Both the position numbers and the translations under genes were made by a program. Positions 1 to 64,000 of a stretch of DNA of 64,000 bases are shown here, one piece after another (position 1 is the first letter of the stretch; each line of letters opens with the position of its first letter). This DNA is from Enterobacter sp. RHBSTW-00175 (GTDB lineage Bacteria; Pseudomonadota; Gammaproteobacteria; Enterobacterales; Enterobacteriaceae), in NCBI RefSeq assembly GCF_013927005.1, contig NZ_CP055930.1, forward strand, positions 434,001-498,000, read 5' to 3'. The notes below the pieces were generated by a model that was not told the DNA's origin, did no database searches, and saw nothing but the letters and a program-made list of their open reading frames with translations.

Positions 1-581
1 AGCATATAGATAACGCCCAGAACCAGAATCACCAGCCCAAGCGGGGTGACGCTAAAAAAGCTAAACCCCTGCAACCCTTCGCGGATTAACTCACTGTTGA
101 CCACCAGGTTTGGCGGCGTGGCCACCAGCGTCATCATGCCGCTGATAAGCCCGGCAAAGCTCAGGGGCATCATCAGACGTGACGGCGAGGTCTGCATTCG
201 CATGGAGACACTCAGGACAACCGGAATGAAAATGGCCACCACGCCGGTTGAACTCATAAACGCGCCCAGCCCGGCAACGGTTACCATCAGGTAGACCAGC
301 ATTTTGGTTTCACTGTTACCCGCAACTTTGACCAGCCACGCCCCCATAATGGTCGCCACACCGGTGCGCACCAGGCCATCACCGATAATAAACAGGGCCG
401 CAATCAGAATGACGTTAGGGTCACTAAACCCTGAGAAGGCTTCATGCAGCGTGAGCGTGCCGCTCAGTACAAAGGCAACAATGACAAACAAGGCGATGGC
501 ATCCATGCGCACCTTGCCTGTGGCAAAGAGAATGATGGCGATTAAAAGCAGGCTGAGGACCCAAATCAGTTCACCGTTCAC
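1..581 (-). CDS. yfbS: Putative SLC13/DASS-type membrane transporter, N-terminal part (runs off the window)
   Basis: Only the first 193 codons are present; the gene continues beyond base 1. The protein opens with a GTG start (bases 579-581) and reads [15 protein letters not shown], a typical first membrane helix, followed by further hydrophobic helices and the conserved stretch [20 protein letters not shown]. Later [13 protein letters not shown] and [10 protein letters not shown] match the anion-transporter family (SLC13/CitT-like with TrkA-C domains, about 610 residues in E. coli YfbS). An ATG just upstream is out of frame and closes at once, so GTG is preferred. Substrate is unknown. It lies downstream of hxpA, separated by a terminator hairpin. 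Confidence 0.9.
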
Positions 582-621
582 AACATATCCTTGTCAGAGG
601 GATCAAAGGAAAAGAGTGCCA

Positions 622-648
622 TAAAAAAGCCCCAACAAAGTGGGGCTA
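622..648 (-). terminator. Rho-independent terminator after hxpA
   Basis: On the minus strand a GCCCCA/TGGGGC stem with a short loop is followed by six T (bases 623-628 read as A on plus). It sits about 10 bases beyond the hxpA stop and before yfbS. Confidence 0.8.
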
Positions 649-658
649 AATCATGGGG

Positions 659-1324
659 TTACATTTTCAACGAGACAGTTACAATTCCGTCAGGCGACTT
701 AGAGACCGCTATCGCCGTCAGAGAGCTGAGGACAAAATCGGCTTCGTCCAGCCGGGGAGAGTCCGCCGGTACGTTAACCGCGATAACGTGGCTGCCGGCA
801 TTCAAACCAGCCAGAACACCGGCCGCCGCATCTTCCACCACGACACACTCTGCGGGTGCAAGCCCCAGTAACTCAGCGCCCAGTAAAAATGCATCAGGCT
901 CTGGTTTGCCGCGCTTAACGCGTTCTGCGGTGATAAACACTTCAGGCTTAGGTAAACCTGCTGCTTTATGACGCGCATGTGCAACAGGGATTGAACCTGA
1001 TGTCACGATAGCCCACGGGATGTGCGCTTCGTTCAGATGTTCAAGCAGTTCACGCGCACCAGGAAGTGCAACGATCCCGTCAGTATCTGTCGCTTCAATT
1101 TGCTCAAGATATTTGAACTCCGCCTGAATCTCTTCCTCCGGGCTCCCCGTCAGGAAATGGCGCAACGAGGTAATGGCCTGTTTGCCATGGATGAAATTCA
1201 ATACTTCCTGGTGGTCTATGCCATGCCTGTCGGCCCAATGGCACCAGGAGCGCTCCACAACCGGCAGCGAATCCACCAGCGTACCGTCCAGATCAAACAG
1301 AAAACCTTTACACTGCACATGCAC
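659..1324 (-). CDS. hxpA: HAD-superfamily sugar phosphatase HxpA (YfbT)
   Basis: A haloacid-dehalogenase-type phosphatase of about 220 residues that hydrolyses small phosphorylated sugars in the cytoplasm (known for E. coli YfbT/HxpA). All four HAD motifs are visible: FDLDGT with Asp11 and Asp13, VTSGS near residue 108, RGKPEPD with Lys140, and VVEDA with Glu164-Asp165. The cap domain fills roughly residues 18-85, the subfamily I arrangement. The ATG at 1324 lies only three bases after GGAGG; an in-frame GTG at 1318, nine bases after it, fits the E. coli start better, so the true protein may begin two codons later. It follows yfbU with five bases between them, so the two are probably co-transcribed. 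Confidence 0.93.
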   Translation of the reverse strand: MHVQCKGFLFDLDGTLVDSLPVVERSWCHWADRHGIDHQEVLNFIHGKQAITSLRHFLTGSPEEEIQAEFKYLEQIEATDTDGIVALPGARELLEHLNEAHIPWAIVTSGSIPVAHARHKAAGLPKPEVFITAERVKRGKPEPDAFLLGAELLGLAPAECVVVEDAAAGVLAGLNAGSHVIAVNVPADSPRLDEADFVLSSLTAIAVSKSPDGIVTVSLKM

Positions 1325-1329
1325 CTCCG

Positions 1330-1888
<559 letters not shown>

Positions 1889-1916
1889 TTCTTTTAATAG
1901 TCGTTTCGATGATCAA

Positions 1917-2372
1917 TCACAAATCATCGAGGAATGTTTTATCAAGTTGTTTAAATGCTCGCTTAAGGGTATCGGCCAGCGCCTGATAATCCGGTTTACC
2001 TTCAACCGGGGCTAACGCCTGCCCTGCCTCTTCAAGTTTTCCGCGAACTTCATAAAACCAGTGTAAAATTGTTGGTGGCAACGGCGTTACCGAACGTTTG
2101 CCTAACCACCACAGGCCCTGCATTGGCAGGCTCAGCGCAAACAGCGCTGTGGCAACGGCCGGCCCAAGCTGGCCACCCAGTGCAATTTGCCAGCACAGGG
2201 TAAAGATAGCCACAGGCGGCATAAAACGAATCGCATAACGCGTGGCGCGTATCACGCGATTCTCAACGAACATTGGCGCAAGGCGCTTTTCCATGGGCCA
2301 CGTCTTTGCGTAATGCTGGCCCCGACGAAACAGACTGAAAAAGCTCACGGAGGGGATCTCAGGTGTCGACAT
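1917..2372 (-). CDS. yfbV: UPF0208 inner-membrane protein YfbV
   Basis: A 151-residue protein matching E. coli YfbV over its whole length. Two hydrophobic segments, at about residues 46-66 ([16 protein letters not shown]) and 71-92 ([20 protein letters not shown]), predict two membrane spans with a cytoplasmic C-terminal domain rich in Lys/Asp that ends KTFLDDL. E. coli YfbV has been implicated in insulating the Ter macrodomain; nothing here tests that. It is divergent from ackA across a 337-base intergenic region. Confidence 0.93.
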
Positions 2373-2709
2373 GGCTGTACCTCAACTTCACATATAAAAA
2401 TTAAAATTTTCGTGCAAAACCACAACAAGCTATGACAACGTTCAAAATATTTTGTCATCGCTACCCAGTATCGGGTATTCTGTGCCAGCCTGATAGGGCC
2501 TTAGACGAGAATCGTTAACTCGTCAAATTATCGCATATTATGCCATTGTCTGAAAAATGTTCAAAATGGCATAAAATCATATGTATTTCTTCCATCATGC
2601 CAGAATGTTCGTTCGGCATGATGTTAATCATAAATGTCTGGGTCCGATTGCGTTACGCTTCACGACTCACTGACGTTTTTTTAGCCACGTATCAATAATA
2701 GGTACTTCC
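2373..2709. promoter_or_regulatory. yfbV/ackA divergent intergenic region with two inverted repeats
   Basis: No gene is seen in these 337 bases. Two separate inverted repeats lie on the ackA side: ATGCCATT (540-547 of the 2000s) with AATGGCAT at 2565-2572, and CATCATGCC at 2593-2601 with GGCATGATG at 2615-2623. Neither has a T tract, so they look like leader structure or protein sites rather than terminators. The ackA promoter is expected here, but I cannot place its -35/-10 boxes with confidence. Confidence 0.45.
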
Positions 2710-3912
2710 ATGTCGAGTAAGTTAGTACTGGTTCTGAACTGCGGTAGCTCCTCACTGAAATTCGCCATCATCGATGCGCTCAACGGTGACGAGTACCTCT
2801 CTGGTTTGGCCGAATGTTTCCACCTGCCAGAAGCACGTATCAAGTGGAAGATGGACGGCAGCAAACAAGAAGCGGCTTTAGGTGCAGGCGCCGCTCACAG
2901 TGAAGCGCTGAACTTTATCGTTAACACTATTCTGGCACAAAAACCAGAACTGTCTGCTCAGCTGACTGCGATTGGTCACCGTATCGTCCACGGCGGCGAA
3001 AAATACACCAGTTCCGTGGTGATCGACGAATCTGTGATCCAGGGTATCAAAGACTCTGCATCCTTCGCGCCGCTGCACAACCCAGCTCACCTGATCGGTA
3101 TCGCTGAAGCACTGAAATCCTTCCCGAATCTGAAAGACAAAAACGTGGCCGTATTCGATACCGCGTTCCATCAGACTATGCCGGAAGAGTCTTACCTGTA
3201 TGCCCTGCCGTACAGCCTGTACAGAGAGCACGGCGTACGTCGTTACGGCGCGCACGGCACCAGCCACTTCTATGTCACTCAGGAAGCGGCAAAAGTGCTG
3301 AACAAACCGGTTGAAGAAGTGAACATCATCACCTGCCACCTGGGCAACGGTGGTTCTGTTTCTGCTATCCGCAACGGTAAATGTGTTGATACCTCCATGG
3401 GCCTGACCCCACTGGAAGGTCTGGTGATGGGTACGCGTTCCGGTGATATCGACCCGGCGATTATCTTCCACCTGCACGACACCCTGGGCATGAGCGTTGA
3501 TCAGATTAACAAGATGCTGACCAAAGAGTCTGGCCTGCTGGGTCTGACCGAAGTGACCAGCGACTGCCGTTATGTTGAAGACAACTACACAGACAAAGCA
3601 GACGCTAAACGTGCAATGGACGTTTACTGCCACCGTCTGGCTAAGTACATCGGTTCTTATACTGCACTGATGGAAGGTCGTCTGGACGCGGTTATCTTCA
3701 CCGGTGGTATCGGTGAAAACGCCGCAATGGTCCGTGAACTGTCCCTGGGTAAACTGGGCGTTCTGGGCTTCGAGGTTGATCACGAACGTAACCTGGCTGC
3801 CCGTTTCGGTAAGTCTGGTTTCATCAACAAAGAAGGCACCCGTCCTGCTATCGTTATTCCAACTAACGAAGAGCTGGTCATCGCGCAAGACGCGAGCCGC
3901 CTGACAGCCTGA
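2710..3912 (+). CDS. ackA: Acetate kinase
   Basis: Catalyses ATP + acetate <-> ADP + acetyl phosphate in the cytoplasm, the last step of acetate overflow and the source of acetyl phosphate. It has the normal length of 400 residues and belongs to the ASKHA fold. Visible motifs are [11 protein letters not shown] at residues 10-20, HRIVHGGE with Arg91, VFDTAFHQ with Asp150, GAHGTSH with His182, the glycine-rich HLGNGGS loop and [10 protein letters not shown] near residue 330. These cover the phosphate-, acetate- and adenosine-binding sites. It forms a unit with pta, 76 bases downstream, with an intercistronic hairpin between them. Codon use is strongly biased, as expected for a highly expressed gene. 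Confidence 0.98.
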
Positions 3913-3917
3913 TTCCA

Positions 3918-3940
3918 CACCGCCAGCTTAGCTGGCGGTG
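3918..3940 (+). terminator. ackA-pta intercistronic hairpin (attenuator-like)
   Basis: CACCGCCAG and CTGGCGGTG flank a short loop just after the ackA stop, followed by CTGTTTTG. The T tract is short, so partial termination or mRNA stabilisation between ackA and pta is more likely than full termination. Confidence 0.6.
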
Positions 3941-3988
3941 CTGTTTTGTAGCCCGCCCAATTTCGGCGGTAACGAAAGAGGATAAACC

Positions 3989-6130
3989 GTGTCCCGTATT
4001 ATTATGCTGATCCCTACCGGAACCAGCGTCGGCCTGACCAGCGTCAGCCTTGGCGTTATCCGTGCTATGGAACGCAAAGGCGTTCGTCTGAGCGTCTTTA
4101 AGCCAATCGCCCAGCCACGTGCCGGTGGCGATGCGCCTGACCAGACCACCACCATCGTGCGCAAGAACTCCAATCTGCCAGCAGCTGAACCGCTGAAGAT
4201 GAGCCACGTTGAATCTCTGCTTTCCAGCAACCAGAAAGACGTGTTGATGGAAGAGATCATCGCCAACTACCACGCCAGCACGCAAGATGCAGAAGTGGTA
4301 CTGGTTGAAGGCCTGGTGCCAACGCGCAAGCATCAGTTTGCCCAGTCTCTGAACTTTGAAATCGCGAAAACGCTGAACGCTGAAATCGTTTTTGTGATGT
4401 CCCAGGGTACAGATACTCAGGAACAGCTGAAAGAGCGTATCGAACTGACTCGCAGCAGCTTCGGCGGCGCGAAAAATACCAACATCACCGGCGTTATCGT
4501 TAACAAACTGAACGCACCGGTTGATGAGCAGGGTCGTACTCGCCCTGACCTGTCCGAAATCTTCGACGACTCTTCCAAAGCGAAAGTGGTTAAAGTTGAC
4601 GCGGCTAAACTTCAGGAAGCCAGCCCACTGCCTGTTCTGGGCGCGGTGCCATGGAGCTTTGATCTGATTGCGACCCGTGCAATTGATATGGCGCGTCACC
4701 TGAACGCTACCGTGGTTAACGAAGGCGACATCAACACCCGCCGCGTGAAGTCTGTCACCTTCTGTGCGCGCAGCATTCCGCACATGCTGGAACACTTCCG
4801 TGCAGGTTCCCTGCTGGTGACCTCTGCTGACCGTCCTGACGTGCTGGTTGCCGCGTGCCTGGCTGCGATGAACGGCGTGGAAATCGGTGCCATCCTGCTG
4901 ACCGGTGCTTACGAAATGGACCCACGCGTAAGCAAGCTCTGCGAGCGTGCTTTCGCCACTGGCCTGCCAGTATTCATGGTGAACACCAACACCTGGCAGA
5001 CCTCTCTGAGCCTGCAAAGCTTCAACCTGGAAGTGCCGGTTGATGACCACGAGCGTATCGAGAAAGTTCAGGAATACGTTGCAAGCTACATCAACGCAGA
5101 CTGGATCGAATCCCTGACTGCAACCTCCGAGCGCAGCCGTCGTCTGTCTCCTCCGGCATTCCGTTACCAGCTGACCGAGCTGGCGCGTAAAGCAGGCAAA
5201 CGTGTTGTTCTGCCAGAAGGCGACGAACCACGTACTGTTAAAGCGGCTGCCATCTGTGCAGAGCGCGGTATCGCGACGTGTGTGCTGCTGGGTAACCCGG
5301 AAGAGATCAACCGCGTAGCAGCCTCTCAGGGCGTTGAGCTGGGCACAGGCATTGAAATCGTCGATCCAGAAGTGGTTCGCGAAAGCTATGTTGCACGTCT
5401 GGTCGAACTGCGTAAGAGCAAAGGCATGACCGAAGCTGTTGCGCGTGAACAGCTGGAAGACAACGTGGTTCTGGGTACGCTGATGCTGGAACAGGACGAA
5501 GTCGACGGCCTGGTTTCTGGTGCGGTTCACACCACTGCGAACACCATTCGCCCGCCATTGCAGCTGATCAAAACAGCGCCAGGCAGCTCTCTGGTGTCTT
5601 CTGTGTTCTTCATGCTGCTGCCTGAACAGGTTTATGTTTACGGTGACTGCGCGATCAACCCAGATCCAACCGCAGAACAACTGGCTGAAATCGCTATCCA
5701 GTCTGCTGACTCCGCGATTGCGTTCGGTATCGAACCACGCGTGGCGATGCTCTCTTACTCCACCGGTACTTCTGGTGCAGGTAGCGATGTAGAGAAAGTT
5801 CGCGAAGCGACTCGTCTGGCACAGGAAAAACGTCCTGACCTGATGATCGATGGCCCACTGCAATACGACGCCGCCGTTATGGCAGACGTTGCGAAATCCA
5901 AAGCGCCGAACTCGCCGGTTGCAGGTCGCGCTACCGTGTTCATCTTCCCGGATCTGAACACCGGTAACACCACCTACAAAGCGGTACAGCGTTCAGCTGA
6001 CCTGATCTCCATCGGGCCAATGCTGCAAGGGATGCGCAAACCTGTGAACGACCTGTCTCGTGGCGCGCTGGTAGACGATATCGTCTACACCATCGCTCTG
6101 ACCGCGATCCAGTCTTCACAGCAGCAGTAA
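3989..6130 (+). CDS. pta: Phosphate acetyltransferase
   Basis: Converts acetyl-CoA and phosphate to acetyl phosphate and CoA, feeding AckA. The 713 residues match the long enterobacterial form: an N-terminal BioD-like P-loop domain (about 1-220, starting [15 protein letters not shown]), a DRTGG domain (about 225-340, [13 protein letters not shown]), and the C-terminal PTA/PTB catalytic domain (about 390-713) with [21 protein letters not shown] and [11 protein letters not shown]. The long form responds allosterically to NADH and pyruvate in E. coli. Its RBS is AGAGGA upstream of a GTG start. REP elements and a terminator follow. Confidence 0.98.
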
Positions 6131-6137
6131 GATAAAA

Positions 6138-6206
6138 AGCCCGGTGGCGCTAGCGCTTACCGGGCCTACGGTTTTGTAGGCCGGATAAGCGAAGCGCCAT
6201 CCGGCA
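6138..6206. repeat. Pair of REP (repetitive extragenic palindromic) elements after pta
   Basis: Two inverted units, AGCCCGGTGGCGC...GCTTACCGGGCCT (about 6138-6167) and GTAGGCCGGATAAGCG...CGCCATCCGGCA (about 6176-6206), in the head-to-head order typical of enterobacterial BIMEs. Confidence 0.85.
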
Positions 6207-6209
6207 AGA

Positions 6210-6236
6210 AAGGCGACTACAGAGTCGCCTTTTTTA
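6210..6236 (+). terminator. Terminator after pta
   Basis: AAGGCGACT/AGTCGCCTT stem followed by TTTTTATTT. It lies two bases before the end of the convergent transketolase gene; its A-rich left flank lets it work in both directions. Confidence 0.85.
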
Positions 6237-6237
6237 T

Positions 6238-7191
6238 TTACAGCAGCTCTCTTGCCGCCGACACAATGTCATGTGCCGTCAGGCCGTACTCTTTTTGCAG
6301 GAAATCCTGCGTACCCACCTGGCCGTAACGTTCCTTCACGCCCACGCGCCGCATCGGCACCGGACACGTCTCTACCAGCACTTCCGCGACGGCTGAACCC
6401 AGCCCGTTATGAATACTGTGGTTTTCGCAGGTGACGATACGCCCGGTTTTCTCTGCATAATTCTTCACTAACATGCGGTCAATGGGCTTGAGGGTAAACA
6501 TGTCGATGACCGCAGCGCTCACCCCTTCCTGCTCAAGCTGACGCGCGGCTTCCAGCGCTTCTGCCACCATAATGCCGTTGGCAATCAGAGTAATGTCGGT
6601 TCCTTCACGCAGCACGTTGCCTTTACCGATAGTAAACGTCGAGCCCGGCGCATAGACGCTCGGTGCCTGCTTACGGATGGTGCGCACCCAGTAAAAGCCT
6701 TCGAGGTCGATAAGCTGGCGCAAAACATCTTCGAACATCACTGCATCGGTGACTTCCAGCACTACCGAATGGGCAAGGCCACGCACAATGCCCATATCCT
6801 CAAACGACATATGCGTGCCACCGTTGTGACAGGCCGTCACGCCGGCATCAGATGCGATAACTTTCACGTTATTACGCTGGTAGTCCAGGGACATAAACAA
6901 TTGGTCAAAACAGCGGCGGCTGGCGAACGCGGTAAAGGTATGCACGAAGGGTTTACGTCCGGTGAGAGACAACCCAGCCGCCGTACCAATAACGTTAGCC
7001 TCCATAATGCCGCAGTTAATCACATGCTGCGGGTAATCGCGCGCCACGCCGTCCATTGCCATAGAGCTCATCAGATCGGCTTCCAGGGCGATTATCTTGC
7101 TCCCGGCCTCAATCTGTTTTGCCACAAAACCGGCGTAGACTTTACGCATCTCTACGGCATCTTTTTGTCCTGCGGGTGCAACCTTAATCAT
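6238..7191 (-). CDS. Transketolase C-terminal subunit (split transketolase, pyrimidine-binding half)
   Basis: 317 residues covering the middle (Pyr) and C-terminal domains of transketolase. The catalytic glutamate that activates thiamine diphosphate is in NCGIMEANVIGTAAGLS (about residues 59-75); SDAGVTACHNGGTH and ENHSIHNGLG are further family motifs. It overlaps the N-terminal subunit gene by eight bases, so the pair is translationally coupled and should assemble into one enzyme moving two-carbon ketol units between sugar phosphates. Similar split transketolases sit next to PTS genes at the same locus in Salmonella (STM2340-2345 region). The real donor sugar is unknown. Confidence 0.9.
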   Translation of the reverse strand: MIKVAPAGQKDAVEMRKVYAGFVAKQIEAGSKIIALEADLMSSMAMDGVARDYPQHVINCGIMEANVIGTAAGLSLTGRKPFVHTFTAFASRRCFDQLFMSLDYQRNNVKVIASDAGVTACHNGGTHMSFEDMGIVRGLAHSVVLEVTDAVMFEDVLRQLIDLEGFYWVRTIRKQAPSVYAPGSTFTIGKGNVLREGTDITLIANGIMVAEALEAARQLEQEGVSAAVIDMFTLKPIDRMLVKNYAEKTGRIVTCENHSIHNGLGSAVAEVLVETCPVPMRRVGVKERYGQVGTQDFLQKEYGLTAHDIVSAARELL

Positions 7192-8014
7192 GTGAAGCCT
7201 CCAGTTGGCGGATTGTCTCGTTGAGTGCCGCTTTGCTCTCTTCGGTCAATCGCAGGTGGTGCGAATTGCTAAGCTGCTCCAGATACGGCACCCCCTGCCC
7301 TTTGATGCTGTCGAGGATCACCACCCGCGGACGCGCATCGGCCTGCGGTATCAGGGATGTCACCTCCAGCAGCGCCGGGATGTCGTCACCTTTTACCGTC
7401 ACCACGTCAAAGCCAAAGGCGCGGAATTTCCCTTCCAGGTCGAATGCGCTGATGATTTCGTCCAGCTCGCCATCAAGCTGCTGTTTGTTCCAGTCAACGA
7501 ACACCGTCAGGTTGTTCAGGCGATGGTGGGCAATAAACTGGAACGCTTCCCAGCACTGCCCTTCGTTCAGCTCGCCGTCACCCACGATGCAAAATACCCG
7601 GTTCGGCCTGCCTGACAGCTTGTGCGACAGCGCCATTCCGCCTGCGATGGAAATCCCCTGCCCCAGGGAACCGGTGGTAGCGTCCACACCACGCGTTTTC
7701 AGCCTGTCCGGGTGGCTTGGCAGACGCGTTCCGTTCTGGTTCAGGGTGCTCAGCTCTGCAACCGGGAAGTAGCCCTTAATCGCCAGGGTGCTGTACAGCG
7801 CCGGGCCAGCGTGTCCTTTCGACAGCACAAAGTAGTCACGCTCTGGCCAGTCGGGGTCGGCCGGGTCAATTTTCATTATCGCCCCGTACAGAACGGCCAA
7901 CGTTTCGACCACCGACATACTGCCGCCATAGTGACCAAAACCCAGCTGCGTCAGTGATTTCAGGGTTTCAACGCGGATTTCACGCGCCAGTTGGGTGATT
8001 TCAGTGACATTCAT
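7184..8014 (-). CDS. Transketolase N-terminal subunit (thiamine diphosphate-binding half)
   Basis: 276 residues forming the PP domain that binds the diphosphate of thiamine diphosphate. Key motifs are LSKGHAGPALYS, TGSLGQGISIAGGMALS and GDGELNEGQCWEA followed by VFVDWNKQQLDG, that is the GDG...N metal/ThDP motif; DSIKGQGV near the end is also typical. Its ATG overlaps the stop of the IIC gene (ATGA at 8011-8014), and it overlaps the C-terminal subunit gene downstream. The tight coupling with a PTS suggests that the phosphorylated product of transport is fed to this transketolase. Confidence 0.9.
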   Translation of the reverse strand: MNVTEITQLAREIRVETLKSLTQLGFGHYGGSMSVVETLAVLYGAIMKIDPADPDWPERDYFVLSKGHAGPALYSTLAIKGYFPVAELSTLNQNGTRLPSHPDRLKTRGVDATTGSLGQGISIAGGMALSHKLSGRPNRVFCIVGDGELNEGQCWEAFQFIAHHRLNNLTVFVDWNKQQLDGELDEIISAFDLEGKFRAFGFDVVTVKGDDIPALLEVTSLIPQADARPRVVILDSIKGQGVPYLEQLSNSHHLRLTEESKAALNETIRQLEASHD

Positions 8015-9402
8015 GATTTGGCTCCGGTGTTTTCCTGCGCATTACCGCCCGCAGATTTGTTTTTAGCGAACACGTTGTACGCCACCAGCAGCGCGAACAA
8101 CGCAACAACAAGCCCGGTGATCGCCATTGGCGACAGGAAGCGTGCGAGGTTGCCCAGCACAATCCCGACTGCGCCGAAATCAGCATCCGAGAAGGTGGTG
8201 TTGGCAAAACCAATCGCCCCGAGAACCGGCAGCAGCAGTACAGGCAAGAAGGTGATCAGCAGGCCGTTGGCAAACGCGCCAATCATGGCCCCGCGACGCC
8301 CGCCGGTTGCATTACCGAACACACCCGCCGTTGCGCCAGTAAAGAAGTGCGGCACCACGCCCGGCAGGATAAGCACCCAACTGAACTGACCGCAGATGAA
8401 CAGCCCGACCAGACCGCCGAGGAAGCTGAACAGGAAGCCAATCAGCACCGCATTTGGCGCATACGGGTAGACCACAGGGCAGTCCAGCGCCGGGCGCGCA
8501 TTCGGCACCAGTTTTTCAGAGAAGCCGGTAAAGGCCGGAACGATCTCCGCCAGAATCAGACGCACACCTTGCAGGATAATGAACACGCCAGCCGCAAAGG
8601 TAATCGCCATGATGATGGCATACACCAGGTAGTTCTGGCCGCCGCTGAAGGTCGCCTCTACGTATTCACGCCCGGCACTTACTGCCATGATCAGATAGAT
8701 AATCATCATGGTCAGGGAGATAGAAATAGAGCTGTCACGCAGGAAGCTAAGGTTCTTCGGCAGGTTCATCTCTTCGGTTGAACGCGAGCCTTTGCCGCAC
8801 TTGCTGCCAATCCAGCCTGAAAGCACATAACCAAGCGTGCCAAAGTGGCCGAAGGCGATCTCATCGTTGCCGGTAATGCGCTTCATGTAACGCTGCGCAA
8901 TCGCCGGGAAGAACGCCATGATCAAGCCCAGGATCAGTGAGCCGGTGAACACCAGGCCGACACCTTCAAACCCTGCCACTGTCAGGATCACGCCAATCAT
9001 GCACGCCATATAGAAGGTGTGGTGTCCGGTCAGGAAGATGTACTTCAGGCGGGTGAATCGCGCGACAATAATATTTGCCACCATCCCGAAGGCCATAATC
9101 AACGCCGTGGATGCACCGTATTTCTCCAGCGCAATAGACACAATCGCTTCGTTATTAGGGATGATGCCCTGAATAGTAAAGGCATGTTCAAACATTCCAC
9201 CTAACGGATTTAAGGAGCCCACCAGTACCGTGGCGCCGCCGCCCAGAACAATAAAACCCAGAATGGTTTTAATTGTGCCTTTAACGACATCGGAAAATGC
9301 TTTTTTCTGCGCAACCAAACCGATTAACGCAATTAAGCCAACCAGCACCGAAGGGACTTTTAAAATATCAACAACAAAATTCAGCGTTTCAAGGATAAAC
9401 AT
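8011..9402 (-). CDS. PTS sugar transporter subunit IIC, ascorbate (UlaA/SgaT) family
   Basis: About 463 residues with ten or more hydrophobic segments, an integral membrane permease. Family hallmarks are LTGHHTFYMACMIGV, GHFGTLGYVLSGWIGSK, YPYAPNAVLIGF and GVVPHFFTGATAGVFGNATGG, all found in UlaA-type IIC proteins. ATG at 9402 is preferred because GAGGCGAGG lies just upstream; an in-frame GTG two codons earlier falls inside that RBS. The substrate cannot be read from sequence: the neighbouring genes are transketolase subunits, not ascorbate catabolic enzymes, so a different polyol or ketose is likely. Confidence 0.9.
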   Translation of the reverse strand: MFILETLNFVVDILKVPSVLVGLIALIGLVAQKKAFSDVVKGTIKTILGFIVLGGGATVLVGSLNPLGGMFEHAFTIQGIIPNNEAIVSIALEKYGASTALIMAFGMVANIIVARFTRLKYIFLTGHHTFYMACMIGVILTVAGFEGVGLVFTGSLILGLIMAFFPAIAQRYMKRITGNDEIAFGHFGTLGYVLSGWIGSKCGKGSRSTEEMNLPKNLSFLRDSSISISLTMMIIYLIMAVSAGREYVEATFSGGQNYLVYAIIMAITFAAGVFIILQGVRLILAEIVPAFTGFSEKLVPNARPALDCPVVYPYAPNAVLIGFLFSFLGGLVGLFICGQFSWVLILPGVVPHFFTGATAGVFGNATGGRRGAMIGAFANGLLITFLPVLLLPVLGAIGFANTTFSDADFGAVGIVLGNLARFLSPMAITGLVVALFALLVAYNVFAKNKSAGGNAQENTGAKS

Positions 9403-9424
9403 ATCCACCTCGCCTCTTCAGGGT

Positions 9425-9697
9425 TTATTGTTTTGCGAACCAGGCACGCAGTTGCGTTTCAAGTTCGTTGATATCGATGATGTTATTGATCACCACCAGT
9501 TGGCTTTCTGGCACGCTGGCGCTGGCCGCAATGTCTTTTGCCATCACAAAGAGATCGGCGGCACCCGGCGTGGCTGAAGAGAGATCGGAGTGTTCGACAT
9601 CCGCGTCAATTCCCAGTTTTTTAAGCACCTTTTTAATATTCATTTCGACCATAAAACTACTGCCCAGGCCAGAACCGCAAATAGCCATGATTTTCAT
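9425..9697 (-). CDS. PTS sugar transporter subunit IIB, ascorbate/lactose type
   Basis: A 90-residue cytoplasmic phosphocarrier. The phosphorylated cysteine is Cys7 in the loop CGSGLGSS, directly after the first beta strand MKIMAI, the standard IIB layout; the length matches UlaB/SgaB. It lies between IIA and IIC in a five-gene unit, with AAGGGGAT as ribosome binding site. It should pass phosphate from IIA (His66) to the sugar carried by IIC. Confidence 0.9.
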   Translation of the reverse strand: MKIMAICGSGLGSSFMVEMNIKKVLKKLGIDADVEHSDLSSATPGAADLFVMAKDIAASASVPESQLVVINNIIDINELETQLRAWFAKQ

Positions 9698-9777
9698 TGT
9701 TATCCCCTTTTTTGAGTAGAGTACGTCGCATCACGCTTTCGCGTAATGTTGAGACCAATCGGTTTAAAGTAATTAAA

Positions 9778-10221
9778 TCAGAAGCGGTCGATAATCTTTT
9801 TAATATCCTCCAGCGTATTCGCCTGATGCAATTCAGCCATATCTTCGTCACTGGAAAATAACTCTGCCAGCGCAGATATCATTTCAATATGACTATGCTT
9901 ATCGGGGGCCGCCAGCATAACGATCACATCAACGGGATCGAATTCTCCGGCACCAAAAGACACTCCGTGTTTCAGTTTTAATAATGACAGGCCAAGTCCT
10001 TTTGCCCCCTCTTCTGGCCGCGCATGTGGCATAGCCAGCCCTGGTGTCAGCACATAATACGGCCCGAGCTTATGGTGCTGCTCAACGATTGCCGTCACAT
10101 ACTCTGGCGCGATCACCTGCATGTCGAGCAACGGTTTTGCACACAGCTCCAGCGCCTGAGGCCAGTTTTCTACGCTGTCCTGAAGGGTGATGGTTGTATC
10201 ATATATCCAGCTTTTGAGCAC
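9778..10221 (-). CDS. PTS sugar transporter subunit IIA (fructose/mannitol/ascorbate-type EIIA)
   Basis: 147 residues of the EIIA type-2 domain. The phosphorylatable histidine is His66 in PGLAMPHARPE, the signature of the family; LLKLKHGVSFG and VDVIVMLAAPDKHSH are further conserved strands. It starts with GTG (10219-10221) after GGGAGAG. As the promoter-proximal gene of the operon it takes phosphate from HPr. The 80 bases between it and IIB hold no clear structure. Divergent from the LacI-type regulator. Confidence 0.9.
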   Translation of the reverse strand: MLKSWIYDTTITLQDSVENWPQALELCAKPLLDMQVIAPEYVTAIVEQHHKLGPYYVLTPGLAMPHARPEEGAKGLGLSLLKLKHGVSFGAGEFDPVDVIVMLAAPDKHSHIEMISALAELFSSDEDMAELHQANTLEDIKKIIDRF

Positions 10222-10282
10222 TTTGCTCTCCCGGTGTTACGCAAAAGATGAGCAAACTTTATTCAACACCTGAATACTTGAC

Positions 10283-10298
10283 TGTGATCATGATCGCA
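10283..10298. promoter_or_regulatory. CRP-type site
   Basis: TGTGA-TCATGA-TCGCA matches the TGTGA-N6-TCACA consensus with one mismatch. It lies between the PTS/transketolase operon and its regulator, the usual position for catabolite control of a sugar operon. Confidence 0.6.
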
Positions 10299-10300
10299 AA

Positions 10301-10347
10301 GATAGCGCTACCAATTACTAACATTCAGAATTGTGATAGCGCTATCA
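10301..10347. promoter_or_regulatory. Two LacI-family operator palindromes
   Basis: A perfect 14-base palindrome TGATAGCGCTATCA at 10334-10347 and a related half-degenerate copy GATAGCGCTACC at 10301-10312, 34 bases centre to centre. The central GCGC is typical for GntR/LacI-family operators. The divergent regulator gene at 10458 is the obvious binder; this is inference. Confidence 0.65.
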
Positions 10348-10457
10348 AATTGTAATCAATGTGTGAAATCACAGAAAATAAAGGGATTTAAGGCGTATAC
10401 TGCCTGTCACGTGAAGCGAAGGATGAAATGAGTCGCGACTGGTCAGCAGGAAGGTGT

Positions 10458-11477
10458 ATGTCTCTAACCCGAAAACGACGTAGTACCGGTAAAGTGACAC
10501 TTGCCGATGTTGCACAACTTGCTGGTGTGGGCACGATGACCGTGTCCCGTGCGTTACGCACACCCGAACAGGTTTCCGATAAACTACGTGAGAAAATTGA
10601 AGCCGCTGTGCAGGAACTGGGGTATATGCCCAATCTGGCCGCCAGTGCGCTGGCATCGGCCTCCTCATGGACGATCGCAATGGTTGTTCCCAACCTTTCC
10701 GAAGCAGGTTGCTCGGAAATGTTTGCCGGTTTACAGCAGGTACTGCAACCCGCGGGCTACCAGATAATGCTGGCAGAATCTCAGCATCGTCTTGAACAAG
10801 AAGAGAAACTGCTCGAAACCTTGCTGGCATCAAACATTGCCGCCGCGATTTTACTCAGCGTCGAACATAGCGATACCGTTCGCCACTGGCTGAAGAATGC
10901 CTCAATTCCGGTGATGGAAATGGGGGCAATGCGTGCCGACCCTATCGATATGAATATCGGGATCGACAACGTGGCCGCCATGTATGAGCTGACGGAGATG
11001 CTTATCCAGCGCGGCTACCAGAACATAGGCCTGCTGTGCGCTAACCAGGAACAGTGGATATTCCAGCAACATTTGCAAGGTTGGTACAAAGCCATGCTGC
11101 GCCACCATATGTCGCCTAATCGGGTGATTAATGCCGCCATGCCGCCTAATTTCTCCACCGGCACGGCGCAACTGCCGGAGTTTTTACTGGCCTGGCCTGA
11201 GCTGGATGCGCTGGTTTGCGTCTCGGACGAGATGGCCTGCGGGGCGTTGTACGAATGTCAGAGACGTCGCATCAAAGTGCCGGACGAGCTTGCGGTGGTC
11301 GGGTTTGGCGATAGCGATGTGAGCCGTGTCTGTCAGCCGCCGCTGACCACAATGGCCGTGCCGCATCGTAAGATTGGTATTGAAGCGGGAAAGGCGCTGC
11401 TGGAACGTCTTAATGACGGAGACTGGAGCGATCATAAACCTATCGCCTCCAGCCTGTGTTTGCGAGAGAGTTGTTAA
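10458..11477 (+). CDS. LacI-family transcriptional regulator of the PTS/transketolase operon
   Basis: 339 residues. The N-terminal helix-turn-helix with hinge reads VTLADVAQLAGVGTMTVSRAL (given in two parts: VTLADVAQLAG, VGTMTVSRAL), followed by a periplasmic-binding-protein-like sensor domain with LVCVSDEMACGALYECQRR and VVGFGDSDVSRVCQPPLTT. It resembles the GntR subgroup of LacI proteins. ATG at 10458 is chosen over an upstream frame because AGGAAGG lies six bases before it. Divergent from the PTS operon, with operators between; it probably represses that operon until an internal sugar phosphate binds. The stop lies three bases from the end of yfcD. Confidence 0.9.
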   Translation: MSLTRKRRSTGKVTLADVAQLAGVGTMTVSRALRTPEQVSDKLREKIEAAVQELGYMPNLAASALASASSWTIAMVVPNLSEAGCSEMFAGLQQVLQPAGYQIMLAESQHRLEQEEKLLETLLASNIAAAILLSVEHSDTVRHWLKNASIPVMEMGAMRADPIDMNIGIDNVAAMYELTEMLIQRGYQNIGLLCANQEQWIFQQHLQGWYKAMLRHHMSPNRVINAAMPPNFSTGTAQLPEFLLAWPELDALVCVSDEMACGALYECQRRRIKVPDELAVVGFGDSDVSRVCQPPLTTMAVPHRKIGIEAGKALLERLNDGDWSDHKPIASSLCLRESC

Positions 11478-11480
11478 GGC

Positions 11481-12035
11481 TTATTCAGCCTCTTCCTGTT
11501 TCTCGGGTTTTGCGGATTCGTTATTGGCGTTGCGACTCATCCACAGCGCCAGCGCTTTTAACGAATCTGGGGTGAATTCATCGCAGCGAGCGGTGATCTC
11601 TTCAGGGGTCATCCAGCTCACTTCGCTGACTTCTTCTTCCTGAAGCGCAAATGGCCCATGGGATACGCAGCTAAACAGCCCGCCCCAGACGCGGCAATTT
11701 TCGTCTTCAAAATAGAACTGACCGTGCTCGGCAAACGGTACGCCCGCAATACCTAACTCTTCTTCGGCTTCACGACGTGCTGACTCCAGCAACACTTCGT
11801 CTGCCTGAACGACGCCGCCCGCAGTGGCATCCAGCATCCCGGGGAGAAAATCTTTGGTGTCAGTGCGACGTTGTACCAGGATTTTGCCCATACCATCATG
11901 AACCACGATATAGGTTGCACGGTGGCGCAGACGCTCTGCACGCATTTGCGCGCGGCTTGACTGCGCGATCACTTCATTGTCTTCGTTGACAATGTCTACC
12001 CACTCTGTACTTGCCAAATGACTCTGCTCCACCAT
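11481..12035 (-). CDS. yfcD: Nudix hydrolase YfcD
   Basis: 184 residues, same family and nearly the length of E. coli YfcD (180). The Nudix box runs from about Gly73 to Gly95 with Glu80, Arg88-Glu89 and Glu91-Glu93, giving the metal-binding REAEEELG. The upstream part resembles isopentenyl-diphosphate isomerase-like Nudix enzymes ([20 protein letters not shown]). The physiological nucleoside-diphosphate substrate is unknown. The C-terminus is Glu-rich. Followed 55 bases upstream by yfcE in the same direction. Confidence 0.93.
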
Positions 12036-12090
12036 CGGGAAACCTTTTCGTCTGAGCGCTCTTACGGCGCGTTTGCAGTTGAGGTGTAAC

Positions 12091-12642
12091 TTACGGATTA
12101 ATCGTTACCTGCGCAATAACTTGCTGATCATTAAGTGCGATAACGCTTAACGTATTCTCATCCAACAACCCGTAGCTCGCCGGGTATCCGCCTTTCGGTA
12201 TGCTCACTGAACCGGGGTTAAAGTGATAAATCTCCCCACGTTTTTCCGCCACAGGAATATGAGTATGACCATAAACCAGGACATCGCCAGCGGCGAGCGC
12301 AGGGAGATTGTCCGGGCTAAAAAGATGACCGTGAGTCAAAAAGAGACGGCATTTTTCCAGCACAACCTGCTGCCAGGGTGCCGTCATGGGGAAATGCAGC
12401 AGCATCTGGTCAACTTCACTATCGCAATTACCGCGCACGGCAATAATGCGCTGTGCAACCGTGTTGAGCTTCTCAGCAACCTGCGCCGGGGCGTACCCTT
12501 CCGGTAACGCATTGCGCGGGCCATGGTTCAACACATCGCCCAGAATAACCAGCCACTGCGCCCGGCTCTGTGCGAACAGAGATAACACCTGCTCTGTTGC
12601 GGGCAGCGACCCGTGAATATCCGACGCAAACATAAGTTTCAT
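12091..12642 (-). CDS. yfcE: Metallophosphodiesterase YfcE
   Basis: 183 residues of the MJ0936/YfcE calcineurin-like family, which hydrolyse artificial phosphodiesters with Mn2+. Metal-ligand motifs are visible: SDIHGS with Asp8 and His10, [25 protein letters not shown] and YGHTHIP. The spacing is that of the family and the length is the same as E. coli YfcE (184). RBS GAGGAG lies before ATG 12642. The natural substrate is not known. Confidence 0.94.
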
Positions 12643-12697
12643 CAGCCACTCCTCAGGAAAACAGACTGCCCTATCATACCTGAAGCCTCAGGGCTTA

Positions 12698-13420
<723 letters not shown>

Positions 13421-13481
13421 TTACAACAAGCACCTATACTCGTTTTTATCGCCCGGCACTTTGTCATAACAGGAGATGAGA

Positions 13482-14111
13482 ATGATAGACCTCTACTATG
13501 CCCCTACCGCGAATGGTCATAAGGTCACCCTCTTTCTGGAAGAAGCAAAACTGGATTACCGGATCATCCGTGTCGATATCAGCAAGGGCGACCAGTTCAG
13601 ACCGGATTTTCTTGCCATCTCACCCAATAACAAAATTCCTGCCATTGTTGATAACGCGCCAGCGGACGGCGGTAGACCGCTTAGCCTGTTTGAATCAGGC
13701 GAGATTTTGCTGTATCTGGCAGAGAAAACCGGCAAGCTTCTCAGCGGTGAATTGCGTGAACGCCACCACACACTGCAATGGTTGTTCTGGCAATCAAGTG
13801 GGCTCGGGCCCATGCTGGGGCAGAATCACCATTTTAATGCCTTCGCGCCGCAGCTGATCCCCTACGCGATAGAGCGCTATCAGGTTGAGACACAAAGACT
13901 TTATGGCGTGATGAATCGTCGGCTGGAAAAATCACCCTGGCTCGGAGGCGATCATTATAGTATTGCCGACATCGCCTGTTGGCCGTGGATCAACACCCAC
14001 GAACGGCACCGTATTGATTTAGCCACTTACCCTGCGGTGAATAACTGGTTCGAGCGCATCCGTACGCGCCCGGCCACCGAGCGCGCCCTGCAAAAAGCGC
14101 AACAGATTTAA
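13482..14111 (+). CDS. yfcG: GSH-dependent disulfide-bond oxidoreductase YfcG
   Basis: 209 residues. A Nu-class glutathione-transferase-like protein; E. coli YfcG reduces disulfides using two bound glutathiones. The N-terminal [20 protein letters not shown] carries the conserved Thr/Asn active-site region (cut here at 20 residues), with [11 protein letters not shown] and [17 protein letters not shown] as glutathione-binding motifs. ATG at 13482 is preferred to the one two codons upstream because AGGAG lies six bases before it. The C-terminus is some six residues shorter than in E. coli. A hairpin separates it from folX. Confidence 0.93.
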
Positions 14112-14137
14112 ACACCTGCCCCTCTTGGGCAGGTGTT
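14111..14137 (+). terminator. Hairpin between yfcG and folX
   Basis: AACACCTGCCC and GGGCAGGTGTT pair perfectly around CTCTT, followed by ATATCC without a proper T tract; a weak terminator or processing hairpin. Confidence 0.55.
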
Positions 14138-14185
14138 ATATCCTCATGTATCATAGAGGAAATAATGACACGGAGAAGACCTGCA

Positions 14186-14554
14186 ATGTCGCAACATGAC
14201 GCTATTATTCGCATCAAAAACTTACGCTTACGCACCTTCATCGGTATCAAGGAAGAAGAGATCGCCAACCGCCAGGATATCGTCATCAATGTGGCAATCC
14301 ACTACCCGGCCGACAAAGCGCGCGCCAGCGAAGACATCAACGATGCGCTGAACTATCGCACCATTACCAAAAGCATCATCCAGTACGTTGAGAACAACCG
14401 CTTCTCTTTGCTGGAAAAATTAACTCAGGATGTGCTCGATATCGCACGCGAACATCATTGGGTCACTTATGCTGAAGTAGAGATCGATAAACTTCACGCC
14501 CTGCGTTACGCCGACTCAGTCTCCATGACGTTAAGCTGGCAACGCCAGGCATAA
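14186..14554 (+). CDS. folX: Dihydroneopterin triphosphate 2'-epimerase
   Basis: 122 residues (FolB-like fold; E. coli FolX has 120). It epimerises dihydroneopterin triphosphate at C2', a step used for tetrahydromonapterin synthesis. Conserved segments are [39 protein letters not shown] and [12 protein letters not shown], with [16 protein letters not shown] near the end. Two starts are possible: ATG 14165 with AGAGGAAATA before it (129 residues), or ATG 14186 with GGAG ten bases before it. The latter fits the family length and is given here. Followed 13 bases downstream by yfcH. Confidence 0.93.
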
Positions 14555-14567
14555 ACCTGGAGGTCGT

Positions 14568-15473
14568 ATGAAGATTCTGCTGACTGGCGGCACTGGTCTG
14601 ATTGGAAGCCATCTCATTCCTCGCCTGCAAGCATTACACCACGAGATTACTGTTGTCACCCGCAGCCCGGAAAAAGCACGTCAGGTGCTCGGAACAGGGG
14701 TCGACATCTGGAAAAGTCTGGCAGAGCAGCAGAATCTTGACGGCTTTGATGCCGTTATCAACCTTGCCGGCGAACCCATCGCCGACAAACGCTGGACAGC
14801 AGAGCAAAAACAGCTGCTGTGCAGCAGCCGGTGGAATATCACTGAAAAGCTGGTTGAGCTATTCCGTAACAGCCATACCCCGCCAGCGGTGTTCATATCC
14901 GGCTCTGCTGTGGGATATTACGGCGACCTTGGTGAAGTGGTGGTTACCGAAGAGGAACCACCGCATAACGAATTTACCCATAAACTCTGCGCTCAGTGGG
15001 AACGCATCGCCTGCGCCGCGCAGAGCGATAACACCCGCGTTTGCCTGCTGCGAACCGGCGTGGTACTTGCGCCAAAAGGCGGCATTCTGGCGAAGATGCT
15101 CCCCCTCTTCAGGCTGGGACTGGGCGGACCGATCGGTAATGGCCGTCAGTATCTTGCCTGGATCCATATCGACGATATGGTCAACGGTATACTCTGGCTT
15201 CTGGATAACGATCTGCGCGGGCCGTTTAATGTGGTGTCTCCATATCCGGTACGTAATGAACAGTTTGCTCATGCGCTGGGTCATGCGCTTCATCGCCCGG
15301 CGATATTGCGCGTGCCTGCAACGGTAATCCGGTTAATGATGGGCGAAGCGTCTGTGCTGGCGCTCGGTGGGCAGCGCGCGCTGCCAAAAAGGCTGGAAGC
15401 GGCGGGATTTGCGTTTCGCTGGTACGACTTAGAAGAGGCGCTGGGGGATGTGGTGGGTCATTCTCACCCGTAG
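14568..15473 (+). CDS. yfcH: SDR39U1-type epimerase family protein YfcH
   Basis: 301 residues of the extended short-chain dehydrogenase/epimerase family. The dinucleotide-binding motif [15 protein letters not shown] lies at about residues 6-20, [15 protein letters not shown] at about 65-80, and the SDR active-site region [14 protein letters not shown] follows near 110. The C-terminal domain ([35 protein letters not shown]) matches E. coli YfcH (297 residues). The reaction is unknown. RBS GGAGG lies seven bases before ATG; it forms a unit with folX and probably with the downstream GNAT gene. Confidence 0.93.
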
Positions 15474-15476
15474 ATT

Positions 15477-15998
15477 ATGGCAACTATCACCACACCCCGG
15501 CTGCACCTGGCTCCTTTCGAACCCTCTGACTGGGCGTTTTTCCGCACCCTGCGGGAAGACCGCGCCATCATGCGCTATATGGCTGCCATCGCACCGGAAA
15601 AAGAGACGCGTCGCGTGTTCGCTGCGCGCCTGACCGCGCCGCATATTTTTGTTATTCGTATGCATGATGATGATACCCCGCTTGGTGATATTGGCCTGCA
15701 AATCAGCGCGGTAAACCGCGAAGAAGCGGATATTGGTTATACGGTGGTGCCCGCAGCGCAGGGAAAAGGGATCGCCAGCGAAGCGCTTTGTGCGATGTGT
15801 GAGTACGCGTTTAACCAGACGGGCGTGAAGGCAGTTAACGCCTACGTGCTTGCGGATAACGGCGGGTCGGTGCGGGTGTTAGAAAAAGCGGGGTTTGTGC
15901 GTACCCAAGTGCTGGAAAAGGCGTATGAGATTGACGGGGTTCGGTATGACGACTGGGTTTATCGACTGGAATCTACCGGACGGCAACAGACTTTGTAG
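15477..15998 (+). CDS. GNAT-family N-acetyltransferase (RimJ/RimL-like)
   Basis: 173 residues. An acetyl-CoA-dependent N-acetyltransferase; motif A, the pyrophosphate loop, is VVPAAQGKGIASEAL (about residues 85-100), preceded by GDIGLQISAVNREEADIGYT and followed by NAYVLADNGGSVRVLEKAGF, the Acetyltransf_3 pattern. Its ATG is only three bases after the yfcH stop, with no clear RBS of its own, so it is probably translationally coupled to yfcH. This gene is not at this place in E. coli K-12, where yfcI follows yfcH. The substrate is unknown. The stop codon is part of a REP element. Confidence 0.85.
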   Translation: MATITTPRLHLAPFEPSDWAFFRTLREDRAIMRYMAAIAPEKETRRVFAARLTAPHIFVIRMHDDDTPLGDIGLQISAVNREEADIGYTVVPAAQGKGIASEALCAMCEYAFNQTGVKAVNAYVLADNGGSVRVLEKAGFVRTQVLEKAYEIDGVRYDDWVYRLESTGRQQTL

Positions 15999-16025
15999 GC
16001 CCGGTAAGCGAAGCGCCACCGGGCG
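15994..16025. repeat. REP element
   Basis: GTAGGCCCGGTAAGCG with CGCCACCGGGC, a single REP unit overlapping the stop codon of the GNAT gene, in the convergent gap before hisP. Confidence 0.8.
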
Positions 16026-16048
16026 AATTGGCGGTACTGCGGCCTGAT

Positions 16049-16084
16049 GCCCTCACCCCGTCCCTCTCCCACAGGGAGAGGGAG
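16049..16084. repeat. CCCTCTCCC-ACA-GGGAGAGGG hairpin repeat
   Basis: A perfect nine-base inverted repeat around ACA (16062-16082), preceded by GCCCTCACCCCG. The same hairpin recurs at 40832-40852 and in imperfect form at 28153-28175, always just beyond a gene end, so it is a dispersed intergenic repeat. Confidence 0.7.
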
Positions 16085-16092
16085 AACTCCAG

Positions 16093-16866
16093 TTACTTCA
16101 GAGAGCCTTTCAGGAACTGTTGCAAACGCGCGCTTTGCGGGTTCGCTAACACCTCATCCGGGTGTCCTTGCTCTTCGATTTTCCCCTGATGCAGGAAAAT
16201 CACGTGGTTCGACACGTTACGGGCAAAGCCCATTTCGTGCGTCACCACCACCATCGTTTTCCCCTCTTCGGCCAGCTTCTGCATAATGCGCAGTACCTCG
16301 CCAACCAGTTCAGGGTCCAGCGCAGAGGTCGGTTCATCGAACAACAGCACTTCCGGCTCCATCGCCAGCGCGCGGGCAATAGAGACACGCTGCTGCTGAC
16401 CACCGGAAAGATGCACCGGGTACTTCATCTGCTGACGCTCATCAATACCCACTTTCGCCAGGTATTTGATCGCGCGTTCGCGTGCTTCCTGTTTGCTTAA
16501 GCCCAGCACCTGAACCGGCGCTTCCATCACGTTCTCCAGCACCGTCATATGGCTCCAGAGGTTAAAGTGCTGGAACACCATTGTCAGGCGGGTACGCAGC
16601 AGGCGCAGCTGGTTTTTATCCGCCACTTTCAGCTGACCGTCTTTATCTCGCACCAGGTTGATGTTCTGGCCGCTTACCACGATGGAGCCTTCGCTCGGCT
16701 TTTCGAGGAAGTTAATGCAGCGCAGGAAGGTACTTTTACCCGAGCCAGATGAGCCGATAATACTGATCACATCGCCCGCATTAGCCTGTAGCGACACCCC
16801 TTTCAGCACTTCATGTTCGCCGTAGCGTTTGTGCAAGTCGATAACGTTTAGTTTGTTCTCAGCCAT
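16093..16866 (-). CDS. hisP: Histidine/lysine-arginine-ornithine ABC transporter ATP-binding protein
   Basis: 257 residues, as in E. coli and Salmonella HisP. The ATPase dimer drives import through HisQ-HisM. Motifs in order are Walker [10 protein letters not shown] (about 39-47), Q-loop [12 protein letters not shown] signature LSGGQQQR, Walker [13 protein letters not shown] and the switch histidine in [10 protein letters not shown]. Two adjacent ATG codons exist; the second (16866) gives the family length. It follows hisM within a few bases and is the last gene of hisJQMP. Confidence 0.97.
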
Positions 16867-16874
16867 CATAATTC

Positions 16875-17591
16875 TCAGTGCGTCGAAGAAGGTTTTATAT
16901 GCTGCAACCAGCGTTTTTCAGCCTTGCGGAACAGGCTAATCAGGACATACGAAATAATCAAATAGAGTACTGCCGCAATGCCAAACGCGGTAAACGGCTG
17001 ATAGGTCGCGGAGTTAATATCACGGGCGATTTTGAGCAGATCCGGCACAGTGGCAGTAAACGCCAGCGCGGTAGAGTGCAGCATCAAAATCACTTCGTTG
17101 CTGTATGCCGGCAGTGCGATACGCAGTGCCGATGGCAAAATAATGCAACGGTAAAGCTTCACAGAAGAGAACCCGTAGGCACGCGCGGCTTCGATTTCAC
17201 CGTACGGCACTGAGCGAATAGCACCGGCGAAAATCTCGGTGGTATAGGCACAGGTATTCAGCGTTAAGGCCAGCACCGTACAGTTCAGACCGCTACGGAA
17301 GAAGGCATTCAGCATTTCAGTGCCTTTTACTATCTCCAGGGTGTACATACCGGAGTAGAACACCAGCAGTTGCACGTACAGCGGCGTGCCGCGAAAAACA
17401 TAGGTAAACAGCCAGATAGGGAAACGAATAAATTTGTTATTCGACACGCGACCAATGGCCATAAAGATCGCCAGAATGCCGCCCATCGCCACCGACGAAA
17501 TCAGCAGCCACAGGGTTATCGCCACACCGGTGAAGCGATAACCATCTGTCCACAGCAGCGATTTCCAGTATTCCTGAATAATCTCAATCAC
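16875..17591 (-). CDS. hisM: Histidine/LAO ABC transporter permease HisM
   Basis: 238 residues with five predicted membrane helices. The cytoplasmic EAA loop that docks HisP is [20 protein letters not shown] (about residues 150-170). It starts within the last codons of hisQ (four-base overlap), so translation is coupled. Together with HisQ it forms the heteromeric channel for histidine (via HisJ) and lysine/arginine/ornithine (via ArgT). Confidence 0.97.
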
Positions 17592-18274
17592 AGGTCAGCC
17601 CTCTTCACACCCACGGAGTAGCGACGTTCGAGCAGAAGCAGCACACCATTGGAGACGGTCGTAAAGACCAGATAGATAACGCCACATACCACAGCAAAGT
17701 AGAACGGCTCCCAGGTACTCTTACCCGCAAGCTGCGTCGCTTTAACCACGTCTTCCAGGCCGAGCAGAGAAACCAGCGCGGTCGCCTTGAGGATAACCTG
17801 CCAGTTGTTACCGATGCCCGGCAACGCGTAGCGCATCATGGCCGGGAACATGATCCGGCGAAATGTTTGTGAGGAGGTAAAACCAAACGCGGTCGCTGCT
17901 TCAATGTGCCCTTTCGGCACAGCCATGTAAGCACCGCGGAAGGTTTCCGTGAAGTACGCACCGTAGATAAAGCCGAGGGTAATAATACCGGCCACCATTG
18001 GGTCGATATCAATTTGCTCCATGCCGATGGCGTCTGTCAGGCTGTTCAGCGCAATCTGGAGGCCGTAAAAAATCAGCAACATCAACACCAGATCAGGAAC
18101 ACCGCGAATCAGCGTGGTATAGCCTTCAAACAGCAGCGCCAGAGGTCTGTTTGCTGAAAGCTTTGCCCCTGCACCCGCCAGGCCTATCAGCACCGCCAGC
18201 ACCACGGAGCTGATAGCCAGCTCAAGGGTGACCAGCGCGCCTTGTAAAATAACGCCAGAAAATCCGTACAGCAT
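17588..18274 (-). CDS. hisQ: Histidine/LAO ABC transporter permease HisQ
   Basis: 228 residues, the E. coli length. Five hydrophobic spans; the EAA motif is HIEAATAFGFTSSQTFRRIM and the protein ends [10 protein letters not shown]. The start MLYGFSGVIL at 18274 is used in place of a longer open frame because it matches the family and has AGGGCA upstream. It lies 88 bases downstream of hisJ. Confidence 0.96.
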   Translation of the reverse strand: MLYGFSGVILQGALVTLELAISSVVLAVLIGLAGAGAKLSANRPLALLFEGYTTLIRGVPDLVLMLLIFYGLQIALNSLTDAIGMEQIDIDPMVAGIITLGFIYGAYFTETFRGAYMAVPKGHIEAATAFGFTSSQTFRRIMFPAMMRYALPGIGNNWQVILKATALVSLLGLEDVVKATQLAGKSTWEPFYFAVVCGVIYLVFTTVSNGVLLLLERRYSVGVKRADL

Positions 18275-18362
18275 ACCGCGTGCCCTGTCGTATCGTGAGT
18301 AGTGAAACCGTGTCTTTTCCCCTCCCATATCAGGAGGGGGCGCACGTTATATGACGGGGTGA

Positions 18363-19145
18363 TTAGCCGCCGTACACGTTGAAATCAAAGTATTTTTTCG
18401 CCAGTTTTTCGTAAGTACCGTCAGCACGCATTTCTGCAAACGCTTTATTCAGTGCTTCACGCAGTTCGTTGTCTTCTTTGCGCAGGCCCATACCGGTACC
18501 CACACCAAAGAGTTTCACATCCTTAATGGACGGACCACCGAACTTGTAATCTTTACCCACAGGCTGTTTCAGGAAGCCTTCGCTTGCGGCGACTTCATCC
18601 TGGAATGCGGCATCAATACGGCCAGCCGTCAGGTCAGCGTAGATATTTTCCTGGCCCTGATAAGAGACAATTTCAATCCCCTTTGGCGCCCAGTGTTCGT
18701 TACCGTAGGTTTCCTGAGTGGTCCCCTGCAACACGCCCACGCGTTTGCCTTTCAGTGATTCAATCGTTGGCTGGATATCAGAAGTTTTTGCCACCACCAG
18801 GCGAGAATCCGCAGCGTAGAGTTTGTCCGTGAAGGCAATTTCCTGCTGACGTTTTTCGGTGATAGAGAGAGAGGACATAATCACGTCGATTTTTTTCGCT
18901 TTCAGCGACGGGATCAGCGCATCCAGTGGGTTTTCAACGTAGGTACATTGCGCTTTGATACGTTTGCACAGTTCGTTGGCCAGATCGATGTCAAAACCGA
19001 TCAGTTCCCCTTTCGCATTCTTCGATTCGAACGGGGCATAGGTTGGATCAGTACCAATACGAATTTTTTGCGGAATGGCAGCGAAAGCCGCGGTTGTGCT
19101 GGAAACGGCCAACACCAGAGAAAGTGACAATATCAGTTTTTTCAT
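18363..19145 (-). CDS. hisJ: Histidine-binding periplasmic protein HisJ
   Basis: 260 residues with a Sec signal peptide ([16 protein letters not shown]..., cleavage after AFA, about residue 22). The mature solute-binding protein contains [48 protein letters not shown], and [20 protein letters not shown], all shared with ArgT. It delivers L-histidine to HisQMP. ATG 19145 is preferred to an upstream in-frame start because it opens the signal peptide and has GAGGAT before it. About two thirds identical by eye to argT upstream, a tandem duplication. Confidence 0.97.
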
Positions 19146-19195
19146 ATCTATCCTCAACAGACTGGATTCTTACGGGATTTTTTACTACGACGGGG

Positions 19196-19211
19196 TGGCC
19201 TTAATGTGCCA
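19196..19211 (-). promoter_or_regulatory. Weak sigma-54-like sequence before hisJ
   Basis: Minus strand TGGCACATTAAGGCCA has a perfect -24 element (TGGCAC) at the correct spacing but CC instead of GC in the -12 element. It would start transcription about 39 bases before hisJ. The missing -12 G makes this doubtful. Confidence 0.25.
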
Positions 19212-19311
19212 TTAATCCCCTCCGCAAGGCAAAAGATAATGCCCCACCGGTGGGATTTTTTGCATCATGAGTGCTTAAGTATGCATTAACAGGCCATTTA
19301 CTGACCGCCAA

Positions 19312-19328
19312 TGCACCATAATGGTTCA
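19312..19328. promoter_or_regulatory. NtrC-type site between argT and hisJ
   Basis: TGCACCATAATGGTTCA matches the NtrC consensus TGCACYA-N3-TRGTGCA with one mismatch. It lies about 170 bases before hisJ, a normal enhancer distance. Confidence 0.5.
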
Positions 19329-19387
19329 CCAACACCCGTAAAGCACCACGACAGCCCCCTGCCATGGTGCATTCCCGCCAGCAGCGA

Positions 19388-20170
19388 TTAGTCGCCGTAT
19401 ACGTTGAAGTCGAAGTATTTCTTCGCCAGTTTGTCGTAGGTACCGTCTTTACGCAGCTCTGCAAATGCTTTGTCGAACGCTGCTTTCAGCTCAGTATCGT
19501 CTTTACGCAGGCCAATACCGGTGCCGTCGCCAAAGTATTTTTTGTCTTTAACAGACGGGCCAGCAAACGCATAATCTTTGCCCGCAGGTTGTTTCAGGAA
19601 GCCTTCGCTTGCGGCCACTTCGTCCTGGAACGCAGCATCAAGACGGCCTGCCGCCAGGTCAGAGTAAATCAGATCCTGGTTCTGGTAAGCCACCACATCC
19701 ACGCCTTTTTCACGCCAGGTCGCATTGGCGAAGCCTTCCTGGGTTGAGCCCTGAAGCACACCCACGTGCTTACCTTTCAGCGAGTCGATGGTTGGCTGGA
19801 TTGGGGAGCCTTTCGCGGCAATCAGACGAGAGTCTGCGGCGTAGAGCTTGTCAGAGAAGGCAATCTCCTGCTGACGTTTTTCGGTGATGGAAAGAGAGGA
19901 GATAATGGCGTCAATTTTCTTGGCTTTCAGTGACGGGATCAGTGCGTCGAAGTCACTGCCCACCCATGTGCATTTAACCGCAATGCGTTTGCACATCTCA
20001 TTTCCCAGATCGATATCAAACCCAACGAAATCGCCTTTCGCATCCTTGGAAGAGAATGGCGCGTAGGTTGCGTCTGTACCGATACGTACTGTCTGTGGAA
20101 GCGCTGCGTAGCTACCTGCTGCTGCACTTAACCCCACGAGCAAAGACAGAGCCAAAACCGTCTTCTTCAT
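19388..20170 (-). CDS. argT: Lysine/arginine/ornithine-binding periplasmic protein ArgT
   Basis: 260 residues with a signal peptide (cleavage after SYA, about residue 22). Mature motifs [29 protein letters not shown] and [19 protein letters not shown] define the cluster 3 solute-binding family. It binds lysine, arginine and ornithine and uses HisQMP as permease. The gene has its own nitrogen-controlled promoter (sigma-54 box at 20235-20250). Downstream is hisJ after 240 bases containing an NtrC-like site. Confidence 0.97.
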
Positions 20171-20234
20171 ACATTTACCCTCAAGTACCGTGATTTTATT
20201 ATGTATTGTGTTGTGTTGTGTTGCAGGCTTCTCT

Positions 20235-20250
20235 TGCAGGTCTTATGCCA
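20235..20250 (-). promoter_or_regulatory. Sigma-54 promoter of argT
   Basis: Minus strand TGGCATAAGACCTGCA: TGGCAT at -24 and TGCA at -12 with GG and GC exactly 12 apart, as the RpoN consensus requires. Transcription would start near 20224, about 54 bases before argT. This agrees with the known nitrogen control of argT in Salmonella. Confidence 0.85.
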
Positions 20251-20436
20251 CATTGCCGTCTGGTCAAAAAATCGACGTTAAATATGTTAATAAAACGTTG
20301 CGATATTGCCTTAATGGTGAAAGATAGCAGGTCTGCCGAACGAACCGGAAAGAGAAAAAGGGAAAAAGCGAATTAAATGTTGAGGATATGATCGCGGTTG
20401 CAGTTTTGCCCTGAAACAGGGCAACTTGTCTTTTCA

Positions 20437-20453
20437 TGCACACATCTGGTGCA
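20437..20453. promoter_or_regulatory. NtrC enhancer site upstream of argT
   Basis: TGCACACATCTGGTGCA fits the NtrC palindrome. It is about 190-210 bases upstream of the argT sigma-54 promoter and only five bases from the ubiX stop codon. Confidence 0.75.
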
Positions 20454-20458
20454 CAGAT

Positions 20459-21028
20459 TCAGGCACCTTGCCAGCGCGTGAAAAGGTCTTCAGGCAGGTC
20501 GATATCAAACTGATCCAGCACGCGGTTAACCGTCTGATTAATCACATCATCCAGCGACTGAGGCCGGTGGTAGAACGCTGGCACAGGCGGCATGATGATG
20601 GCACCCAGCTCTGCCGCCTGGGTCATTAAGCGCAGATGCCCCAGGTGCAGCGGCGTTTCGCGTACGCATAATACCAGCGGGCGGCGCTCTTTCAGCACCA
20701 CATCCGCAGCGCGCGTCACCAGCGTGTCGGTATAGCTGTTAACAATGCCTGAGAGGGTTTTAATTGAGCAGGGCAAAATCACCATTCCCGCCGTTTTAAA
20801 CGAACCCGAAGAGATGCTGGCCGCGATATCACGGGCATCGTGAACCACATCAGCCAGTGACTGAACATCGCGCAGGGAGAAATCGGTTTCGAGGGAGAGT
20901 GTCTGACGCGCCGCCTGGCTCATCACCAGATGGGTTTCCACTTCTGCCACGTCACGCAGTATCTGCAACAGACGAACGCCGTAAATTGCGCCGCTGGCAC
21001 CGCTTATCCCTACAATGAGTCGTTTCAC
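20459..21028 (-). CDS. ubiX: Flavin prenyltransferase UbiX
   Basis: 189 residues, the E. coli length. It makes prenylated FMN, the cofactor of the UbiD decarboxylase in ubiquinone synthesis. The FMN-binding motif GISGASGAIYGVRLL lies at about residues 7-21; SSGSFKTAGMVILPCSIKTL and KERRPLVLCVRETPLHLGHL are family-defining. The start is GTG 21028 with GAGG upstream; a longer frame exists but does not match the family. In E. coli ubiX follows purF; here about 4.7 kb of sugar genes separate them. Confidence 0.95.
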   Translation of the reverse strand: MKRLIVGISGASGAIYGVRLLQILRDVAEVETHLVMSQAARQTLSLETDFSLRDVQSLADVVHDARDIAASISSGSFKTAGMVILPCSIKTLSGIVNSYTDTLVTRAADVVLKERRPLVLCVRETPLHLGHLRLMTQAAELGAIIMPPVPAFYHRPQSLDDVINQTVNRVLDQFDIDLPEDLFTRWQGA

Positions 21029-21069
21029 TAAGATTGCCTCTTCCACATAATGACGCAAACTTTGCCGGA

Positions 21070-22083
21070 TTAACGTGCCGGGCGCAACAGCGCATGAGAT
21101 GCTTCGCTGCCAGAGCTTTCACGAATGACAAGCCGGACAGGCTGGAGCAAGTTTCTTTCGCTCTCTTCATTCAGCAAGAGGCGAAATGCATCCCGGCCAA
21201 GCTCTCGCTTATCAATCGCCACCGTGGTCAGCGGAGGATGAGCCCAGGCCGCGGCATCAATATCGTCGAAACCGACAATCGCCATATCCTCCGGGACATT
21301 CAGCCCCTTACGTGCACAAACACGCATCGCCACCAGTGCGGCAACGTCGTTATAAGCAAAGATAGCATCCGGCGGACGAGGCAAGGCGAGAAGATGATGC
21401 ATCCCGTCAACCAGCGCCTGTTCAATGTCTTTCACCGGTGGCACTTCAACCTGGTACTCAGGGGGTAAAGTCAGCCCGGCATCAAATAATGCCTGCTGGT
21501 AGCCCTCCACACGCTGGCGAATGCTGTAATGGTGTAAAGAGTGCCCCAGAAAGGCAATCCGTGTTCTGCCCTGCTGGATAAGATGCCGGGTCGCCACAAA
21601 ACCACCGTGGAAATTATCCGGGTTCACGCAGGGGAATTCCGGCGCCCACAGGTCGACCAGCGCCACGGGTAGCGATATTTTATGGATCTCCCGTAATACC
21701 TCGGGCTCCATATAACCTGCGCAAATCACCGCATCGGGCTGATGCAGGTTAACTATCTCATTGATCGAATCTTCCGGGCCGACGGGCTGAAAGCTCATGG
21801 CGACGTCATTTTCCCGACACGCATCGGCAACACCCAGCATGACTGAAGAATAAAAGGGTAAAGCGCTGGCAATATTGTGCTGTTTATGGAGTAAAAACAG
21901 CAGGCGCTTAATTCGCCCATTACGTAAACGACTGAAGTCGTAACCTTCAGCTTCGGCAATGAACAGGATACGCTGGCGAGTCTCCTCACTCAGACCAGGC
22001 TGCCCTTTCAGGGCACGCGATACCGCCGCAATCGACACGCCGCTTGCCGTAGCAATATCCTTAATTCGGGTCTTTTTTACCAT
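21070..22083 (-). CDS. LacI-family regulator of the GH127 sugar locus
   Basis: 337 residues. The helix-turn-helix is RIKDIATASGVSIAAVSRAL (residues 6-25), then a sensor domain with PDAIFAYNDVAALVAMRV and VGFDDIDAAAWAHPPLTT, the usual ligand-domain motifs. It is divergent from the symporter and hydrolase genes with palindromes between, so it probably represses them until a plant-derived arabinoside or its breakdown product binds. The ligand is inferred only from its neighbours. Its stop is 40 bases from the ubiX start. Confidence 0.88.
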   Translation of the reverse strand: MVKKTRIKDIATASGVSIAAVSRALKGQPGLSEETRQRILFIAEAEGYDFSRLRNGRIKRLLFLLHKQHNIASALPFYSSVMLGVADACRENDVAMSFQPVGPEDSINEIVNLHQPDAVICAGYMEPEVLREIHKISLPVALVDLWAPEFPCVNPDNFHGGFVATRHLIQQGRTRIAFLGHSLHHYSIRQRVEGYQQALFDAGLTLPPEYQVEVPPVKDIEQALVDGMHHLLALPRPPDAIFAYNDVAALVAMRVCARKGLNVPEDMAIVGFDDIDAAAWAHPPLTTVAIDKRELGRDAFRLLLNEESERNLLQPVRLVIRESSGSEASHALLRPAR

Positions 22084-22381
22084 TTTTTACGGTGTTACCT
22101 TTCAGTCGCCCTTCGCCTTTCACTCAATACATATTACTCACTCCTGCAACAAAACCCCACGCCAAATCGCTCCCCTGTACCATTGAGTGATGAGTATCAC
22201 TATAAATAATTTATTTTTAGTAAAAATTACGATCGATTTCACATCGAATACACAACGCCATATACCGAAACTCCATGCCAGATCTATGCTCACCTGCGTT
22301 TATTTTTACGTAAAAAAGTCAGAGAAATGTCGTAATGGCTTGCTAAACGATCGCTAACTGCTACTGCATATGGGATGAGTT
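22084..22381. promoter_or_regulatory. Divergent control region with two candidate operators
   Basis: A perfect palindrome TTTTTACGTAAAAA at 22303-22316, with the central CG of LacI-family operators, and a related ATTTTTAGTAAAAAT at 22213-22227. A weak CRP-like sequence (TACGA-N6-TCACA) lies near 22227-22242. The rest is A+T-rich promoter-like DNA without a gene. Confidence 0.55.
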
Positions 22382-23788
22382 ATGGCTACTGTCGATGATC
22401 TGGATAGTGATGTACCAAGCGTTGTTGATGCGGGAGAAACCCTCTCTACCCGCGAAAAAATTGGCTACGGATTAGGGGATGCAGGCGGGCACTGTATCTC
22501 TGATTTGATCAGCGGTTTTTTACTTTTTTTCTATACGGACGTGTTTGGTCTTAGCCCGGCGATTGTTGGGGCTATGTTCTTTGTACTGCGTATTTTCGAT
22601 GCCATCTCCGACCCGGTGATGGGCATTATCGCCGACCGCACCCGCAGCCGCTGGGGCCGTTTTCGCCCCTGGCAACTGTGGACTGCCGTACCGCTTGGCG
22701 TAATCGGTATTCTGACCTTTACCGTGCCGGATATGGGTCCGAACGCAAAAATCGCCTGGGCATTTGGTACCTATTTCCTGCTCTCCATTGGTTACACCGC
22801 CAATAACGTACCTTACTGCGCGCTGATTAATGCGATTACCAACCGCCACGACCAGGTGATGTCCTGCCAGTCATGGCGCTTTGTGTTGAGCGGCATTGCC
22901 GGTTTTCTGGTGGCGGTCGGCCTACCCTGGATGGTGGAGTACTTCGGCCAGGGCAATCTGGCAAAAGGGTATCAGTACGGTGTGACCGTATTATGCACCA
23001 TTGGGGTCGTGATGTTTTTGCTGTGCTTCATCTGGGTGAAGGAACGCGTGCCGCTGTCGCTGGCAGGCAATTTTACCCTGCGCGAGCATTTACAGGGGCT
23101 GCGTAAAAACGATCAACTGCTGATGATGCTGGTGATGTCTTTCCTGCTGGTCAACATCCTGTGCATTCGCGGCGGTGGGTATATGTATTTTATCTCCTAC
23201 GTCCTCCAGGGAAGCGCGGGATATATGTCGCTGTTCTTTGGGATCCTCACCGTGGCCGGGATTGCCGGTGCGGTTATTGTTAACCCGCTCTCCCGCCACG
23301 TGGATATGGTGCGTCTGTATTTCTGGACTAACCTGGTGCTGGTCGCATTCGGGATTGGCATGTACTTCCTCCCAATCGGGCCGCAATACCAGACACTGTG
23401 GCTAGTGTGCATTGCCATTAACAGCGTGATCCAGGGCTTCACCCTGCCGCTGCACTTCTCAATTATGGCCTTCGCGGATGACTACGGTGAATGGAAAACG
23501 GGCGTGCGCTCCTCCGGGATGAACTTCGCCTTCAACCTCTTTTTCATCAAGCTCTCCTGGGCCTCTTCCGGCGGCATCATCAGCCTGATCCTGATTATGG
23601 TGGCCTATCAGCCAGGTCTTGGTAATCAGACCCCGGCCTCCGTTCACGGCATCACCCTGCTGCAAAGCCTGGTTCCGGCGATGTTTCACTTTGTGCTGGC
23701 CATGTGCCTGCTGAAGTGCCGCCTCAACGGCCCAATGATGAAACGTATTTCAACCGATCTTCACCAACGACATTCACACATTTCCTGA
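22382..23788 (+). CDS. GPH-family (MelB/YicJ-like) sugar:cation symporter
   Basis: 468 residues with about twelve membrane helices. Family motifs are [19 protein letters not shown] at the N-terminus, [26 protein letters not shown] (given by its parts [10 protein letters not shown] and [12 protein letters not shown], residues about 70-95), [16 protein letters not shown] and [15 protein letters not shown] in the C-terminal half. These glycoside-pentoside-hexuronide transporters take up glycosides with Na+ or H+. It is co-oriented with the GH127 gene seven bases downstream, so it probably imports the substrate of that enzyme. Confidence 0.9.
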
Positions 23789-23795
23789 GGTAAAC

Positions 23796-25766
23796 ATGAT
23801 GCAGTCTGATGTGATTGAAGCCGATCTGAATCGAATCACCGTTACCGACCCGTTTTTAGGGGAATATCAACGCCTCATCCGCGACGTCGTGATCCCTTAT
23901 CAGTGGGAAGCCCTTAATGACGCTCTCCCGGAGGCGGAGCCCAGCCACGCGCTGGCCAACTACCGTATCGCCGCCGGGCTGGAGCACGGTGAGTTTTACG
24001 GCATGGTCTTTCAGGACAGTGACGTCACCAAATGGCTTGAAGCGGTTGCCTGGTCTTTACGCCAGAAGCCAGATCCACAGCTTGAAAAAACCGCCGATGA
24101 GGTAATTGAACTGCTGGCACAGGCCCAGTGCGAAGATGGCTATCTGAACACCTGGTATACCGTGAAGGAGCCAGGTCAGCGCTGGACCAACCTGGCCGAA
24201 TGCCACGAACTTTACTGTGCCGGGCATCTGTTCGAAGCGGCGGTCGCGTTCTTTAACGCCACCGGCAAGGGCCGCCTGCTCGAAATCGCCTGCCGTTTTG
24301 CCGATCACATCGACTCGGTGTTCGGCCCGGCTCCCGGTCATCTTCGCGGTTATCCAGGCCACCCGGAAATCGAACTGGCGCTGATGCGCTTGTATGAAAT
24401 TACCCGCGAACCGCGCTATCAGGCACTGGCCCGTTTCTTCGTCGAAGAGCGCGGTCAGCAGCCGCACTATTACGATATTGAGTTTGAAAAACGCGGCGGC
24501 ACTCGCCACTGGGTCGGCTGGGGCGATGCCTGGCCGGGGATAATCAAAGACAAAACCTATACCCACGCGCATAAGCCGCTCAGCGAACAACATGAAGCTG
24601 TAGGCCACGCGGTGCGTTCGGTGTACCTGATGGCTGGCCTCGCGCATATCGCGCGCATGACGCACGATGAAGAGAAGCGTCAGAGCTGCCTGCGCATCTG
24701 GAACAATATGGTCCAGCGGCGGATGTATATCACCGGCGGTATCGGTTCACAGGGGATCGGGGAAGCGTTTACCAGTGACTACGACCTGCCAAACGACACC
24801 GCTTACGGCGAAAGCTGTGCCTCAATCGGCCTAATGATGTTTGCCCGCCGGATGCTGGAAATGGAAGGCGATGCACACTATGCCGATGTCATGGAGCGGG
24901 CATTCTACAATACGGTGCTGGGCGGCATGGCCCTGGACGGTAAGCACTTCTTTTACGTTAACCCGCTGGAAACCTACCCGAAAAGCATTCCCCATAACCA
25001 CATTTATGACCATATCAAACCGGTTCGCCAGCGCTGGCTCGGATGCGCCTGTTGCCCGCCCAATATCGCCCGCACGTTAGTGGCAATCGGCCATTACATT
25101 TACACCCCTCGCCCGGATGCGCTGTTCATCAACTTCTACGCCGGTAGCGAGGCGCAATTTACGGTAAATAATCAGACGCTGGCGCTCATTATTGAGGGCA
25201 ACTACCCGTGGGATGAAGACGTGACAATTCGCTTTACCCATCCCGGGGCCGTGGAGCATACGCTGGCGCTGCGCCTGCCAGAATGGTGTGCAACCCCGCA
25301 GGTTCTGGTCAACGGTGAAGCGGACCAGGGTAAAAACATCAAAGGCTATCTGCACCTGCACCGCACATGGCGAGAAGGTGACGTCATTACGCTTCATCTG
25401 CCAATGACCATTCGTCGCGTCTACGCCAACCCGCTGGTACGTCATGCTGCTGGTAAAGTGGCAATTCAGCGTGGGCCGTTGGTCTACTGCCTGGAAGAGG
25501 CGGATAACGGCGCAGAATTGCATAACCTCACCCTGCCGGAAGCGAGCGCGTTTCGCGAGAAACCGGGCACGGGCGTGCTGAAAGGAAAAGTGTTGCTGCA
25601 AGCGGAAGGATTACGTGTTCTGACAGCGCAGGAAGAAAAACCGCTGTACAGCTTTGATACTCGCCAGACGGCGGTGGAAATGCAGACGCTGACGTTTATC
25701 CCATGGTTTAGCTGGGCGAACAGAGGAGAAGGAGAAATGCGGATCTGGGTGAATGAAGGCCGTTAA
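23796..25766 (+). CDS. GH127 glycoside hydrolase, probable beta-L-arabinofuranosidase
   Basis: 656 residues of the HypBA1-like family (DUF1680), an (alpha/alpha)6 barrel followed by beta-sandwich domains. In Bifidobacterium HypBA1 a zinc-bound cysteine acts as nucleophile, with Glu338, Cys340, Cys417 and Cys418 as metal ligands. Here the same set is seen: Glu339 and Cys341 in AYGESCAS, and Cys419-Cys420 in GCACCPPNIA, so the enzyme should be active. No signal peptide, so it works in the cytoplasm on imported glycosides, probably beta-linked arabinofuranosyl units such as occur in plant hydroxyproline-rich glycoproteins. Other GH127 specificities cannot be excluded. Confidence 0.88.
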   Translation: MMQSDVIEADLNRITVTDPFLGEYQRLIRDVVIPYQWEALNDALPEAEPSHALANYRIAAGLEHGEFYGMVFQDSDVTKWLEAVAWSLRQKPDPQLEKTADEVIELLAQAQCEDGYLNTWYTVKEPGQRWTNLAECHELYCAGHLFEAAVAFFNATGKGRLLEIACRFADHIDSVFGPAPGHLRGYPGHPEIELALMRLYEITREPRYQALARFFVEERGQQPHYYDIEFEKRGGTRHWVGWGDAWPGIIKDKTYTHAHKPLSEQHEAVGHAVRSVYLMAGLAHIARMTHDEEKRQSCLRIWNNMVQRRMYITGGIGSQGIGEAFTSDYDLPNDTAYGESCASIGLMMFARRMLEMEGDAHYADVMERAFYNTVLGGMALDGKHFFYVNPLETYPKSIPHNHIYDHIKPVRQRWLGCACCPPNIARTLVAIGHYIYTPRPDALFINFYAGSEAQFTVNNQTLALIIEGNYPWDEDVTIRFTHPGAVEHTLALRLPEWCATPQVLVNGEADQGKNIKGYLHLHRTWREGDVITLHLPMTIRRVYANPLVRHAAGKVAIQRGPLVYCLEEADNGAELHNLTLPEASAFREKPGTGVLKGKVLLQAEGLRVLTAQEEKPLYSFDTRQTAVEMQTLTFIPWFSWANRGEGEMRIWVNEGR

Positions 25767-25800
25767 AAAATCGAAGGGCGGCATCAGCGCCGCCCTTCAG
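25765..25800. terminator. Bidirectional terminator between GH127 gene and purF
   Basis: GAAGGGCGGC and GCCGCCCTTC pair around ATCAGC (25773-25798). On the minus strand it is followed by TTTTTT (25765-25770), a strong terminator for purF; it may also stop the GH127 transcript. Confidence 0.8.
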
Positions 25801-25805
25801 GTTTA

Positions 25806-27323
25806 TCAACCTTCGTTGTGCATCTCTAAGCTTTCGAGATCGTTTTGCAGCTGGACGGCTTTCGCATCGTCGTTGCGCAGCGAGTCAAGGTAGTCAAGGT
25901 ACTGCTGGTCAACGTCTTTAGTTACGTAGATACCATTGAATACGGAGCATTCGAACTGCTGAATATCCGGGTTCTCGGCGCGTACGGCGTCGATCAGATC
26001 GGTCAGGTCCTGGAAGATCAGGCCGTCGGCACCGATTATCTGGCGAATTTCGTCCACTTCGCGACCGTGAGCAATCAGCTCATTGGCGGTTGGCATATCG
26101 ATGCCATACACGTTCGGGAAGCGGATTTCCGGTGCTGCAGAGGCCAGGTACACTTTCTTCGCACCAGCTTCACGCGCCATCTCGATAATCTGCTCAGAGG
26201 TCGTACCACGCACGATGGAGTCATCTACCAGCAGCACGTTCTTGTCACGGAACTCAGCACGGTTGGCGTTCAGCTTACGGCGCACGGATTTACGGCGCAG
26301 CTGCTGGCCCGGCATGATAAAGGTACGGCCAACGTAACGGTTTTTCACAAAACCCTGACGGTATGGCTTATCCAGAATGCGGGCGATTTCCAGTGCGATA
26401 TCGCAGGAAGTTTCCGGGATTGGGATAACCACGTCGATATCAAGATCGTCCCACTCGCGGGCAATCTTCTCACCCAGTTTGGTGCCCATGTTCACGCGTG
26501 CGCTGTACACAGAAATCTTATCGATGAAGGAGTCAGGACGGGCGAAATAGACGTATTCGAACAGGCATGGGTTGCTGACCGGGTTGTCGGCACACTGACG
26601 GGTAAACAGCTGGCCCTTCTCAGTGATGTAAACCGCTTCGCCTGGTGCGACGTCGCGCAGGAACTCAAAGCCCAGGGTATCCAGCGCCACGCTTTCAGAG
26701 GCAACCATATATTCAGTACGGCCATCGCCAAGATCGCGCTTGCCGAGCACCAGCGGACGGATACCGTTTGGATCGCGGAAGGCAACCATTCCGTGACCGA
26801 TAATCATCGCCACACAGGCATACGCGCCACGGATCTGGCGGTTAGTCGCGGCAACGGCGGCAAAGATGTTGTCTGCTTCCAGCGGATAATGGCGGAAGTT
26901 ATCCAGCTCACTGGCGAAGATATTGAGCAGGATTTCAGAATCAGAAGTCGTGTTAATGTGGCGACGTTTCTCTTCGAACAGCTTTTTACGCAGCTCATGG
27001 GCGTTGGTCAGGTTGCCGTTGTGGGCAAGCGTGATGCCGTATGGAGAGTTAACGTAGAAAGGCTGAGCCTCAGAGGCGCTGGAACTGCCAGCAGTAGGAT
27101 AACGAACGTGACCAATCCCCATATTACCTTGCAGGCGCTGCATATGGCGGGCTTCAAACACATCGTTTACCAGGCCGTTTGCTTTACGTAAACGGAAGCA
27201 GTTGTTTGCATCAATGGTGATGATGCCTGCTGCATCCTGTCCACGGTGCTGAAGCACCGATAATGCGTCATAAATAGACTGGTTTACCGGCATGAAACCG
27301 GCGATACCGACAATACCGCACAT
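25806..27323 (-). CDS. purF: Amidophosphoribosyltransferase
   Basis: Catalyses the first committed step of purine synthesis, glutamine + PRPP to 5-phosphoribosylamine. 505 residues, as in E. coli. The N-terminal glutamine amidotransferase domain begins [10 protein letters not shown]; Cys2 becomes the nucleophile after Met removal. The C-terminal phosphoribosyltransferase domain has the PRPP motif [17 protein letters not shown]. Also seen are HRGQDAAGI and GHVRYPTAG. It follows cvpA, but a 146-base palindromic element lies between them. PurR control would come from the box before cvpA. Confidence 0.98.
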
Positions 27324-27340
27324 TCGTCTTTTCCTCGTTA

Positions 27341-27486
27341 AGAGTTTGGTTTAGTAGGCGTAATTGTCGCAGACAGTTTGAACACGGACAGCGCGCGACA
27401 ACCGGAGCGTACACGTAGTACGCGAGGATTGTGAGCACTGCCCTGGTTCAAAATGGCAAGTAAAATAGCCTAATAAACCAAACTCT
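27341..27486. repeat. 146-bp imperfect palindromic intergenic element between cvpA and purF
   Basis: The outer 19 bases (AGAGTTTGGTTTAGTAGGC) are matched at the other end in inverted orientation with one mismatch (GCCTAATAAACCAAACTCT), and the interior pairs imperfectly all the way to a central GCGTACACGTAGTACGC. The whole can fold into one long cruciform/hairpin, like ERIC or YPAL elements, but it is not ERIC by sequence. No coding potential. It has the build of a non-autonomous miniature element. Confidence 0.75.
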
Positions 27487-27503
27487 AAGCCACATCTCAG
27501 AGC

Positions 27504-27992
27504 TTATGCCCTGGGCAAGAAACTCGACGAGCTTTGCAGATAGTCAAAGAACCATCTGATGATGAAGCTGAACTCTGGAATGAGCTGCGACTTCTGCCAG
27601 TCTTCACTTTTTGAGAACCCGGTAAAGGTATCAAGGAAGAACAGTATCGCAGCCACAATCAGCACGCCACGCAACGCCCCGAAACAGATCCCGAGCACCC
27701 TGTCCGTTCCTGACAGACCGGTTTTCTCGACCAGCTGACCTATCACGTAATTCACGATAGCGCCGACTAACAGCGTCGCGATAAACAATACCGCGATGGC
27801 GATTCCATTTCGGACCAGTTCATCTTCAAAGCCCGTGAACCAGACAGACAGGTAAGTGTAGTAATGACTGGCAACAAAGAAAGCACAACCCCATGTCACC
27901 AGCGATAACGCTTCACGTACAAAGCCACGGATCAGGCTAACCAGACAGGAAAAACCAATCACCGCAATGATGGCGTAATCAATCCAGACCAT
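27504..27992 (-). CDS. cvpA: Colicin V production protein CvpA
   Basis: 162 residues with four hydrophobic spans, an inner-membrane protein needed for colicin V export in E. coli and for envelope stress tolerance. MVWIDYAIIAVIGFSCLVSL opens the protein; GLSGTDRVLGICFGALRG is the conserved loop. The start at 27992 is set by the family; the frame stays open upstream across the PurR box. First gene of the cvpA-purF unit. Confidence 0.95.
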   Translation of the reverse strand: MVWIDYAIIAVIGFSCLVSLIRGFVREALSLVTWGCAFFVASHYYTYLSVWFTGFEDELVRNGIAIAVLFIATLLVGAIVNYVIGQLVEKTGLSGTDRVLGICFGALRGVLIVAAILFFLDTFTGFSKSEDWQKSQLIPEFSFIIRWFFDYLQSSSSFLPRA

Positions 27993-28048
27993 ATGTGTCC
28001 CACGATTAAACGCCCTGTCATCCAGTTCGGGGCGAATTCTAACAGAAA

Positions 28049-28064
28049 AAGAAAACGTTTGCGT
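28049..28064 (-). promoter_or_regulatory. PurR operator of cvpA-purF
   Basis: Minus strand ACGCAAACGTTTTCTT is the canonical PurR box, about 57 bases before the cvpA start, as at the E. coli cvpA-purF-ubiX promoter. Confidence 0.9.
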
Positions 28065-28087
28065 AGGGATTTCCTTCCCGCGCGTAA

Positions 28088-28119
28088 ATAAAAAAGGCGC
28101 TGAAAAAATGTTCAACGCC
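28088..28119 (-). terminator. Terminator after dedD
   Basis: Minus strand GGCGTTGAA pairs with TTCAGCGCC around a six-base loop and is followed by about six T. It lies about 60 bases beyond the dedD stop and upstream of the PurR box. Confidence 0.8.
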
Positions 28120-28152
28120 ACAGGCTTTTTACGTCTCTGCGGACGTATGTTT

Positions 28153-28175
28153 CCCTCACCCCAGGGGGAGAGAGG
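28153..28175. repeat. Imperfect copy of the CCCTC...GGGAG hairpin repeat
   Basis: CCCTCACCCCAGGGGGAGAG just after the dedD stop; a diverged copy of the hairpin at 16062-16082 and 40832-40852. Confidence 0.45.
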
Positions 28176-28179
28176 AAGA

Positions 28180-28881
28180 TCAGTTCGCGCTGTAATTCAT
28201 CACCACACCGCTCAGACCAGAGATTTGCTTCAGTTCGCCAAGCGATCCTTTCAGCTTATCTTTAGATGCTTCCGGCCCCACGAGAATACGGGTGATTTTA
28301 CCCTGTACAGGCGTGGAAGGTGAAGTGTAAACCCGATAACCCGCACTGCGCAGTTTACCCACTACCTCATTGACTTTATCGGCATTTTTTAGCGCACCGA
28401 GCTGCACAACGTAGGCTTTACCGGTTGGGGCAGCATCCTGCTGAGCCGGTTTTGCCGGAGGCGGTGTTTCTGACGCAGCCGCAAGCTGATCGGTGGTTTT
28501 ATCACGCTGCGGTTTTGGCTGTGGTTTCTCGACAGGTTTCGGTTTTTCAACAGGCTTAGGCTGCTCAACCGGAACAGGCACAGGATCGATTTCACTGTTG
28601 GTGTTCACTGCCAGACGAGAAGGATCGAGCGACGGTGCCGCAGCATCCCCTGCCCGCACCTCTTCAGCCGCACCTTCCGGGGGCTGAGCAGGCAGAGCCT
28701 GAGTGGCAGCAGGGGACATATCAGGCTCGTCACGGTCGCCCGGTTTAGGGACCAGCGGGATTGCCGCGAATTCGTCCTGATAATGCTTTTTCTGCCCGTC
28801 GAGCAAACCGGGGAGAATAATCACCCCCAGCGCAACAAGCACAATGGTTCCTGTTAAACGGTTCTGAAACTTACTCGCCAC
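28180..28881 (-). CDS. dedD: Cell-division SPOR protein DedD
   Basis: 233 residues (E. coli 220). A bitopic membrane protein that goes to the division septum. One membrane helix at about residues 9-26 (TGTIVLVALGVIILPGLL), a long Pro/Lys-rich linker (PVEKPKPVEKPQPKPQR, about 110-130), and a C-terminal SPOR domain (about 153-233, KAYVVQLGALKNADKVNEV) that binds denuded glycan at the septum. The linker is longer than in E. coli and has a direct PKPVEK repeat. Its start overlaps the end of folC by eleven bases. Confidence 0.95.
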   Translation of the reverse strand: MASKFQNRLTGTIVLVALGVIILPGLLDGQKKHYQDEFAAIPLVPKPGDRDEPDMSPAATQALPAQPPEGAAEEVRAGDAAAPSLDPSRLAVNTNSEIDPVPVPVEQPKPVEKPKPVEKPQPKPQRDKTTDQLAAASETPPPAKPAQQDAAPTGKAYVVQLGALKNADKVNEVVGKLRSAGYRVYTSPSTPVQGKITRILVGPEASKDKLKGSLGELKQISGLSGVVMNYSAN

Positions 28882-30139
28882 CGGTTCTCCCCGCGTCCAT
28901 CACTTCCATGACATGTGCTACGGTGTGGAACGACCCACACACCAGCACGGTATCTTCTGGGTTAGCATCTGCCATCGCAGCTTCCCAGGCCAGCGCCACG
29001 CTTTTATAGATTTCGCCTTTGCCGAGATGTTCCATCAACTGTTCGGCAGTGGCGCCACGTGGCCCCTCCAGTGGAGCACAATACCAGCAATCGACCACAG
29101 TCTCCATGCAGGCCAGCGTGCCAGCGATATCTTTATCATGAAGCATACCGATAACCGCCAGGACGCGCCCGGTTTTTGGTAACGATTTAAGACGTCCGGC
29201 AAGATATGCTGCCGCATGAGGGTTATGCGCCACATCCAGGATCACGCGCGGTGACTCACTGACAATCTGGAAACGCCCGGGCAGAACCGCATTCCGGATG
29301 CCGTCGCGAATCGCCTGTTCACTAACGTTCAGTCCACTGGCACGCAGCGCTGCCAGTGCGGTTGCCGCATTCGGCTGCGGCACCTGCGGCAGCGGCAGGT
29401 TTTCCAGCGCACCCTGAGCATCGCTGAAATGCCAGCCGTTTTCCTGCACCTCGTACTGCCAGTCAACCCCGCGACGCAGTAGCACAGCGCCCTTCTCTTT
29501 CGCAACGTCAGCAATGGTGTGCGGCATATCCGGCTCGCCTACTACAGCAGGCCTGTTAGCGCGGAAAATACCGGCTTTCTCGCGGCCAATGTTTTCCCTG
29601 TCCGGCCCCAGCCAGTCGGTATGATCCAGGGCAATACTGGTCACCACGGAGACATCAGCGTCCACCATGTTGGTGGCATCAAGACGCCCGCCCAGACCAA
29701 CTTCCAGAATCACGACATCAAGCTCTGCCTGCTTAAACAGCCACAATGCAGAGAGCGTACCGTATTCAAAATAGGTTAATGAGATCTCACCGCGCGCGGC
29801 TTCGATTTCGGCAAAGGAGGCGGTATGGGCAGATTCCGGCAATTCGCTGTTCTGTACGCGCACACGCTCGGTATAACGCACCAGATGCGGAGAGCTGTAA
29901 ACGCCAACCTTAAAGCCCGCGGCCATCAGTATCGATTCCAGCGTGCGGCAGGTGGTACCTTTACCGTTAGTGCCCGCAACAGTAAACACGAAAGGTGCCG
30001 GTTTTAACACGTCCAGACGCGCGGCGACCTGGCTTACGCGCTCAAGCCCCATATCAATAGTTTTACTGTGCAGGTTTTCCAGATAAGAAAGCCACGCGGC
30101 CAGGGGCGACGTGGCTTGGGGAATGCTGTTATTTTCCAT
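28871..30139 (-). CDS. folC: Bifunctional dihydrofolate/folylpolyglutamate synthase
   Basis: 422 residues, the E. coli length. It joins glutamate to dihydropteroate and then extends the glutamate tail of folates, an ATP-dependent Mur-ligase-type reaction in the cytoplasm. The P-loop is TVAGTNGKGTTCRTLES (about residues 53-69); YFEYGTLSALWLF, LEVGLGGRLDATN, HTDWLGPDRENIGREKAGI and DVAHNPHAA follow in the usual order. It lies 69 bases from accD with a hairpin in between, and overlaps dedD. Confidence 0.97.
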   Translation of the reverse strand: MENNSIPQATSPLAAWLSYLENLHSKTIDMGLERVSQVAARLDVLKPAPFVFTVAGTNGKGTTCRTLESILMAAGFKVGVYSSPHLVRYTERVRVQNSELPESAHTASFAEIEAARGEISLTYFEYGTLSALWLFKQAELDVVILEVGLGGRLDATNMVDADVSVVTSIALDHTDWLGPDRENIGREKAGIFRANRPAVVGEPDMPHTIADVAKEKGAVLLRRGVDWQYEVQENGWHFSDAQGALENLPLPQVPQPNAATALAALRASGLNVSEQAIRDGIRNAVLPGRFQIVSESPRVILDVAHNPHAAAYLAGRLKSLPKTGRVLAVIGMLHDKDIAGTLACMETVVDCWYCAPLEGPRGATAEQLMEHLGKGEIYKSVALAWEAAMADANPEDTVLVCGSFHTVAHVMEVMDAGRTGGE

Positions 30140-30170
30140 GATGCCCGGTTGTCATTAACGATTAGAAAGA

Positions 30171-30202
30171 AAAAGGGCAGCGCCAACCGGCCCTGCCCTT
30201 TT
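30171..30202 (-). terminator. Hairpin/terminator after accD
   Basis: Minus strand AAGGGCAG pairs with CTGCCCTT around GGCCGGTTGGCG and is followed by TTTCTTTC. It may attenuate accD-folC read-through. Confidence 0.65.
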
Positions 30203-30208
30203 CAGTTA

Positions 30209-31114
30209 TCAGGCTTCGGGTTCCTGATCCGGTACGACCACGCCTTCGCGCGGCTCATCCGGGTTAGGCGCTGGCAGATTCATCAGCTTCGCCAGAATGC
30301 TTGCCAGTTTCAGGCGCATTTCCGGGCGGCGAACGATCATGTCGATAGCGCCTTTCTCGATGAGGAATTCACTGCGCTGGAATCCAGGCGGCAGTTTTTC
30401 ACGTACGGTTTGTTCGATAACGCGAGGGCCCGCAAAGCCGATCAGCGCTTTTGGCTCAGCGATGTTCAGATCGCCCAGCATCGCGAAGCTTGCAGAGACA
30501 CCACCCATGGTTGGGTCGGTCAGTACAGAAATGTACGGCAGACCGCGTTCCTGCATTTTCGCCAGCGCAGCAGAGGTTTTCGCCATCTGCATCAGGGACA
30601 TCAGCGCTTCCTGCATACGTGCGCCACCAGAGGCGGAGAAGCAGATCAGCGGGCAGTTGTCTTCCAGCGCCTGCTCTACAGCACGAACGAAACGCGCCCC
30701 CACTACGGAGCCCATTGAGCCACCCATAAAGGAGAACTCAAACGCTGCGGCAACAACCGGCATCTCGTGCAGAGTGCCTTTCATCACGATCAGCGCGTCT
30801 TTCTCGCCAGTCTCTTTCTGAGCAGAGGCCAGACGATCTTTGTATTTTTTGGAATCGCGGAACTTCAGCACGTCTTTCGGCTCGAGTTCGCTACCCAGTT
30901 CTACCAGAGAACCTTCGTCCAGCAGACTATGCACGCGGTTACGCGCCGACATGCGCATGTGGTGGTCACACTTAGGACACACCTCAAGATTGCGTTCCAG
31001 CTCCGCGCGGTACAGAACCTGGCCGCAGCTATCACACTTCGTCCATACCCCTTCTGGAATACTCGCTTTACGAGTCGGGGTTATGTTGCTTTTAATTCGT
31101 TCAATCCAGCTCAT
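30209..31114 (-). CDS. accD: Acetyl-CoA carboxylase carboxyltransferase subunit beta
   Basis: 301 residues (E. coli 304). It forms the carboxyltransferase of acetyl-CoA carboxylase with AccA and makes malonyl-CoA for fatty acid synthesis. The four-cysteine zinc ribbon is Cys27, Cys30, Cys46 and Cys49; the crotonase-fold domain follows with [33 protein letters not shown] and [15 protein letters not shown]. The start [10 protein letters not shown] at 31114 is used; a longer frame upstream does not match. The C-terminus lacks three residues compared with E. coli. Confidence 0.97.
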
Positions 31115-31268
31115 TGATAACCTTTCTGCCTGAACCTGGTCGGATGCCAGTTTTGCTATAAGAGGCGAATAATGCCATTTTTGCCTCCAACAGACCATGA
31201 ATGTTGCACATTAAAACATAACAGCCCGAAACTTTGGATAAAAAAGTGGTCGAACCGCCGATGTGCAT

Positions 31269-31928
31269 TTACTTCGCTTGTTTTGCCGCCGCGCGTCTGT
31301 GGCGAATAATTTCGATAACGCCTGGCAGGATTGAGAGCACAATAATGGCTACAATCAGCAACTTAAGGTTTTCCTGCACCACCGGAAGGTCACCAAACAG
31401 GTAACCTGCGTAGGTAAACAGCAGTACCCACAGCAGTGCACCAACAACGTTGTACGCCGCAAAGTGACGATAGGACATATGGCCCATTCCTGCCACAAAG
31501 GGGGCAAAAGTACGAACAATTGGCACAAATCGCGCAAGGATAATAGTTTTGCCGCCATGACGTTCGTAGAACGCGTGCGTTTTGTCTAAGTAGCTACGGC
31601 GGAAAATCTTCGAGTCAGGGTTGCTGAATAATCGCTCACCGAACACCCGACCAATGGTGTAGTTGAGGGCATCACCCACAATCGCTGCGACAACCATCAG
31701 CGCCACCATCATATGTACATTCAGATCATTCGTTGGCAGCGCCGATAACGCCCCGGCAACGAACAGCAGCGAATCTCCCGGCAGGAAAGGTGTAACTACC
31801 AAGCCGGTTTCACAGAACAGGATCAGGAACAGAATGGCATATACCCACACGCCATATTGTGCGACCAGCTCCGCCAGGTGAACATCGATATGCAGAATAA
31901 AATCAATCAGAAAACGTATTAAGTCCAT
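31269..31928 (-). CDS. dedA: DedA-family membrane protein
   Basis: 219 residues, identical in length to E. coli DedA. The family (SNARE-associated/VTT fold) includes lipid flippases such as those for undecaprenyl phosphate. Hydrophobic segments and the hallmark motifs [14 protein letters not shown] and [19 protein letters not shown] are clear. It ends [10 protein letters not shown] proton-dependent lipid transport role is family-based. It lies 27 bases after truA in the same direction. Confidence 0.95.
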
Positions 31929-31955
31929 ATTATCTAAGCCTTAATTGCACCTTGT

Positions 31956-32768
31956 TTAGTCCGCTAAAAATAGCGGGCCCATTGGCGGTTTAGGAAGGTC
32001 AAACCGTTCCGGATAATCGACTGATACCAGATACAGCCCTTCAGCTTTCGCCGTTGCTGCCGCAAGCGTTCTGTCCTTAATTGCCAGCAGTTCTGCAATC
32101 CAGCTCTCCGGCTGGTGTCCGGCGCCCACTTCCATCAGGCTGCCAACAATATTCCTGACCATATGATGTACAAAGGCATTGGCTTTGATATCTACCACCA
32201 CATATGCGCCATAACGACTGACGTTAATGTGCATGACGTTACGCCACGGCGTACGGGACTGACACTGCACCGCACGGAACGACGTAAAGTCATTTTCTCC
32301 TAACAAAGACTGCGCCGCACGGTGCATACGTTCTGCATCCAGCGGTTCATAAAAATGGGTCACGCCCTGGCTTAACACCGCAGGACGCAGGCGCTGGTTA
32401 TAGATGACATAGCGGTAGCGGCGTGCGGTGGCGCTGAAGCGCGCATGAAAATCATCCGGCACAGCTTTCACCCAACGAACCGCAATGTCTCCAGGTAAAT
32501 TCGCATTTACGCCCAGCGTCCATGCGGCGTCTTTACGTACAGCGGTGGTTTCGAAATGAACCACCTGCCCGGTGCCGTGGACACCGGCATCCGTGCGGCC
32601 AGCGCACAGGACGTTGATCGGCTCATTCGCCACCTGAGAGAGCGCTTTCTCCAGCTTTTCCTGGACGCTGCGCACTTCATTCTGACGCTGCCAGCCATAG
32701 TATTTACTGCCATCGTATTCGATACCGAGGGCAATTTTATGAACTGGCTTTTGTTCCACTTCCGACAT
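31956..32768 (-). CDS. truA: tRNA pseudouridine(38-40) synthase TruA
   Basis: 270 residues, E. coli length. It isomerises uridines 38, 39 and 40 of the anticodon stem-loop. The catalytic aspartate is Asp60 in [33 protein letters not shown] near the N-terminus and [17 protein letters not shown] in the C-terminal half complete the signature. Its start codon abuts the usg stop (shared base at 32768), so translation is coupled. Confidence 0.97.
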
Positions 32769-33781
32769 TAGTACAGGTACTCCTGCACCAGTTTTTCAGC
32801 AATTTTTACCGCCATCAGCGCGCCGCCAAAGCGCACGTTATCGGCAACGGACCAGAACTGAACTTGCTCCGGCATCCCGTAGTCGTTACGCACACAGCCA
32901 ACGGAAAGGTGTGCGCTACCGGTGGCATCGCCAACCTGGGTCGGGAATTCGCTCTCTTCAGACAGCGCGATATCGTCACCACGACCAAACGCATCGCGCG
33001 CTTCTTCCGCCGCCAGCGGGCGCAGTGCTTCAAAACTCACCATCTGCGCATGGCCATAGAAAACAGGTGACTGCACCACGTTTGCGGAGATCATCAGGCC
33101 ATCGTCCTGCATAATTTTGCGGGTTTCATCAACGATACGGCGTTCTTCGCGCACTGAGCCTTCGCGGTCTGGCAGCAATGGCAGCATGTTGAAAGCCAGC
33201 TGACGACCAAAGAAATCGTCTTCGTCAATCGGGATGCCGTTCAGCAGCTTCGCACTCTGCCCCGCCAGCGCATCGACGGCCTTTTTGCCGTTCGCGGAGG
33301 CGGACAGCAGGCTGGTCACGGTGATACGTGACAGGCCGCCATCGTCGATCAGCGGTTTCAGCGCGGTAAGCAGCTGGCTGGTCAGGCTACCTGGAACCGC
33401 AATGATATTGCGGTTACGGTAGTCAGCCAGAACAAACGGGTTCACATCCGGCACAACCAGCGGAACATCAGGCTCCATTGAGAACAGGCCGCTCAGATCA
33501 ATCACCAGGCAGCCGGAGTTGGTGGCGTCTTCAATATAAGACGCGGTGGCTTCAACGCCAGCTGCGAAAAACGCCAGCTGCGCCTGCGTCCAGTCGAATT
33601 CGGCCGCATCCTGAACCATGACGGATTTACCGGCAAAACGCAGATGTTCGCCTGAGCTGTCGGTACGCGCCAGGGCGTAAATCTCTCCCACCGGGAACTG
33701 ACGCTCAGCAAGGGTTTCAAGCAGGGCTTCGCCCACGGCGCCAGTGGCACCTAAAATGGCAATGTTCCAGCCTTCAGACAT
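32768..33781 (-). CDS. usg: Aspartate-semialdehyde dehydrogenase-like protein Usg
   Basis: 337 residues, equal to E. coli Usg-1. The N-terminal NAD(P)-binding motif is [16 protein letters not shown] (about residues 9-24), followed by [12 protein letters not shown] and [11 protein letters not shown]. At the place where true semialdehyde dehydrogenases carry the catalytic cysteine in a PNC motif, this protein reads [11 protein letters not shown] with no cysteine, so it is probably not a functional ASD. Role unknown; always found between pdxB and truA in enterobacteria. Confidence 0.95.
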
Positions 33782-33800
33782 GGTGGTTTACTCCAGAAAT

Positions 33801-33837
33801 AAAAAAGCGTCCCTGCCGGAGTATCCGACAGGGAGCA
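33801..33837 (-). terminator. Terminator after pdxB
   Basis: Minus strand TCCCTGTCGG and CCGGCAGGGA form an imperfect stem around ATACT, followed by CGCTTTTTTATT. It lies between pdxB and usg. Confidence 0.7.
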
Positions 33838-33848
33838 TTAAGAAGACA

Positions 33849-34985
33849 TTAACGCGCCGGGTTATGTGTGGCGTTAAAACCCAGTCGATGCAGCAGCGTC
33901 GCCGCCGCTGCGTCGTCGCACATTACGTACAGGGAAGACCATTCACGACGCTCAAGATAGTTCTTGCGCAGCTTGTCAAATTCACCCGGAATACCTGCGA
34001 CTTTTCGCAGCAGCGCGTCATCGCGGCGCACATCATACACCAAATGCACCAGTCTTTTCAGCGTAGCCTCATCAAGCGGGCCATGCAGCGTGATGCGACC
34101 AAATTCCGGTGCAGGCAGCAACATATCCAGCGCGACCTGCTGCGGTTTGCCAATAAAGGCGCTATAGGCTTCAAAGACCTGCGTGGTACCACGCGCTTTG
34201 CCTTCAAGGGTATAGCCTGCAATATGCGCGGTGGCCACATCGACCCTGTTGAGCAGCTCAACATTAAGTTCCGGTTCAGGCTCCCACACGTCCAGTACGA
34301 CGCTCAGTTCCTGCCCTTCTTTCAGGCATTTCAGCAGCGCCGCATTGTCAACAACCGGGCCACGGCAGGCATTTATCAGAATAGTGCCAGGCTTCAGACG
34401 GCGGATAAGGGTTTCATCAACCAGATGCAGCGATTTATACGGGCCATCTTTGAAGAGAGGCGTATGGAAGGTGATGACATCGCACTGCGCGACCAGCTCG
34501 TCTAGCGTGCGGAAATCCCCCTCATCACCCTTATCTTTACGCGGCGGGTCGCACAGCAGCGTACGGATGCCCAGCGCTTCAAGGCGCTTTTGCAGACGTC
34601 CGCCGACGTTACCCACCCCCACAATTCCCACCGTGCGGTCTTTCAGAGCAAAACCATCGCGCTCGGCCAGCATCAGGAGTGAGGAGAAAACATATTCCAC
34701 TACAGCAATGGCATTGCAGCCCGGTGCGGCAGAGAAACCAATCCCCGCCTGGCTGAGCCATTGGTCATCCACATGATCGGTCCCTGCAGTTGCCGTCCCG
34801 ACAAATTTCACTGCTTTGCCGGAAAGTAACGACTCATTTACTTTGGTCACCGAACGCACCATCAGTGCGTCAGCATCATCCAGCTCGTTGACTGGAATTG
34901 GGCGACCCGGGACAGCCTTAACCTCACCCAGGCGGCTAAACAGCTCACGGGCGTAAGGCATATTTTCATCAACGAGGATTTTCAC
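33849..34985 (-). CDS. pdxB: Erythronate-4-phosphate dehydrogenase
   Basis: 378 residues, E. coli length. It oxidises 4-phosphoerythronate in the pyridoxal 5'-phosphate pathway; a D-isomer-specific 2-hydroxyacid dehydrogenase. The NAD-binding motif [26 protein letters not shown] with the catalytic arginine region, the glutamate in DVWEPEPEL and the histidine in [12 protein letters not shown] are visible; the C-terminal dimerisation domain is complete. The start is GTG 34985 ([12 protein letters not shown]), since the open frame upstream does not match the family. Confidence 0.96.
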
Positions 34986-35098
34986 GTCTGAGTACCTGTT
35001 TGAGAGGAAGAAAACCTGCCAAGTGTGCCATAATCTTGCCGCCAGGCATACACGAAACCCTGGTTTAGGCAGAGTTTTGACTTTAAGGATTTTTGACG

Positions 35099-36103
35099 AT
35101 GCAGCCCATTTCAGGTACGCCTCCGCGCCCTCCCGGTGAAGGCCCCGTAACCCCCAATGTCGCAGGTGAACAACCGCTATCCACGCAACAGCGTACCGTG
35201 CTGGAGCGCCTGATAACACGCCTGATAGCCCTCACTTCCCAGCAAAACGCAGAGGTATGGGCCGGGGTGAAGCATGATTTAGGAATAAGAAACGACGCGC
35301 AGCTCCAGTCGCGTCACTTCCCTGCTGCAGAGCAAAACCTGAATCAGCGCCTGAATTCGGCACAACTTAACCACAATACTCGCCAGATTATTGCGCAGTT
35401 GACTGAGCTGTTGGGCCAGGGCAATAACCGCCAGGCGGCGAGCGATTTCATTCGCCAGCAGTACGGCCAGACCGCGCTCAGCCAGCTCACACCAGAACAG
35501 TTAAAGACCGTGCTGACGCTTTTGCAAACCAATCAGCTTGCTATCCCTCAGCCGCAGCAGCGCCCGGCGACCGAACGCCCGCTACTGCCCGCAGAGCACA
35601 ATACGCTTAAGCAAATGGTGACAAAACTGGCGGCCGCGACGGGCGAACCGACGAAGCTAATCTGGCAATCGATGCTGGAACTTTCTGGTGTGAAAGCCGG
35701 AGAGATGATCCCGGCAAAACAGTTTACCCATCTGGTTACGTGGCTCCAGGCGCGCCAGACACTCAGCACTCAGAGCGCCCCGACCCTGCATACGTTACAG
35801 GCAGCACTAAAACAACCGCTTGAGCCGCATGAGTTTGAGGCTGTTCAGGATTACGCCCAACAGACCTGGCAGGCAACGCCGCAAACGATACTAACCACGC
35901 CGCAGGTGCAGGATTTGCTGAATCAGATCTTTGTCCGCCGTGCAGAACGCGAAGGCGGTATACCTGAAGCGCGCAACATTCAGCCGATCTACAGCCCGCT
36001 GTTTGCGCCGGTAGTGGAGACGTTCAGAACCTTGTCTGCCCGCCCTGGGTTGATGTTTATTGCGCTGTTGGTGGCACTGGCGATTTTCTGGCTGGTTGCG
36101 TGA
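35099..36103 (+). CDS. flk: Flagella biosynthesis regulator Flk
   Basis: 334 residues. E. coli/Salmonella Flk is an inner-membrane-anchored cytoplasmic protein that prevents premature FlgM and hook-protein secretion before rings are built. The sequence is Gln/Pro-rich at the N-terminus ([15 protein letters not shown]), has a helical middle with [20 protein letters not shown] and [20 protein letters not shown], and one C-terminal membrane helix ([17 protein letters not shown]). AAGGA nine bases before ATG 35099 supports this start over a TTG two codons upstream. Divergent from pdxB. Confidence 0.92.
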
Positions 36104-36107
36104 TGTT

Positions 36108-36187
36108 TTGCCCGGTGGCACTTCGCTTAGCGGGCCTACAACGACTCGAACCGTAGGCCGGGTAAGGCGCAGCTGCCACCCGGCAAC
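36108..36187. repeat. Pair of REP elements after flk
   Basis: GCCCGGTGGCACTTCGCTTAGCGGGC (about 36109-36135, shown by its palindromic ends GCCCGGTGGC and GCGGGC) and GTAGGCCGGGTAAGGCGC...GCCACCCGGC (about 36153-36184), inverted relative to each other, between the convergent genes flk and yfcJ. Confidence 0.8.
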
Positions 36188-36193
36188 AATGGC

Positions 36194-37372
36194 TCAAGAC
36201 CTGCGAAACGCCACCAGTGTCACCACGATCCCAACAACTGCGGATACCGCACCTGCCAGGAAGACGGACGGATAACCAAAGGATGTGGCAAGCACTCCCG
36301 CCAGTGGTCCGGTCACCCCGTAGGAGATATCCTGAAACGCGGCATAACCGCCAAGAGCAGTCCCTCTGACCTGCGGCTGAACACGTTTAACCACCTCGAC
36401 GCCGAGCGCCGGGAAAATAAGCGAGCAACCGCAGCCGGTCAAAGCCGCGCCAAGCAGAGCAACAGACGCCACAGGTGCCTGCCAGAGCATGACCAGACCG
36501 ATGGCCTCAATCACCAGCGATACCACCGCCACTTTCACCCCACCGAAGCGATCCGGCATCCAGCCGAACAGTACGCGCATCAGCACAAAGGCACCACCAA
36601 AGGCCGTCAGGGTAAAACCGGCCATCGCCCAGCCACGGCTTATAAAGTAAAGCGAGACAAATGTGCCAATCACCGCAAAGCCGACGCCCTGCAAGGCTAA
36701 TCCCAGCCCGGGTTGCCAGATTTTCCCGACCACACTCCACAGGGACGGACGTTCACCTTTATGAGCAGGCACTTTACGCACCGAACCGTTGAACGCCCAC
36801 GCCAGCAGTGGCAGCACCATGGTCGTACCCGCCAGCGCTGCAAAACCAAACTGACTGTTGATCAGCAGCCCTAATTGTGCCCCCGCGGCCAGTGCGCCAT
36901 AAATGGCCATCCCGTTCCAGGACATCACTTTACCCGAACGCGCCGGGCCAACCAGCCCCATTCCCCAGGTCAGGGTGCCGGTCAGGAGCTGGCTTTCACC
37001 AAACCCCAGAATCAGACGCCCCACTATCAGCAGCGCAAATTTATACAGGGGCTCCACAGGCAGGAGTGCCGCCACTAGCCAGGCGCCACCTGCCAGCCCG
37101 CAGGCGAACATGCCCTGTAGCGCAGAACGTTTAGCCCCGTGCTGATCGGCCAGCCGTCCGGCATAACCACGCGTTAATACCGTGGCTAAAAACTGGATAC
37201 CGACGGCAATGCCGACCATGGTGTTGCCATAGCCCAGCTCCTGATGAACGAACAGCGGGATCACCGGTAGCGGCAGGCCAACGGTCATGTAGGTCAGGAA
37301 TACTGCAAAGGCGATGCGAAACAGAGACACGTTCCCGGAGGAGGCATTTTTTGCTGAGGTAACGGCCGTCAT
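36194..37372 (-). CDS. yfcJ: MFS transporter YfcJ
   Basis: 392 residues, E. coli length, with twelve predicted membrane helices. MFS motif A-like [19 protein letters not shown] follows helix 2; [17 protein letters not shown] and [15 protein letters not shown] mark both halves. It belongs to the UPF0226/YfcJ group; the substrate is unknown. The start MTAVTSAKN at 37372 is chosen because the longer open frame would include the fabB terminator at 37394-37420. Confidence 0.93.
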
Positions 37373-37393
37373 GCATAACTCCATGTTCAGGCA

Positions 37394-37420
37394 TAAAAAA
37401 AGGGAGCCATCAGGCTCCCT
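37394..37420 (-). terminator. Terminator after fabB
   Basis: Minus strand AGGGAGCC pairs with GGCTCCCT around TGAT and is followed by seven T. It lies 20 bases beyond the fabB stop. Confidence 0.9.
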
Positions 37421-37440
37421 TCTACTATACATTCAAAAAC

Positions 37441-38658
37441 TTATGCTTTCAGCTTACGCATAACCAGGGTGGCGTTTGTGCCACCGAAACCAAAGCTGTT
37501 GGACATTACGGTAGTCAGTGTCGCTTCAGTTGGTTTGGTTACGATGTTCAGGCCAGCAGCCTGCTCATCCAGCTCTTCCACGTTGATGCTTGGGGCGATA
37601 AAGCCGTTTTCCAGCATCAGCAGAGAGTAGATGGCTTCCTGCACGCCAGCCGCACCCAGAGAGTGACCGGTCATCGCTTTAGTTGCAGAGATTGCCGGAC
37701 CGTTGTCGCCAAACACTTCACGGATCGCACCCAGCTCTTTCACGTCGCCTACCGGAGTAGAAGTACCGTGGGAGTTCAGGTAGTCGATTGGGGTATCAAT
37801 GCCATGCATTGCCATCTTCATGCAGCGCACTGCGCCTTCGCCAGATGGTGCAACCATGTCAGCGCCGTCAGACGTTGCGCCGTAACCCACGATTTCAGCA
37901 TAGATGTGAGCACCACGAGCCAGAGCGTGTTCCAGCTCTTCAACCACAACCATACCGCCACCGCCAGCGATAACGAAGCCGTCACGGTTCGCATCATAGG
38001 TACGGGAGGCTTTGTCTGGCGTTTCGTTGTATTTGGTGGACAGTGCGCCCATCGCATCGAACTCACAGGCCATTTCCCAGCCCAGCTCTTCGCCGCCGCC
38101 AGCAAATACGATGTCCTGTTTGCCCAACTGGATCTGCTCAACCGCATTACCGATACAGTGCGCGGAAGTCGCACAAGCGGAGCTGATGGAGTAGTTAACG
38201 CCGTGGATTTTAAACGGCGTTGCCAGGCACGCGGAAACCGCTGAACCCATCGCTTTGGTCACAACGTAAGGACCCACAGCTTTCAGGCCGCGCGGGCTAC
38301 GCATCGCGTCAGCACCAAATACCTGGGCTTTAGAAGAACCACCGGAGCCTGCAATCAGACCAACACGCGGGTTGTTCTGGTAAACTTCTTCGCTCAGACC
38401 GGCGTCAGCAATGGCTTCCTTCATAGAAAGATAGGCGTAAATAGAGGCATCGTTCATGAAACGAACCACTTTACGGTCGATCAAACCGGTGGTGTCCAGT
38501 TTGACGTTACCCCATACGTGGCTACGCATTCCCGAATCTTTAAACTCTTCAGAGAAAGTGATCCCGGAGCGTCCTTCACGCAGAGATGCCAGGACTTCCT
38601 GCTGGTTATTACCGATGCTGGAAACGATGCCCAGGCCAGTAATCACTGCACGTTTCAT
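37441..38658 (-). CDS. fabB: 3-oxoacyl-[acyl-carrier-protein] synthase I
   Basis: 405 residues. Beta-ketoacyl-ACP synthase I elongates acyl chains and is essential for unsaturated fatty acid synthesis. The nucleophilic cysteine is in [17 protein letters not shown] (about Cys163), and the two catalytic histidines are in [11 protein letters not shown] and [23 protein letters not shown] closes the thiolase fold. It is divergent from mnmC, and FabR- and FadR-type sites lie upstream, as in E. coli. Confidence 0.98.
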
Positions 38659-38705
38659 TCAATACCTCTGTAAGTCGCACTATATTAAGTTTCGAGTCGC
38701 ACAAT

Positions 38706-38722
38706 AGCGTACACTTGTACGC
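38706..38722. promoter_or_regulatory. FabR-type operator before fabB
   Basis: AGCGTACACTTGTACGC is palindromic and matches the FabR site seen at fabA/fabB (AGCGTACA-N-GTGTTCGCT pattern). It lies about 50 bases before fabB. Confidence 0.7.
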
Positions 38723-38724
38723 CG

Positions 38725-38740
38725 AACAAGTCCGATCAGC
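38725..38740. promoter_or_regulatory. FadR-type site before fabB
   Basis: AACAAGTCCGATCAGC resembles the FadR consensus AACTGGTCNGACCAGTT with several mismatches, at the position where FadR activates fabB in E. coli. Confidence 0.5.
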
Positions 38741-38816
38741 CAATTTCTGCGGAAATTTGCGCCGATGGGCTCACATCGTTAAGATCGTGCCACTGCCTGC
38801 CAGACGAGTAACTTAC

Positions 38817-40817
38817 GTGAAACAAAACGCCATACAACCCGCCAACCTCGAATTCAACGCTGAGGGTACACCTGTTTCCCGAGATTTTGATGATGTCTAT
38901 TTTTCTAATGATAATGGACTCGAGGAAACCCGGTATGTTTTCCTGGGCGGAAACCAGCTTCCCGATCGTTTCCCTTCGCATCCGCGCAGCCAGTTTGTGG
39001 TAGCGGAAAGTGGTTTTGGTACCGGGCTTAATTTCCTCACCCTCTGGCAGGCGTTTAACCAGTTTCACGCGACGCATCCTGAGGCTACGCTACAAAGATT
39101 ACATTTCATCAGTTTCGAAAAATTTCCGCTGACCGCGCACGATCTGGCGCTCGCGCATCAGCACTGGCCAGAACTTGCCCCCTGGGCCGGGCAGCTTCAG
39201 GCGCAGTGGCCACCGGCCGTTGGTGGCTGCCATCGCCTGTGGCTTGACGGCGGGCGCGTGACGCTGGATTTATGGCTTGGCGACATCAACGACCTGACCG
39301 ATAAGCTCGACGATACACATAATCAGAAAGTGGACGCCTGGTTCCTGGATGGTTTCGCTCCCGCCAAAAACCCGGATATGTGGAGCCAGCATCTGTTTAT
39401 GGCAATGGCGCGACTGGCACGCCCAGGTGCAACGCTTGCTACCTTCACCTCAGCAGGTTTTGTCCGCCGCGGGTTACAGGAAGCAGGCTTTACCATGCAG
39501 AAAACCAAAGGATTTGGCCGCAAACGTGAAATGCTGACGGGCGTGATGGAGCAAACTCTGGAGCAACACGCTCAGGCCCCCTGGTTTGCCCGTTGCGCCA
39601 GCACATCCCACGAGACCGCAATTATTGGCGGGGGCATTGCCAGCGCCCTGCTCTCTCTCGCGCTTTTGCATCGGGGCTGGAAAGTGACGCTTTACTGCGC
39701 TGATGACGCCCCGGCAACAGGCGCATCGGGTAATCGTCAGGGCGCGCTCTACCCGCTGTTGAGCGCACACGATCCAGCGCTGAGCCAGTTCTTCCCGGCG
39801 GCATTCACCTTTGCCCGCCGCCTGTACGACAACCTGCCGGTGTCATTCGATCATGACTGGTGCGGCGTCACGCAACTCGGATGGGATGAAAAGAGCCAGC
39901 AAAAAATCATGCAAATGCTCTCTCTGGAATTACCACCCGAGATAGCCCGCCCGGTAACGGCGCAACAGGTCCTGGAAAGCACCGGCCTCGAAACTGGCTG
40001 CGATGGCATTCAGTATCCGCATGGCGGCTGGCTATGCCCGGCAGAACTGACCACTGCGGCAATCAGCCTTGCCCAGTCACGCGGATTGACGGTGCACTAC
40101 TCCCGTGAGATTGCGTCATTGAGCCGGGACGACGAGCATTGGTCCCTGCACTTTACCCAGGGTGAGCACGCGCAACATGCCAGCGTGGTGCTGGCGAACG
40201 GGCACCACATCAACCAGTTTAGCCAGACGAAAAACCTGCCGCTCTATCCGGTCGGCGGTCAGGTCAGCCATATTCCCGCAGCGCCTGAACTGAGCAAACT
40301 GCGCCAGGTACTGTGCTATGACGGCTATCTGACACCGCAAAACCCGTCTAACGGGCATCACTGCATCGGTGCTAGCTACCATCGTGGCGCGACGGAGATG
40401 CACTACAGCGAAGAAGACCAGCACCAAAATCGTCAGCGCCTGATTGACTGCTTCCCGCAGGCTGGCTGGGCGAAGGAGGTGGACATCAGCGCCGGAGAAG
40501 CGCGCTGCGGCGTGCGCTGCGCCACCCGCGATCATCTGCCAATGGCAGGTAATGTGCCGGACTATGATGCAACCCTTGAGGCTTATCGGGATCTCGCCGA
40601 AAACAGGGAAAGCGCAGTCAGTGCTCCGGTGTACCCGGAGCTGTTTATGCTGGGCGGATTGGGATCCCGCGGATTGTGTTCTGCGCCGCTGCTGGCTGAA
40701 GTGCTGGCCGCGCAGATGAGCGACGAGCCAATTCCGCTGGACGGGGTTACGTTGGCGGGGCTCAATCCGAATCGCTTGTGGGTGAGAAAATTGCTGAAGG
40801 GAAAGATGGTTAAGTAA
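38817..40817 (+). CDS. mnmC: Bifunctional tRNA 5-methylaminomethyl-2-thiouridine methyltransferase/FAD oxidoreductase MnmC
   Basis: 666 residues (E. coli 668). It finishes mnm5s2U34 in tRNA: the C-terminal FAD domain removes carboxymethyl from cmnm5 and the N-terminal domain methylates nm5 using SAM. The SAM motif is [18 protein letters not shown] (about 60-77), [15 protein letters not shown] follows; the oxidoreductase begins near residue 265 with [17 protein letters not shown] and has [15 protein letters not shown]. The start is GTG 38817 by family alignment; the frame is open upstream across the fabB control sites. Confidence 0.96.
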
Positions 40818-40831
40818 GGTGCGGTCTGGTG

Positions 40832-40852
40832 CCCTCTCCCACAGGGAGAGGG
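40832..40852. repeat. CCCTCTCCC-ACA-GGGAGAGGG hairpin repeat
   Basis: Exact second copy of the inverted repeat at 16062-16082, here between the convergent genes mnmC and yfcL. Confidence 0.75.
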
Positions 40853-40862
40853 GATCCACGAC

Positions 40863-41138
40863 TTAACGTTTGGCCTGCTGGAACAACGTGTCCCACATAC
40901 CCAACACTAGCGTCTGGTCGCGCGGGGAGAGTTCACCCGCCTGAATGGCTTTCTCAAGGCTGCGAGTCACTTCCTGATGCACGGCTTCAGCAGAGTGATC
41001 GTCCCCTGCTTCCAGCTCGGCAACCGCCAGCGTCAGGTGACCACGCAGATAACCGCTGGCGAACAGCTCATCATCACTGGCGTGTTCCACCATGTCATCA
41101 ATTAACGCCAGAATGCGTGATTCAAATTCTGCGATCAT
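40863..41138 (-). CDS. yfcL: YfcL family protein
   Basis: 91 residues, small and acidic, matching E. coli YfcL (92). [19 protein letters not shown] at the start and [19 protein letters not shown] in the middle are conserved; the protein looks all-helical. Function unknown. It is 13 bases downstream of epmC on the same strand. Confidence 0.93.
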
Positions 41139-41151
41139 CTTATTTCCTCAG

Positions 41152-41697
41152 TTAAAGATCTTCCGGCCACGGGAAGCAATCCGCCGTCATCTCCGGCGTG
41201 TGGTAATAATTCTGTAAAGCCCTGATGAGAGTCGCCGGACGTGCCGGGATCCCTTTTTCAAGATATTCCATCACCTGCGCATGCACACGGCGCTGGAAGA
41301 CAATGCGGTCCGGCTCGAAGTCACCTTCGAGGTTGTCACAGCTGACATTAAACGGAAATCCTGCCGCTACGCACAGCAACCATTCCAGCGCCTGCGGTTT
41401 CACTTCTACGTCTTCAAACTGCCCCTGGGTCGCGGCGTCGCGTCCGTCCGGGCAGTACCAGTAGCCGAAGTCCACCAGCTCACGACGCGCTTTTCCCGCA
41501 ATACACCAGTGAGAGATCTCATGCATCCCGCTGGCATAAAAGCCGTGCGCAAACACAATTCGGTTGTACGGGATCTCTGCATCAGCAGGAAGATAGATCG
41601 GTTCGTCGTCGCCTTTAATCAGACGTGTATTAAAATCAGCGGCAAAACAGCCATCAAAGATCTCAATCAGCTGTTCGTAATTATGCTTACTGTCCAT
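41152..41697 (-). CDS. epmC: Elongation factor P hydroxylase EpmC (YfcM)
   Basis: 181 residues. It hydroxylates the beta-lysylated Lys34 of elongation factor P (known for E. coli EpmC). Metal-ligand candidates are in GFYASGMHEISHWCIAGKAR, an HExxH motif: HEISH at about residues 58-62. FGYWYCPDGRDAATQGQFE and FNVSCDNLEGD are further conserved. The start ATG shares the TAATG-type junction with yfcA (base 41697 common). Confidence 0.94.
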   Translation of the reverse strand: MDSKHNYEQLIEIFDGCFAADFNTRLIKGDDEPIYLPADAEIPYNRIVFAHGFYASGMHEISHWCIAGKARRELVDFGYWYCPDGRDAATQGQFEDVEVKPQALEWLLCVAAGFPFNVSCDNLEGDFEPDRIVFQRRVHAQVMEYLEKGIPARPATLIRALQNYYHTPEMTADCFPWPEDL

Positions 41698-42506
41698 TAG
41701 TTCATCCCCAACCAGTGGAGGATCTCCTGTCCATGGCTATCATAAAGAAGCTTGGAACTCATCACCGCCGACACCACAACAATCATCGGACGGATCAGTT
41801 TCTGCCCTTTGCTTAACACCAGACGCGAGCCTGCGCGCGCACCCAAAAATTGCCCCGCCATCATCACAAACCCGGTCGCCCAGATAACTTTTCCACCAAT
41901 GATGAACAACAGCAAGCCGCCTAAGTTGGAGGTCGCATTGAGTACTTTGGCATGAGCAGTCGATTTGGCGAGGTTAAACCCGGCCAGCGTCACAAACGCT
42001 AAGGCATAAAATGAACCTGCACCTGGCCCAAAGAAGCCATCGTAAAAACCGACGCAACCACCCGCGATCAGTGCAAACGGCAAACCATGCAGGCGACGCT
42101 GTCTGTCTTCTTCGCCAAGCCGTGGCATCAGTAAAAAGTACAGGCCAATACAGATAACCAGGATGGGCAGGATCTGACGCAAAATGTCGGACTGCACGTG
42201 CTGAACCAGCAGTGCGCCAGACGTAGAGCCGATAAAGGTCATCAGGATATTCAGTTTCTGATCGGCAAGATTAACCACCTTACGGCGGATAAAATAGAGC
42301 GATGCGGATAGAGACCCGCCACAAGCCTGAAGCTTATTGGTTGCCAGGGCCTGTGCAGGGTTCATGCCAGCGGCCAGCAGGGCCGGAACAGTCAGCAAAC
42401 CGCCCCCACCCGCCAGCGCATCAATAAATCCGGCTAACATAGCGACAAAAAACAGCACCACCAGCAGCGTGGGTGACACCATAAAAAGATCGACGAAATT
42501 ATCCAT
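41697..42506 (-). CDS. yfcA: TauE/SafE-family membrane protein YfcA
   Basis: 269 residues with about eight hydrophobic segments. The family exports sulfonates or sulfur-containing anions; the substrate of YfcA is not known. Motifs: AGFIDALAGGGGLLTVPALL at about residues 20-40 and GFYDGFFGPGAGSFYALAFV near 150, the two repeated halves of the TauE fold. It overlaps mepA and epmC by single bases, suggesting a mepA-yfcA-epmC-yfcL unit. Confidence 0.94.
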   Translation of the reverse strand: MDNFVDLFMVSPTLLVVLFFVAMLAGFIDALAGGGGLLTVPALLAAGMNPAQALATNKLQACGGSLSASLYFIRRKVVNLADQKLNILMTFIGSTSGALLVQHVQSDILRQILPILVICIGLYFLLMPRLGEEDRQRRLHGLPFALIAGGCVGFYDGFFGPGAGSFYALAFVTLAGFNLAKSTAHAKVLNATSNLGGLLLFIIGGKVIWATGFVMMAGQFLGARAGSRLVLSKGQKLIRPMIVVVSAVMSSKLLYDSHGQEILHWLGMN

Positions 42507-43330
42507 TAGAGTACATGCTCATCCAGTAGCGCCTGGCAGGAAGGCGGCAACGGAGGCGGTGTCTTCTTCTCAGGCTTAGAGGTTCCAGGTTTTGCAGGTT
42601 CAAACCAGCTTTGCAGTTCCGCGCCACAGCCATCGCCTGGCGGCGGTAACGGCTGATCTTCGCATTCAAGACTGTTTGCCGGGCAACGCAGACGAACGTG
42701 CATATGCGCACGATGCTGGAACCACGGGCGCACTTTGCGCAGCCAGTCGCGATCGGTGCCGGCATCCTGGCAGAGCTGCTGTTTAATGGCCGGGTTCACA
42801 AAAATCCGCGTGACGTCGTTATCTTTCGCCGCCAGCTTGATCATACTGGAGACATCCTGCGACCAAAGTGAGGGCACAACGTTTTTACCGTCGCCCGCGA
42901 CCAGATCCAGCGCCTGCGGTTTCAGTAGTTGTGAGGAACTCCAGCGCGCTTTCGGCAGTTGCAAGAAGATATCGACATCCAGTCCGGTCTGGTGGCTGGC
43001 GTGTCCACTGTTGAAACGCCCACCGGCAGGCATTCCCATATCGCCGATGAGCATGGTCCCCAGCCCCAGATTGTGCACCTGGTTGCCCAGACGCTGAATA
43101 AACAGCACCAGGTCCGGGTGACCAAAATAGCGGCGCTGGTCAGTGCGCATCACCTGATAGGTGTCTGATTGCAGCGGCAACTCTTGTGCACCAACGATAC
43201 AGCCGTTCGAAAATGCACCAATAGACTGCGCACTCCCCGCTACCGGATGGCTGATTTTTTGCCACGGTGTAGCAGCCAGACTGGCTCCACTGGCGAGTAA
43301 CGCCAGCAGAGCAATTGCGGTTTTTTTCAT
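42506..43330 (-). CDS. mepA: Penicillin-insensitive murein endopeptidase MepA
   Basis: 274 residues with a signal peptide ([19 protein letters not shown], about 19 residues). A periplasmic LAS-family zinc endopeptidase that cuts the D-Ala-mDAP cross-link of peptidoglycan. Zinc ligands lie in [14 protein letters not shown] (His and Asp) and in [13 protein letters not shown] (HxH). Cysteines for the three disulfides are present. The C-terminal tail is Pro/Lys-rich ([17 protein letters not shown]), as in relatives. It follows aroC with a two-base gap. Confidence 0.96.
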
Positions 43331-43332
43331 GT

Positions 43333-44418
43333 TTACCAGCGTGGAATGGTGGTCGTCACATCCGCATTCTGCGCGCGCTGGCGCAGGAAGTGATCCATCA
43401 GCACAATCGCCAGCATCGCTTCAGCAATCGGCACTGCGCGGATCCCCACGCACGGATCATGACGGCCTTTCGTGATCATCTCGACTTCTTCACCAGAGCG
43501 GTTAATCGTATGGCCCGGTACGGTAATGCTGGAGGTTGGTTTCAGTGCGATGTTAGCGACAATCTGTTGCCCGCTGCTGATCCCGCCAAGAATACCGCCC
43601 GCGTGGTTGCTCTGGAAACCGTCTTTGGTAATTTCGTCACGGTTCTGGCTACCACGAAGCTGAATCACGCCAAAACCGTCGCCAATCTCAACACCTTTCA
43701 CCGCATTGATGCTCATCATCGCGTGGGCAATATCAGCGTCAAGACGGTCAAAGACCGGCTCGCCCCAGCCTGCGGGAACACCATCTGCCACAACGGTCAC
43801 TTTGGCACCGATGGAGTCGCCCTCTTTCTTCAGGCCACGCATCAGTTCGTCCAAAGCCTCCAGCTTATCGGCATCGGCGCAGAAGAACGGGTTTTGTTCA
43901 ACCTGGTCCCAGTCTTTAATCGCCAGCGGAATGTCGCCCATCTGGGTCAGACAACCGCGGATAACGATGCCAAATTTTTGCGCCAGGTATTTTTTCGCGA
44001 TCGCGCCTGCGGCTACACGCATGGCAGTTTCACGCGCGGAAGAACGACCGCCACCGCGATAATCACGAAAACCGTATTTTTGCTCGTAGGTATAGTCAGC
44101 ATGACCCGGACGGAAGACGTCTTTGATGGCACCGTAGTCCTGCGAACGCTGATCGGTGTTTTCAATCAGCAAGCCAATGCTGGTACCGGTGGTACGGCCT
44201 TCGAACACGCCAGAGAGAATTTTGACCTGGTCCGGCTCGCGACGCTGCGTGGTGTAGCGAGAGGTGCCAGGGCGACGACGGTCGAGGTCGTGCTGTAAAT
44301 CAGCTTCGGTCAGCTCGATGCCTGGCGGGACGCCATCAACGATACAACCCAGTGCCAGCCCGTGCGACTCACCAAAGGTGGTCACGCGGAATAATTGTCC
44401 AATACTGTTTCCTGCCAT
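43333..44418 (-). CDS. aroC: Chorismate synthase
   Basis: 361 residues, E. coli length. It converts EPSP to chorismate with reduced FMN, the last step of the shikimate pathway. The signatures [35 protein letters not shown] and [16 protein letters not shown] cover the FMN/EPSP pocket, with GKGRHDPC-like [15 protein letters not shown] near the end. ATG 44418 is used; a GTG directly before it is also in frame. It follows prmB by 60 bases. Confidence 0.98.
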
Positions 44419-44478
44419 CACGGCTCCGCTGTCGTTATTTGTGTTTGAGCGTTGTGAAACGGGCCGAAGCCCGCTGGA

Positions 44479-45411
44479 TTAATCTTTGTAAATGCTGAAG
44501 TGTTCACGCGCGTCGAGAAGCTGCGCTTTGGTCAACATAAAGACGCCATCACCGCCGTTGTCGAACTCGAGCCAGGTGAACGGCACATCCGGGTACTGCT
44601 CTATCAGATGTACCATGCTGTTGCCGACTTCACAAATCAGAACGCCATCGTCGGTCAGATAATCCGGCGCGCAGGCCAGAATACGACGCGTCAGTTTCAG
44701 GCCATCAGAGCCTGATGCCAGCCCCAGCTCCGGCTCGTGGCGATACTCATTTGGCAGATCGGACATGTCTTCCGCATCTACATACGGCGGGTTAGTCACG
44801 ATCAGATCGTACTGGAGCACAGGCAGATCGCGGAACAGATCAGAGCGGATCGGCGTAACGTGATGGATAAGCCCATGCTCTTCAATGTTGTGTTCAGTCA
44901 CGGCCAGCGCATCGGTGGAGATATCCACGGCATCCACTTCCGCTTCCGGGAAGGCATAAGCACAGGCAATAGCGATACAACCGCTGCCGGTACACATGTC
45001 CAGAATATGCTGCGGCTGGTGATTAATCAGGCCATCGAAGTGGTTGTTGATCAGCTCACCGATCGGCGAGCGCGGTACCAGAACACGTTCATCAACATAG
45101 AATTCGTGGCCACAGAACCAGGCTTTGTTGGTCAGATAGGCAACAGGAATACGTTCGTTAACGCGACGGATCACGCGCTCAACGATGCGATGTTTTTCGC
45201 TGGAGGTCAGGCGCGCACTGCGCATGTCTTCAGGGATATCCAGCGGCAGATAGAGTGACGGCAGCACCAGCTGAACAGCCTCATCCCACGGGTTATCGGT
45301 ACCATGACCGTACCAGATATTCGCGGCGCTGAAGCGGCTAACCGACCAGCGCAACATGTCCTGTATGGTATGCAGCTCGTTTACTGCTTCATCGACAAAT
45401 ATTTTATCCAC
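44479..45411 (-). CDS. prmB: 50S ribosomal protein uL3 glutamine N5-methyltransferase
   Basis: 310 residues, same as E. coli. It methylates a glutamine of ribosomal protein L3 using SAM. Motif I is [16 protein letters not shown], the catalytic NPPY is in [14 protein letters not shown], and the helical N-terminal substrate domain includes [20 protein letters not shown] (about 95-115). Divergent from smrB. Confidence 0.96.
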
Positions 45412-45556
45412 TCTTTCCTCCAGGGCACGCTCGCATAATTTTCGGCGGCTAGTTTGCCATGAAGACGGCGATAAATCAGCAATGACGCTTACTGCTTGAG
45501 GTTAAAAAATGCGTTTAGTCAGGTACACTATTGGAAATAAGAGATGAGACAGGCTA

Positions 45557-46108
45557 ATGAAAAAGAAAACAACGCTCAGCCAGGAGGATCAGTCGCTCTT
45601 CCGTCAGCTCATGACCGGAACGCGTCAAATCAAGCAGGACACCATTGTCCAACGCCCGATTCGTAAGAAAATCACTGAAGTACCGGTTAAACGTTTATTG
45701 CAGGAACAGGCTGATAACAGCCACTATTTTTCGGATGAATTCCAGCCGCTGCTCAATACCCAGGGCGCAGTGAAGTATGTACGTGAAGACGTCAGCCACT
45801 TTGAGCTGAAAAAATTACGTCGGGGAGATTATTCGCCGGAACTGTTTCTCGATCTGCACGGGTTAACCCAGATGCAGGCGAAACAAGAGCTGGGGGCATT
45901 AATTGCCGCGTGCCGTCGGGAACACGTTTTTTGTGCCTGCGTGATGCACGGCCACGGTAAACATATCCTGAAGCAGCAAACGCCGTTATGGCTTGCCCAA
46001 CACCCGCACGTGATGGCATTTCATCAGGCACCAAAAGAGTACGGCGGAGATGCCGCATTACTGGTGTTGATTGAAGTGGAAGAGTGGCAGCCACCAGAAC
46101 TGCCCTGA
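45557..46108 (+). CDS. smrB: Ribosome rescue factor SmrB
   Basis: 183 residues, as in E. coli. An Smr-domain endonuclease that cleaves mRNA at collided ribosomes. The Smr domain (about 95-175) starts [19 protein letters not shown] and contains the DxH and [15 protein letters not shown] motifs needed for nuclease activity; the basic N-terminus ([18 protein letters not shown]) binds the ribosome. RBS GAGACAGG lies before ATG. Confidence 0.95.
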
Positions 46109-46112
46109 CAGA

Positions 46113-46132
46113 CTGGCGGGTGGCCCCGCCAG
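46113..46132. terminator. Hairpin between convergent smrB and sixA
   Basis: CTGGCGGG and CCCGCCAG pair around TGGC; there is no T tract in either direction, so termination would be weak or Rho-assisted. Confidence 0.45.
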
Positions 46133-46145
46133 AATGCAAGTCAGG

Positions 46146-46631
46146 TCAAATAGCTTTCGCCATCTTCAGATTGCACGGACTCATTTGCCAGTTAAAGACC
46201 CCTTTGCCCGTTTCGTCGAGTGTGACGTTAGCAATGGCAGAAGTCGTAAACATCGGTGGCGTTTCGCCCGGGCACAGTTCAGATACCAGATAGCCAACCA
46301 GTGGCAGGTGGGAAATGACCAGTGCAGAGGAGACTCCCTCATTGCACAGCGCCTGAAGATACGCGCTCACAAGGCCAACATCGCCGCACGGCGTGAGTTC
46401 TGGGAGAACATCGACGTCGGAAGGCAGGATCATACACTCACCCACCACTTCAAGGGTCTGTTCTGCACGCAGGAACGGACTCACCAGAACACGTTCGATG
46501 TCCACTTTTTGACCTTCAAGCCAGGTAGCCATTTGACGGGATTCGTCGCAGCCACAAAGGGTCAAAGGACGTACTGAGTCACTGGCGGCATCGAGTGCCG
46601 CGTCGCCGTGACGCATGATAAAAACTTGCAT
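46146..46631 (-). CDS. sixA: Phosphohistidine phosphatase SixA
   Basis: 161 residues. It removes phosphate from histidine; in E. coli the target is the NPr protein of the nitrogen PTS. The catalytic RHG motif is VFIMRHGDAALDA with His8; a second histidine lies in ALVISHLPLVGYLVSEL. Length and sequence match E. coli SixA. The 209 bases up to fadJ hold its promoter; I see no other feature there. Confidence 0.95.
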   Translation of the reverse strand: MQVFIMRHGDAALDAASDSVRPLTLCGCDESRQMATWLEGQKVDIERVLVSPFLRAEQTLEVVGECMILPSDVDVLPELTPCGDVGLVSAYLQALCNEGVSSALVISHLPLVGYLVSELCPGETPPMFTTSAIANVTLDETGKGVFNWQMSPCNLKMAKAI

Positions 46632-46840
46632 ATTGCACCGCTTTTGTTAACCAGAATCACCAGCGCTGACTACCTGGGATGATGCCATAGAGGTAGAAAA
46701 CCTGGTGGCCGGGCATTGTGCCTGATCCATTCGGTGAATGAAACGCTGTTTTTTACCTCAATGGCGTAAGTATAGTCAATCTTTGTTTACAAATTCGCCA
46801 AAACAGGTTCGCTCAACTCAGGATTTACCCTTCTTTGACC

Positions 46841-48988
46841 TCAACTTACGAGGCCAGTTTCCCTTGCAGACCAAAAAGTTTGGCCGCGTTCCGCCATTTG
46901 CAATAATTCGTCACAGGGCGTAAACCGCGGACCAAATTGCGTGGCAAGACGTTGCAGAGTGGCAACCACTTCACCCGCTCCCAGTGTATCCATGTAACGG
47001 AACGGGCCGCCAAGGAACGGCGGGAAACCGATACCAAAAACAGCACCTATGTCACCATCGCGTGCGCTTTTGATTACCTGCTCGCCAAAGCAGCGCGCTG
47101 CTTCGTTAAGCATCATCATCACACAGCGTTCAGCACACTGAACCGCCGACAGTTTTCCCTGCCCGGTTGCTGAAATAAGCCCATAAACCGAAGGGTCGAC
47201 CTGTTTCTTGCTTTTACGCCCTTTCTGCACGTAAAGATAGAAACCGCGTTCATTTTTTCTGCCTTTGCGATCGTCCTTCAATATTGCTGAAACAATGTTT
47301 GCAGGCGGGCTAAAACGATCTCCATATGCGGCCTCCAGCACTGGTATAATTTTAGTGCCGGTATCTATTCCTACCTCATCCAAAAGTTGGATTGGGCCAA
47401 CCGGGAAACCAAACTTCACCAGTGCCTCGTCTACATGTTCGATCTTCTCCCCTTCCGTCAGTAGCCGCATCGCCTCATTTATATAAGGCGCAAGAATACG
47501 GTTAACGTAAAAACCGGCTTTATCGGCCACCACAACCGGGGTCTTGCCCTGCATTTTGGCAAGCTTCACTACGGTTGCGATGGTCTGCGGGCTGGTCGTG
47601 GCGTGTGGAATGACTTCCACCAGCGGCATTTTTTCGACCGGGCTAAAGAAATGCAGGCCAATCACCTGTTCAGGACGCGCCGCGTGCATCGCAATATCGC
47701 CAATCGGTAACGATGAGGTGTTAGAGGCAAAGATGGTATGGGGTGCGCAATGCTGCTCGACATCCGCCACCATCTTTTGCTTCAGCGCTAAATCTTCAAA
47801 TACCGCTTCAATAACAAGGTCACGATGGGCAAAACCGCTATAGTCAGTCGCACCCGAAACCAGCGCCAGCGTTTTGTCTCGCTCACTTGCCTTTATATGG
47901 CGCCGTTTGACCTTTTGATCAAGCAACTGCCAGCTGTATTGCAGCGCATGATTAATCCCTTTCGGATTGATGTCTTTAATACGCACGGGCAATTTGCCCT
48001 TGCTGGCGGTCACAAAGGCAATACCGCCGCCCATCAGCCCGCCACCCAGTATTCCCACAGCGCGCAAAGATGCAGGTTCTGCGTCACTGCCCGGATCTTT
48101 TTTAACATCGGTGCTGGCAAAGAAGATGCTACGCAACGACTGAGACTGCGGCGTCATAGCCAGTTCACCAAAGGCCTTTGCCTCAGCGGCATATCCACTG
48201 CTGCTGCCGTGCGCCAGACCGGTTTCAATCACCTCCAGAATGCGTGTGGTTGCCGGGTAATTGCCCTTCGCTTTTTGCTCTGTTTTTTTACCGACCATAC
48301 TGAAAAGCAGCGCGCGTCCAAGTGGCCCCGCCAGGATACGCTCGCGTACCGGCAGATGCCGTTTGGCCTGGCGCCCTTTCAACGCCCGCTCAACTGCGGC
48401 TTCCAGCAATATCGAATGCGGCACAACCTCATCCACCAGACCCGTCCTCAGCGCCTGACGCGCACGAAGTTGTTTGCCGGTTAAGATCATCTCCAGCGCC
48501 GTACTGACGCCAACCAGTCGCGGTAAACGCTGCGTGCCACCCGATCCTGGTAGCAGTCCAAGTTGTACTTCGGGTAAGCCTAAAACGGTTTTCGCATCGT
48601 CGGTACATATCCGGCTGTGACAGGCCAGGGCAAGTTCCAGCCCGCCACCGAGACACGCTCCGTGAATAGCCGCAATCACCGGAACAGGCAACGCGTGGAT
48701 CTCAGCCATCACCTGCTGCCCCTGCCGCGCCAGGTCTTCCGCCTCCTGAGCGCTTTTTGCACGGGCGATCATGTTGATATCCGCCCCGGCAATAAAGTTA
48801 TCTGATTTGGCCGAAATAAAGACCAGCCCACGAAGGTCTTTATTTTCGCGGATCTGCTTTAACATCGCCCGCACCTGAACACCAAACTCGGCCTTCAGTG
48901 TATTCATCTTTTCGCCAGGGACATCAATAGTGACAACAGCGACGTTATCGGGGCGAACATTCAGCGTAAATGCCGATGTCATGTCCAT
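46841..48988 (-). CDS. fadJ: Fatty acid oxidation complex subunit alpha FadJ
   Basis: 715 residues. The alpha subunit of the anaerobic beta-oxidation complex with enoyl-CoA hydratase and 3-hydroxyacyl-CoA dehydrogenase activities. The crotonase domain (about 1-190) has [17 protein letters not shown] and [20 protein letters not shown]; the NAD-binding dehydrogenase domain begins near 310 with [18 protein letters not shown] and includes [14 protein letters not shown] and [17 protein letters not shown]. It starts on the last base of the fadI stop region, so the pair is coupled. Confidence 0.97.
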
Positions 48989-50298
48989 TATTCAGCCTCC
49001 ACAACCATTGCCGCACCCAGCCCACCCGCCGCACAGGCGGTGACCAGCCCAAATCCGCCGCCGCGGCGACGCAGTTCATGTAATGTTTGGGTTATCATTC
49101 GCGCGCCCGTGGCCGCGAAAGGATGGCCGTAAGCGATAGAGCCACCCAATACGTTAAATTTGCTTTCGTCCACTTCACCGGTGGCGTTTGCCCGCCCCAG
49201 AACTTCGCGTGCGAATCTGTCGCTTGCCAGAAGCTGCACGTTTGCCAGTGTTTGTGCGGCAAAGGCTTCGTGCATATCAATGAGCGTCAAATCAGCCAGC
49301 GTTAACCCGGCGCGTTCCAGTGCCAGTGGCGTAGACCAGGCTGGGCCTAAGAGCATGTCCTGCCAGACATCAATAGCCGTAAACGCGTAGCTGCGCAGAT
49401 AGCCCAGCGGTTTTATGCCCAGCTCTCTGGCGCGGGATTCGGTCATCAGGATCACGGCGGCGGAGCCGTCCGTCAGTGGCGTACTGTTGGCGGCGGTAAC
49501 AGTGCCATGTTTGCGATCAAATGCCGGGCGTAGTTTTGCATAATCCGCCAGCGTCGACGTGCCACGAATATTGTTATCTTCCACAAGCGGTTCACGGTAA
49601 GGGGGAACATAGGCGGTCATCACCTCGTCGGCCAGTTTGCCTTCAGACCAGGCTTTTGCGGCGAGCTGGTGCGAACGGTGTGCCAACGCATCCTGCTGTT
49701 CACGCGTGATGCCATAGGTTTTCGCCATCTGCTCGGCGGTATCGCCCATGCGCAGACCGGTCGAATACTCTGCCACGGCGGGCGGTACAGGCATCAGGTC
49801 GCGTAAACGCAGGCGTGAGAAGAGTTTGAGTCGCTGCCCGGTGGTACGGGCTTTATTGACGTCCACCAGAATGCGGGCCAGCTTTTTACTAACCCCGATT
49901 GGCAGTACGGAAGAGGAGTCGGCACCGCCGGCAATTCCCGCGCGGATTGTACCGGCCATCAGGCTTTCCGCCACGTTGGCAACCGCCTGAAAACTGGTGG
50001 CACACGCGCGGCTGACGCTATAAGCATCGGTATGCACGTTCATGCCTGTACCCAGGACAATTTCACGCGCAATGTTGGGCGCTTCCGGCATTTGCACGAC
50101 CTGGCCGAAAACCAGCTGTTCAATGACCTCAGGTGGTATTTCGCTGCGAGCCAGCATCTCTCCCACCACCATTTTTCCCAGATCGACCGCCGGGATGCCG
50201 TGAAACGCCGTTGCCTGACGCGCAAACGGCGTGCGCAACCCGCTGACAATGGCGATGCGGTCACCTTGTCGGGTGATAAGCGGTAATGCCTGACTCAT
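48988..50298 (-). CDS. fadI: Acetyl-CoA acyltransferase FadI (beta-ketothiolase)
   Basis: 436 residues, E. coli length. The thiolase partner of FadJ, splitting 3-ketoacyl-CoA. The acyl-binding cysteine is in [13 protein letters not shown] (about Cys99); [17 protein letters not shown] and [16 protein letters not shown] carry the catalytic histidine and second cysteine. A FadR-type site lies about 35 bases upstream, consistent with fatty-acid derepression. Confidence 0.97.
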
Positions 50299-50330
50299 AA
50301 CACTCCCCTGTAAAATTCATGCTCAACGCA

Positions 50331-50347
50331 AAGTGGTCTGACCTGAT
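50331..50347. promoter_or_regulatory. FadR operator of fadI-fadJ
   Basis: AAGTGGTCTGACCTGAT fits the FadR consensus with the GGTC-N-GACC core intact, placed over the expected fadIJ promoter. Confidence 0.75.
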
Positions 50348-50418
50348 AACAGTCTTAACCATTTTTTTACATTCAGCCAATCGGGGAAACGAAAAAGTGC
50401 GAGCTAAAACACAGAGAG

Positions 50419-50451
50419 GAAAAAGAAAATGCCCCTGCAAAGCAGAGGCAT
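50419..50451 (-). terminator. Terminator after yfcZ
   Basis: Minus strand ATGCCTCTGC and GCAGGGGCAT pair around TTT, followed by TTTCTTTTTCC. It lies between yfcZ and fadI. Confidence 0.75.
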
Positions 50452-50503
50452 GGTGCGAGTTATTACGCCCTCTCTTGTGGGAGGACGCATCAGACCGCAG
50501 AGA

Positions 50504-50788
50504 TTAGCGCAGACCCAACTGGAAGATCAGGGTTTCTGCTTCACAGGCGAATACAAAATCGATATCCAGCTGCACGCCGCCTTCAACCTCTTTGAAGGTC
50601 GATTTGATGTCGCACGGTTCGGACTCAACATCACGCGCACGCTTAGTCAGCGCTGCCAGGGTTTCGTCAGCGTCGGCACGGTTAGCGAACACACGGCTGT
50701 AGGACGCGGTGCAATCGGTGTTGTCCATGATGGTACCAACATCCATACAGCAGCAAACCGGGGTTTCATCAGCACTGCATTTACTCAT
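50504..50788 (-). CDS. yfcZ: YfcZ/YiiS family protein (DUF406)
   Basis: 94 residues, E. coli length. An acidic, cysteine-rich small cytoplasmic protein with the cluster TPVCCCMDVGT at about residues 9-19 and a C-terminal ACEAETLIFQLGLR. Function unknown. The start MSKCSADET at 50788 has AGGAAAG upstream and matches the family; the open frame extends further without support. Divergent from fadL. Confidence 0.94.
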   Translation of the reverse strand: MSKCSADETPVCCCMDVGTIMDNTDCTASYSRVFANRADADETLAALTKRARDVESEPCDIKSTFKEVEGGVQLDIDFVFACEAETLIFQLGLR

Positions 50789-51033
50789 AGTAGCTTTCCT
50801 CTGTATTCGCGCCGGGCGCGAGATAAACACGTTGCCGATATTTTACGCCCCGATGACCAGGTGCTCCAGCCGTTAATGGCGCAAAATGGGATAAGTGACC
50901 AATATCACGCTTAAAAATGATCTAAAACAAAAATCACCCTTTCGGATGAGATGCGATGGTCACATTTTTGCCAAGCAGATCTCGTTTCAAGAAACATATT
51001 GGAAAAACTTAATAAACAAACTTGCAACATTAC

Positions 51034-51050
51034 ATCTGGTCAGACCTATA
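51034..51050. promoter_or_regulatory. FadR operator 1 of fadL
   Basis: ATCTGGTCAGACCTATA has the full GGTC-N-GACC core of FadR sites. Confidence 0.75.
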
Positions 51051-51057
51051 CTCACGC

Positions 51058-51074
51058 CACTGGTCTGATTTGTA
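51058..51074. promoter_or_regulatory. FadR operator 2 of fadL
   Basis: CACTGGTCTGATTTGTA, a good left half and a degenerate right half, 24 bases after the first site; E. coli fadL also has two FadR sites. Confidence 0.6.
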
Positions 51075-51153
51075 TGTTTTAACACAGACCCTACACTTCG
51101 CGCTCCTGTTACGGTATGTAACAATTTTTGAATAAAAATAACTCAATGAGGTT

Positions 51154-52506
51154 ATGGTCATGAGCCAGAAAACCCTGTTCAAAAAGACTGCGTTAGCAGT
51201 TGCAGTGGCAATCGTCTCAACGTCCGCCTGGTCAGCGGGCTTTCAGCTTAACGAATTTTCTTCCTCTGGCCTTGGCCGCGCGTACTCCGGGGAAGGTGCA
51301 ATAGCTGATGATGCAGGTAACGTGAGTCGTAACCCTGCGCTTATCACGATGTTTGATCGTCCTGCCTTCTCTATCGGTGCGGTTTATATCGATCCTGATG
51401 TTAACGTCACCGGTAATTCAGCCTTAACCGGCCAAAGTGCTAACCAGGACAACATCGCGCCAAGCGCGTGGGTTCCTAACATGCACTATGTTATGCCAAT
51501 CAACGAGCAGTTTGGTTGGGGTGCATCCGTGACCTCAAACTATGGTCTGGCAACTGAATTTGGTGAAAACTACGGTGCCGGTATTTATGGCGGTAAAACC
51601 GACCTGCAAACCGTTAACCTGAACCTGAGCGGTGCCTATCGCCTGGATAGTAACTGGAGCTTCGGCTTAGGCGTTGACGCCGTTTATGCAAAAGCGAAGA
51701 TCGAGCGTTATGCCGGCTCTCTGGGCCCACTTCTGGCAGGGCAGCTCAATGGCAAGGTTCCCCCTTCTTATCTGGATGGGATCAGCTCCCCGGACGACCA
51801 GATCGCGCACCTGAAAGGTGACGAATGGGGCTTCGGCTGGAACGCGGGTATCCTGTATGAACTGGATAAAAACAACCGCTGGGGTCTGACCTACCGTTCT
51901 GAAGTGAAAATCGACTTCGACGGCGACTACAAAAGCTCCATCAACCCGAACCTGAGCACCATTCTGGGTAATATGGGTATGACTGGCCTTCCTGCTGGTA
52001 CCGGCGGGCGAACCGAGAACGGTTCTTTGTCGTTGCATCTGCCAGAAATGTGGGAAATCTCCGGTTATAACCGTGTAGCACCACAGTGGGCTATCCACTA
52101 TAGCCTGACTTACACCAGCTGGAGCCAGTTCCAGGAACTGAAAGCCACCGGTGATAACGGCCAGACACTGTTCTATAAAGATGAAAGCTTCAAAGATGCG
52201 TATCGCATCGCACTGGGTACAACCTATTACTACGATAAGAACTGGACTTTCCGTACCGGTATCGCATTTGATGATAGCCCGGTTCCGGCCGACAAGCGTT
52301 CTATCTCCATCCCGGATCAGGACCGTCTGTGGCTGAGCGCCGGTGCGACTTACGCATTTAACGATGACGCCTCAATCGACGTTGGCGCATCTTATATGCA
52401 CGGCCAGAAAGTGAACTTCACCGAAGGTGAAGGCGCGGCGGCTTATACCTTCCACTCAGAAGGCAAAGCCTGGCTGTTCGGTACGAACTTCAACTACAAG
52501 TTCTAA
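51154..52506 (+). CDS. fadL: Long-chain fatty acid outer membrane channel FadL
   Basis: 450 residues. A 14-strand outer-membrane beta-barrel with an N-terminal hatch; it takes up long-chain fatty acids and is a phage T2 receptor in E. coli. A signal peptide ends at AWSA (about residue 27), followed by the conserved hatch [20 protein letters not shown] and [13 protein letters not shown]. The last residue is Phe (FNYKF), as required for BAM recognition. The loop around residues 190-215 ([20 protein letters not shown]) differs in length from E. coli, as expected for an exposed loop. Confidence 0.97.
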
Positions 52507-52518
52507 TCGCACAGAGAT

Positions 52519-52549
52519 CAAAAAAGGTGAGCATTGCTCACCTTTTTTA
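52519..52549. terminator. Bidirectional terminator between fadL and mlaA
   Basis: AAAAAAGGTGAGC and GCTCACCTTTTTT pair perfectly around ATT, giving T tracts on both strands. Confidence 0.92.
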
Positions 52550-52550
52550 T

Positions 52551-53303
52551 TTACTGCGAATCGATATCTTTTAATTCGTTTTCGATTGCCTTCGCGTTTG
52601 GATTCTCTTCCGGCTTCAGCTTGCCGCCATTAGCAATAAAGTCGTGATTCTGGAAGTACGCTTCACGAACCATGATGTACGGATCGGAAGACTGGCGCAG
52701 CAGACCGTCGGAATCCAGCAACTGGGCACGAGTTTCAATACCTTCAACCGTCCATTTCCCAATTGATAGTGGCCACGTCAGCCACGACAGCACCGGATAC
52801 AGCGTATCGACCATATCGCCGCCATCATCACGGACAGTAAAGCTGCCGTAGAATGGCAACTGCATATACGGACCATAACCCACGCCGTAACTGCCCAGGG
52901 TACTACCAAAACGGTGTGGTTGTTCACGTTGCAGTTTCTGGTTCGCCATACCTGCAACATCAATAAAGCCGCCCATACCCAACAGGGTGTTCAGGAAGAA
53001 GCGGGTGAAGTGCACCATGCCCTGGTAAGGATCGCCTTGCAGGAAGTAGTTCACCATCACCGCAGGCTCTTCCAGGTTACTGGTGAAGTTGCTCAACCCG
53101 TTACGTGCAGGCTGTGGAACATAATCGCGCCACGCAACCGCCACCGGACGGACCACATAGGGATCCAGCACGTTGTAGTTGAAGTTGTACATGGTGCGGT
53201 TAAACCCTTCTAAAGGATCAGAGCGCCCAGTTTGCTCGCCCGAGCTTGCACAGCCCACGAGCAACGTAGTGCCCAGCGCAAGCGCCGACAGCCGAAGTTT
53301 CAT
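52551..53303 (-). CDS. mlaA: Outer membrane lipid asymmetry lipoprotein MlaA (VacJ)
   Basis: 250 residues. It removes phospholipids from the outer leaflet of the outer membrane and passes them to the MlaC-MlaFEDB system. A lipoprotein signal ends in TTLLVGC with Cys18 as lipidation site. DPLEGFNRTMYNFNYNVLDP, PVAVAWRDYVPQPARNGLSN and RFFLNTLLGMGGFIDVAGMA are the conserved parts. The start MKLRLSALALG at 53303 has AGGGAG upstream; the frame continues open beyond it without support. Confidence 0.95.
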   Translation of the reverse strand: MKLRLSALALGTTLLVGCASSGEQTGRSDPLEGFNRTMYNFNYNVLDPYVVRPVAVAWRDYVPQPARNGLSNFTSNLEEPAVMVNYFLQGDPYQGMVHFTRFFLNTLLGMGGFIDVAGMANQKLQREQPHRFGSTLGSYGVGYGPYMQLPFYGSFTVRDDGGDMVDTLYPVLSWLTWPLSIGKWTVEGIETRAQLLDSDGLLRQSSDPYIMVREAYFQNHDFIANGGKLKPEENPNAKAIENELKDIDSQ

Positions 53304-53617
53304 AAATATCTCCCTGTTCAGTATGGCTATCGTTGATTGCCATCCGTAACGGAGCGTCTGACGCCCCGTCTGTAAACGTGCAAGTGATTGTAACAGCACG
53401 CTTACCGATGTCCACGCACACAATTACGGGCAGTAATCACCGTCACTCTGATCTCAGCATAGCCTGGCTTTTTGATTTCGTTTCGCTGGCAATTTTATAT
53501 TGGCTTTGAAAGAGATGTATCACCTTTGTTGCCATTGTCTGGATTTTAAGAGCATCCCCACGGGTAAACCATAAAAAATCGCTACCCTTAACATAAAGAC
53601 CCTTATCCGGAGCGGCT
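53304..53617. other. mlaA/yfdC intergenic region
   Basis: 314 bases between divergent genes. I see no RNA gene, repeat or clear operator; short hairpins such as GGAGCGTCTGACGCCCC occur. Both promoters must lie here. A TCCGGAG sequence provides the yfdC ribosome binding site. Confidence 0.4.
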
Positions 53618-54547
53618 ATGAAAGAAATTGGCGAAGAAAAAATCGGTGAGCAGAATGGCGACCATGAAGTCGACAGCGAGGAAAAACGTCGGGGAGAGAA
53701 GATAGAAGTCGATGAAGACCGTCTGCCTTCCCGGGCGATGGCAATCCACGAGCATATTCGCCAGGACGGGGAAAAAGAGCTCGAGCGGGATGCCATGGCC
53801 CTGCTGTGGTCAGCCATTGCCGCAGGTTTATCGATGGGCGCATCGCTGCTGGCGAAGGGGATTTTTCATGTCCATCTGGTGGATGTGCCCGGCGGGTTTT
53901 TACTGGAAAACCTCGGGTATACCTTCGGCTTTGTTATCGTCATTATGGCCCGCCAGCAACTGTTTACGGAGAACACCGTTACGGCTGTGCTCCCGGTGAT
54001 GCATAGCCCTACCTCCGGGAATGCCATCCTGCTGATGCGCTTGTGGAGCGTGGTGTTACTCGGAAATCTTATCGGCACGGGCGTCGCGGCCTGGGCCTTT
54101 GAGTACATGCCAATTTTTGATGAAGCCACCCGGGACGCGTTTGTGAAAATCGGTATGGATGTGATGAAAAACACCCCTGCTGAGATGTTTGCTAACGCGA
54201 TTATCTCCGGCTGGATTATCGCGACGATGGTCTGGATGTTTCCCTCTGCGGGCAGTGCGAAAATTGTGGTGATTATCCTGATGACCTGGCTTATCGCACT
54301 CGCAGACACCACGCACATTGTGGTGGGCAGCGTCGAAGTTCTTTATCTGGTCTTTAGTGGCACGCTGCACTGGAGCCATTTTTTATGGCCTTTCGCCCTC
54401 CCGACGCTGGCAGGCAATATCTGCGGCGGGACGTTTATTTTTGCCCTGCTGAGCCACGCGCAAATTCGCAATGACATGTCCAACAAGCGCAAAGCCGAGC
54501 TTAAGGCTCGGGAAGATAATGAAAAATCGGCAAAAAAAATGGACTGA
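53618..54547 (+). CDS. yfdC: Formate/nitrite transporter family protein YfdC
   Basis: 309 residues (E. coli 310). The FNT family forms pentameric channels for small anions. A highly charged cytoplasmic N-terminus (about residues 1-65) is followed by six membrane helices with GLSMGASLLAKGIFHVHL, NLGYTFGFVIVIMARQQLFTE and GNLIGTGVAAWAFEYMP. The true substrate of YfdC is not settled. It is the last backbone gene before argW. Confidence 0.94.
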   Translation: MKEIGEEKIGEQNGDHEVDSEEKRRGEKIEVDEDRLPSRAMAIHEHIRQDGEKELERDAMALLWSAIAAGLSMGASLLAKGIFHVHLVDVPGGFLLENLGYTFGFVIVIMARQQLFTENTVTAVLPVMHSPTSGNAILLMRLWSVVLLGNLIGTGVAAWAFEYMPIFDEATRDAFVKIGMDVMKNTPAEMFANAIISGWIIATMVWMFPSAGSAKIVVIILMTWLIALADTTHIVVGSVEVLYLVFSGTLHWSHFLWPFALPTLAGNICGGTFIFALLSHAQIRNDMSNKRKAELKAREDNEKSAKKMD

Positions 54548-54622
54548 ATGGCGACTCTTTGAGCAGTCAGGCGGCGATGAGCTTAACGCAAAGTGTAAAT
54601 AAGGCTATACTCGTGCCGCTTC

Positions 54623-54697
54623 GTCCCCTTAGTTAAATGGATATAACGAGCCCCTCCTAAGGGCTAGTTGCAGGTTCGATTCCTGCAGGGGACACCA
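54623..54697 (+). tRNA. argW: tRNA-Arg (anticodon CCT)
   Basis: 75 bases that fold as a tRNA: acceptor GTCCCCT with AGGGGAC, T-arm GCAGGTTCGATTCCTGC, anticodon loop CTCCTAA with CCT, and an encoded CCA end. It corresponds to E. coli argW, the attachment site of the CPS-53 prophage and other islands. The 3' half can serve as an att core for the island that follows. Confidence 0.96.
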
Positions 54698-54829
54698 TAT
54701 AAACAGCTTTCCTGAAGTCTGCCTCGCGATAAACCCTCCACTCTGCCTATGCGACGTCAATTGATGTCTACTCATTTCAACGCCCAGAGACAAAGCCCAG
54801 AAGCTCGCTGAAGGTTGAAGGCTCTATCT

Positions 54830-55024
54830 CATGGTTAATACCAATGATTCAAAGTCCTGGCGAATGAAGTATCGATTTGCCGGGAAACAGAATACCCACG
54901 GGCAACAACCTGTTTGACAGCTTCAATTTTAAACCCTTTAGGATAAACGCTTACTGCTCATAAGCACCTCTCTTTAACCCATTTTAAATGACTTTGAGGT
55001 GTCTGTTAAAACCGTGGCGATTCA
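54830..55024 (-). pseudogene. Remnant of an IS3-family element (left end and orfA fragment)
   Basis: On the minus strand, TGAATCGCCACGG (from 55024) looks like an IS3-family terminal repeat. About 60 bases later an ATG (54961) opens MSSKR, which after one extra T continues as GFKIEAVKQVVARGYSVS, the N-terminal helix-turn-helix of an IS3-type OrfA. The similarity fades after about 35 codons and no orfB or right end follows, so it is a short relic. The rest of 54698-55093 holds no gene; an inverted repeat GCCCGTTA/TAACGGGC lies at 55034-55058. Confidence 0.65.
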
Positions 55025-55033
55025 CTCAATCAT

Positions 55034-55058
55034 GCCCGTTATACCTTGAGTAACGGGC
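55034..55058. repeat. Small inverted repeat downstream of the 1069-codon gene
   Basis: GCCCGTTA and TAACGGGC flank nine bases, 36 bases beyond the stop of the large gene. Without a T tract it is only a weak terminator candidate. Confidence 0.4.
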
Positions 55059-55093
55059 AAATAATGAGATTTGATCAAGGTTGCGAGACTAAG

Positions 55094-58000
55094 TTACTTC
55101 ACCTGATTCGCCCAAATATACGTCCCTAATCGAAGGAGTGTTTCGTGAGAGTTCGGTGAATAGACACTCAATAACCCCTGTTCGTTGGCTGCGAGATACT
55201 GCCAGCTTCCCTCTTCCATCATCAGTTCTTTGAAATCCGTACCGTTATTGCTCAGGTAGATAACCTGTCGGTTATTGCTTGATGGGAACAGGCTGATCCC
55301 ATCAAGGTGGAAACAATCAGAGACGCGCATTTCGTTGTCATGCCGTTTCCACTCGTAGCCTTTAACGGACGTCAGCAGATAGCAGGAGTAGAAACACATC
55401 AGCGTGTCATTCATTCGTGTTACCCGAACGTCGCTGTAGAACTCTTTCTCGCTATTCCAGGTGCAGCTACGCCAGTTTTTACCGGGCACATGGTATTCGA
55501 TCATCGGTTCTGATTTGGGGCGCTTTTTCACTGAGGTGTAGTAGCTGTCGTATTTGCTGAATGCCAGTAGACAATCCACGCCCGGCAGCGCGCAAAGGTT
55601 TTCTATCTCGATACCTTCACTGTAGTTCGGTGACTCGTCATAGCGTTGCCATGCTGCGCCCGGATTGTCGGCGCAGAAAATCAGCGGTTTATCATAGGTC
55701 GAGGTTTTCGTTGAGTCGAAGAAAAAGCCCTCATCCTTATACTGATACTCTTTGCGCTCTTTAAAACGCCACAACCAGCGATGATTAAAATAGACCAGAT
55801 CCTCGGTGGCGCTGTAGTCCCAGGCGTTGGGAAAATCCGGGAACTGGCTTTTTTGCCAGTTAAGCGCTTCGCGGGAATAGAGGAAACCCTCGCCGGAGCC
55901 GCCGAACATCACCCACACACCTTCAACAATAATTATTTTACTTACATAGCATCTTTCATCTGATGCAACGGGGTTCACGCTCTGCCAGTTCAGCCGATCC
56001 TCGCTTCGGTAGAAACATTCGTCGTTATCAACGATTAACCACACTTTGCCGTCGGTTTTGATATGACGGATATTTTCCGGATCGCAGGGCGGGTTTTCCA
56101 CCTCCTGCCAGTCAATGCTAAGTTTGTACTCCCGTCCCGCTTTAATCACAGTAACCGACTGCTTATTACGTTTTTCCTGTTCCTGCTGCTGCAACCAGTC
56201 AGCGTGTTTTTGCTTTTTAATACGAATAACCGAACTATCAAAATCACCTCGGGCAAAGAGTTCCAGTTGCTCAGCTGCATCGGAACAAGCCCTGGAAAAG
56301 GCGGTTAACACGCTGTCAATTTGGTTCTGATATTCGTTGAATTGATCGTACCACTCTTCGTTTTCGGCGGAATTATCCAGTTCATAATCGGAATAACTGA
56401 TGTACCCGTCATAGTCAAACGTCGGCAAACCCCAGCGCGAGGTCATTGCGTTGCCGGTACTCAGCGCTGAACCGTTCGCCGAGATAAACTCGCTGGCTTT
56501 TTTACGGAAATCATTAAGACCAGAAAGACAGGATTTGCGTCCCAGCGTGTAAGCCGAGCTACCGACCGCCGATCCCATTTTGCCGAGGAAGCTGTCACCT
56601 TCAAATGAGCCCATAAAGAAGCTCACGTCGGATGCTTTGTTGGTAATTTTCATCAGCTCAAAGCCCAGCATCGTTGCGGCATGGTCGGCGGCGTAAAGCT
56701 GTTTAATCGCGGCGGAAAAATACTCTTTAAATTGCAGTTCGCGGTAGCGGACGATGTTTTTCCACCCCTGCGTCAGCGCGTTTAATTTCACTGCGCTGGC
56801 AAGTAACTGCGTTTCGTCACTTTCGCGGATCAGCGTTAGCATAGCAGCGAAATTATCTTTAAACTGCGCAGGTTTCAGAACGCCAAGCAGGCGCATCACC
56901 TGCGGGTTTTCAATGGTCTTGCCGCAGAGCGCCAGCAGGAAAAAGACGTCGAAAAGCCAGCTGTAACGTGCGTTATCATCACTCAGCAGTGACAGCATCT
57001 CCGGCTGATATTGCTGGTATTTGTACGCGCTATCGGCCAGGCTGGCGATTTCTTCAGCCACTGCCGGGCAGCCCGCTTTCTCGCCGAGCAGCGCCAGAAA
57101 CTCAGCTCCTTGCATACTCAGCGATGCTGAATTCTCAATGCTTAGCGCCAGCAGCAACAGATAAATGTGTTTTTTCTCTTCGCTCTCTGTGGTATCCAGA
57201 AAACTGTGCTGGCGGATATCGGGCAGCTCAGAAACCAGCGTTAACGCCTCAGCGGCGTCATCTTGCGGAGCCTCAATTGCAGCGGCATTTAACCCGTTAA
57301 TATCTTTATAAATATCGATAGTCACCAGACTACCGCCGATCACTTCGCTAATCAGATCGCGGATACTGTAGATGGTTGATAAGCCAGCAAAGGTTTCGCC
57401 AAACAGCCTGGAAATCAGTTTTTCGCGTGCTTCATCACTATTGCACAACACATCATCATCAATCAGTGAAACTATCTTTTCATATTGATCAGAAAGGAAA
57501 TAGAGGGCGTTAAACCCGATCCCGGAGATATTGGTCTGGATAAAATGAGAATCAATCAGATGCTCATCCAGCGAAATTTCAATCAGCGAGCGGTAGCGAT
57601 CAATACCGGCAATCTCGATCTGGTCGATAAGCTCAATAATAAAATCCAGCAGACGTACTTCTTCATCGCAGTTGATGCCGAGTTTTTCCAGTGTCACGAT
57701 CAGGTAATTGATATCCGCTGTCGCCAGTTCAGCATCTTTGTGTCGACGCATAAAATCATAGGTCAGGCTTAATACCAAAATAGTGCCTGGATAAGATTTA
57801 TAGCGTCGTTTATTCGCTTCGATATCTAATGACCAGTTATTAAAGCGAGTGTTATTTTCCACATGTACCAGTCGGCGATTAATTTTATCAATTGCCTGCT
57901 CAAGGAAATCCCGGGTTTCAATAATAAATTCGTTCATCGTTCCCAGGTTATTACGAATAATGGCAATGCTCTGAGAATTGAGTAAATTCTGCTGCTGCAA

Positions 58001-58303
58001 TTGCATCAGATAATGCCAGGCAAACTTCTGCATTTGCAACGCATCAGACTGATTTTGTAACTGATTTTCACTGTTCTTGCCGGTAATCGCGCCGGCAAAA
58101 CGTTTGAAAAACCCGCTGCTCGCCTGATTTTGCAGCCGATCCTGACTGGTGGAAATCAGCTTTGAGGCGTCCAGCGCCAGTTGTTGCGTAAGCGCCGCAT
58201 TAGCAGTGTGTTGTCTGACCAGGTGGTTTACTGCCTCCAACTCAGCCCCTTCCAGGGGTTGATGAAAAATCTGTTGTTGCAGCTCAGCTGTCATGTCGGT
58301 CAT
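55094..58303 (-). CDS. Large protein of unknown function: helical N-terminal region and beta-propeller-like C-terminal region
   Basis: An intact 1069-codon gene that I do not recognise. The first ~200 residues are helical and Gln/Asn-rich (SGFFKRFAGAITGKNSENQL, MQLQQQNLLNSQSIAIIRNN), like a coiled-coil region. The middle (about 200-650) is helical with one hydrophobic stretch (SWLFDVFFLLALCG) and a glycine/serine-rich segment. From about residue 715 it becomes strand-rich with repeats around Trp/Phe-Tyr motifs (DGKVWLIVDNDECFYRSEDR, GVWVMFGGSGEGFLYSREAL), resembling BNR/sialidase-type or YCF48-like propeller blades. No signal peptide. It starts ten bases after the 471-codon gene with its own AGGAA, so both form an operon. 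Base composition is more A+T-rich than the flanks. Confidence 0.8.
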   Translation of the reverse strand: MTDMTAELQQQIFHQPLEGAELEAVNHLVRQHTANAALTQQLALDASKLISTSQDRLQNQASSGFFKRFAGAITGKNSENQLQNQSDALQMQKFAWHYLMQLQQQNLLNSQSIAIIRNNLGTMNEFIIETRDFLEQAIDKINRRLVHVENNTRFNNWSLDIEANKRRYKSYPGTILVLSLTYDFMRRHKDAELATADINYLIVTLEKLGINCDEEVRLLDFIIELIDQIEIAGIDRYRSLIEISLDEHLIDSHFIQTNISGIGFNALYFLSDQYEKIVSLIDDDVLCNSDEAREKLISRLFGETFAGLSTIYSIRDLISEVIGGSLVTIDIYKDINGLNAAAIEAPQDDAAEALTLVSELPDIRQHSFLDTTESEEKKHIYLLLLALSIENSASLSMQGAEFLALLGEKAGCPAVAEEIASLADSAYKYQQYQPEMLSLLSDDNARYSWLFDVFFLLALCGKTIENPQVMRLLGVLKPAQFKDNFAAMLTLIRESDETQLLASAVKLNALTQGWKNIVRYRELQFKEYFSAAIKQLYAADHAATMLGFELMKITNKASDVSFFMGSFEGDSFLGKMGSAVGSSAYTLGRKSCLSGLNDFRKKASEFISANGSALSTGNAMTSRWGLPTFDYDGYISYSDYELDNSAENEEWYDQFNEYQNQIDSVLTAFSRACSDAAEQLELFARGDFDSSVIRIKKQKHADWLQQQEQEKRNKQSVTVIKAGREYKLSIDWQEVENPPCDPENIRHIKTDGKVWLIVDNDECFYRSEDRLNWQSVNPVASDERCYVSKIIIVEGVWVMFGGSGEGFLYSREALNWQKSQFPDFPNAWDYSATEDLVYFNHRWLWRFKERKEYQYKDEGFFFDSTKTSTYDKPLIFCADNPGAAWQRYDESPNYSEGIEIENLCALPGVDCLLAFSKYDSYYTSVKKRPKSEPMIEYHVPGKNWRSCTWNSEKEFYSDVRVTRMNDTLMCFYSCYLLTSVKGYEWKRHDNEMRVSDCFHLDGISLFPSSNNRQVIYLSNNGTDFKELMMEEGSWQYLAANEQGLLSVYSPNSHETLLRLGTYIWANQVK

Positions 58304-58313
58304 TTTCTGTTCC

Positions 58314-59729
58314 TTACAGATTATTAATTTTATTTTTTAAACGCAGGCTCTGCATTTGCAGGGTTTTTATCTGACTGGCGAAGTGCTTTTCAGAGAGATA
58401 AAGCCCTTTATGGAAATCGGCGTAATAGGTTTGCGATTGCTGCAGATAATTGAGCGCATCGTGCATCACCAGGCCGCTGCTCACCACCTGTTCGGTGTTG
58501 GCGAGGATAAGCTGGAAATTTCTCTCGATATGGTTGTCAATGGCGATATTCATGGCGAGCGTTGTAATCACGCCGCCGATAAGACTACCTACCAGCGCGC
58601 CCACCGGCCCGCCGAGTGCGCCCACCGCCGCGCCTACCGAGGCTCCCGTGACGCCCGCGCCGGTCTGGAACAGATTCTTACCCACCCTGGATTCTAGCTC
58701 CTGGGCACTAATTTTCCCCGCCGCGTACAGCACCACGTTTTGCACCACATCCACGGCGCAAACGGCCGCCCCGGCAACACCGCCGTTCGCCATACTGCGT
58801 TTGAAAACCGTACCGGCAAACAGGCCGGGCATAGAGCGGGCAGCGATGCTGACGCTGGCACTGGCAACCCCGGCTTTCAGGGCGCTGTCCCCGGCGGCAA
58901 TTACCGTGTTTTGCAGGATCTGGACAGTGGCTTGTTCAACCGTAATCTCGCCATTTTTTACCTGCCGAATATACTGGAAAGTATTGATACTTCCGGCAAT
59001 AACAGTCGTGATAACCGCCGCCGATCCCGCCGCCCGCACGCTTCGCTGGATGGTCGCTTTATTGAGATAACCATCCTGCATGTTCTTATGCAGATCTTTC
59101 CCTGCTGGCGTACCGGCTCCCACAGACTCAGCATCGCGTTTGCTGAGCGGTGTGGAACTCACCCCTTCCGCCTCAATGGATCCGGCAGTGTTATCACGCA
59201 CTTTTGCCGCGGCTTTGGAAACCTCGGGACGCGTTTGCTGATTTTTATGTACGGTACGCTGCGCGGAGGCTTTAATATCCTCAATTTGATCGGCCGGACC
59301 GATAAACACATCACTGTGCTGATATTGATGCACGCCATCTTTGGTTGAACGGAATGCGTTCTGCGTTTTATTGGCATTCTGAAAATATTTCAGTTGCGCT
59401 CCCAGCACCTGCTCATCACCCTTCATCACCACGATGTCATGCACCTGATGATTTTTTACCAGAGGGGAATTCTTAAACTGGTCAGTAAAGGCGCAAATGT
59501 CTTTATCTTGCAGAATGGCATCAAGGTTGAAGGATTCTGCGTGCCAGGTCTCAGCAGCAAAACCGCCTTTTATGGCGTTGTTTTGCATCGTGGACGAGAT
59601 GGTAGACATAATAGAGTTAGCCTGGTTTATTTCACCCACCATGCGGCCAATCTTTTCTGCTGCCTGCATTGGCCAGATTGGACAGAGGCTAATCGACTGC
59701 GTTATGGCCTTTTTGCGATCGTTCGTCAT
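58314..59729 (-). CDS. Protein of unknown function with a C-terminal glycine-zipper membrane segment
   Basis: An intact 471-codon gene not recognised by name. Residues about 55-165 form a compact alpha/beta-looking domain (TWHAESFNLDAILQDKDICA, VHDIVVMKGDEQVLGAQLKY, SDVFIGPADQIEDIK), reminiscent of nuclease-fold or phage-polyvalent-protein domains, but no catalytic residues can be claimed. Residues about 230-335 are Ala/Val-rich, and 357-394 is a glycine zipper (GAGVTGASVGAAVGALGG, GALVGSLIGGVITTLAM) typical of membrane-inserting or oligomerising proteins. The last 70 residues are amphipathic helix. RBS GAGGATGCAGC overlaps the stop of the broken WYL gene upstream; the 1069-codon gene follows. 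Confidence 0.8.
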   Translation of the reverse strand: MTNDRKKAITQSISLCPIWPMQAAEKIGRMVGEINQANSIMSTISSTMQNNAIKGGFAAETWHAESFNLDAILQDKDICAFTDQFKNSPLVKNHQVHDIVVMKGDEQVLGAQLKYFQNANKTQNAFRSTKDGVHQYQHSDVFIGPADQIEDIKASAQRTVHKNQQTRPEVSKAAAKVRDNTAGSIEAEGVSSTPLSKRDAESVGAGTPAGKDLHKNMQDGYLNKATIQRSVRAAGSAAVITTVIAGSINTFQYIRQVKNGEITVEQATVQILQNTVIAAGDSALKAGVASASVSIAARSMPGLFAGTVFKRSMANGGVAGAAVCAVDVVQNVVLYAAGKISAQELESRVGKNLFQTGAGVTGASVGAAVGALGGPVGALVGSLIGGVITTLAMNIAIDNHIERNFQLILANTEQVVSSGLVMHDALNYLQQSQTYYADFHKGLYLSEKHFASQIKTLQMQSLRLKNKINNL

Positions 59730-59738
59730 GCTGCATCC

Positions 59739-60605
59739 TCAAACGTTATCCTGAAAAGTATTATCGGTTATAGGGTCATTTTCTTGAGTAAGTCGCGAGA
59801 TATATTGAGAAAGTTGCGCTACAAATGCGCTAGCTTCAGCGACGGGTGATACGATCCGCACATCAGGTAACCAGAACCGCAAGTAGAAAAAAGCTTATCC
59901 CGATGGGCAATTCGCGTCGTCATGATTTACTTCCCTTCTGGCGTTTTGCTGATGATTTTTTGCTGCGGCAATATGCTGCGTCATTCGAAATAGCGGGCGA
60001 TATCAGGAAGTACTTCAACGGTCACCTCTATTATGTTCATGCTGAACCAGCTGCCATCTTCACTATTGAGATAGTCATGAATATCACTGTCGGCGTCGAA
60101 GGCGTTTTTTTGACACCCAGCCACTCAATTACGCTGACCTTCCAGGCTTTGATCATCAACTCCGCATCCGTTGCCGTCAGATACCCCCCTTTTAAATTCA
60201 TAAAGCGGTATGGATGCACCTTCCTCGATTTATCCTTGTATTGCATGATGCAGACATGACGCTCTTTAATGGCTTTTTCCAGCGTGGATATATCCGTTTT
60301 TGCAGATCCGAATTCAGCGATTCAGCAGGTAGCGGCAGTAATTCTCCCATCCCCGTTTTTTCACTTAAGCAGGTTAATGACGGCAGTTTATCTTCTGCCT
60401 CATTCAGCAAGGAGATATGATAAATGCCGTCTTGCGAGCAGGAGAGAAATGCGCCCATGCGATTTAAATCGCGATAAATGGTTCTTTCACTGACATTAAA
60501 ACGGCTGGCCAGTTCACGGCGGGACACGCAGCCAGACTAAAATAATTGCAGTAAAATCATATAAATATGGTTTGAAATACGCTCATGGCGTGAGGCATTT
60601 TCCAT
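59739..60605 (-). pseudogene. WYL-domain (DeoR/YafY-like) transcriptional regulator, full-length pseudogene
   Basis: Reading the minus strand from ATG 60605 and correcting lesions gives a complete regulator of about 288 residues: an HTH (VSRRELASRFNVSERTIYRD), a WYL domain (IMQYKDKSRKVHPYRFMNLK) and a C-terminal WCX-like end (YLRFWLPDVRIVSPVAEASA). Lesions seen: TAG at 60537-60539 (expected CAG), a lost base in the T run 60297-60301, an extra base in the T run 60105-60111, TGA at 59981-59983, TAA at 59927-59929, and a lost base in the A run 59887-59892. The frame ends at TGA 59739-59741, inside the RBS of the next gene. Several lesions are in homopolymers, so sequencing error should be excluded, but three nonsense codons argue for real decay. 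Confidence 0.75.
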
Positions 60606-60606
60606 T

Positions 60607-60630
60607 ATCAAATCCCAACTTGAATTTGAT
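60607..60630. promoter_or_regulatory. Possible operator before the WYL pseudogene
   Basis: TCAAAT (60608-60613) and ATTTGA (60624-60629) form an inverted repeat directly before the regulator start; an autoregulatory site is conceivable but unproven. Confidence 0.3.
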
Positions 60631-60632
60631 TA

Positions 60633-60685
60633 TCAGATTACCCCGGCGTACTGACAGGCAATGTCAGTACGCCGGGGTAATCTGA
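60633..60685. repeat. Perfect 24-bp inverted repeat with 5-base loop
   Basis: Arms 60633-60656 and 60662-60685 are exact reverse complements around GGCAA; the stem core is CCCCGGCGTACTGACA. No T tract follows on either strand. It lies between the decayed toxin/immunity region and the WYL regulator. Confidence 0.85.
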
Positions 60686-60907
60686 AATTTCAATCATAAG
60701 CTAATTGCTATAATTAACATCATTTATGTATCTGAATTTTCCTGCACCTTTATTCATGAATTTTACAGTTGCAATGAGCTGTTGGTTCTGTAAATCTCAG
60801 AAAATTATGCGTGAGTCGCAAGAATGACGCCAGCCGCTCAAATGCCATCAAATGATTGATATATTTATGCTTATAGTAGATATTCCTGGTCCCAAGGGTC
60901 AGCGTGG
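60686..60907. other. A+T-rich stretch without an intact gene
   Basis: No supported gene. On the minus strand one frame stays open for about 46 codons (ending KIHE stop near 60757) with residues such as YYKHKYINHLMAFERLASFL, which may be the tail of another decayed gene; I cannot assign it. Confidence 0.35.
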
Positions 60908-61126
60908 TCAGCTAAAAATGGTAAATGAACTGGCATCCAGTTGTTCCTCCTGACCCAGAAACTCCTCAATATCTTCAAACAAAGTAATTTGCATACTTTT
61001 ACTGGAGTGTCAGGTATACGCCTCAATTATCGGTCCGATTTCATTACTGCCGTCTATGACGTCGTAACCCTGCCCGAAGTAGTTTTCGACAAGGTTATCC
61101 AGTACCCGCAGCGTGTTCATACCCAT
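60908..61126 (-). pseudogene. Remnant of a CDI-type immunity gene (cdiI-like)
   Basis: From ATG 61126 (or 61120) the minus strand reads VLDNLVENYFGQGYDVIDGS and NEIGPIIEAYT, then an in-frame TGA at 61010-61012, then MQITLFEDIEEFLGQEEQLD to a TGA at 60908-60910. The first part resembles the N-terminus of contact-dependent growth inhibition immunity proteins. The internal stop and short end make it a pseudogene. It starts five bases after the toxin-like fragment. Confidence 0.45.
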
Positions 61127-61130
61127 CGTT

Positions 61131-61477
61131 TTATTCCATTGGAATTGATGTCAGGATAAAATAAGGTTTTCCATTATAGTTTGTCATTTCCAGCCAGATT
61201 TCGGCACGATTACACTTCCTCGTCTGACTACGATCCCTGTTGGTGTCCTGAATTGCATGTTAATTTTCTTCCGAAGTGGTATCCCTCTTGGGGCATTTTT
61301 GACCCACATCTCAATCTCATACTTGTGCGCCTTGAGTGTTCTTGTCGTCAGGATCTCTGACTGCTCCAGAGACTTAAAGTTTGTTTTGATAATTAGACAG
61401 GAATACCTTCCCCACCAATATCCCCTTCACTTACACTCTTCAGCACTTTCCAGACTCTGTTACTGAACTCACCTCAG
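61131..61477 (-). pseudogene. Remnant of a CdiA-CT/polymorphic-toxin C-terminal domain
   Basis: Minus-strand fragments in different frames read FSNRVWKVLKSVSEGDIGGE, then FKSLEQSEILTTRTLKAHKY and INMQFRTPTGIVVRRGSV, then NRAEIWLEMTNYNGKPYFIL to a TAA at 61131-61133. They need at least two frameshifts to join. The order toxin tail, then small immunity gene a few bases later, is that of CDI/Rhs toxin-immunity pairs. The upstream part of the toxin gene is gone; the fragment ends at the cupin gene. Confidence 0.45.
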
Positions 61478-61486
61478 GCGACTTAA

Positions 61487-61963
61487 ATGAAACAAATCAC
61501 AGTCAGCGATTTGAAGCAACAAAGTGAAGCGGCTGCAAACTCCCCCCGCTTACGTGCCCACCGCAATTTTCATCCGGAGCTGAGCGACCCCGTACAGCGT
61601 CTGGCCATTGCGATGGAGCCAGGCACTTACGTGCGTCCTCATCGTCACCCGCATACCTTTGAGCTGCTGATTCCACTCAGCGGGCGGTTTGTGGTGCTGA
61701 ATTTTGACGACAACGGAAACGTCACGCGCCGCGTGGTTTTAGGCGAAGAGTGCATGGCACTGGAGATGGAAGCCGGTACCTGGCACGCAGTGCTGTCGCT
61801 GGATAATGGCGGAGTGATCTTTGAAGTCAAACACGGTGGCTATCAGCCGGTTGCCGCTGAGGATTTCGCCGCCTGGGCCCCCGCAGAAGGCGAAGCCGGA
61901 ACTGCGGAACTGATGGAATGGTATAAGCACGTACAGCCCGGTGCGAACGCGTTTAACCAATAA
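61487..61963 (+). CDS. WbuC-family cupin-fold metalloprotein
   Basis: 158 residues. A small single-domain cupin like WbuC of O-antigen clusters, whose reaction is unknown. The metal site is suggested by RPHRHPHTFELLIPLSGR (His, His, Glu) at about residues 46-63 and by EAGTWHAVLSLDNGG (His) near 93; RLAIAMEPGTYV and FEVKHGGYQPVAAEDFA are family-like. Here it stands alone between the island and lpxP, followed by its own terminator. The start ATG 61487 has only a weak RBS. Confidence 0.85.
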   Translation: MKQITVSDLKQQSEAAANSPRLRAHRNFHPELSDPVQRLAIAMEPGTYVRPHRHPHTFELLIPLSGRFVVLNFDDNGNVTRRVVLGEECMALEMEAGTWHAVLSLDNGGVIFEVKHGGYQPVAAEDFAAWAPAEGEAGTAELMEWYKHVQPGANAFNQ

Positions 61964-61975
61964 TCCCGCAACAAG

Positions 61976-62022
61976 AAATAGCCCGCATGAATCTGAAAGT
62001 TATGTTACTGCGGGCTATTTTA
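61976..62022 (+). terminator. Terminator after the cupin gene
   Basis: AAATAGCCCGCA and TGCGGGCTATTT form a 12-bp stem around about 21 bases, followed by TATG. The A/T ends allow use on both strands. Confidence 0.7.
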
Positions 62023-62274
62023 TGAACAAAAAATGCGCCCCTTGCCCAGTCAAATCAAGCACGTCCAGATTTGCCGCTTTTTTAATCAAAAACGATCAAT
62101 AGCACATATCGTATAAGGGTGCTACATTACGCCGCCAGCCAACATCGGCAGTGGACAGGTGACGCCGTAAAGATCGGTAAAGCCTGCAACCATCACCTCA
62201 ATATATGGTCTTATAGGCACGACGTATCGCGATGTCTGCGCTACCTTTACTGGCTTCACATAGGTTTCACTATT
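62023..62274 (+). other. Leader region before lpxP
   Basis: About 250 bases without a supported gene. The lpxP frame is open back to 62119 but the residues there do not match the family. A long untranslated leader would fit the cold induction of lpxP known in E. coli; no specific element can be assigned. Confidence 0.35.
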
Positions 62275-63192
62275 TTGTCTCAATCCAAATTCGAACGCGC
62301 GTTTTTACACCCGCGTTACTGGTTTACCTGGTTTGGTCTTGGCGTCCTCTGGCTGTTGGTTCAACTTCCTTATCCGGTACTTCGTTTACTGGGTTCGAAA
62401 CTGGGCAGCGCATCACGTCACTTCCTTAAGCGCCGTGAATCCATCGCCCGCAAAAATATTGAGCTGTGTTTCCCTCAGTACAATGCGCACGAACGCGAAA
62501 AACTGATTTCCGAAAACTTCAAATCCATTGGTATGGCGTTGCTCGAAACGGGTATGGCCTGGTTCTGGCCCGACGAGCGTGTCCGCAAATGGTTTGACGT
62601 TGAAGGTCTGGAAAACCTGAAGCGCGCGCAGGCGCAGAACCGTGGCGTAATGGTGGTTGGTGTGCACTTTATGTCACTGGAGTTGGGTGGCCGCGTAATG
62701 GGTCTTTGCCAGCCGATGATGGCAACCTACCGTCCGCACAACAACCCGCTGATGGAGTGGGTACAAACTCGCGGGCGTATGCGTTCCAACAAAGCGATGA
62801 TCAGCCGTAATAACCTGCGTGGTATGGTTGGCGCACTGAAAAAAGGCGAAGCCGTCTGGTTTGCTCCCGATCAGGATTACGGGCGTAAAGGCAGCAGCTT
62901 TGCACCATTCTTTGCGGTTAAAAACGTAGCGACCACCAACGGTACGTTCGTGATTTCACGTTTGTCAGGCTCCGCCATGTTAACCGTGACGATGGTGAGA
63001 AAAGCGGATAAGTCGGGCTATCGTCTGCACATTTCCCCGGAAATGGCTAACTACCCGGAAAACGAATGCGAAGCCGCTGTGTTTATCAACAAAGTGATCG
63101 AAAAAGAGATCATGCGTGCGCCTGAGCAATATCTGTGGATGCACCGCCGCTTCAAAACCCGCCCGCTTGGCGAATCTTCGCTCTATATCTAA
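62275..63192 (+). CDS. lpxP: Kdo2-lipid IVA palmitoleoyltransferase LpxP
   Basis: 305 residues (E. coli 306). It adds palmitoleate to Kdo2-lipid IVA in place of laurate at low temperature, keeping the outer membrane fluid. An N-terminal membrane anchor (FTWFGLGVLWLLVQLPYPVL) is followed by the acyltransferase domain with the HX4E motif in VGVHFMSLELGGR, TYRPHNNPLMEW and WFAPDQDYGRKGSSF. The start is probably TTG 62275 (SQSKFERAFLHPRYW) after AGGTTTCAC; no ATG fits the family. Ends RPLGESSLYI as in relatives. Confidence 0.92.
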   Translation: MSQSKFERAFLHPRYWFTWFGLGVLWLLVQLPYPVLRLLGSKLGSASRHFLKRRESIARKNIELCFPQYNAHEREKLISENFKSIGMALLETGMAWFWPDERVRKWFDVEGLENLKRAQAQNRGVMVVGVHFMSLELGGRVMGLCQPMMATYRPHNNPLMEWVQTRGRMRSNKAMISRNNLRGMVGALKKGEAVWFAPDQDYGRKGSSFAPFFAVKNVATTNGTFVISRLSGSAMLTVTMVRKADKSGYRLHISPEMANYPENECEAAVFINKVIEKEIMRAPEQYLWMHRRFKTRPLGESSLYI

Positions 63193-63202
63193 GCCCTTTT
63201 TG

Positions 63203-63233
63203 AAGGTTAGTTTCGCTAAGAAACTAACCTTTT
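63203..63233 (+). terminator. Terminator after lpxP
   Basis: AAGGTTAGTTTC and GAAACTAACCTT pair perfectly around GCTAA, followed by TTC; short T tract. Confidence 0.7.
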
Positions 63234-63532
63234 CAATCACCTGTAATTACCCTGAGTAACTGTTTTTTTCTTACGTCGCTCAACGGGAATTTATTGCGTG
63301 TTGAAATCAAACTGTCGCCGTTCCACGACACTCGTAAGTGTCGGAAATTATTTAAAAAAACCCCTCTTGTCACCCCCCATATTTAGGCGTACATTAGCGC
63401 CGTCTGGCAACAGGAAGGCGCAGAATTCTGAGCTGAAGTTAGCGGCTTTGTGAGCAGCCCAATTTCAGTTCTCTAACATCAGGTGGACTCTGTTTTTCAA
63501 TGCGTACCATAAGATACGCGGAGCGATGAAAC
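63234..63532 (+). promoter_or_regulatory. Structured leader region before ypdK
   Basis: About 300 bases without a long gene. Pairings such as CTGAAGTT...AATTTCAG (about 63431-63469) and GCGTA...TACGC (about 63501-63518) lie just before the ypdK start. A promoter or small RNA may be here; I cannot define its ends. Confidence 0.35.
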
Positions 63533-63604
63533 GTGAAATATTTCTTTATGGGCATTTCGGTGATTGTTTTAGTCTGGGCCGGAACCTTTGCTCTCATGAT
63601 CTAG
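63533..63604 (+). CDS. ypdK: Small membrane protein YpdK
   Basis: A 23-residue open frame starting with GTG (KYFFMGISVIVLVWAGTF, then ALMI and TAG), preceded by GGAG. It is one hydrophobic helix and matches the E. coli small membrane protein YpdK, which also lies between lpxP and alaC. Function unknown. A strong terminator follows. Confidence 0.88.
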   Translation: MKYFFMGISVIVLVWAGTFALMI

Positions 63605-63620
63605 CAAAGTGAATGCAGTC

Positions 63621-63650
63621 AAAAAAAAGGAGCCGTTGGCTCCTTTTTTT
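63621..63650. terminator. Bidirectional terminator between ypdK and alaC
   Basis: AAGGAGCC and GGCTCCTT pair around GTT, flanked by eight A and seven T, giving T tracts for both converging transcripts. Confidence 0.92.
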
Positions 63651-63668
63651 ATGTCATGACAACGCGGC

Positions 63669-64000
63669 TTACTCGCTGCCGCCCTTCGATGTCAGCAGCC
63701 CATCAGCACGGAACATGCTCTTAATCCCTCTCACCGCCTGGCGAATACGATCGCTGTTTTCGATCAGTGCAAAACGCACGTGGGTATCACCATAATCACC
63801 AAAGCCGACGCCCGGGGAAACACAGACTTTCGCGTCGTGTAGCATCTTTTTAGCAAACTCCAGCGATCCCATCGCCGCATACGGCTCAGGGATCTTCGCC
63901 CAGACATACATTGATGCCTTCGGCATTTCTACCATCCACCCCGCCTCATGCAGGCCTTTGACCAGCACATCGCGGCGGCGTTTATACTGCGCGGCAATGT
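63669..64000 (-). CDS. alaC: Alanine transaminase AlaC, C-terminal part (runs off the window)
   Basis: The last 110 codons of a class I/II PLP-dependent aminotransferase. [39 protein letters not shown] and [19 protein letters not shown] match the C-terminal domain of E. coli AlaC (YfdZ), including the substrate-carboxylate arginine in HVRFAL. It makes alanine from pyruvate and glutamate. The start and the PLP lysine are outside the window. Confidence 0.93.

Follow-up and report, generated by a model that had tools for sequence, protein, structure and literature searches.

A mobile two-gene cassette pairing a putative PD-(D/E)XK-type nuclease with a helical-propeller protein at a tRNA-Arg insertion hotspot of Enterobacter

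In the 64-kb window (the whole stretch of DNA analysed, 64,000 nucleotides), two large genes of the same orientation lie between a tRNA-Arg(CCT) gene and the remains of a WYL-regulator gene. The features of the locus are as follows.

54623..54697, plus strand: tRNA-Arg(CCT), which we take to be argW-like; insertion hotspot
54831..54914, plus strand: short remnant resembling the start of what is presumably a P4-type tyrosine integrase
54880..54975, minus strand: relic that we take to be IS3-type OrfA-like
55094..58303, minus strand: gene for the 1069-aa protein; ORF open throughout
55103..56161, minus strand: predicted beta-propeller domain, residues 715-1067 of the 1069-aa protein
58314..59729, minus strand: gene for the 471-aa protein; ORF open throughout
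58527..58658, minus strand: glycine-rich hydrophobic segment, residues 358-401 of the 471-aa protein; hydropathy peaks, conserved glycines
59235..59582, minus strand: nuclease-like domain, residues 50-165 of the 471-aa protein (E60, H63, D98, Q112, K114)
59745..60605, minus strand: WYL-regulator pseudogene; four pieces, three frames, early TAG
60624..60694, no strand: inverted repeat; 33-nt arms, 88% complementary, 5-nt spacer

ORF analysis of the window confirms a preliminary description of two intact genes of one direction, since both minus-strand frames are open and a gap of 10 bp separates them; as also described, the TGA of the regulator frame overlaps the ribosome-binding site that follows. 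Against two Cronobacter copies, dN/dS is 0.06 for the 471-aa gene and 0.08-0.11 for the 1069-aa gene, values that hint only roughly at purifying selection on both genes, since dS is saturated (1.9-2.6) in these comparisons. The 1069-aa gene follows the 471-aa gene on the same strand in all 19 loci with a full-length 471-aa gene, a set that includes the near-identical pair L003/L037, a locus cut by a contig end (L009) and a frame-broken locus (L014). Furthermore, the protein distances of the two genes are correlated (Mantel r = 0.962, 17 loci), with none of 5000 permutations reaching this value. The two large genes are thus genuine and undamaged, and they belong together.

The cassette sits in an interval of variable size. 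The distance from the tRNA to the next conserved gene, which we take to be lpxP, is 44 bp in one of ten relatives and about 7.35 kb in the window, and the interval is still open within the ~12 kb examined in five of the ten relatives; this range, from 44 bp to about 7.35 kb or more, bears out the proposed integration hotspot. The IS relic reported beside the cassette is plausible at 54880..54975, its family being our assumption, while a DNA search of E. coli returned no match for the reported toxin/immunity relics. The inverted repeat, located just upstream of the WYL remnant, is likewise without a match in E. coli genomes, and the E. coli genomes searched for the cassette contain none. When an attachment-site repeat was sought, the tRNA itself was the sole match.

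The upstream gene had been described as a WYL-type regulator, but the window copy is a pseudogene. Its start frame (60605) is stopped by a TAG 22 codons in. The stretch that resembles an intact 313-aa homologue, which occupies the equivalent place in Cronobacter plasmids, is broken into four pieces that use three frames and reach down to 59745. WYL and WCX domains are present in intact relatives, and the Cronobacter protein has HTH matches; in the window no single open frame holds WYL, WCX and HTH together. Because the gene is dead, WYL control does not hold for the window cassette, which is probably expressed without such control or decaying. Across the 19 loci, a WYL gene adjoins the cassette in 16 and none was found beside it in three; the gene is split in L039. 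According to PMC12409362, WYL-type regulators are linked to defence islands, and the module resembles that arrangement in having a WYL/WCX protein beside it, but differs in drawing on at least two WYL groups, in both orientations, and in the broken copy of the window.

The pair is found on chromosomes and plasmids of Beta- and Gammaproteobacteria (Enterobacterales, Pseudomonas, Vibrio, Burkholderiales), with differing flanks and a rare, patchy occurrence. Clear common flanks are present in four of 171 locus pairs, namely L003/L037, L017/L018, L005/L011 (two small ORFs), and L008/L012 (ARMADA-type helicases), and nine further pairs have only loose flank matches of 24-34% identity. Neither protein matches a Pfam, NCBIfam, or PADLOC family above cut-off, and with PADLOC 2.0.0 (systems to 2023, BREX, CBASS and others) neither has a match at E <= 1. 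This recurrence in differing flanks, together with the lack of a match in these three libraries, supports well the earlier suggestion that the cassette is mobile and belongs to none of the named systems.

Other family assignments were considered and rejected: the VbhA match is short (E 0.0053), the PdsO match is short and far below its cut-off (E 1.9e-05, 24.5 bits versus 152.2), and PF26373 and PF25852, assigned to a few homologues in precomputed annotation, did not reappear when homologues were scanned again. The glycine-rich part of the 471-aa protein (residues 349-396) matches phrog_18476 at E 2.1e-06, in a collection whose families have no cut-off, and the function of that family is not annotated. 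PDB sequences gave nothing usable, the best being CoG4 (E 0.031) over residues 535-674 of the 1069-aa profile. Phage records hold one weak partial match, and viral contigs hold one distant match and no close-family member. Among the open-access papers listed by literature searches, in passages of PMC12458937, PMC11090510, and PMC12409362, and by term search in the DefensePredictor paper, no description of the gene pair was found.

The AlphaFold2 model of the 1069-aa protein (mean pLDDT 80.5) comprises low-confidence N-terminal helices (~1-140), a helical body (~140-714), and a C-terminal domain that is confidently predicted to be a beta-propeller, a closed ring of four-stranded blades, so that the propeller guessed from the sequence is borne out by the predicted structure. 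Conservation in this protein is highest at residues 101-150. A TerB-like domain had been suspected by pattern, but there is no TerB among the 25 of 26 families listed for 37 members. One homologue (P0218), among 120 proteins listed, carries a TPM-domain fusion.

The 471-aa protein is composed of a PD-(D/E)XK-like N-terminal domain followed by a hydrophobic glycine-zipper tail (residues 208-471). The glycine zipper noted earlier forms the tail of a probable nuclease, a feature that had been missed. Specifically, an alignment of 43 homologues shows E60, D98, and K114 in all 43, H63 in 39 and Q112 in 30, the latter being replaced by G (7), S (4) or E (2) in the other 13; in alignment A5, E60, D98, K114, and Q112 are present in all 70 rows. 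These residues match the PD-(D/E)XK signature of an acidic helix residue, an Asp, and (D/E/Q)xK, and the predicted order of elements in the model (helix 51-73, strands 79-81, 99-103 and 106-113, helix 119-128, strand 141-143) fits the alpha-beta-beta-beta-alpha-beta core of the superfamily. However, no known member of the superfamily matches the protein above threshold, whether by profile or by fold: the Pfam nuclease matches are weak and single (PDDEXK_5, 0.025; Tsp45I, 0.028; each in 1/43 members), and no PD-(D/E)XK structure is among the matches listed in a Foldseek/VIA search. The model has a mean pLDDT of 58.9, mostly under 55 in the tail. Because the search gave long-helix matches, its lack of nuclease matches is uninformative. 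We infer for the 471-aa protein a role as a PD-(D/E)XK-type nuclease predicted to cleave DNA, and its hydropathy alone suggests insertion into the membrane. In an abortive variant of this reading, the tail would assemble into an oligomeric pore in the membrane once the propeller partner detected infection, and the N-terminal domain would act as a sensor that binds DNA or has weak nuclease activity. The several hydrophobic, glycine-rich conserved segments of the tail and the weak Gly-zipper_Omp matches (2/43 members, best E 2.1e-05) would suit this variant, but the invariant E-D-K signature points to catalysis, and we regard the variant as unlikely.

The G-E-D-K motif of the 471-aa protein is also present in distant homologues at L016, L019, L020, and L040, whose identity with the window protein is about 19-31%. 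Matching strings occur in L060 and L061, whereas L062, which is shorter, has just the first half of the motif string. These homologues share the motif but have other partners, and no 1069-aa homologue was found at L016, L019, L020, and L040, the four tested. In L019 and L040 the partner is a coiled-coil-like protein plus an SF1 helicase, while other distant homologues have a small upstream protein of 177-234 aa; the small proteins at L016, L060, L061, and L062 form one homologous group. The genes adjoining L019, L020, L040, and L062 are of SF1 helicase, methylase, AAA or DUF262 type.

Two of the 19 loci lie in ARMADA-type islands. In L008 (Vibrio), an ArmC-like gene (2140 aa) and an ArmD-like gene (711 aa) are directly upstream of the cassette, preceded by the end of a large gene that shares 40% identity, across 639 aa, with a 1762-aa ORF on the L012 contig. 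In L012 (Giesbergeria MAG), ArmC/ArmD-like genes are again upstream, the latter ending about 1.4 kb from the cassette, with a ZorAB-like pair further up. As described in PMC12458937, ARMADA type II has the gene order ArmA-ArmB-ArmC-ArmD; it resembles the module in the common island of L008 and L012 and in PD-(D/E)XK-type domains, the one in the module being putative, but the module has no helicase or methyltransferase. If the cassette did not work by itself but assisted ARMADA-type systems as an accessory factor, this would explain its placement in two unrelated hosts that form one of the only four clear common-flank cases; it is nevertheless very improbable, as the other 17 loci have no ArmC/ArmD match within the DNA examined and tblastn with L008 ArmC and ArmD finds no match anywhere in the window.

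A PADLOC scan of the flanks covered 109 of 140 selected ORFs in 16 loci (the remaining 31 being WYL genes and ORFs judged antisense or minor). Each of the 25 of 134 families listed is matched by two members, of kinds seen in L008, and we therefore attribute them to the helicases of L008 and L012; among these 25 families there is no recurrent known defence neighbour in the 14 other scanned loci. In the Cronobacter plasmids, the neighbours are ordinary metabolic, regulatory, and transport genes. The ordinary or unassigned neighbours of most loci would suit a non-immune cargo pair serving element maintenance, mobile-element conflict or envelope stress, a reading that we regard as rather unlikely in view of the nuclease-like signature, the WYL linkage, the two defence islands, and the conflict-type neighbours of distant homologues.

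Most loci have ordinary or unassigned neighbours, but the WYL linkage, the ARMADA-type placement in two hosts, the nuclease signature, and the helicase/restriction-type neighbours of distant homologues make the defence role proposed earlier likely. Slightly favoured is the reading that the two genes form a mobile module against phages (or plasmids), with a membrane-tethered nuclease at its core and usually with a WYL factor that would adjust its expression. The 471-aa nuclease would be anchored at, or embedded in, the inner membrane via its glycine-zipper helices, and the 1069-aa partner would recognise a phage trigger or substrate and control it. When a phage infects, the complex would cleave its DNA at the membrane during entry; less likely, it would cause cell death through membrane and DNA damage. 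DUF4041 and GIY-YIG, the domains of SNIPE, were found in neither protein at E up to 1, and the module also differs in its two genes and large propeller partner. PMC13190303 describes SNIPE as a membrane-bound nuclease cleaving phage DNA at injection; any likeness would be one of working only, a nuclease at the inner membrane.

It is conceivable, if doubtful, that the cassette represents a new defence class, in which a glycine-zipper-anchored PD-(D/E)XK nuclease is aimed at entering phage DNA by a helical-propeller sensor, within a wider family in which the propeller protein, an SF1 helicase, or a conserved small protein encoded upstream would be interchangeable partners for targeting. Should the defence reading be confirmed, the curated family libraries tried would have missed a mobile defence system that has no name yet and mostly lacks known defence genes beside it. 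A membrane-tethered nuclease with a dedicated sensor would give bacteria a further, apparently unrelated, means of distinguishing incoming phage DNA from their own by its location. The wider nuclease-zipper family offers a ready comparison for how partners set the target.

The cassette comprises two genes, one for a 471-residue protein with a PD-(D/E)XK-like domain and a glycine-zipper tail, the other for a 1069-residue protein with a helical body and a predicted C-terminal beta-propeller, and it lies ~400 bp from a tRNA gene in the window:

54623-54697: tRNA-Arg(CCT) gene
55094-58303, minus strand: 1069-residue protein gene, open reading frame intact
58314-59729, minus strand: 471-residue protein gene, open reading frame intact

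As the preliminary description had it, both genes are open, run in one direction and are 10 bp apart. The tRNA gene is presumably argW, with lpxP as the next conserved gene. The sequence between the tRNA gene and the 1069-residue gene contains what looks like the beginning of an integrase gene and a relic of IS3 type, remnants that we take to belong to those families. The argW-lpxP interval is ~7.35 kb in the window, while in 10 same-genus relatives it measures 44 bp (locus L043), ~1.5 kb (L042, L044), 5.0 kb (L051) and 7.2 kb (L046), or is open-ended within the ~12 kb retrieved (5/10). Because its size varies among these relatives, the interval is an insertion hotspot, in agreement with the earlier claim of a tRNA integration site. 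No repeat of the tRNA end was found elsewhere in the window.

The two genes recur together. Our set of 19 loci, window included, combines the 14 close loci (≥64% identity) of a species-genome scan that gave 15 (the other, L016, at 27% identity, is distant), two Cronobacter plasmid records with the full-length gene, found along with four distant partial matches, and two loci from a Pseudomonas sample (L037 and L039; L038, judged by length to be the same contig as L005, is left out). The 1069-residue gene adjoins the 471-residue gene on the same strand in 19/19 loci, counting L009, which ends at a contig edge, and L014, which is frame-broken throughout. The gap is 7-12 bp (14 loci measured). Furthermore, the distances of the two proteins correlate (r=0.962, 0/5000 permutations reaching r; 17 loci, omitting L009, L014 and L038), a value to which close pairs and shared host descent contribute. 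L003 and L037 are one case in two genomes, since their proteins are 99.8% and 99.5% identical and their upstream flank is common; the 471-residue proteins of L004, L005 and L039 show 94-96% identity. Only 4/171 locus pairs clearly have flanking genes in common: L003/L037 (5 ORFs), L017/L018 (9 ORFs), L005/L011 (2 small ORFs) and L008/L012 (two ARMADA-type helicases). Nine further pairs have loose flank matches at 24-34% identity, and L007 and L012, 90% identical in the 471-residue protein, have otherwise different surroundings.

The WYL regulator, at first counted as a cassette gene, is a pseudogene in the window. Specifically, the frame that starts at 60605 runs for 22 codons before a TAG, and what resembles the intact 313-residue WYL protein of a Cronobacter plasmid is scattered down to 59745 in four pieces and three frames. 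Directly upstream lies an inverted repeat (60624-60694; 33-nt arms, 88% complementary, 5-nt spacer), without match in E. coli genomes; 60606-61486, at first read as toxin/immunity relics, lacks a long open frame and, at the DNA level, matched nothing in E. coli genomes. WYL proteins adjoin the pair in 16/19 loci: seven are of Pseudomonas type on the same strand, six, among them the broken window copy, are related to the Cronobacter type (two at ~33% identity), and three (L006, L007, L015) are divergent WYL/WCX proteins; none was found beside the pair in L008, L009 and L012. In L039, the WYL homology is split by ~1.2 kb (about 11050-12250), a second regulator loss. That a single conserved pair is accompanied by WYL proteins of different groups suggests that the regulator was recruited or replaced more than once.

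The 471-residue protein has no above-cut-off match in Pfam, NCBIfam or PADLOC, and its glycine-rich stretch matches one PHROG of unknown function. We aligned 43 sequences, of which 9 are close and 34 are more distant. In this alignment, G56, E60, D98 and K114 are invariant, H63 is kept in 39/43 and Q112 in 30/43. The predicted model is confident only at about residues 21-230 (10-residue means 66-94, dipping to 57-62 at 121-140). There, helix 51-73 contains E60 and H63, followed by strands 79-81, 99-103 (starting beside D98) and 106-113 (extending to Q112), helix 119-128, strand 141-143 and helix 146-163, a predicted order of elements that is that of the PD-(D/E)XK core. The remainder is modelled as helical, with pLDDT mostly <55, and fold searches with the model were dominated by long-helix matches. 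Hydrophobic peaks lie at 230-251, 315-341 and 358-401, the last glycine-rich. The metagenome homologue P0218 of the 1069-residue protein carries a fused TPM domain (residues 1216-1339).

A search with the L016 protein listed 56 proteins. Homologues of the nuclease-zipper protein occur with other partners. In L016, L060, L061 and L062, a small gene (177 to 234 residues) directly upstream replaces the propeller protein. Because the four small proteins are mutually homologous (L060/L061, 37% over 234 columns, E 2e-46; L016/L060, 22%, E 4e-08), they and the nuclease-zipper homologue form a second conserved pair, with members from Bacillota as well as from a viral contig, and possibly a second undescribed system. 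A third is possibly the operon seen in L019 (4983-10305) and L040 (4819-10127), in which a nuclease-zipper homologue stands with a coiled-coil-like protein and an SF1 helicase. Neighbouring genes encode N-6 DNA methylase, AAA, HNH and DUF262 proteins (L020) or AAA and DUF262 proteins (L062). Such partner modularity would be expected of conflict systems.

In two loci, defence-type genes lie upstream of the cassette itself. In L008 (Vibrio), 2140- and 711-residue helicases lie directly upstream, with PADLOC matches to DruE (E 2.2e-98) and to the NERD-UvrD (1.1e-32) and GajB (8e-31) models. These are ArmC- and ArmD-like (ARMADA type II, PMC12458937), and homologues 36% and 42% identical precede the cassette in L012 (Giesbergeria MAG), with a small DUF2442/HTH gene between. 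The L008 contig begins inside an ORF upstream of ArmC that is 40% identical over 639 residues (E 4.6e-111) to a 1762-residue ORF bearing an NPPW motif on the L012 contig; we take both as PglX-like candidates for ArmB, without profile match. Between this methyltransferase-like ORF and ArmC, L012 carries MotA- and MotB-type ORFs (8vvi, E 4.5e-38 and 5.8e-51; ZorA 8qyk, 2.5e-06) and an ORF read as HNH, for which a PDB search gave no match; together they resemble Zorya II. This contig (L012/L057) is a dense island of ARMADA-like helicases, methyltransferase-like ORF, ZorAB-like pair, HNH-like ORF and cassette, with a transposase-like ORF judged by eye. A PADLOC scan of flanks (109 ORFs from 16 loci, 31 of 140 selected being removed by hand; no control regions) gave, among the best 25 of 134 families, two members each, these families being of types that the helicases of L008 match, and matches in other loci are possible among the rest. 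Recurrence in defence islands, proposed earlier as a check, is seen in L008 and L012. On the Cronobacter plasmids, the genes around the cassette have ordinary roles in metabolism, regulation and transport.

The cassette is rare. In samples of genomes, full-length matches number 1/398 (phylum), 1/295 (family) and 1/369 (class). Every one of these is the genome of the window itself, and a few matches were partial; samples that include known carriers gave 5/298 around a Pseudomonas centre and 1/294, 1/148 and 2/135 around others. In 5,426 E. coli genomes, the pair is absent by near DNA search and the 471-residue gene by distant DNA search.

Most likely, the 471-residue protein, tethered at the inner membrane, would cut DNA, and the 1069-residue protein would recognise the invader and control it. 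The observations cover pairing, spread, motif and a propeller prediction; nuclease activity, placement at the membrane, sensing and defence are inferred. Less likely alternatives are a pore or abortive variant, an accessory role in ARMADA and a non-immune cargo pair. The proposed strategy is comparable to that of SNIPE (PMC13190303), with which no domain in common was found. Of the mobile defence module without a named system first proposed, the regulator is dead here, whereas the two-gene cassette is real, recurrent and unnamed, and is probably a defence system.
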